Origin: a virus | DNA: 25,142 nt | IMG/VR virus record: IMGVR_UViG_3300032307_000492 | Coordinates: 1 to 25,142 of that record | Reading direction: 5' to 3' (one strand) | In this document: positions 1-25,142 of the stretch, piece by piece | How positions within the stretch are numbered: the first letter of the stretch is position 1 | How the letters are laid out: each line of letters begins with the position of its first letter | Program-made: the position numbers and the translations under genes | Notes under the pieces: generated by a model | What the model was told of the DNA's origin: nothing | Seen by the model: only the letters and a program-made list of their open reading frames with translations | Database searches by the model: none

Positions 1-468
1 ATGGTAGAGAACAAAATCTTTATTGGTAATGGTAATATTATTAGTTTGATTCTACAAGACGAACTGCTACACAAGGGTTGGACAGCTTATCTAATCAATC
101 AGGTAATCAAAGATGACAGTAGATTTGCCCAAGCCAAGATAGAGTGTGAACAAGAAGTATATCAACTATATATGGATGTGATTCGTGAAGAAAAAGATTG
201 GGCCACTTATTTGTTTAAGATGGGTCCAGTGATTGGACTCAATGCAAATATTTTGCGAGACTTTGTAGATTATACCGCAGTAGGCGCACTGAAGGACATT
301 GGTATCAAATATAATAGTACTGCTCCTAAGTCAACACCTATTCCTTGGTTCAACAAGCATAGCGATACCAGTAAGAAACAGACTGCACTACAGGAAAGTG
401 AAAGCACTAACTATGTCATTGGAGTCATGTCCGAATCTCTTGATTACGATGAACTACCTAGTTTATAA
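1..468 (+). CDS. nrdB: Ribonucleotide reductase class Ia small (beta) subunit, C-terminal part
   Basis: This is the last 155 residues of a class I ribonucleotide reductase beta subunit, which holds the di-iron/tyrosyl radical used with NrdA to make deoxyribonucleotides. The visible part matches the end of NrdB: a DELLH segment (E21, H24) at the place of the last two iron ligands (E238/H241 of E. coli NrdB), then a QEKDWA-like EEKDWATYLF segment, an IGLN motif, a PIPWF motif (NPIPW in E. coli) and an acidic tail that in this family docks onto NrdA. The methionine at base 1 is internal to the family, so the true start and the radical tyrosine lie upstream of the window. The glutaredoxin gene that can supply reducing power follows after 6 bases. 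Phages use this pair to feed DNA replication. Confidence 0.93.
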   Translation: MVENKIFIGNGNIISLILQDELLHKGWTAYLINQVIKDDSRFAQAKIECEQEVYQLYMDVIREEKDWATYLFKMGPVIGLNANILRDFVDYTAVGALKDIGIKYNSTAPKSTPIPWFNKHSDTSKKQTALQESESTNYVIGVMSESLDYDELPSL

Positions 469-474
469 TAAATT

Positions 475-717
475 ATGATAACTGTATACTCAAAAAACAA
501 TTGCCCGTTCTGCGACAGAGCCAAGGCACTATTAGAAAGCAAAAGCGTTCCATTCACAGTAATTAAAATGGAAGACGATCCCAGCGCCCGCGAGTTCCTA
601 ATGGAACAGGGACTGCGTTCCGTCCCGCAAATTTTCAAGGACGGCGTTCTACTGCCAGGCGGCTTTCAAGGACTGGCCAGTAAAGATGAAGAATTTTTTA
701 ACACACTAAAAGGATAA
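475..717 (+). CDS. grx: Glutaredoxin
   Basis: An 80-residue glutaredoxin that transfers electrons (normally from glutathione) to the disulfide of ribonucleotide reductase. The CPFC active site is at residues 9-12, the cis-proline loop reads SVPQIF, and the GG of the glutathione-binding region follows near residue 62. The length is typical of a single-domain glutaredoxin. It lies 6 bases after nrdB and 2 bases before the next gene, which suggests one nucleotide-synthesis operon as in T4 and its relatives. An NrdH-type redoxin is the alternative, but CPFC is also seen in phage glutaredoxins. Confidence 0.92.
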   Translation: MITVYSKNNCPFCDRAKALLESKSVPFTVIKMEDDPSAREFLMEQGLRSVPQIFKDGVLLPGGFQGLASKDEEFFNTLKG

Positions 718-719
718 AC

Positions 720-1010
720 ATGTTAATTGACAAAGGCGTAAGCATCGGTGAAGTAATCACCTTAAAACTAACCAGCGGCGAAGAAATTGTTGCCAAACTA
801 GCAGAAGAGACCACTGCTTATTACAAGCTATCACGTCCGATGGTAATTGGCATGGGCCCAAATGGTCCAGGACTAATGCCCTATCTGTTTACAATTCATC
901 CAGATAAAGAAGTTAAACTATCAAAAACCACAGTTACAGTGGCAGAGTCAACAGATGCCAGCTTTGCCAAACAATTCTTAGAAACAACTTCGGGCATTAA
1001 GCTGGTATAA
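720..1010 (+). CDS. Small conserved phage protein with an SGEE motif (LSm-like fold possible)
   Basis: A 96-residue acidic protein of unknown role. Residues 10-27 (GEVITLKLTSGEEIVAKL) resemble the beta-strand pattern of Sm/LSm-like small barrels, but the similarity is short and the fold is inferred. The middle is rich in Gly and Pro (MGPNGPG), and there is no signal peptide or membrane helix. The start is supported by an AAAGGA ribosome-binding site overlapping the end of the glutaredoxin gene. Its stop codon lies inside the late promoter of the next gene, so this gene closes the nrdB unit. Proteins of this general type are common in T4-like marine phages near nucleotide-metabolism genes. Confidence 0.6.
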   Translation: MLIDKGVSIGEVITLKLTSGEEIVAKLAEETTAYYKLSRPMVIGMGPNGPGLMPYLFTIHPDKEVKLSKTTVTVAESTDASFAKQFLETTSGIKLV

Positions 1011-1013
1011 ATA
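1006..1013 (+). promoter_or_regulatory. T4-type late promoter (TATAAATA)
   Basis: Exact TATAAATA, the T4 late-promoter consensus, overlapping the stop codon of the preceding gene and 17 bases before the ATG at 1031. A GGAG ribosome-binding site lies between them. Confidence 0.8.
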
Positions 1014-1030
1014 CTGAAAAGGAGTAGTCC

Positions 1031-1762
1031 ATGTCAATCGTAACAGTAACAATACCGTTTCCAGGTGGTACAGCCACAATGGCTGATTCCACTGCTCAAG
1101 CTATTATTGCACAGACAACAGCACTCAGTGGCTTACTGAGCAAACAAATATTGTTTATGGAACAAAACGTTGGCTTGGCTGCTATTAAAACACCTGGTAC
1201 TTTTCTCAGTCAGCTGAACGTAGTAGCGGATTCATTAAATGACACAACTATAATACTTTCTGAAATACTGGAAGGTCAAAAAGAACTAGTAGCCCAACTG
1301 GGTGGATTACAAACATCCATTAACGCAGTGCAGGGACAAATTGCCTCAGGTGTTACTACTCAACAACTGGCATTAGCTGATCAAATTAAGAATAACAAAT
1401 TTCAACAGTTAAACACCAACGCCTCACTAACCCGTGCTGAACTACCACCCGTTGAAGTAAAACCTGAGGATATATCACAAAGCGTTGCTACAGCAATTCA
1501 GGATATCGGAGTAATCAAGATTCAAGCTACTGCATCTCAATTAGTAGAATCAAATATTTCAGCTGGTATTGCATGGACTGCAACTCAAGCCAATAACATT
1601 ATATCTCAAAGTTTCATAGGAAAAGCAGCCGCAAGCGCCAAAACTGCAATTAAGGGATTCCTTAACATTGTTGATCCAGAAGTAGTTAAACTACAGGTAG
1701 CAACTAAGGCCAAAGAACGAGCAGCTCAGTCGTTGAAGAAACCAGTAATTGAAGAGAAATAA
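1031..1762 (+). CDS. Putative virion-associated protein upstream of the PAAR gene
   Basis: A 243-residue protein I cannot assign to a family. It is rich in Ala, Thr, Gln and Ile, and residues about 70-135 have the spacing of a helical coiled coil (SEILEGQKELVAQLGGLQTSINAVQGQI). A Pro/Glu segment (PPVEVKPED) follows, then a second helical Ala-rich part and a basic C-terminus. There is no signal peptide. An exact T4-type late promoter precedes it, and the PAAR-tip gene starts on the next base after its stop codon. A baseplate or spike-related structural role is therefore likely, but it is inferred from context alone. Confidence 0.6.
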   Translation: MSIVTVTIPFPGGTATMADSTAQAIIAQTTALSGLLSKQILFMEQNVGLAAIKTPGTFLSQLNVVADSLNDTTIILSEILEGQKELVAQLGGLQTSINAVQGQIASGVTTQQLALADQIKNNKFQQLNTNASLTRAELPPVEVKPEDISQSVATAIQDIGVIKIQATASQLVESNISAGIAWTATQANNIISQSFIGKAAASAKTAIKGFLNIVDPEVVKLQVATKAKERAAQSLKKPVIEEK

Positions 1763-2017
1763 ATGAAAGACAGTGTTGCTCGTTTGGGCAAAGACACTGC
1801 GGCAGGCAGTGCCATAATGTCTGGAGCCACCACAGTAATAACCAATGATGTGTTTACTGCATTTGTGACCTCAGCCACTGCTAGCGGAAGTATTGTAGTT
1901 GCTGGATCTGCTACAGTATTTGTAGAAGACAAAGCTGTAGCTAGAGAAAGTGATCCGTTAAACACAGGTGGTAACATTACCACTGGCAGTGGCAACGTGT
2001 TTGCTGGATCAAAATAA
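1763..2017 (+). CDS. PAAR-like spike-tip protein (T4 gp5.4 type)
   Basis: An 84-residue protein of Gly/Ser/Thr/Val-rich beta repeats: GSAIMSGATTV, GSIVVAGSATVFVEDKAVARESD and GGNITTGSGNVFAG. This is the pattern of PAAR proteins, which form the sharp cone at the end of contractile-tail spikes (gp5.4 in T4, and type VI secretion spikes) and help pierce the outer membrane. The start ATG directly follows the stop of the preceding gene, so the two are translationally coupled and share the late promoter at 1006. Other PAAR proteins bind a metal with His/Cys residues, but none are present here. Confidence 0.75.
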   Translation: MKDSVARLGKDTAAGSAIMSGATTVITNDVFTAFVTSATASGSIVVAGSATVFVEDKAVARESDPLNTGGNITTGSGNVFAGSK

Positions 2018-2031
2018 ATCAGTCAAATATA

Positions 2032-2060
2032 TTGACCATGTAGTTTATTTCTGCTAAATT
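2032..2060 (+). promoter_or_regulatory. Probable sigma70-type promoter
   Basis: TTGACC (2032-2037), a 17-base spacer and TAAATT (2055-2060), which matches 4 of 6 bases of the -10 box. It lies in the 81-base gap before the histone-H1-like gene, whose start at 2099 has a strong AAGGAG site. Confidence 0.5.
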
Positions 2061-2098
2061 AAGTATGCGTTAACTTTCGCACCTTAAGGAGAAAAAAA

Positions 2099-2293
2099 AT
2101 GGCTACAAACAAATATCAAGAATTCACAGCAATCATCGAAGCAATGGAATCGGACTTTGAAAAGTTCTATGACAAAGAAGTAGGTGCAGCCGGTACTCGT
2201 GTTCGCAAGCATTGTCAAGATTTGGCAAAACTTTGCAAAGAAACTCGCAACGATGTAACCGCAGTTAAAAACGAGCGTAAAGAATCTAAGTAA
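2099..2293 (+). CDS. Histone H1-like basic protein (Hc1 family)
   Basis: A 64-residue, Lys/Arg-rich, all-helical protein. The order of motifs (a helix with DFEKFYDKEVGAAGTRVRKHCQDLAKLCKETRNDV, then a Lys-rich tail) resembles the bacterial/chlamydial histone H1-like Hc1 family, where a helix with AAAQRVR is followed by KLEK(I/V)AKxYRKES. These proteins bind DNA non-specifically and compact it. In a phage the likely roles are remodelling the host nucleoid or covering phage DNA. It has its own leader with a possible sigma70-like promoter and a strong ribosome-binding site, so early expression is plausible. The family assignment rests on short similarity. Confidence 0.65.
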   Translation: MATNKYQEFTAIIEAMESDFEKFYDKEVGAAGTRVRKHCQDLAKLCKETRNDVTAVKNERKESK

Positions 2294-2296
2294 TGA

Positions 2297-3163
2297 ATGA
2301 ACGATCAGGTCAAATACCCTTATAGGATTGATCCTTTTGAACCATTTATTTTAGAGTACATTCCTGTATTTGGAACTGAGGAGAAAATAAATTTTTTCTA
2401 CAAGTACAAACGCAAAAATGAAAATTTATATCTAGGTAAAATTAACAAGGACCACCTTTTATTAAAATCTTCAGATTCTTTGTTACGGTCAATTGAGCCG
2501 TACTTTGTAAAAAAACAATACCTGGATACAAATATTGTTACTGATCTTAGTAAAAGGTTGTTTCCTAAAGTATGTTGGTTAACAGATTCTTTTTTTAAAA
2601 AAGGATTTGAACATCCGGTTTCAGTGCATTACAATCCGAGACTTCAACGGAATGTAATGCATCCGGGTTCTATCAGAAATCATATTATTCAATTATTTCA
2701 AGACACCCCTGATGTAGATTGTTTATATTTCAATTTAGGTGGTGTTAATTTTGAATTCATGTCTACGATGCGAATAGTCGAACAAGATGAATTAATAAAA
2801 CTTAAAGACAATATCCAAATAGAATTAGTCGCAGATCATACTTCTATTGTGCCGCATATCAATTTAGACTACAAGTCGGTTGTACCTAACATCAGTCGTT
2901 GGCAAGAATTTATATATAGACGACTTACAAGTGCAACATTCACTATGTCATGTAACGATAACATAGAAATGTTTGCTCCCTGGATAACCACTGAAGACAA
3001 ATCTTATATTGATATAAAATTTAGTAAATCGATATACTCTTTATCAAAAAATACTCGAGACGATATAATTTGTAAAATTGCAATTCTTTCAATTCTAGGA
3101 AAATCTTATCAATGCAGACACTTTACGCTCACTCATAAACTTTCATTTTCAACGTTAGAATGA
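2297..3163 (+). CDS. Hypothetical protein, AT-rich orphan
   Basis: A 288-residue soluble protein that I do not recognise. It has no signal peptide or membrane helix and is rich in aromatic, Lys and Asp/Asn residues. A central stretch, residues about 106-128 (HPVSVHYNPRLQRNVMHPGSIRNHIIQLF), has an HPGSIR element that loosely recalls the substrate loop of ParB/sulfiredoxin-like phage proteins, but this is too weak for a call. Its codons are visibly richer in A and T than those of its neighbours, which suggests recent acquisition. The start at 2297 follows the previous stop by 3 bases, and its last codons overlap the glycosyltransferase start (ATGA), so the two are probably translated together and may act together. 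Confidence 0.7.
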   Translation: MNDQVKYPYRIDPFEPFILEYIPVFGTEEKINFFYKYKRKNENLYLGKINKDHLLLKSSDSLLRSIEPYFVKKQYLDTNIVTDLSKRLFPKVCWLTDSFFKKGFEHPVSVHYNPRLQRNVMHPGSIRNHIIQLFQDTPDVDCLYFNLGGVNFEFMSTMRIVEQDELIKLKDNIQIELVADHTSIVPHINLDYKSVVPNISRWQEFIYRRLTSATFTMSCNDNIEMFAPWITTEDKSYIDIKFSKSIYSLSKNTRDDIICKIAILSILGKSYQCRHFTLTHKLSFSTLE

Positions 3164-3834
3164 TTCCAATCTTTATAGGTTACGACACACAGGAAACTGT
3201 AGCATATCATGTATGCTCGAACAGTATCATACGAACTGCCAATTACCCAATCAGTATCATTCCGCTGTCTTTACAACTATTGAACAACTATAAAGAAACG
3301 CACACAGACGGTAGTAATCGATTTGTTTATACAAGATTCTTAGTACCCGAGCTCACAGGCTATAATGGATGGGCAATTTACATAGACGGAGATATGATTA
3401 TTCAATCTGCCATCGATGAGCTGTGGAAACTGCGCGACGAGTCAAAAGCAGTTATGGTAGTCAAACACAACTACCAAACTCGGATGCCTGAAAAGTATCT
3501 CGGCAGTAAGAATGAAGACTACCCTAGAAAGAATTGGTCCAGCGTGATATTGTGGAATTGCGCTCACCCGGCTAATCAACAAGTTAATACTGAGTTTGTT
3601 CAAAATAACTCAGGATCATATCTGCATAGATTTTCATGGCTGACCGACAATGAAATTGGAGAGCTACCAATAGAATGGAATTGGCTAGCAGACGAGTACG
3701 GGCCAAACTCAGAAGCCAAACTCATACATTATACACTGGGAACTCCGTGTTTTGAACAGTGTCAAAATACTCCAATGGCACAAGAATGGCATTCGGAACT
3801 CAAGTTGACAACATTTTACCAAAATAACAGTTGA
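3160..3834 (+). CDS. GT-A glycosyltransferase (DxD type)
   Basis: A 224-residue glycosyltransferase with one GT-A domain. The metal/nucleotide-sugar-binding motif is DGD at residues 76-78 (IYIDGDMI), preceded by a conserved DGSNRFVYTRFLVPEL segment. It is followed by NEDYPRKNWSSVILWNC, typical of a family found in bacteria, cyanophages and pelagiphages, and a C-terminal IHYTLGTPCF segment holds the His expected near the metal. The acceptor is unknown: phage DNA, the virion surface or a host envelope sugar. It overlaps the preceding orphan gene by 4 bases. Its stop codon sits inside the -35 box of the next gene's promoter. Confidence 0.85.
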   Translation: MIPIFIGYDTQETVAYHVCSNSIIRTANYPISIIPLSLQLLNNYKETHTDGSNRFVYTRFLVPELTGYNGWAIYIDGDMIIQSAIDELWKLRDESKAVMVVKHNYQTRMPEKYLGSKNEDYPRKNWSSVILWNCAHPANQQVNTEFVQNNSGSYLHRFSWLTDNEIGELPIEWNWLADEYGPNSEAKLIHYTLGTPCFEQCQNTPMAQEWHSELKLTTFYQNNS

Positions 3835-3867
3835 CACAAGTCATATCTACATGTATAATGTAGATAT
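3831..3867 (+). promoter_or_regulatory. Consensus sigma70 promoter with overlapping 10-bp palindrome
   Basis: TTGACA (3831-3836), a 17-base spacer and TATAAT (3854-3859): a perfect sigma70 promoter. A 10-base perfect inverted repeat (ATATCTACAT at 3843-3852 and ATGTAGATAT at 3858-3867, 5-base centre) covers the spacer and the -10 box. It is placed to be an operator, or a hairpin in read-through RNA. It drives the gene at 3891. Confidence 0.85.
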
Positions 3868-3890
3868 ATTAAACATTTTGGTGAATAATT

Positions 3891-4289
3891 ATGAGTATGC
3901 ATTTAGAAGGCCCGTGGCTCAGTACCACAGGCAAGAAGAAAGGTAAACGTAAATTTGCCTCAGCAGAACATAAACGTAAAGCTGAACAAGCCGATGCAGA
4001 TTGGAAAGCCCTGCAAAAGAAATGGGGGATAGAAGCTGAGGACAAGAAGCGTAGTCGTGCTTTGAGCGCACCGTCTTTGTCTAGCTCTTACAGTCTAAAG
4101 ATTCCCGAAGGCCGAAATACAACTGCGCATATTAAGAGTGTGGACACGGGCCTAGGAAATGCTGTGCTCAAGCCGGCTAAACAGTATACAGGCACCAAAG
4201 TAAAAGGTATTGCAACTATGCATAAGAGTAATGCAGTGCCGGTCTTCAGCGATGAAGAAGCAATTGATATTAGTAAAATGCGTAGATAA
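3891..4289 (+). CDS. Conserved phage protein of unknown function
   Basis: A 132-residue, very basic, soluble protein. The N-terminus MSMHLEGPWLSTTGKKKGKRKF, a helical KxAEQADADWKALQKKWG segment and a C-terminus with TGTKVKGIATMHKSNAVPVFSDEEAIDISKMRR are features I recall from a widespread group of phage proteins without a known function. The protein is probably nucleic-acid-binding, judged only by charge. It has its own consensus sigma70 promoter 32 bases upstream, so early or middle expression by host polymerase is likely. Confidence 0.75.
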   Translation: MSMHLEGPWLSTTGKKKGKRKFASAEHKRKAEQADADWKALQKKWGIEAEDKKRSRALSAPSLSSSYSLKIPEGRNTTAHIKSVDTGLGNAVLKPAKQYTGTKVKGIATMHKSNAVPVFSDEEAIDISKMRR

Positions 4290-4337
4290 TTATAAACTTA
4301 TGTTTTTATCTATATTCTACAGGCATAACTATATATT

Positions 4338-4359
4338 GTACCTCAAAAGTTTGGGGTAC
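4338..4359 (+). other. Strong hairpin in the leader before the SleB gene
   Basis: GTACCTCAA and TTGGGGTAC form a 9-bp stem (one T:G wobble) with a 4-base loop. No T-run follows directly, so it does not look like a simple terminator. A second weak AAGC/GCTT hairpin follows at about 4362-4377. The 163-base gap 4290-4452 otherwise holds only the AAGGAG site at 4440-4445 for the SleB gene and a 16-codon ORF at 4390-4440 without a usable ribosome-binding site spacing. Confidence 0.45.
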
Positions 4360-4452
4360 CTAAGCAGTAGGCTTTTAACGCATAAGGAGATGTATCGAAG
4401 CCATATAAAGACGGAACTAGCAATTCCTATTCCAGCGTAAAGGAGAAATAAC

Positions 4453-4983
4453 ATGATACGCATCATCAAAACAGTAGTATTTCTGCTAGCAATTCTAGCA
4501 GTCACAGTAGCAGGGTATATAGCAGTTAACTATAAACTGGAAACCCTAAAAACAGCTCGCATGGAAGTGAGCCCAGTTACAGCACAGTTAAGACAAAAAC
4601 AATTAGATTGTCTAGCTCGTAACATCTATTATGAAGCAGGCGGCGAACCCTTTGAAGGTAAAGTAGCTGTTGCACAAGTCACCATTAACAGAGCAGAAAG
4701 CAGTCAGTTTCCTAGCGACATCTGCCAGGTTGTTTATCAGAAAAATATTATCTATGAAAAGGTTCTATGTCAGTTCAGTTGGTATTGCGACAGTGCAAGC
4801 CTTAAGAAACCTATGAACGGCCCTGTATATACAGAAAGCATGGAAGTAGCCAAAAAAGTGTTGCTGGAGGGATTTAGATTGCCTTCAATAAAAGATGCAC
4901 TTTATTTTCACGGTGACTATATCAACCCAGGATGGAAACGTGAAAGAGTAGCAAAAATTGGTCGTCACATATTTTACAAATAA
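4453..4983 (+). CDS. Membrane-anchored cell-wall hydrolase, SleB/CwlJ family
   Basis: A 176-residue protein with an N-terminal membrane helix (residues about 5-25), a short linker and a SleB-type hydrolase domain from residue 53. The signature ARNIYYEAGGEPFEGKVAVAQVTINR contains the conserved glutamate E61 thought to be catalytic. FPSDICQVVYQ and CQFSWYCD follow, as in the family. The enzyme cuts peptidoglycan, probably as a lytic transglycosylase or amidase. The signal-anchor arrangement suggests export by the host Sec system (SAR-endolysin-like) rather than holin-dependent release. A small three-helix membrane protein follows after 9 bases and may assist lysis. The start has a good AAAGGAG site. 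Confidence 0.87.
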   Translation: MIRIIKTVVFLLAILAVTVAGYIAVNYKLETLKTARMEVSPVTAQLRQKQLDCLARNIYYEAGGEPFEGKVAVAQVTINRAESSQFPSDICQVVYQKNIIYEKVLCQFSWYCDSASLKKPMNGPVYTESMEVAKKVLLEGFRLPSIKDALYFHGDYINPGWKRERVAKIGRHIFYK

Positions 4984-4992
4984 GGAAACAAC

Positions 4993-5328
4993 ATGAACAC
5001 AAGCCAAATAAAACAATTTGCCCAAGACTTATTTAATTTGGATCTTTGGGTCAAATCTATCAAAGAACATGCTCCTCACATCAGTGCAGAAACAGCTGGT
5101 TGGATAGCAGTAGTGTTACTGCACCTTGCCACCGTTCCAACCATGATTGCGGTGCTGACTGGACTAACTGAAAAGATGCCACCTGTAGATATGGTACTTT
5201 TTAGCTGGTTGGGGTTGTTTTTATTCTTTGTTAAAGCTACAATACAGAAAGACTTGCTTAACATTGTGACCATAGGATTTGGGTTCTTTTGTCAGGCTGC
5301 ACTTTTAGCCCTTATCGTATTCAAATAA
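4993..5328 (+). CDS. Small three-helix membrane protein next to the hydrolase
   Basis: A 111-residue membrane protein with three hydrophobic segments at about 36-58, 66-82 and 90-110. The N-terminal 30 residues are amphipathic. A holin-like or lysis-helper role is suggested by its position 9 bases after the SleB gene, but membrane proteins of this size are common in T4-like phages for other reasons, and no family motif was recognised. AAGGAAAC before the ATG is a plausible ribosome-binding site. Confidence 0.7.
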   Translation: MNTSQIKQFAQDLFNLDLWVKSIKEHAPHISAETAGWIAVVLLHLATVPTMIAVLTGLTEKMPPVDMVLFSWLGLFLFFVKATIQKDLLNIVTIGFGFFCQAALLALIVFK

Positions 5329-5329
5329 C

Positions 5330-5337
5330 GATAAATA
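5330..5337 (+). promoter_or_regulatory. T4-type late promoter (GATAAATA)
   Basis: GATAAATA 23 bases before the ATG at 5361, followed by AAGGAG. It places the next gene in the late class. Confidence 0.75.
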
Positions 5338-5360
5338 TTAGATAATTAAGGAGCATCCAA

Positions 5361-5948
5361 ATGCCATCAGGATTTCAAAACGACGCAAATCAGATTCAGT
5401 CTGAAATGCACAGAGTAGTAATTACAATGAGTAATACCACATATTACCCAACAACAGGCGGCGACGCCAATGATAGAGGTGGAGTAACACCAACATCAGC
5501 CGATGCGTTTGCCACAGCTGATTTGCCAACCACGTTGGCTCTATCGCAGAATCGTTCACGCGGCAATATGCGTTTTCGCAATATTGTTAACCAAGTGACT
5601 GGTTTGACAGACATGCAAGTTCGCGATATTACAATCACAGAAGCCAACGGTGATGCACAAGCAACTAGCTTGGCATTTACCCTATTGATCGAGCGTCCAG
5701 AGTTTATTCAAACTGGCGGCACAGCTATTGATGGTTCAACTGCATTGACAACGCGAGCTCTAGTTCTTAAGAACGAAATTGCCAAGGCAATTCGTTTGAC
5801 TACTACTGCTTCAATGCGTGTATTCGATCCAACTTCAAGCGAAGGAACACAAGAGTCTATCACAGTTACTCATACCGGTGCAACTGCCAGTCAAACATAC
5901 GGCACAGTTGCAGTCACACTCATCGACGAGTCAACACTTTTTGATTAA
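5361..5948 (+). CDS. Putative virion structural protein
   Basis: A 195-residue protein, beta-rich and high in Thr/Ala/Asn. The segments SRGNMRFRNIVNQVTGLTDMQVRDITITEANGDAQATSLAFTLLIER and AKAIRLTTTASMRVFDPTSSEGTQESITVTH resemble virion proteins that I recall from T4-like marine phages, but the exact place in the particle is unknown. A late promoter and AAGGAG site precede it. The next gene starts 9 bases after its stop. Confidence 0.7.
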   Translation: MPSGFQNDANQIQSEMHRVVITMSNTTYYPTTGGDANDRGGVTPTSADAFATADLPTTLALSQNRSRGNMRFRNIVNQVTGLTDMQVRDITITEANGDAQATSLAFTLLIERPEFIQTGGTAIDGSTALTTRALVLKNEIAKAIRLTTTASMRVFDPTSSEGTQESITVTHTGATASQTYGTVAVTLIDESTLFD

Positions 5949-5957
5949 GCACATTTA

Positions 5958-7439
5958 ATGATACTAGCCTGGTTACTTCTACTCACCGGCCTTACAATCT
6001 CAGCAGTTGCGATCTACTACTCAGTAGTAGGTCTCACTGCTATTTTTGCCGCCGCCGCAATCCCCATCATAGTCATGGGATCAGCTTTAGAAGTAGGCAA
6101 GCTGGTTTGTGCCTCATGGCTTAAGGCCAATTGGGAACGTGCTCCACGTTTTATAAAGTACTACATGATCACTGCGGTAGTTGTGTTAATGATCATAACA
6201 TCAATGGGTATTTTTGGATTCCTTTCAAAAGCACACAGCGATCAAAGTTTAGTCTCCGGTGATGTTCAAAGTAAGATTGCCATTTATGATGAAAAGATTA
6301 AAACATCAAAGGACAATATAGATGCAAACCGTAAAGCACTTGCTCAAATGGACCAGGCTGTCGATCAAAGTATGGCACGCTCGAGCGATGAAAAAGGTGC
6401 CGATAAAGCCGTTGCGTTACGCAGAGCTCAAGCTAAAGAAAGAGCTAGACTTCAAGCAGAGATTACTGCGGAACAAAAGAACATTGCTCAACTCAATGAG
6501 CAAGCCGCTCCCATACGTGCAGAAGTTCGAAAGGTCGAAGCAGAAGTAGGCCCAATCAAATATATTGCCAAGTTCATTTATGGTGAGCAAGCCGCAGACG
6601 AAAACATGTTGGAAAAAGCAGTAACATGGATCATTATTCTTATTGTTATTGTGTTCGATCCTTTGGCAGTCATTATGTTACTGGCCGCACAAATGTCATT
6701 CCAGTGGAAGCGAAATGACAAGCCGGCATATGAACCGGACGATGGTCCATTGACTGATGATCAACTTGCACAGGTACAAGAACTCGCAAATAAAGAATCT
6801 CCTCGAGGTGATATAGTAAATAAACAAGAACTATTTCCAACTTACGAAGAAATTACACCCGCACACACAGACAAAGAAGTTCCAAGCGAAACACCGTCGA
6901 CTGCACTAGGAGGTGATATAACAGCGCCGGAGGAACCAGTAGTACCGGGTACTACTGAATCAGAGCTAGATAAATGGAACAAAATGGTCGAGGAAGCTGA
7001 TAAAGCTGTTCAACAAGAAAAAGAACTGGTACAGGAAGAAGCACGAAAGTATCATCCTGCATCTGATCTAAACACAGATGTTGAGTCAGAAGATTCAAAA
7101 AAAAAAGAGCTACATGACCAAAGATCAACAAGGCAAGATACAGATAAGGCACAGGGATTAGGCTACGTTCAAAACGCAGAACAAAGTGAAGGCACTCTTT
7201 GGTCACGCATACAGGCTCCTAAATTAAAATTAAAAGATCAACTTTATGTTGAATACTCCAAGGATCAATTTGAAGGTATTGTAGTTGATCAGAGTGTGGA
7301 ACCTGAGTTGTACAATTTTATTGAAGATTGTAAAGCCAATGGGGCACGTTTTTACGGATACCCTGAAGAACAAATAGAGCATTTTGCCAGAAGGATTTAT
7401 GAACTTAGGAAAGATAACAGTAATCACACCACCGGATAG
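5958..7439 (+). CDS. Membrane protein with long coiled coil and acidic tail
   Basis: A 493-residue protein. Two or three hydrophobic segments lie at the N-terminus (about 2-45 and 68-91). A long charged coiled coil follows (about 100-205), then another membrane segment (about 220-247), then a cytoplasmic acidic, Pro/Glu-rich, probably disordered tail (about 260-420), and finally a compact C-terminal part (LYVEYSKDQFEGIVVDQSVEPELYNFIEDC...). Similar 'coil-containing membrane proteins' occur in many T4-like marine phages without a known role. It could act in host envelope remodelling or superinfection control. The next gene overlaps its end by 41 bases. Confidence 0.75.
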   Translation: MILAWLLLLTGLTISAVAIYYSVVGLTAIFAAAAIPIIVMGSALEVGKLVCASWLKANWERAPRFIKYYMITAVVVLMIITSMGIFGFLSKAHSDQSLVSGDVQSKIAIYDEKIKTSKDNIDANRKALAQMDQAVDQSMARSSDEKGADKAVALRRAQAKERARLQAEITAEQKNIAQLNEQAAPIRAEVRKVEAEVGPIKYIAKFIYGEQAADENMLEKAVTWIIILIVIVFDPLAVIMLLAAQMSFQWKRNDKPAYEPDDGPLTDDQLAQVQELANKESPRGDIVNKQELFPTYEEITPAHTDKEVPSETPSTALGGDITAPEEPVVPGTTESELDKWNKMVEEADKAVQQEKELVQEEARKYHPASDLNTDVESEDSKKKELHDQRSTRQDTDKAQGLGYVQNAEQSEGTLWSRIQAPKLKLKDQLYVEYSKDQFEGIVVDQSVEPELYNFIEDCKANGARFYGYPEEQIEHFARRIYELRKDNSNHTTG

Positions 7440-7815
7440 ACTGTTCAATATGAATTTGAGTTATCTGTTGGTCAAGCCGTCGATACTTGTAAAGCAACAA
7501 TTTCAAACTATCTTAAGCAAAAGTATAGATGATTTGAATATTTTTATTTACGATAGCGATGAAACAGACATTGCATGGATGCTGGGAATAGCACAGCAAG
7601 TAGACGTAGTAATTATAGATGTTGACCATTGTGATTCGATAACACGTCAGTTTATCAGTTTTATGCTGGCCGCACCTAATACGCACTATATAACTACGGA
7701 CGAGATAACTCCATACAACTTGATTAGTAAAAATAGAATTTACAATCTAGATTGGATAGTAGAACAATTAACAGAACCAGACGACGAAGAGGATACAGAT
7801 GATTCACAAGAGTAA
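7399..7815 (+). CDS. Conserved small phage protein (receiver-like fold possible)
   Basis: A 138-residue acidic protein. I place the start at the ATG at 7399 ([17 protein letters not shown]) because AAGGA lies 3 bases upstream; a TTG at 7384 has no such support. Alternating hydrophobic strands ([47 protein letters not shown]) suggest an alpha/beta fold like a response-regulator receiver. The position of VVIIDVDHC resembles the phospho-acceptor strand, but this is inference. Homologues of unknown function are familiar from T4-like cyanophages. It overlaps both the preceding and the following gene. Confidence 0.72.
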
Positions 7816-8029
7816 AGGAACCGGTGTTACCGTTAGAGATAACGAAAACATCAATCAAGCATTACGTCGATTCAAACGCAAAGTTGAAGACGCAGGCATC
7901 TTAGACGACCTACGTGCCAAAGAGTTTTACGAAAAGCCAACCACAGAACGTAAACGTAAGAAAGGTGCTGCCAAAGCACGTTGGAGGAAAAAACTCCAAA
8001 ACGACACATTACCTAAAAAAATGTATTGA
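7799..8029 (+). CDS. rpsU: Ribosomal protein bS21 homologue
   Basis: A 76-residue basic protein matching bS21 of the small ribosomal subunit: [55 protein letters not shown] has the family's RxxE/N..ALRRFKR...GIL..(L/V)R...(Y/F)EKP...RKRK pattern in order. bS21 sits near the anti-Shine-Dalgarno end of 16S rRNA and takes part in start-site selection. Viral bS21 genes are known, so the working idea is that it is incorporated into host ribosomes to favour phage mRNAs. The start has a GAGGA site 5 bases upstream, and the gene overlaps the previous one by 17 bases. The N-terminus is about 5 residues longer than a typical bS21. Confidence 0.9.
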
Positions 8030-8054
8030 CACAGTAGTTACTCTGTGTTATAAT
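8026..8054 (+). promoter_or_regulatory. Consensus sigma70 promoter with inverted repeat in the spacer
   Basis: TTGACA (8026-8031), a 17-base spacer and TATAAT (8049-8054), beginning on the stop codon of the S21 gene. ACACAG (8029-8034) and CTGTGT (8043-8048) form a 6-bp inverted repeat with an 8-base centre that fills the spacer. It drives the exonuclease gene at 8083. Confidence 0.85.
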
Positions 8055-8082
8055 TTAAGTTCATAATAAAGAAAGAACTTAA

Positions 8083-8667
8083 ATGGCTAACACAGACGTA
8101 ATGATCGACTTAGAGACTTTGGCAACATCAACAGATGCGGTCGTTCTTACAATAGGCGCAGTAAAATTTGATCCGTTTGGATCCGATATCAAAGAACCCG
8201 CAATGGATTCTTTTTATGTCAAAATCGATATTGACAGTTGCGACGAGCTAGGACTTGTTGCAAATGACGACACCATTGCATGGTGGGCACAACAAACCAA
8301 GGAAGCACAAGCAGAAGCATTTGAAGGCACAGACCGAATTCACATTCGTGAAGCATTTGACCAGCTATATAAATTCTGCTGGGGTGCCAAACGTGTATGG
8401 AGTAACGGTGCGGCTTTTGACATACCAATTTGCGAACATGTATATCGTAAACTAAACAAAGCAATTCCTTGGAGTTTTTGGGCAGTACGAGATGTACGCA
8501 CAGCATTCGACTTAGGTATTAATCCTAACCGTCCTCCGGTGCTAGCTCATCACGCACTACAAGATGCTTGGAATCAAGCAGTAGGTATCCAAAATGTGTA
8601 CGGTACATTGCGAACCAGTACAACTAGCCAAGGCAATTATTTGTCACCTTTTTCAAAGACTAATTAA
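8083..8667 (+). CDS. DEDDh 3'-5' exonuclease (DexA / Rv2179c-like)
   Basis: A 194-residue nuclease of the DnaQ fold. The four acidic metal ligands and the catalytic histidine are visible: D9 and E11 (MIDLETL, Exo I), D113 (WSNGAAFDIPI, Exo II), and H156 with D161 (HHALQDAWNQA, Exo III, H-x4-D). This arrangement fits the family of T4 DexA and the Rv2179c-type 3'-5' exoribonucleases. Possible roles are degradation of host nucleic acid, nucleotide recycling or RNA turnover. It has its own sigma70 promoter and is followed after 1 base by the MazG-like gene. Confidence 0.9.
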   Translation: MANTDVMIDLETLATSTDAVVLTIGAVKFDPFGSDIKEPAMDSFYVKIDIDSCDELGLVANDDTIAWWAQQTKEAQAEAFEGTDRIHIREAFDQLYKFCWGAKRVWSNGAAFDIPICEHVYRKLNKAIPWSFWAVRDVRTAFDLGINPNRPPVLAHHALQDAWNQAVGIQNVYGTLRTSTTSQGNYLSPFSKTN

Positions 8668-8668
8668 T

Positions 8669-8959
8669 ATGGACTCACAAACTAAAGAAGTAATGGACAT
8701 TCTGCAAGAAGAATGTGCCGAAGTAATACAAGCAGTTAGTAAGATTAGCCGGTTTGGGTTGGACAACCTAAAACCAGGTAAACCTAAAACTAATCGAGAA
8801 CATTTGGAAGAAGAGCTAGGCGATTTACAAGCTATGGTAGAAATACTACAAGAGCTTGATATTGTTAGTTTTACTAACATTGAACTTGCCGCTGAAGCAA
8901 AGCGCGAAAAACTAAAAAAATGGTCTAATATTTTCAAGAATGATAATATTCAGGCATAA
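8669..8959 (+). CDS. MazG-like nucleotide pyrophosphohydrolase
   Basis: A 96-residue all-alpha NTP pyrophosphohydrolase. I take the start as the ATG at 8669, 1 base after the exonuclease stop; a longer reading from 8594 would run through the exonuclease gene in another frame. The metal-binding motifs are EECAEV (residues 12-17) and EELGD (residues about 48-52), giving the ExxE...ExxD pattern. Such small phage MazG-like enzymes hydrolyse non-canonical or host nucleotides, and some have been proposed to lower (p)ppGpp, though that activity is disputed. Paired with the exonuclease, it fits nucleotide recycling. Confidence 0.85.
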   Translation: MDSQTKEVMDILQEECAEVIQAVSKISRFGLDNLKPGKPKTNREHLEEELGDLQAMVEILQELDIVSFTNIELAAEAKREKLKKWSNIFKNDNIQA

Positions 8960-8962
8960 ATA
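8955..8962 (+). promoter_or_regulatory. T4-type late promoter (CATAAATA) before dnaK
   Basis: CATAAATA overlaps the MazG-like stop codon, 58 bases before the DnaK start. The leader between them carries a near-palindrome, GTAAGGGCTTTAC (8978-8990), and then a TTCTTGCTTAAT segment and AAAGGAG, shared with the hsp20 leader. Confidence 0.6.
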
Positions 8963-9020
8963 AATTTGTACAGCGCCGTAAGGGCTTTACATATTCTTGC
9001 TTAATTAAAGGAGAAAAGAT

Positions 9021-10922
9021 ATGAGCAAAATCATCGGTATCGACTTAGGTACAACAAATAGCTGTGTGGCAATCCTAGAAAACGGTATTGCTAAAGTAAT
9101 TGAAAACAGCGAAGGTGCTAGAACAACACCGTCAATCGTAGCTTACACCAAAGACGAAATTTTAGTCGGTGCAACAGCAAAACGACAAGCAGTTACAAAT
9201 CCAAAAAATACAATCTACGCTAGCAAGCGACTAATCGGACGTAAGTTTGATGAGCAAGCCGTGCAAAAAGACATTGGTCTGATGCCTTACTCAATCATCA
9301 AAGCCGACAATGGCGATGCATGGGTAGAAGCAAATGGCGAGAAATTAGCACCACCGCAAATCTCAGCAGAGGTATTGCGTAAAATGAAAAAGACAGCGGA
9401 GGATTATCTTGGTACAACAGTTACACAAGCGGTTATCACAGTCCCTGCGTACTTTAACGACAGCCAAAGACAAGCTACTAAAGATGCTGGAAAGATCGCA
9501 GGCTTGGAAGTACTCCGTATTATTAACGAGCCTACTGCGGCAGCTCTTAGTTATGGTGTTGATAAGTCTGATAAAAAAGATAGGAAAATTGCTGTTTACG
9601 ATCTTGGTGGTGGTACATTCGACGTATCAATCATTGAAATCGCAAACATTGACGGCGATAAGCAAATTGAAGTTCTAAGCACCAACGGTGATACATTCCT
9701 TGGTGGTGAGGACTTTGACCAAGCTATCATGGATTTCCTAGTTGACGAGTTTAAGAAAGATTCAGGCATCGATTTAAAGAAAGATATGTTGGCATTGCAA
9801 CGTTTGAAAGACTCAGCAGAAAAAGCCAAGATCGAACTGTCTAGCAGTGCAAGTACAGATGTAAACTTGCCTTATATCACAGCAGATGCATCTGGCCCTA
9901 AACACTTAAATGTCAAACTGACCCGTGCCAAATTTGAAGCAATGGTAGAGTCATTGATCCAACGTTCTATAGAGCCTTGCAAGATTGCAATGAAGGACGC
10001 TAATGTAACACCGAGCGACATCGACGAGGTTATCCTTGTGGGTGGTCAGACTCGTATGCCTAAAGTACAAGAAGCAGTTGAGAAACTGTTTGGTAAGGCA
10101 CCACGTAAAGACGTTAATCCAGACGAAGCTGTTGCCGCAGGTGCCGCTATTCAAGGCGCAGTGTTAGCAGGCGACAAGACAGACGTGCTATTGCTAGACG
10201 TTACTCCGTTGAGCTTGGGTATCGAAACAATGGGCGGTGTGTTTACCAAGTTGATTCAAAAGAATACAACTATCCCAACCAAGCACTCACAGACATTCTC
10301 AACAGCAGAAGACAACCAGCCAGCAGTTACTATTAAAGTAGCACAAGGCGAACGTGAGTTGTACAAATACAATAAAGCACTTGGCGAGTTTAACTTAGAA
10401 GGTATTGCTCCAGCAATGCGTGGCCAGCCACAGATCGAAGTTACGCTTGACATCGATGCTAACGGTATTCTTAACGTCAGTGCCAAGGACAAGAATACTG
10501 GTAAAGAAAATAAGATCACTATCAAGTCAGACTCTGGATTAACTGATGCAGAAATTCAACGTATGGTGCGTGAAGCTGAAGAAAATGCTGAATCTGATAA
10601 GAAGTTACGTGAGCTTATCGAGGCACGTAACAGTGCCGAAGGTACTACTCATTCTTTAAAGAAAGACTTTGAAGAATTCAAAGATCAATTGACAGAAGAA
10701 GAGAAGACCAAGATTGAAGAAGCGTTTGCTACTGTTGACACTACTGTGGCAGGAGAAGATGCTGACGCAATTAAAAAATCTTTAGAGTCATTATTTGAAT
10801 CAGCATCTCCTGTGTTCCAAAAGAAACAAGCCGCAGAGCAAGCCAAGCAACAATCTGCTCAAAGCGGTGAACAAACAGTAGATGCCAGCTTCACAGAAGT
10901 TGACGCTGAAGATAAAAAGTAA
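9021..10922 (+). CDS. dnaK: Molecular chaperone DnaK (Hsp70), full length
   Basis: A 633-residue Hsp70, close to the 638 of E. coli DnaK. It has the [13 protein letters not shown] phosphate-1 motif (residues 5-16), K69 in [11 protein letters not shown] (equivalent to catalytic K70), [12 protein letters not shown] (phosphate 2), [11 protein letters not shown] (adenosine motif), the interdomain linker [13 protein letters not shown], a beta-sandwich substrate domain, a helical lid and a disordered Gln/Ala tail ending [10 protein letters not shown]. All parts look intact, so it should be active with host DnaJ and GrpE, which are not encoded in this window. The sequence is strongly proteobacterial and looks most like betaproteobacteria. 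A complete dnaK is rare in phage genomes. It has a late-type promoter and precedes hsp20 and clpS. Confidence 0.97.
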
Positions 10923-10928
10923 TATAAT
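10900..10928 (+). promoter_or_regulatory. Sigma70-type promoter for hsp20, inside the end of dnaK
   Basis: TTGACG (10900-10905), a 17-base spacer and TATAAT (10923-10928). The -35 box lies in the last codons of dnaK and the -10 box just after its stop codon. It could let hsp20 and clpS be made independently of dnaK. Confidence 0.75.
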
Positions 10929-10950
10929 GTAAACAAGTAGGGTGCCTATA

Positions 10951-10962
10951 GTAGGGCCCTAC
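10951..10962 (+). promoter_or_regulatory. 12-bp palindrome in the hsp20 leader
   Basis: GTAGGGCCCTAC is a perfect palindrome between the hsp20 -10 box and its start codon. A second GTAGGG copy lies at 10937-10942. The dnaK leader has the related GTAAGGGCTTTAC at the same distance from a shared TTCTTGCT segment. Confidence 0.5.
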
Positions 10963-10990
10963 ACAGTTCTTGCTAATAAGGAGATCTAAA

Positions 10991-11419
10991 ATGCAGACAC
11001 AATTAAGAACAATCGACACAGCCGCTCTAGCACAATTGAGCAAAGCACTAGTAGGTTTTGATCGCTATTTCAGCGCACCTCATCACCAAAATGGTAACTA
11101 TCCTCCTCACAATATTGTAAAATACAGTGACGATACTTACGCAATTGAAGTTGCAGTAGCAGGCTTTACCAGAGAAGAAGTTACAGTAGAAGTTGATCAA
11201 GACCAACTAACTATCCGTGGAGTTAAGAATCGTCCAACTGAAGATATTGGAATCGAGTATTTACATCGTGGATTGGCAGCTAGGGATTTTGAACAGACAT
11301 TTACCCTAGCTGAGTACATGGAAGTCGTTGGGGCTAAAGTAGCAGACGGAATGTTGCAAATTGACATTAAACGTTTGGTTCCAGAAGCACTCAAACCTCG
11401 AGTAATCGAAGTTAAGTAA
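10991..11419 (+). CDS. hsp20: Small heat-shock protein Hsp20 (IbpA-like)
   Basis: A 142-residue alpha-crystallin-domain protein, an ATP-independent holdase that keeps unfolded proteins soluble for refolding by DnaK. The start ATG at 10991 is chosen because AAGGAG lies 7 bases upstream. The N-terminus (LSKALVGFDRYFS) and the core (YAIEVAVAGFTREEVTVEVDQDQLTIRGVK...LHRGLAARDFEQTFTLAEYMEVVGAKVADGMLQIDI) match IbpA/Hsp20 proteins, and the C-terminus ends PRVIEV, the I-x-V-like tail used for oligomer contacts. Hsp20 is a typical core gene of T4-like cyanophages and pelagimyophages. Here it stands between dnaK and clpS. Confidence 0.95.
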   Translation: MQTQLRTIDTAALAQLSKALVGFDRYFSAPHHQNGNYPPHNIVKYSDDTYAIEVAVAGFTREEVTVEVDQDQLTIRGVKNRPTEDIGIEYLHRGLAARDFEQTFTLAEYMEVVGAKVADGMLQIDIKRLVPEALKPRVIEVK

Positions 11420-11436
11420 AATGTAAATACAACCAT

Positions 11437-11460
11437 GGGGAAGGAAACTTCCCCAATTTT
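11437..11460 (+). terminator. Hairpin resembling a rho-independent terminator between hsp20 and clpS
   Basis: GGGGAAG (11437-11443), GAAA tetraloop, CTTCCCC (11448-11454), then AATTTT. The 7-bp stem with a GNRA loop is strong, but the T-tract is short, so partial termination or mRNA end protection are both possible. The clpS start follows 14 bases later. Confidence 0.6.
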
Positions 11461-11473
11461 AAAAGAGAACAAC

Positions 11474-11776
11474 ATGCCTAGTACTGATATTCAATTAGAT
11501 GAAAAAATCAAAGTAACTGTTTCAGAGCCTAAACTCTGGAAAGTTATATTACTTAATGATGATTCAACTCCTATGGAATTTGTAATTTCATTATTGATGT
11601 CAATTTTTAAACACAGCACAGAATCGTCTAAAGAAATCATGTTGCAAGTACATGAAACTGGTAGCGGCGTTGCAGGAATATACAGCTTTGAAATTGCAGA
11701 AGCTAAAGCTGTGGAAGCAACTAGCCAAGCCAGAGGCGAAGGGCATCCATTACAAATTAAACTGGAAGAAGAATGA
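11474..11776 (+). CDS. clpS: ClpS adaptor of the N-degron pathway
   Basis: A 100-residue ClpS. The start is the ATG at 11474; an upstream ATG at 11435 would read through the hairpin. The family core is clear: LWKVILLNDDSTPMEFVISLLMSIF with the NDD triad (residues about 28-30) that contacts the N-terminal amino group, then IMLQVHETGSGVAGIYSFEIAEAKA, in which the His of VHETG and the GVAGIY turn line the substrate pocket, and RGEGHPLQIKLEEE at the end. ClpS hands proteins with destabilising N-terminal residues to ClpAP. A phage copy may redirect host proteolysis. Its stop overlaps the heme oxygenase start (ATGA). Confidence 0.92.
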   Translation: MPSTDIQLDEKIKVTVSEPKLWKVILLNDDSTPMEFVISLLMSIFKHSTESSKEIMLQVHETGSGVAGIYSFEIAEAKAVEATSQARGEGHPLQIKLEEE

Positions 11777-12324
11777 GTCTAAAAGAGTTAACCAAGGAAG
11801 CGCATAGTAATGCAGAAAGACAAGAGTTTGTAAAGATTTTATTTTCAGGCAGTATAGATCCTAAACTCTATGCAACCTATTTAAAAAATCAGCACCCTAT
11901 GTATGAAGTGTTAGAAGTTTGTGCAATGCCTCATTTGCTATTGCACGGATTACCTGATATTCGTAGGGCACCAGCTATCTTGGAAGACTTTATTGAATTG
12001 TGGGGTCAGGACAATAAGGAACAACCAAAAATTTGTCCTTCGACTATGAAGTATGTAGAGTATGTTCTCAGCATCAAAGACGATCCTAAGAAACTAATGG
12101 CACATTTGTATGTTCGTCACATGGGCGACTTAGCAGGTGGACAAATGATTGCTAAACGTGTTCCAGGTTCTGGCAAGTACTATCAGTTTGCAGACCCGGA
12201 AGCACTTAAAATAGCAATACGAGAAAGATTAGATGACAGCATGTCCGATGAAGCCAAGGTGTGCTTTGAATATGCAACCACATTCTTTCAAGACATGATG
12301 ACAATCGCCAATGAGTCAAAATAA
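11773..12324 (+). CDS. Heme oxygenase
   Basis: A 183-residue heme oxygenase, which opens heme to biliverdin IXalpha, CO and Fe2+ using ferredoxin-type electrons. The proximal heme ligand is H11 in KEAHSNAER. The distal helix, with the flexible glycine segment above the heme, is HMGDLAGGQMIAKRVPG (GDLAGGQ at residues 118-124). Length and motif spacing are normal. It overlaps clpS at the start and the bilin reductase at the end by 14 bases, so heme opening and bilin reduction are translationally coupled. In cyanophages the same pair makes phycobilins; here the host is probably not a cyanobacterium. Release of heme iron is an additional possible benefit. Confidence 0.93.
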   Translation: MSLKELTKEAHSNAERQEFVKILFSGSIDPKLYATYLKNQHPMYEVLEVCAMPHLLLHGLPDIRRAPAILEDFIELWGQDNKEQPKICPSTMKYVEYVLSIKDDPKKLMAHLYVRHMGDLAGGQMIAKRVPGSGKYYQFADPEALKIAIRERLDDSMSDEAKVCFEYATTFFQDMMTIANESK

Positions 12325-12997
12325 AGTTTGGGACACACTGATAGATATACAACATCTATTAGAAAATAAATTTAACGAAACAGGCTTTGAAATTAACGAG
12401 CCTGGAATGGATCGATTCAATCAACCCGGATGGGTCAATCGAGTATGGACCAGTGAAACGTATCGCAGAGCACACATAGATGTAGTAGATGCTAGAGATA
12501 CAAAAGGTCTATGGATGATGCACTGTTGCATTTTCCCACATATACATAATCCAGCACCTATATACGGATTTGATGTAATTGCCGGCAAGAATAAAATTAC
12601 TGGTTGTTTCCATGATTACTCTAAAGCCGGAGATCCTAACCATCCTATGATGGAATGGTTTGCCGGTGAAGTGGCCAAACTAGAATGGCGTAAAGAACGT
12701 ACTTTACCCGAATGGGCTACTAACATTTTTAGCGGCAGTATGGTGGCTGCTGGTAATGTACAAGACGAATCTGAGTTAGAACAGATTACTCAACTGGCAT
12801 ACACTACTATAGAACATTATCTGGCCACTGTGGGCGAAACTAACAATACTGCAATAGACACCACAGAAGCACAGAATTACTATGCACAGAATCAAAAGTG
12901 CAACCCGCATACACCTCGAGTAATGGTCAGTTTAGGACTTTCTGAGGACGATGTTCGGCATTTCATACATGAATGCCTCTTCCCTGAAATTCGATAA
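12311..12997 (+). CDS. pcyX: Ferredoxin-dependent bilin reductase (PcyA/PcyX-like)
   Basis: A 228-residue enzyme of the ferredoxin-dependent bilin reductase family, which reduces biliverdin. The core YRRAHIDVVDARDTKGLWMMHCCIFPHIHNPAPIYGFDVIAGKNKITGCFHDYS aligns with the PcyA/PebS signature. H71 (MMHC) corresponds to PcyA H88 and D88 (YGFDV) to PcyA D105. D57 (AHID) stands where PcyA has the catalytic Glu76 (LHLE). The C-terminal FIHECLFPEI also fits the family. From memory, phages outside the cyanophages carry a PcyA-related enzyme, PcyX, that makes phycoerythrobilin, and this gene is a good candidate. The product is not provable from sequence. No ferredoxin or phycobiliprotein gene is in the window. 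Confidence 0.87.
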   Translation: MSQNKVWDTLIDIQHLLENKFNETGFEINEPGMDRFNQPGWVNRVWTSETYRRAHIDVVDARDTKGLWMMHCCIFPHIHNPAPIYGFDVIAGKNKITGCFHDYSKAGDPNHPMMEWFAGEVAKLEWRKERTLPEWATNIFSGSMVAAGNVQDESELEQITQLAYTTIEHYLATVGETNNTAIDTTEAQNYYAQNQKCNPHTPRVMVSLGLSEDDVRHFIHECLFPEIR

Positions 12998-13000
12998 ATA
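12993..13000 (+). promoter_or_regulatory. T4-type late promoter (GATAAATA), leaderless arrangement
   Basis: GATAAATA ends 7 bases before the ATG at 13008. With the usual T4 late start about 6 bases downstream of the motif, the mRNA would begin at or next to the start codon. No ribosome-binding site is present. Confidence 0.75.
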
Positions 13001-13007
13001 TTTTACT

Positions 13008-14765
13008 ATGAGATTTCAAGAATTTAAATATATTTTAAGCGAAGCCAGCGGTGGCATGTGGGATCGTATGAACGAGCGCCGTTCAGGAAAACCTATTATT
13101 TTTACTAAAAATGGCGAATCGCTAGACTTGGTAGATGTTCAAGTATTCCCAAGAGACCCTAAGATTAATTCCTATAAAGAATTTGAAGTACCCGCAGTTG
13201 CTCCTAAACAACCAGCTACTGCTACAGCAGTTGCACCAGCTCCAACTCCAGAACCTGCTGCCGAACCCCAGCCTCAACAGCCCACATGGAAAGGACGAAA
13301 ACCAGCTCCTGTAGACCAAGATATTGAAGAACCTGGGGAACTGGAACAAAAGACGTTGGCAGAACGTAAACAGCCAGTACCAGTAGAAACAACTGAACCT
13401 GTACATATCAAAATTATGTTGGCAGATATCCTAGCATGGATACAAAGCCAAGGCGCACAGATTGAATACGCCGAGCGACCAAAGAATACAGCCGCAGCCG
13501 CTATGGTGGTTATATTAGGCGGACAAGATGCTGATGGCAACGAAAAGAAACTGGCATTTGTTAATTGGTATCCTACAAAGATTGCAAATAAAATTCCTCC
13601 ACTATTTTGGAAGACTATTCGATTTGAAGAAGCCACTGGCTGGGTTCAAGGTAATGCTGGAAAAAGTGCAACGGCCAAAGCCGCTGTACTTAGAATGGAT
13701 CCTTCCGACCTACTGGAAGCAGAACAATCGTACGACATTTCACAAGTGCCAACATTAATTACCAACGGTAAGATGGCTGCTCGTATTGATATGCCACCGG
13801 AACTTAAATCTGGGATTCCAGATTTACTTAGTGATTTAGCCAACGGTCCTAATCCTACACCTGTACCAGGATTAGAAAAGTACGAACGTGAAATTGAAGT
13901 AGTATTGGGAGAAACTGCGGCTCCGATCGCTTTAATGACTGGTAATAGAGTTTCTGGCGCTTACAATGATGTTACAGAACAACTATTACAACAAATGGAG
14001 CCACCGTTAACTTGGCAAGATTTTACCCAAGTGATTTACGGTAAAAAAGGTGGTAAAGTTGAAGACTGTTCAATGTATGCCGGCGAAGTAAAACTAATGG
14101 TAAGTAGTAAAGATAGCAAAGGCGGCGCGGCCGCCAGTTTGACAGGGTTTATGGAAACAGTAGAAAAGAATCCTACGCAATTCGGCCCAGGTACTGAATT
14201 TTATGGTCAATACAAAGATATCTTTACCACACTGGAACTGATACACAAAAACACCGGTGTCCAAGGTATATTAGAAGCATCTAAAGATTTAAAGTTTATA
14301 GACGATACTGAGTTGAAATTTATTCGCTCTATCTACAACACAGGTAGAGGAACAATGGCAGATGTTGAAGTCTACCCAAATTTACCCACAGTACTAAAAG
14401 CCAAAGGTATTAAAGGCGCAATGGTCACTAATAGTAAAGGAAAACGTGTAGCATCAGGTGCAGGTGTTGACGTTACTAATCCTAAGTATCAATTAGGATA
14501 TCACTTGTTAGGTAATCTAGCAGTGATGATTCAAAAGCATTTTGCTAAAGATCAAGATAGAGTTACTGCACTGTTCAAATCTGTACTAAACAGAGCAGAT
14601 ATGGTACAAGTCTACACCAAAGTTGATACAAACAATCAAGGGCTTTGGTTTGAAGATTTTAAAGTTACATGGCCGCCAACATTTAACGGCAAAATTATTA
14701 TTTTAGCAGATCATTACACAGCTAATGCACCTGCTGGTAAGAAAATCAGCTTCAAGTTTGTTTAA
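13008..14765 (+). CDS. Putative capsid-targeted, injected protein with T4-type CTS
   Basis: A 585-residue soluble protein from the ATG at 13008, placed 7 bases after a late promoter; an earlier ATG at 12951 lies inside the bilin reductase gene. Its N-terminus MRFQEFKYILSEASGG resembles the capsid-targeting sequence of T4 internal proteins (MKTYQEFIAEA...). It has the prohead-protease consensus (I/L)-x-E before Ala/Ser/Gly, giving a predicted cut after E12 (L10-S11-E12). A Pro/Ala/Gln-rich linker follows (about 60-130), then a large alpha/beta region with no motif I recognise (ILADILAWIQSQG..., GGKVEDCSMYAGEVKLMVSSKDSKGGAAAS, LGYHLLGNLAVMIQKHF). Late timing and the CTS suggest packaging with DNA and injection, as with T4 Alt. 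Its activity is unknown. Confidence 0.72.
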   Translation: MRFQEFKYILSEASGGMWDRMNERRSGKPIIFTKNGESLDLVDVQVFPRDPKINSYKEFEVPAVAPKQPATATAVAPAPTPEPAAEPQPQQPTWKGRKPAPVDQDIEEPGELEQKTLAERKQPVPVETTEPVHIKIMLADILAWIQSQGAQIEYAERPKNTAAAAMVVILGGQDADGNEKKLAFVNWYPTKIANKIPPLFWKTIRFEEATGWVQGNAGKSATAKAAVLRMDPSDLLEAEQSYDISQVPTLITNGKMAARIDMPPELKSGIPDLLSDLANGPNPTPVPGLEKYEREIEVVLGETAAPIALMTGNRVSGAYNDVTEQLLQQMEPPLTWQDFTQVIYGKKGGKVEDCSMYAGEVKLMVSSKDSKGGAAASLTGFMETVEKNPTQFGPGTEFYGQYKDIFTTLELIHKNTGVQGILEASKDLKFIDDTELKFIRSIYNTGRGTMADVEVYPNLPTVLKAKGIKGAMVTNSKGKRVASGAGVDVTNPKYQLGYHLLGNLAVMIQKHFAKDQDRVTALFKSVLNRADMVQVYTKVDTNNQGLWFEDFKVTWPPTFNGKIIILADHYTANAPAGKKISFKFV

Positions 14766-14780
14766 ACACTAACTTAATTC

Positions 14781-14825
14781 TTCGCTCTCCCTTATTAAAT
14801 ACTAATAAGGACACCCGGGAGCGAA
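14781..14825 (+). promoter_or_regulatory. Late promoter inside a double stem-loop that covers the csgF ribosome-binding site
   Basis: Outer arms TTCGCTC (14781-14787) and GAGCGAA (14819-14825) enclose inner arms CCTTATTA (14790-14797) and TAATAAGG (14803-14810). The late motif ATTAAATA (14794-14801) lies in the inner arm and loop. The GGGAG ribosome-binding site of csgF (14817-14821) overlaps the outer right arm. Read-through RNA could hide the site, while RNA begun at the late promoter lacks the left arms and would leave it open. Confidence 0.65.
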
Positions 14826-14828
14826 CCA

Positions 14829-15278
14829 ATGTTCAATAAATTATTAGTAGGATTAAGCGTACTGCTAGTCTTTTCGCCCACAACGTCGGCGGAATTAATA
14901 CACAATTTTCAAAGTCCAGCCTTTATTCCAGGCAATGGCTTCAGCCAGCACGTCCTTAGTATCTACCAATTAGAAGAAGGTAAAAAGAAAGAAATTCGAT
15001 CTGAAGAATTAGCCGCAATTGCCAAGGCAGAAGCAGCCGCAAAACAAACAAATCTAAGCAAATTCCTAGTTAACGTAGAAGCACGTATCTACGCACAATT
15101 GTCTAAACAACTAGCAGATCAAATGTTTGCCGAAGGTACTGGAAATAGTGGAAATATGAATTTCCAAGGAACTAACATCAGTTGGGTAAAAACAGGTACA
15201 GACGTTACCCTAACTATCATAGAATCTAATGGTAGTAGAACTGAAATTGTTGTACCAATTGCGAGTTTTGCATTTTGA
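14829..15278 (+). CDS. csgF: CsgF-like curli assembly factor
   Basis: A 149-residue secreted protein. A signal peptide ends about residue 21 (FSPTTSA). The mature N-terminus ELIHNFQSPAFIPGNGFSQHVLSIYQLEE matches the CsgF start, where (F/Q)xNPxFGGNP binds the inside of the CsgG pore, and a helix is followed by a C-terminal beta region (NISWVKTGTDVTLTIIESNGSRTEIVVPIASF), also as in CsgF. CsgF works at the cell surface to couple CsgG export to nucleation. The length is close to E. coli CsgF (138). Its stop overlaps the csgG start by one base. Expression is probably late. Confidence 0.85.
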   Translation: MFNKLLVGLSVLLVFSPTTSAELIHNFQSPAFIPGNGFSQHVLSIYQLEEGKKKEIRSEELAAIAKAEAAAKQTNLSKFLVNVEARIYAQLSKQLADQMFAEGTGNSGNMNFQGTNISWVKTGTDVTLTIIESNGSRTEIVVPIASFAF

Positions 15279-16054
15279 TGAAGTCGATATTATCATTATT
15301 TCTAGCTACAGTTCTTTCAGGATGTGCGGTTATTCATATGGATGTTGCCAAACAAGAAGAGCCAGTAACGTTGACGCCTCGTCAAAGTTTAGCTGATAGT
15401 ATTCCAGAATTAGACGGTCCTCCTATCACTATTGCAGTATATGGATTCTTGGATAGAACAGGTCAGATGAAACCTAATGATAGGATAGCAGTGTTTAGTA
15501 AAGCAGTGACACAGGGTTCGGAAGTATTTTTAATTAAAGCGTTACAAGATTCAAAGAATTGGTTTAAAGTAGTAGAACGTGTGGGATTAGATAATCTTAT
15601 CAAAGAGAGACAATTGATTCGTAACCAACGTGAAGTTTACGAAGGTAAAGATGCTAGAGCCCTTAAACCAATGACAGTGGCAGGTGTAATGATCGAAGGC
15701 GGAATTATTGGCTACGATAGTAACATCAGAAGTGGCGGTAACGGTGCTAGATTTCTTGGCATCGGTGGTAGTCAGCAGTATCGTGTGGACGAAGTTGTAA
15801 TTAGTTTAAGACTGATAAGCGTGAATAGCGGAGAAATATTGCTGTCGAACGCTGTGAGCAAGACTATTTACAGTACACAACACAATGTAGGAGTATTGAG
15901 ATTTGTAGATGCCGGAACCAAAGCATTAGAATTAGAAAATGGTATGGCATTGAACGAACCAACGACATATGCAGTTCGAGTAGCTATTGAACAAGCAGTG
16001 TATGATATGATAATACAAGGTGAAAGGAAGGGCATCTGGCGATTTAAAAAATAA
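15278..16054 (+). CDS. csgG: CsgG-like outer-membrane curli secretion lipoprotein
   Basis: A 258-residue lipoprotein from the ATG at 15278; a TTG one codon earlier is less likely. The lipobox LSGC gives an acylated Cys at residue 16. The rest follows CsgG: PITIAVYGFLDRTGQMKPN, a long region with GSEVFLIKALQDSKNWFKVVERVGLDNLIKERQLI, MIEGGIIGYDSNIRSGGNGARFLGIGGSQQYRVDEVVISLRLISVNSGEIL, and the C-terminal AVEQAVYDMI-like IEQAVYDMIIQGERKGIW. CsgG makes a nine-fold pore in the outer membrane for unfolded curlin subunits. Length is similar to E. coli CsgG (277). csgE, the usual periplasmic gate factor, is not in this window. Confidence 0.92.
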   Translation: MKSILSLFLATVLSGCAVIHMDVAKQEEPVTLTPRQSLADSIPELDGPPITIAVYGFLDRTGQMKPNDRIAVFSKAVTQGSEVFLIKALQDSKNWFKVVERVGLDNLIKERQLIRNQREVYEGKDARALKPMTVAGVMIEGGIIGYDSNIRSGGNGARFLGIGGSQQYRVDEVVISLRLISVNSGEILLSNAVSKTIYSTQHNVGVLRFVDAGTKALELENGMALNEPTTYAVRVAIEQAVYDMIIQGERKGIWRFKK

Positions 16055-16055
16055 C

Positions 16056-16074
16056 GGCACATCTTAGATGTGTC
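16056..16074 (+). other. Hairpin directly before the curlin ribosome-binding site
   Basis: An 8-bp stem (GGCACATC and GATGTGTC, one G:T pair) with a TTA loop, ending immediately before AAGGAG. No T-run follows. It could stabilise or separate the curlin mRNA from that of csgG, allowing a higher level of the subunit. Confidence 0.5.
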
Positions 16075-16089
16075 AAGGAGCGAAATAAA

Positions 16090-16761
16090 ATGGTTGTAAG
16101 AATAAAAGGCGGTGGCGGGTTGTCGAGAAAATTACTCGCAATACTATTGGCATCTGGAATGGTGTCAACGGGAGCATGGGCTAACGATGTGTATGTTGAA
16201 CAGATCGGCGATAATTCTTCTGTGAGCATTACACAAACTGGTGCTGGTAACACGGTCAATGGTAACGTGGGAGGAACTGGCAATGCAGACGATGCTGCCA
16301 TAATTCGCGGCGACCTTAATTCTGTAACTATCAGCCAAATAGGTGCTAGTAACACATTGAGTTTGATCATTAATAATGAGACCAGCGGCACAGGCTCTAC
16401 GGTAGTAGTGTCGGCAGACGGCAGTAATAACAATCAAACTATCGGCTGTGGCACGGCATTGAGTTCAACTTGTAATGCCAGTGTTATTAGATCAGAAATT
16501 ACTGGTAATAGCAACAACACTGTTCAAACATTGAGTGGCGGAGTTGTACAAAGTAAAATTGCTGTTAATGGAAGCTATAATAATGTAACACACGTTGCAT
16601 CCGGTGTCGGATTACACAACGGTGAGATTACAGTAAGCGGCAGTGGAACGAGTCAACTAGCTAATGCAGTAACATTGACACAGAGTGGAGCGTTCGCTAA
16701 AAATGCAATTATTACCAGCAACGGCAGCAATAATAATATTTCTGTTACTCAGTCCGATTAA
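16090..16761 (+). CDS. Curlin-repeat protein (CsgA/CsgB-like amyloid subunit)
   Basis: A 223-residue secreted protein. A signal peptide (RKLLAILLASGMVSTGAWA) is probably cut after residue 31. The mature part is Asn/Ser/Thr/Gly-rich with curlin-type strand-turn repeats, best in VYVEQIGDNSSVSITQTGAGNTVNG and IRGDLNSVTISQIGASNTLSLI (S-x5-Q-x-G-x2-N spacing). Further degenerate units follow, such as SEITGNSNNTVQTLSGG, SKIAVNGSYNNVTHVASG and the final SNGSNNNISVTQS. Two cysteines (CGTALSSTC) could form a disulfide, unusual in curlins. This is the likely substrate exported by CsgG. The FecR-type gene starts inside its 3' end. Confidence 0.85.
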   Translation: MVVRIKGGGGLSRKLLAILLASGMVSTGAWANDVYVEQIGDNSSVSITQTGAGNTVNGNVGGTGNADDAAIIRGDLNSVTISQIGASNTLSLIINNETSGTGSTVVVSADGSNNNQTIGCGTALSSTCNASVIRSEITGNSNNTVQTLSGGVVQSKIAVNGSYNNVTHVASGVGLHNGEITVSGSGTSQLANAVTLTQSGAFAKNAIITSNGSNNNISVTQSD

Positions 16762-17803
16762 TGGCCATGCTGGTATAGGCAAGGTTACTGAACAAACTGG
16801 ACCAACAGAAATAACTAGGAATAAAAAAAGTATCTCCTCGAGCCTAAACACGGGAGTAGAAATGAACGATACAGTCAGCACTGCCAAGGCTCGGGCAGAA
16901 CTGACATTCGAAGATAAAACCACAGTAAAACTGACAGAACATTCAAAAATGATTATAGATGATTTTGTCTATGATCCAAAGAAAGGCTCAGGCAAATTGG
17001 CTTTGAATATGGCCTTGGGTACTGCAAGATACGCCAGCGGACAAATAGCCAAAAACAATCCCCAGCAGGTGGCAATTAAAACACCAACTGCCACTATTGC
17101 AGTGCGCGGTACAGATTTTTCAATGACGGTGGATGAACTGGGCCGAAGTCTTGTAGTGCTATTACCTAGTTGTGATGCCAAAGGCTGTGTTACCGGAGCC
17201 ATTGAAGTCCGCAACTTTGGAGGTGTTGTGTTGTTGGATGTGCCATATCAAGCCACACTAGTCAACAGTGCCTACACAATGCCAACGGAACCTGTAGTGG
17301 TCAAATTGGATCAAGCAAATATTAATAACATGTTGATCATAAGTAAACCTAAAGAAGTCTCAGAAGCAGAACAAGCAGGCACAGTTAAAAAAGAAAAAGG
17401 ATTATTAGATTTTAATGAATTAGACATTGACTTATTAAAATTTACAGCCTTAGATGAAAATTCTTTGGATAAAAAGAATGCATTGGATCGAAATGATTTA
17501 GACGCAGACCTACTGGCATTTAATTCTTTAAATGAACTAGACAGACAAAATGCTAGTTTGTTGAGCAATGAACTAGACAATCCTATACTTCCAGGATACT
17601 CGGCAAATAAATCTCTAGGACTGATGTTCTATTTCAACGACGATCAAACTAAAGTTACATTATATAAAGCAGGTACACACAATGCTACAGCAACATTTGA
17701 TACAACAAAAAATGTAACATTCACATTGAATCAAAGTGGACAGACTATTATTCAAAACGTCAACAAAGGCAGTACTAGTACAGTGTCTATTACACAGAAT
17801 TAA
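16703..17803 (+). CDS. Secreted FecR-domain protein
   Basis: A 366-residue protein from the ATG at 16703, with GGAG upstream; a GTG at 16685 is the alternative start. The signal peptide is about residues 1-23 (IIIFLLLSPINGHA). A FecR domain follows (about 24-190): GKVTEQTGPTEITRNKK...LNTGVEMNDTVSTAKARAELTFEDKTTVKLTEHSKMIIDDFVYDP...GTARYASGQIAKNNPQQVAIKTPTATIAVRGTDFSM. The TPTATIAVRGTDF motif is characteristic. An acidic, Leu/Asp/Asn-rich linker with loosely repeated LDxN(D/S)LD units follows, then a short beta domain. Periplasmic or surface FecR domains occur beside curli and adhesin genes. It overlaps the curlin gene by 59 bases, so its signal peptide is overprinted. Confidence 0.82.
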   Translation: MQLLPATAAIIIFLLLSPINGHAGIGKVTEQTGPTEITRNKKSISSSLNTGVEMNDTVSTAKARAELTFEDKTTVKLTEHSKMIIDDFVYDPKKGSGKLALNMALGTARYASGQIAKNNPQQVAIKTPTATIAVRGTDFSMTVDELGRSLVVLLPSCDAKGCVTGAIEVRNFGGVVLLDVPYQATLVNSAYTMPTEPVVVKLDQANINNMLIISKPKEVSEAEQAGTVKKEKGLLDFNELDIDLLKFTALDENSLDKKNALDRNDLDADLLAFNSLNELDRQNASLLSNELDNPILPGYSANKSLGLMFYFNDDQTKVTLYKAGTHNATATFDTTKNVTFTLNQSGQTIIQNVNKGSTSTVSITQN

Positions 17804-17812
17804 CCGATAGCA

Positions 17813-17839
17813 TTATCATTCACTGATAAGTTTTAAATA
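17813..17839 (+). promoter_or_regulatory. Hairpin and T4-type late promoter before the autotransporter-like gene
   Basis: TTATCA (17813-17818) and TGATAA (17824-17829) form a 6-bp stem, followed by GTTTT. The late motif TTTAAATA (17832-17839) comes next. The leader then reads CTAATA, CCCGGGAGCGAA and ATG, nearly as in the csgF leader. Confidence 0.6.
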
Positions 17840-17860
17840 CTAATAGCCCGGGAGCGAAAC

Positions 17861-17881
17861 GATGGGCAGGAGCGAAAAATG
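17861..17881 (+). CDS. Possible six-codon leader peptide
   Basis: ATG at 17861 preceded by GGGAGCGAAAC, encoding MGRSEK. Its stop (TGA) overlaps the start codon of the next gene. The ribosome-binding element GGAGCGAA is present twice, once for each ATG, which suggests a small duplication and translational coupling. Confidence 0.3.
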
Positions 17882-20008
17882 AAAAAAAATATAATTGCCG
17901 CCACAGTTGCGGCTCTAATGTCCACCGGTGCCTTTGCACAATGGACAGAATCAAACATGGGCTTTGAAAGTGGAAACACTTCTGGCTGGACCATTAGTAA
18001 TCAAGGCACAATGACCGGCACTATTACACAAAATGGATCAGGTGCAAGTCTTATAACAGGTAGCCCTGGTACTGTTACTTTTAACGCTGGATCACATCCG
18101 GGCGCCGGTCAATCAGGCAGTGCGTATTATCAACCACCTGTTAGTCCTGCCACTTGGCAATTTAGTGCCTACGGCAACAATATGTTAGCATTACAGCCTG
18201 GGCCTAGTAATCAATGGAATACTGTTGGAACTACACTAGGACTAACTTCATCTCAGATCACTAGTTTAAGTACTTTATTACAACAGCAGGCTCAAACCAG
18301 CGGCTTCGGCAGCGGCAACATCACTAACTCTGCTTTTGTTCATAGAACAGTAACGTTAACAGCAGGCACTACTTATAGTATGGCTTGGAACTACATCGGT
18401 ACAGACTATGTACCGTTTAATGATGGATCTATCACTACGTTAGTTCCAGTATCTGGCACAACAGGTAGCACCACAGTTAACAACTATGCTCAGAACTATG
18501 CATTGTTAGGATTTACTAATCCAGGCACAGGTGACTACAGTGCTGGTACATTTGGATCTACAGGTTGGCAAGTTTCCACATACAGCGTAGATACTACAGG
18601 TACATATCAATTAGGCTTTGCTGTGTTTAACTTAGACGATACAGGGTTGAGTCCAGTACTATTAGTTGATGACTTACAAGGAGCAACTAATAAGAACGGC
18701 ACAACATTCGGCGCTGTGGCTCCAAACCCAGGAACCAGTGCTCCTAGCAGTCCAGGAAGTACACCAAGTACTCCGTCAGCACCAACGATAGTAAGTAGTG
18801 CCGCAGGTACACCAATTGTTACATCAAGTTCAGTAAGTGGTCCAACAACCACAGATCTAGCTATTGCGGCCGGAGTTACTGTCACTGTGATGACACTGAC
18901 TGATACTAGAACAGGCGAAAGTAAAGTTTTAAGCATTAATAGAAACACTACTAGTGTTGCTACAACACCAGTGACGACCACTGTTACTAGTACTACTCCT
19001 GTAACAACTACTACAACTACAACACCTACCACAGTTAATACCTACAGCGACAATACTACACAGACTGTGAATGGTACACCAACTACTACCGTAACCACTG
19101 CTAATCAAGTTACAGTAGCATCTAATACAGTAGATGATGTACAAACTGCCAGTCAAGATCAGGCATATTCTACACGAATTGATCAATACGATTACATGAC
19201 TAAGGCCAATACTAGAATTAACATGACACTAGATAGTAATGTGTTAGATCGACATGAAGGCAAAGACGGTGTACTATCTGCAAGAACTGGTCTAGCAGGC
19301 AATGAAGAAAAAGGATGGACCTATATCATTGCGGAAGGACAGCGTAGTAATGCCTCAGACACTTATCGTATGAACACTACACGTTTTGGTGTCGGCCACG
19401 AAAAGAAAATTGAAGGCAATTGGATTGTAGGCGCACAATACAACAATGTTATTGCTAATCTAGCAGGCGATCAAAGTGGCGGTCGTTTAGAAAAGAATCA
19501 TGTTGGCTTATACAGTCTGTATAATATGGACGGTTGGCTACTAAAAAGTGATCTAGGAGTTGCTCGTAACAACTACTCTAATCAACATAGCGTTAACGAA
19601 CTAGGTATGAGCAATACCGGTAAGACTAGCGGTACTGATGTTTGGTTAGCCAATAGAGTATATGCTCCAGATACAAAAGGGTTCCGTCCTTATGCTGGAG
19701 TAAGAATACAAAACTCTAAAATTGCTGGCTTAACAGAAACAGGAACACCGTTAACAGCAATGACTTACGGTGCTCAAAATCAAACTAATACTATAGGCGA
19801 AGCAGGTGTTCGCTACGATTCTAAAGTTAATGACACAGTTAATTTGACCGCAGAAGTAGGTCAGACTACTAACAACATTACCACAGTCAAAGCAGGCGCA
19901 AGTTTTACTCCTGATAAGAATGTGCTAGGAGGTCTTAATGTTGTACAACAACGTCAAGGCAGTGTAGTAAACAACATAGTACAAGCAACTGTTAAATGGT
20001 TATTTTAA
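17879..20008 (+). CDS. Autotransporter-like surface protein with C-terminal beta-barrel
   Basis: A 709-residue exported protein. A signal peptide is cut after about residue 20 (STGAFA). The N-terminal part (about 21-275) is beta-rich, with MGFESGNTSGWTISNQGT recalling carbohydrate-binding or DUF642-type modules. A Ser/Pro/Thr-rich, then almost pure Thr/Val linker (about 280-430) follows. The last 270 residues (GVLSARTGLAGNEEKGWTYIIAEG...ATVKWLF) alternate amphipathic strands and end in Phe, the BamA beta-signal. This is the plan of an autotransporter barrel, so the N-terminal domain would be shown on the outer surface. It is late-expressed and adjoins the curli genes. Functions such as adhesion, aggregation or superinfection blocking are inference. 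Confidence 0.8.
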   Translation: MKKNIIAATVAALMSTGAFAQWTESNMGFESGNTSGWTISNQGTMTGTITQNGSGASLITGSPGTVTFNAGSHPGAGQSGSAYYQPPVSPATWQFSAYGNNMLALQPGPSNQWNTVGTTLGLTSSQITSLSTLLQQQAQTSGFGSGNITNSAFVHRTVTLTAGTTYSMAWNYIGTDYVPFNDGSITTLVPVSGTTGSTTVNNYAQNYALLGFTNPGTGDYSAGTFGSTGWQVSTYSVDTTGTYQLGFAVFNLDDTGLSPVLLVDDLQGATNKNGTTFGAVAPNPGTSAPSSPGSTPSTPSAPTIVSSAAGTPIVTSSSVSGPTTTDLAIAAGVTVTVMTLTDTRTGESKVLSINRNTTSVATTPVTTTVTSTTPVTTTTTTTPTTVNTYSDNTTQTVNGTPTTTVTTANQVTVASNTVDDVQTASQDQAYSTRIDQYDYMTKANTRINMTLDSNVLDRHEGKDGVLSARTGLAGNEEKGWTYIIAEGQRSNASDTYRMNTTRFGVGHEKKIEGNWIVGAQYNNVIANLAGDQSGGRLEKNHVGLYSLYNMDGWLLKSDLGVARNNYSNQHSVNELGMSNTGKTSGTDVWLANRVYAPDTKGFRPYAGVRIQNSKIAGLTETGTPLTAMTYGAQNQTNTIGEAGVRYDSKVNDTVNLTAEVGQTTNNITTVKAGASFTPDKNVLGGLNVVQQRQGSVVNNIVQATVKWLF

Positions 20009-20027
20009 TAAGAATAGCGTAAACTAT

Positions 20028-20050
20028 AAACCCGCTTCGGCGGGTTTTTT
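20028..20050 (+). terminator. Rho-independent terminator after the curli/autotransporter block
   Basis: AAACCCGC (20028-20035), TTCG tetraloop, GCGGGTTT (20040-20047), then further T residues. It is a strong, canonical terminator, 20 bases after the stop codon and immediately before the late promoter of the next unit. Confidence 0.93.
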
Positions 20051-20053
20051 AAC

Positions 20054-20061
20054 GATAAATA
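20054..20061 (+). promoter_or_regulatory. T4-type late promoter (GATAAATA), leaderless arrangement
   Basis: GATAAATA ends 6 bases before the ATG at 20068, with no room for a ribosome-binding site. It starts 3 bases after the terminator, so the metallopeptidase and cyclase pair is an independent late unit. Confidence 0.75.
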
Positions 20062-20067
20062 CTTCAT

Positions 20068-20622
20068 ATGAAAATCTACGAAATAATTGCTGAAGCGGAA
20101 GCCAGCGATACTGAACTTAAACAACGTTATGGCGACTTTGAACCTAAAGATAAGCCAATGCTACCAACAACGCAAGTTGGCGGCGCGCCTGCTCCTACTC
20201 TTTGGTCAGCTTATGATGCTATTCAAGATGTACTAGGACGAGGCAGAGTAACGGATGATGAAGACGCTATAGAACCGGGTATGTACTATGTTTATCAAAG
20301 TAATGAGCCTCCAATGTTCAGAGATACTGAAGAATCAGGCCCGGGTGGCAGTATTAATATTCCCAATTTAGAAAGTAAAGCGGCACGCGATGTAGCAGTG
20401 GCAGTACACGAAGCATGTCACGCATATGTACATGACAAGGTCAAAGGCGCAGGACAAGCATTTTCAAATGAAAAAATTATCAACAACTTGGCAGAAAAAT
20501 GGCTACGTAAACATCTATCAGGCCCGGCACTGCATGTTGCATTAGAAACTATCACCGGTAGCCGTATCAGCTACGGTAAAGATCATATACCAAAGGGTCC
20601 ATTGACGGATAGAAGAGAATGA
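20068..20622 (+). CDS. Capsid-targeted putative zinc metallopeptidase (HExxH)
   Basis: A 184-residue protein. The N-terminus MKIYEIIAEAEAS closely follows the T4 capsid-targeting sequence (MKTYQEFIAEA); the prohead-protease motif I7-A8-E9 before A10 predicts cleavage after E9. The middle carries HEACH at residues 114-118 in a helix (DVAVAVHEACHAYVHDK), the zinc-binding HExxH signature. A glutamate 17 residues later (NEKIINNLAEKW, E135) could be the third ligand, as in gluzincins. Its substrate is unknown. The CTS implies that mature enzyme is packaged in the head and injected, perhaps to cut a host defence or regulatory protein. It overlaps the cyclase gene by 4 bases. Confidence 0.78.
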   Translation: MKIYEIIAEAEASDTELKQRYGDFEPKDKPMLPTTQVGGAPAPTLWSAYDAIQDVLGRGRVTDDEDAIEPGMYYVYQSNEPPMFRDTEESGPGGSINIPNLESKAARDVAVAVHEACHAYVHDKVKGAGQAFSNEKIINNLAEKWLRKHLSGPALHVALETITGSRISYGKDHIPKGPLTDRRE

Positions 20623-22679
20623 AAATAGAATTTAAGAAAATATTAGTAAGTCCTTGGACTGCACTATTAACTTTACTACTAGTGGTGGGTCTCCGAATGG
20701 CGGATCCTACATTTGTTGAAAGTGTGAGACTGAGATACTTTGACACACTAATCACTAGTCAAGTACCTACAGACAATAATATTGTTACAGTGAATATTGA
20801 TGAAGAATCACTGGCCAAGTACGGTCAGTGGCCATTACCGAGAGCTGAATATGCCAAAATTATACGAGATCTATATCAGAGGGGAGCAGGACTTGTTGTA
20901 CTTAACGTACTCATGCCAGAACCGGATCGTACAGGTGGTGACTACCTCTTGGGTCAAACTCTAAAAGAATTTCCAGTTGTATTGAGCAGTGTAGGTGCAG
21001 AAAAAAATAAAAATACTGCTCGTCGCCCAGGATTAATGGTTGTAGGACCATATGAAGCGCCGGTTCCTACATACTCTGGAATTATTGCTAACGTACCACA
21101 GTTAGAAAATTCAGCTGTAGGCGTTGGAACAACTAACACACTGCCTGAAGTAGACGGTGTTAATCGTCGCATGCCATTACTGACTCAGGTACAGGATAAT
21201 ACCGGCACATTCATTTATCCTAGTCTAGCTATGGAGATACTACGTGTGGCTGCTGGAGATACTACACAACAGGTCAAGTTGAATGAGTACGGTGTTGAGA
21301 AAATGCGTATTCCTAAATTTGGTCCTATTAGCACAGATCCGTTTGGTCGTGTATGGATTGATTGGAGTCAACAAAATAAATCAGTATCGTTGGCCAACTT
21401 ACCAAAAGACTTTGAAGGCGCAATTGTTATAGTAGGACCTACTGCCGCAGGCATTGCTAATCCATTACCTACCAGTATGGGATCAGTATGGCCGCAAGAT
21501 GTACAGGCTAAGGTAGTGGCCACTATGTTTAACAACGTGAATATACAACGTCCAGACTATGCAGACGGAGTTGAAATCATAGCGTTGTTGGCATTTGGTT
21601 TATTATTAATTTTCTTATCGAGGTGGACTTATGTTGGCATTTGTGCTACTGTGGTTATTGTTGGTGCCGTCGTTCCTGGTACTATGTACGCTTTCAATAA
21701 TTGGCTCATCTTATCAGACGCGACTGCAATCGCGTTTGGGCTTATTATCGTTGCTCTTCATACTTATGGCGTTAAATTTGTGAGCGAGTTCTTACAGAAG
21801 CAAGCCATTAAGAAACAGTTTGCTGGATATTGCAGTAAAGAAGTTGTGGAGATGCTACAGAAAGATCCAGACTTGATCAAGCGTGGTGTGCGTAAAGATG
21901 TGTCAGTTATGTTCAGTGACTTGCGTGGCTTTACTCCTATTGGGGAACACTACGGTGATGATGTAGGCGGACTGGGCAAATACATGAATGGTTATATGGA
22001 TGCTATCAGCCGCCCTATTATGGACAACAATGGTATGGTCATCAAGTATGTAGGCGATGCGTCGATGCACATTCACGGTGCTCCTATTGACGATGCTAAC
22101 CATGCACACACTATTGTTAAAGTAGGACTTGAGATGTTAGATGCTGTTGACGAGTATACTAAGTTAATGGAAGCACAAGGATTACCACCTGCGGCAATGG
22201 GTTGGGGTTGTAACACAGGTATTGGCTTTATTGGCGAAATGGGGTCAACTGATAGACACAGCTACGATATCTTAGGTGACATGGTTAGTACTGCGGCACG
22301 ACTAGAAGCACGTTGCAAGGCTTACGGTGTGTTGGCTATTATTGGTGCGGAAACATATAACAGAACCAAAGACGATTTCTTCTACTTGCTGTTAGACAAC
22401 TTACAACCTAAAGGTAAAACAGTAGCAGACTTGATTTACACAGTGTTACGTACTCGAGGTGAAGATTATAGTAAAGACCGAGAGCAACACGAAAAGATGC
22501 ATGCCTTGTATAAACAGAAAAAGTTTGACGAAGCGGCCGCTATGTGTAAAAAGCTAAACGGTAACTTTGGTGGGCAGATGGACAAGTACTACAAAATTTG
22601 GATCGAACGTTGTGACTTTATGAAACAACAAGATTTAGGTCCTAATTGGAATGGTGAGTTTGTAGCCCACGAAAAATAA
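20619..22679 (+). CDS. CHASE2-domain class III adenylate cyclase
   Basis: A 686-residue membrane enzyme. One N-terminal membrane helix (about 8-26), a periplasmic CHASE2 sensor (about 33-310; FDTLITSQ..., VNIDEESLAKYGQWPLPRAEYAKIIRDLYQRGAGLVVLNVLM), three membrane helices (about 318-335, 338-358, 362-383), a short linker and a class III cyclase domain (about 425-620). Metal-binding Asp residues are D434 (FSDLRGFT) and D480 (KYVGDA), the adenine-reading pair is K476 and D550 (HSYDILGD), and the transition-state Arg is R561. The conserved Asn seven residues after D550 is Ser557 here. It should make cAMP in the host in response to a periplasmic signal. It is translationally coupled to the metallopeptidase gene. 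Confidence 0.92.
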   Translation: MKIEFKKILVSPWTALLTLLLVVGLRMADPTFVESVRLRYFDTLITSQVPTDNNIVTVNIDEESLAKYGQWPLPRAEYAKIIRDLYQRGAGLVVLNVLMPEPDRTGGDYLLGQTLKEFPVVLSSVGAEKNKNTARRPGLMVVGPYEAPVPTYSGIIANVPQLENSAVGVGTTNTLPEVDGVNRRMPLLTQVQDNTGTFIYPSLAMEILRVAAGDTTQQVKLNEYGVEKMRIPKFGPISTDPFGRVWIDWSQQNKSVSLANLPKDFEGAIVIVGPTAAGIANPLPTSMGSVWPQDVQAKVVATMFNNVNIQRPDYADGVEIIALLAFGLLLIFLSRWTYVGICATVVIVGAVVPGTMYAFNNWLILSDATAIAFGLIIVALHTYGVKFVSEFLQKQAIKKQFAGYCSKEVVEMLQKDPDLIKRGVRKDVSVMFSDLRGFTPIGEHYGDDVGGLGKYMNGYMDAISRPIMDNNGMVIKYVGDASMHIHGAPIDDANHAHTIVKVGLEMLDAVDEYTKLMEAQGLPPAAMGWGCNTGIGFIGEMGSTDRHSYDILGDMVSTAARLEARCKAYGVLAIIGAETYNRTKDDFFYLLLDNLQPKGKTVADLIYTVLRTRGEDYSKDREQHEKMHALYKQKKFDEAAAMCKKLNGNFGGQMDKYYKIWIERCDFMKQQDLGPNWNGEFVAHEK

Positions 22680-22689
22680 AATGGTTAAC

Positions 22690-23403
22690 TTAAATAGGTG
22701 TTGTACGAATTTTTGCAAGACCTATTGAGCTTAATAGTTTAATCCACATCCAGCCTTCATCAAATTCAAACCAACGTTGTTTGAAACTGGCATTAGCACC
22801 ATCTGCATGATGGTTGTTGTGCAGTTCTTCACCACCGATTATAAATGCTATAGGAATTAAGTTACGACTAGTATCCTTGGTATCAGTATTACGATATCCA
22901 ACCCAATGTGCCAAACCATTTACAACTCCAGCCGCCCAAAATGGAATCCATATCATTTGAATACCCCACACTAATAAGCCCCATGGTCCAAAAAGAACAA
23001 GGTTTATAACCAACATCAATAGAATACCAAGGCGGCTGTGTGTGGAGTAAACGTTACGCTCTAGCCAATCGTTAGGAGTTCCTACTCCCAACTTTTCAAC
23101 CATAGCAGAATCTTTGCTAGCAGAGTGATATAAAAATGCGCCACCGAATAACACACGCCAAATTCCGTATATCTGTGGACTGTGTGGATCTCCGTGTGTA
23201 TCGCTAGTCTGATGATGTTTGCGGTGAATTGCTACCCACTGTTTTGTGACCATACCGGTTGTAAGCCACAACCAAAATCTCATAAAATGATCCACTACTG
23301 GATGGAATGATACTGCTCGATGTGTTTGACCTCTGTGTAAAAATAAGGTAACACATAGGATAGTAATGTGCGTCATTACCAACGTATATAGGATTATATT
23401 CAT
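22690..23403 (-). CDS. Membrane fatty-acid (acyl) desaturase
   Basis: A 237-residue integral-membrane di-iron desaturase. The three His boxes are complete: H23-RGQT-H28 (HxxxxH), H60-RK-HH (HxxHH) and H195-NN-HH (HxxHH in EELHNNHH). Hydrophobic helices lie between the boxes (about 4-22, 40-52, 125-165). This is the delta-9 stearoyl-type family, shorter than usual bacterial versions because the N-terminus is trimmed. It would introduce a double bond into host acyl chains, altering membrane fluidity. Electrons must come from host carriers. It is transcribed toward the cyclase gene, with only 10 bases between the two stop codons and no visible terminator. A late promoter lies 7 bases before its start. 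Confidence 0.93.
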   Translation of the reverse strand: MNIILYTLVMTHITILCVTLFLHRGQTHRAVSFHPVVDHFMRFWLWLTTGMVTKQWVAIHRKHHQTSDTHGDPHSPQIYGIWRVLFGGAFLYHSASKDSAMVEKLGVGTPNDWLERNVYSTHSRLGILLMLVINLVLFGPWGLLVWGIQMIWIPFWAAGVVNGLAHWVGYRNTDTKDTSRNLIPIAFIIGGEELHNNHHADGANASFKQRWFEFDEGWMWIKLLSSIGLAKIRTTPI

Positions 23404-23410
23404 AGTAGAA

Positions 23411-23418
23411 TATTTATC
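23411..23418 (-). promoter_or_regulatory. T4-type late promoter (GATAAATA) for the desaturase, leaderless arrangement
   Basis: On the minus strand, GATAAATA is followed by TTCTACT and then the ATG. This 18-base unit is nearly identical to the one before the gene at 13008 (GATAAATA, TTTTACT, ATG). Confidence 0.75.
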
Positions 23419-23445
23419 CGTAAAAAAATGCTCACTTTCGAAAGT

Positions 23446-23520
23446 TTAGGATTCCCGGCCTAACCCTTCGCGCCAGCAGCCGGCGCACACAAGTAACCAT
23501 AAGGTCCTAAGGTAGTGTGT
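23446..23520 (+). ncRNA. GC-rich structured element resembling 16S h18 and 23S H69-H71 rRNA segments
   Basis: A 75-base non-coding stretch, much richer in GC than its surroundings, that folds into three consecutive hairpins: TTAGG/CCTAA (23446-23463), GCGCC/GGCGC with loop AGCAGCC (23470-23486), and CACAC/GTGTG (23486-23519). On the plus strand, CCGGCCTAACCC and GCCAGCAGCCG (23472-23482) follow the 16S 530-loop region (E. coli CCGGC-TAACTCC, GTGCCAGCAGCCG). Bases 23493-23515, ending GGTCCTAAGGTAG, follow the 23S helix 69-71 region with one substitution and one deletion in 24 bases. Comparisons are from memory of the E. coli sequences. No plus-strand promoter is obvious; minus-strand transcription would give RNA complementary to rRNA. 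Orientation and function are unknown. Confidence 0.5.
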
Positions 23521-23524
23521 TCTG

Positions 23525-23899
23525 TTAACCTTCTCCTGCTGATGCTGTCTTAGCATCATCTGGATCTATGTCATCTCTTCTTTTGATAATCGGTTTTGAT
23601 TTGTCAGCTTCACTCTTTAAATGAGCTTTGTTAATTTCTTTTTCAGCTTCCACACGTTCGAATTCAATGGTCTTACCGCGTAGGTGTAACACTGTGTTTA
23701 CCTTTTGATTTAGACGAATCAAGTCATTGTCTAACATACGGATACGATCAATCAGAGCAATCAACACAGTATTTGCGTCGGAGATAACAGGCTTAACTTC
23801 TTTAGTAGCCCATTCCCAAACGTATTTGATAATAAATCCCATGCCCACTGCCATGACAATGGGAAATCCATATTTGTTAACTAACTCTACTACATCCAT
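23525..23899 (-). CDS. Small membrane protein with coiled coil (paralogue of the gene ending at 24391)
   Basis: A 124-residue protein from the ATG at 23899; an in-frame GTG at 23956 lies within the preceding small gene. An N-terminal membrane helix (about 8-28, YGFPIVMAVGMGFIIKYVWEW) is followed by a coiled coil (ISDANTVLIALIDRIRMLDNDLIRLNQKVNTVLHLR) and a charged tail. The helix/coil plan and the LIDRIRMLDNDLIRLNQKVNTVLHLR motif match LDNRVKTMNHDVIRIDTIVSNALGLR in the gene at 24391-24672, so the two are paralogues. Similar proteins are frequent in T4-like marine phages, with no established role; a holin-like or membrane-associated role is possible. It overlaps the preceding gene by 1 base. 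Confidence 0.75.
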   Translation of the reverse strand: MDVVELVNKYGFPIVMAVGMGFIIKYVWEWATKEVKPVISDANTVLIALIDRIRMLDNDLIRLNQKVNTVLHLRGKTIEFERVEAEKEINKAHLKSEADKSKPIIKRRDDIDPDDAKTASAGEG

Positions 23900-24045
23900 T
23901 ATAATATTGCCCCTATAATTAAACCAATAGCACAGCCTAATAGTCCTGCTTTCCACATGTCTCTATCGTGCCAAACGGGTTGGCTTTTTAAATAAGTTTT
24001 TGTATGCTCAGGCAAACTATCATACCATGCTTGAAATTTACTCAT
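23899..24045 (-). CDS. 48-residue membrane protein
   Basis: A short ORF, 48 codons, filling the space between its two neighbours: start overlapping the upstream gene by 8 bases and stop overlapping the downstream start by 1 base. The product, MSKFQAWYDSLPEHTKTYLK..., has an amphipathic N-terminal half and one hydrophobic helix at the C-terminus (WKAGLLGCAIGLIIGAIL). The tight packing in a minus-strand operon supports it as a real gene. Function unknown. Confidence 0.72.
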   Translation of the reverse strand: MSKFQAWYDSLPEHTKTYLKSQPVWHDRDMWKAGLLGCAIGLIIGAIL

Positions 24046-24232
24046 TGCCATTCACCTTGTATCCTTTAGCAAACTGTTCTACTGGATCCAACTTAACTAA
24101 CATCGCACGACCGTTGACATTGGTAATTTTAAAACAGTCGCCGCCCTTCCATCCTAACCTGTCTATATCTAACTCTGGATCAAATTTAATACCCCACGGG
24201 TTCAAATCCCAGTCGTAATCAAAATACCGCAT
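24038..24232 (-). CDS. Small hypothetical protein
   Basis: A 64-residue acidic, Trp/Tyr-rich soluble protein (MRYFDYDWDLNPWGIKFDPELDIDRLGWKGGDCFKITNVNGRAMLVKLDPVEQF...). The GWKGGDCFKI...NGRAMLVKLDP segment looks like a small beta barrel. The start has AAAAGG 10 bases upstream. It belongs to the run of overlapping minus-strand genes. I do not recognise a family. Confidence 0.7.
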   Translation of the reverse strand: MRYFDYDWDLNPWGIKFDPELDIDRLGWKGGDCFKITNVNGRAMLVKLDPVEQFAKGYKVNGNE

Positions 24233-24233
24233 C

Positions 24234-24407
24234 TTAATACCTTTTCAATAATGCATTTAGTCGATCCGCCACATGGCGTAAATCATCGCTAAGTTGTCCT
24301 TGCCCAATATTTTTTTCTATACGTCTTGCAATGTTGTGCAATTCGATAACATCTTGATCAAGCATGGCCAGTTCTATTTCACTTACTTTTTTAGTCTCGT
24401 CTTGCAT
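24234..24407 (-). CDS. Small helical hypothetical protein
   Basis: A 57-residue, all-helical, charged protein (MQDETKKVSEIELAMLDQDVIELHNIARRIEKNIG...LSDDLRHVADRLNALLKRY). The ATG at 24407 has GGAAAG upstream; an in-frame ATG at 24443 would overlap the previous gene more deeply. There is no signal peptide. It is probably an adaptor or coiled-coil protein working with the membrane proteins beside it, inferred from operon position. Confidence 0.65.
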   Translation of the reverse strand: MQDETKKVSEIELAMLDQDVIELHNIARRIEKNIGQGQLSDDLRHVADRLNALLKRY

Positions 24408-24672
24408 CGTTCTTTCCATCAGCTCTGGCAATACGATCGGCATCTGGACGCAGTCCTAATGCATTTGACACAATAGTATCGATACGGATAACATCGTGAT
24501 TCATTGTTTTTACACGATTATCCAATGCAGTAATAATACCTGCCATACCTTTGATACTGCCCAGCACACCTTGTAACAACAGTTTGATAGTGAGATACAC
24601 AAAGTATCCACCTGCCAGTGCCGCCGCTACTGGCATACCCAAATCACCTATAATTTTAAAAATATCACCCAT
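24391..24672 (-). CDS. Small membrane protein with coiled coil, first gene of the minus-strand operon
   Basis: A 93-residue protein from the ATG at 24672. An N-terminal hydrophobic helix pair (LGMPVAAALAGGYFVYLTIKLLLQGVLG) is followed by a coiled coil (MAGIITALDNRVKTMNHDVIRIDTIVSNALGLR) and a charged tail. I recall close relatives in T4-like cyanophages and pelagiphages, all of unknown role. It is a paralogue of the gene at 23525-23899. Its leader carries a GCTAAATA late motif and the CCCGGGGGCGAA element also seen before csgF and the autotransporter-like gene. Confidence 0.78.
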   Translation of the reverse strand: MGDIFKIIGDLGMPVAAALAGGYFVYLTIKLLLQGVLGSIKGMAGIITALDNRVKTMNHDVIRIDTIVSNALGLRPDADRIARADGKNDARRD

Positions 24673-24701
24673 ATTCGCCCCCGGGTTAGTGTCATTAGTA
24701 A

Positions 24702-24709
24702 TATTTAGC
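24702..24709 (-). promoter_or_regulatory. T4-type late promoter (GCTAAATA) of the minus-strand operon
   Basis: On the minus strand GCTAAATA is followed by TTACTAATGACACTAA, CCCGGGGGCGAA and the ATG at 24672. The order of elements matches the csgF leader (TTAAATA, CTAATAAGGACA, CCCGGGAGCGAA, ATG). Confidence 0.6.
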
Positions 24710-24727
24710 TTTAATTTGCCAAACTGA

Positions 24728-24761
24728 TTGCGTTGATAAATATATGACACTATAATAGTGT
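24728..24761 (+). promoter_or_regulatory. Promoter region of the cold-shock gene with a palindrome over the -10 box
   Basis: TTGCGT (24728-24733), a 17-base spacer and TATAAT (24751-24756) form a sigma70-like promoter with a weak -35. ACACTAT-A-ATAGTGT (24747-24761) is a perfect palindrome centred on the -10 box, a likely operator. A GATAAATA late motif (24735-24742) lies in the spacer, so the gene may have two promoters. Confidence 0.65.
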
Positions 24762-24781
24762 TTTAATAGGAAATTTAGTAA

Positions 24782-24985
24782 ATGGCAACAGGTAAAGTAA
24801 AATGGTTTAATGAAACCAAAGGTTTTGGGTTTATTACTCCAGACAACGGTGGTGAGGATCTTTTCGCTCACTACAGTGCAATTCAAACTCCAGGATTTAA
24901 AGTCTTGCAGGAAAATCAAGAGGTAACTTTTGATGTCGTGCAGGGTATGAAAGGCAAGCAGGCAAGCAATATTCATCCTGCATAA
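24782..24985 (+). CDS. csp: Cold-shock protein (CspA family)
   Basis: A 67-residue cold-shock-domain protein that binds single-stranded RNA/DNA and melts RNA structure. RNP1 (KGFGFI, residues 13-18) and RNP2 (LFAHYSA, residues 27-33) are both present, with the usual KWFN start and [20 protein letters not shown] end. It is nearly identical in plan to betaproteobacterial CspA proteins, supporting such a host. As a phage gene it could help translation of structured late mRNAs. The upstream region has both a sigma70-like promoter with a palindrome and a late motif. A tiny basic ORF and the tmRNA piece follow. Confidence 0.95.
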
Positions 24986-24996
24986 TTGGAAATAAT

Positions 24997-25068
24997 ATGG
25001 CGTATAGAGCTAAAAAGAACAGTCCAAAAGCAACCGTACGTAGAGTATTACGTAGGCGCAAGGGCTAA
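24997..25068 (+). CDS. Possible 23-residue basic peptide
   Basis: A 23-codon ORF with the product MAYRAKKNSPKATVRRVLRRRKG, 10 of 23 residues Lys or Arg. A weak GGAA lies 8 bases before the ATG. It fits between csp and the tmRNA piece and could bind RNA. No homologue is known to me, and the ORF may be chance. Confidence 0.35.
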   Translation: MAYRAKKNSPKATVRRVLRRRKG

Positions 25069-25069
25069 A

Positions 25070-25137
25070 AGAATAGTTGTAATCCCTTCAAAGTGAAGGC
25101 ATTCTGGACGCGGGTTCGACTCCCGCCAGGTCCACCA
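25070..25137 (+). ncRNA. ssrA: tmRNA (ssrA) 3' tRNA-like piece, probably from a permuted gene
   Basis: GGAC, then T-stem GCGGG (25110-25114), T-loop TTCGACT (25115-25121), CCCGC (25122-25126), acceptor strand CAGGTCC (25127-25133), discriminator A and encoded CCA (25135-25137). The GGAC-GCGGG-TTCGACT-CCCGCC run is the hallmark 3' end of tmRNA. U70 of the acceptor strand, part of the G3:U70 alanine signal, is kept. A small hairpin (CCTTCA/TGAAGG, 25085-25099), enclosed by AGAAT/ATTCT, precedes it. No matching 5' acceptor strand (GGGCCTG or GGACCTG) exists in the bases upstream, so this is not an ordinary tRNA or one-piece tmRNA. In permuted, two-piece tmRNA genes the acceptor piece comes first and the coding piece follows, here beyond the window. 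Confidence 0.65.
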
Positions 25138-25142
25138 TAAGG

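Follow-up and report, generated by a model that had tools for sequence, protein, structure and literature searches.

The internal head proteins IPI, IPII and IPIII of phage T4 carry an N-terminal capsid-targeting sequence (CTS) of about ten residues, which in IPII and IPIII ends in I-A-E↓A, the arrow marking the cut (PMC3012670, PMC9026906, PMC12373910). Residues 1-10 of IPIII suffice for packaging, and the prohead protease gp21 cleaves after L/I-x-E (PMC9026906). Behind the common leader the mature parts are unrelated to each other; T4 Ip1-3 do not act as proteases but inhibit GmrSD restriction enzymes specifically (PMC12373910). T4 Alt, a packaged ADP-ribosyltransferase, is an enzyme carried in the head that acts at the start of infection (PMC5512222). 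Zincin-like MPTase domains are known from polyvalent proteins (phage P1 DdrB, N4 virion RNA polymerase) and are predicted to be delivered with the DNA; their layout was described by Iyer et al. as a helix, three strands, a HExxH helix and a Glu helix (PMC5512222).

Here we describe what appears from structural modelling to be a new combination, in which a zincin-like domain forms the mature part of a T4-type internal protein. The gene lies in a viral fragment of 25,142 bases from IMG/VR, the whole of which is referred to below as the window, and the source phage is large, of freshwater origin and related to T4. The CDS (20068..20622, plus strand) begins with ATG and encodes 184 residues, read as a capsid-targeting sequence followed by a gluzincin-like domain. 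MKIYEIIAE (20068..20094, plus strand) is the putative capsid-targeting propeptide, with the prohead-protease cut predicted after E9 from the comparison with T4 IPII and IPIII, from the border seen in the family and from the L/I-x-E rule (PMC9026906). The predicted mature protein, A10-E184 (20095..20619, plus strand), has a mass of 19.2 kDa and a pI of 5.4.

The N-terminus MKIYEIIAE↓A was compared with MKTYQEFIAE↓A of ipII and ipIII in NC_000866. When MKIYE-IIAEA is set against MKTYQEFIAEA with one deletion, the residues M, K, Y, I, A, E and A are common to both, which confirms the likeness to the T4 capsid-targeting sequence noted in the initial annotation. As with the T4 internal proteins, unrelated mature parts stand behind a common leader, and a gp21-type protease is present, here in relatives. 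Unlike the T4 proteins described as restriction-enzyme inhibitors, the mature part is an acidic HExxH domain with an enzyme-like site.

A border of the form E↓A with I, L or V at P3 is found in 20 of 20 members of the family alignment (A1), P3 being V, not I or L, in four of them. In seven of the 20 the border lies 46-116 residues into the chain and is preceded by a Lys/Arg-Gly-Tyr-rich stretch or by another module, and the more distant member L071 starts with MRSYEFISE↓LKTSD. In G001, a relative's contig of 280 kb, the N-terminal Met is followed by a CTS-like pattern in 10 of 459 cases and an internal Met in one of 1507 (Fisher p = 3.9e-6), and in a second contig, G005, the corresponding numbers are 9 of 336 and 4 of 1246 (p = 2.5e-4). 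Since CTS-like starts are enriched at true N-termini, the resemblance of the tag is not due to chance. Most of the CTS-like genes of G005 cluster at 109-118 kb, and in G001 the HExxH gene adjoins another CTS gene.

The window is a 25 kb fragment without a head module, and the gp21-type protease is known from the relatives. The contigs of the three largest relatives contain PF03420 (T4 gp21 family, S77) above the curated cut-off, in the gene order portal, core, protease, scaffold and capsid, where the head-module genes were named from their position and from likeness in sequence. G005 and Pseudomonas phage PA5oct, a cultured relative, have capsid proteins of 67.5% identity, and the GenBank record of PA5oct marks 93 proteins as noted by ESI-MS/MS. 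CTS-like starts occur in six of these 93 proteins versus two to four of about 352 others (Fisher p 0.001-0.007), the range depending on how strictly a start is called with a hand-written pattern, and the list of 93 and the denominator both being read by eye from tables. The comparison is evidence that the tag marks virion proteins in this group, and it tests the tag, not the HExxH protein; a virion proteome of a phage carrying the HExxH gene was not found. Capsid targeting of the protein, as first proposed, is well supported by homology, namely by the invariant cut site, by the gp21-type protease and CTS-like gene set of relatives and by the CTS-like proteins among those with MS notes in PA5oct, and packaging of the HExxH protein in heads, predicted on these grounds, is likewise well supported.

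The HEACH motif occupies residues 114-118 (H114, E115, H118; 20407..20421, plus strand). Between residues 119 and 150 the only Glu residues are E135, 17 past H118, and E143, 25 past H118, which agrees with the position of the possible third Glu ligand, 17 residues on, that had been pointed out before. Both are invariant and in the model sit on helix 135-149, the next helix after that of the motif. E135 (20470..20472, plus strand) belongs to an NE pair at the start of this helix, and it is preferred as the third zinc ligand over E143 (20494..20496, plus strand), a predicted alternative ligand or second-shell residue, because of this position and because HEXXH-x16-NE of the window protein resembles the HEXXH-x18-NE pattern of M1 and M61. 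The Glu of the predicted metal site is probably E135.

Two structure models were considered. The full-length model has a mean pLDDT of 71.9, with most core blocks at 75-92, and the core-only model a mean of 83.7, with 81 of 137 residues above 90. In both, the order is helix, three strands, HExxH helix, Glu helix, the same layout as in the zincin-like MPTases (PMC5512222). HEACH falls into a confidently predicted helix of both models (106-125 in the full-length and 71-90 in the core model, block pLDDT above 90 around the motif), and a second conserved Glu helix follows, as expected from the initial reading of the protein as a HExxH metallopeptidase. Foldseek against the PDB gave YfcM as the best match (E 0.047, TM 0.23, rmsd 13.6), and VIA gave Z values of up to 6.2, a range which the tool flags as a common arrangement. 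Nearly all entries in the two lists are HExxH metalloenzymes (M32, ACE/ACE2, M61, Spartan, abylysin, YfcM), ACE2 recurring so often because of the excess of its entries in the PDB; the M32 entries of the Foldseek list are carboxypeptidases, and an alphaKG-HExxH oxygenase (8s5f) is on it as well. The likeness to the gluzincins M32, M2 (ACE/ACE2), M61, Spartan/SprT and the minigluzincin abylysin consists of weak fold matches across the HExxH region, and the protein stands apart from the solved gluzincins in that no E value is below 0.001, no Z above 6.2 and identity to the structural matches about 7-18%. The match list is consistent with a zincin and assigns no family, and a zincin-like fold is well supported by the models. 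A HExxH fold does not always mean a peptidase.

Relatives of the HExxH gene are present in more than 30 IMG/VR contigs of up to 280 kb each, as found in tblastn-confirmed scans; two such scans gave 35 and then 40 loci, in mostly overlapping sets. No match was obtained with tblastn among 50,697 records of cultured phages, and 596 pattern matches in 84,980 bacterial and archaeal species genomes included no relative. Searches with the protein and with the 20-member alignment returned nothing above the cut-off in Pfam (best sub-threshold values PhoU 0.082 and DUF7881 0.043), nothing above threshold in PHROG (best E 0.013) and nothing above threshold in the PDB sequence search. H114, E115, H118, E135 and E143 are invariant in the 20 aligned members, down to 54-56% identity, and so are N134 and W145 wherever the members cover them. 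Among relatives C117 is replaced by Y and H122 by N, with the active-site residues unchanged. Values of dN/dS are 0.045-0.135 where dS was computable, dS being saturated in most pairs. The extended pattern of the ImmA/IrrE family (M78) is HExxHxxxH; a reading of this kind was dropped because H122 varies, being replaced in L071 (HEAYHAYANH, 54% identity). The ImmA/IrrE family is also absent among the PDB structures listed, an absence that proves nothing.

The reading favoured here, with confidence slightly better than even, is that of an internal head protein of the T4 type: its mature part would be a gluzincin-like zinc metallopeptidase, and the protein would be packaged, trimmed and injected and would cut a host protein. 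A T4-type head-loading tag joined to a zinc-protease-like domain makes it probable that the infecting phage brings the protein into the host cell. It would be made late in infection, residues 1-9 would dock it in the prohead core, and the gp21-type protease would cleave past E9 and release A10-E184 within the head, where the mature protein would be packed with the DNA and from where it would be ejected alongside the DNA into the host; the steps up to ejection are modelled on the T4 internal proteins by homology. H114, H118 and a Glu, probably E135, would then bind the metal, E115 would be the base that activates water, and a host protein would be cleaved, the likeliest target being one with a defence or regulatory role that has to be disabled before phage gene expression begins. 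Packaging, injection, metal binding, proteolysis and a host target are what we infer for the HExxH protein.

If this is true, a ready-made protease arrives with the DNA and could disarm the cell faster than any gene that needs expression. It would also add a new chemistry to the known T4-type internal proteins, among which IPI-III block restriction enzymes and Alt modifies proteins. The tag offers a simple way to list such cargo in uncultured phages, and the modular relatives suggest how phages may assemble and swap it. The parallel to T4 Alt, proposed here from sequence, lies in an enzyme carried by the head and acting when infection starts; the chemistry differs, and Alt is far larger than the 19 kDa HExxH protein. 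The MPTase domains of polyvalent proteins share the predicted layout and the predicted delivery with DNA, whereas the window protein is a stand-alone domain of 19 kDa with a T4-type tag. No sequence-level link to the MPTase domains of Iyer et al. 2017 was found in searches that did not include a direct comparison with their 12 published clades.

Since T4 Ip1-3 are restriction-enzyme inhibitors, a non-catalytic role is the main rival to a metallopeptidase. The protein would then be packaged and injected as a binding inhibitor or as a structural internal protein, with HExxH as a metal-stabilised scaffold that lacks protease activity. The leader-bearing Ip1, Ip2 and Ip3, which inhibit GmrSD enzymes specifically (PMC12373910), offer a precedent for this, as does N4 virion RNA polymerase, for whose HExxH domain the relevant passages establish no activity (PMC12633501). 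Against it stand H, E, H and both Glu residues, which remain invariant at 54-56% identity where the adjacent C117 and H122 change, and E115, a general base of which a scaffold has no need. We regard this alternative as unlikely, with a probability that is far from negligible.

The window protein has one domain, and the homologues L030, L023 and L014 have extra modules. A polyvalent protein in the sense of Iyer et al. 2017 has at least two unrelated domains per chain; with its one domain the window protein is not assigned to that class. The extra C-terminal modules of some homologues are a basic one, NFADGKKPGRKG... (pI 11.9), and FTNYQG...YHCTN, the latter by eye perhaps ADP-ribosyltransferase-like. 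Both modules are also found behind unrelated proteins and straight after a CTS (MRASEFITE↓NFADG, MCINELLE↓NFTNYQG), and the HExxH and NFADG modules follow the same kinds of spacer stretch. The basic NFADGKKPGRKGLAKR module has at least 583 matches in IMG/VR; like the FTNYQG...YHCTN module, it is attached to a wide range of unrelated phage proteins (L105-L117 and L129-L208 for the two modules), frequently close to a CTS-like start.

In sister phages modules are joined by a short in-frame DNA element, approximately CAAGGTGTGGCGGARGG, which codes for GVAE↓ preceded by Q, E or K and followed by G, A or N; its carriers are L117, L203, L111, L030, L014 and others. GVAE was found in 84 non-redundant contexts versus four to seven for each control tetrapeptide (GVTE 15), and 61 of the 84 use the codons GGT-GTG-GCG, for which codon use predicts 0.6%. 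DNA copies of the element lie in the GVAE frame in 58 of 59 cases. Its 18-mer occurs in at least 120 IMG/VR stretches, with no copy in the window, one in G001 and none in G005. The element has the appearance of a recurring junction between modules, with a prohead-protease-like site in its coding sequence, and to judge from their sequences the module junctions may be cleaved. Module borders in BLAST lie within five residues of [VIL]xE sites in 24% versus 15%, a weak enrichment, perhaps because BLAST ends are imprecise. The NFADG module is always preceded by E, but this does not prove cleavage: copies of the module are nearly identical, and the E may belong to it.

These features hint at a polyprotein system in which relatives exchange several modules, the HExxH domain among them, at prohead-protease-like sites. 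We put forward, tentatively and as a possibility that we would not yet expect to hold, that these jumbo phages carry combinatorial cleavable cargo. In their CTS-led polyproteins, exchangeable modules (HExxH, basic NFADG, FTNYQG/YHCT, others) would be linked through prohead-protease sites, and a single precursor would give rise, within the head, to several separate proteins for injection; the GVAE element would be both recombination point and cut site, and the window protein would be the one-module form.

The same chains bear on a second rival, in which the HExxH protein is a processing peptidase whose substrates, instead of a host protein, are the multi-module internal proteins of the phage itself, cut either inside the head or shortly after entry. 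The CTS proteins of relatives do resemble module chains linked at E↓ sites, and self-processing was proposed for the zincin-like domains of polyvalent proteins (PMC5512222). The junctions, however, are gp21-like ([ILV]xE, GVAE↓), so the S77 protease already accounts for them, and the HExxH gene of the window encodes a single-module protein, which makes self-processing improbable.

More doubtful still is a non-peptidase metalloenzyme of similar fold, for instance a hydroxylase like YfcM/EpmC or an alphaKG-HExxH enzyme. YfcM tops the Foldseek list and the alphaKG-HExxH domain 8s5f is also on it, but the YfcM alignment is poor, the other Foldseek entries are mostly peptidases or their inactive-context relatives, and the conserved second Glu helix suits gluzincins. 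That the protein stays outside the virion and its tag-like N-terminus is a coincidence is very improbable, as such starts are enriched at real N-termini, the cut site is invariant and unrelated modules follow the same kind of tag.

Upstream of the HExxH gene an intrinsic-terminator-like hairpin, CCCGC TTCG GCGGG TTTTTT (20031..20050, plus strand, read from sequence), follows an autotransporter-like gene. The T4-late-promoter-like GATAAATAC (20054..20062, plus strand) starts 14 nt before the start codon; the consensus of T4 late promoters is TATAAATA. The homologue L003 is preceded by the same layout, terminator and then promoter. With 7 copies seen versus 8.5 expected, ATAAATA shows no excess in the window, so that the information lies solely in its position ahead of genes. 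A late promoter before the HExxH gene is likely on sequence grounds because TAAATA lies within 45 nt upstream in 9 of 22 family members and because TAAATA[CT] in the same stretch upstream of genes has a sense bias in two relatives (28 sense versus 9 antisense, and 21 versus 6).

The stop of the HExxH gene shares four nucleotides (ATGA, 20619-20622) with the start of a CHASE2 and adenylate/guanylate cyclase gene (20619..22679, plus strand; Pfam CHASE2 2.2e-41, Guanylate_cyc 8.3e-14). The cyclase overlaps or abuts the HExxH gene in the window, L027 and L035 and lies 290-740 bp off in L002, L003 and L021, and many relatives are without a nearby cyclase. In one phage group curli-type genes lie on one side of the HExxH gene and the cyclase on the other; a second group has no cyclase there, and its HExxH gene is found close to DNA polymerase-like genes and further CTS genes. 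Co-transcription with an adenylate cyclase, stated in the initial annotation, is plausible in the window, where the ATGA overlap is found and terminator and promoter lie just upstream, but the neighbour is not conserved, and a functional tie to the CHASE2 cyclase was dropped for that reason.

Other genes of the window include a full-length DnaK, an Hsp20-like protein and a ClpS-like adaptor, read from translations and consecutive at 9021-11776; heat-shock and ClpS genes also adjoin in PA5oct. A heme oxygenase gene is followed by, and overlaps with, that of a ferredoxin-dependent bilin reductase (11773-12997). Another CTS-like protein, MRFQEFKYILSE↓ASGG, is encoded at 13008-14765 with GATAAATA upstream (12993), and it gave no Pfam or PHROG family above threshold. 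A curli-like set of CsgF, CsgG, a curlin-repeat protein and a FecR-domain protein (14829-17803) is conserved in several relatives. A fatty-acid desaturase-like protein was recognized from its translation (22690-23403, minus strand); several relatives also encode it close to the HExxH gene, on one strand or the other.
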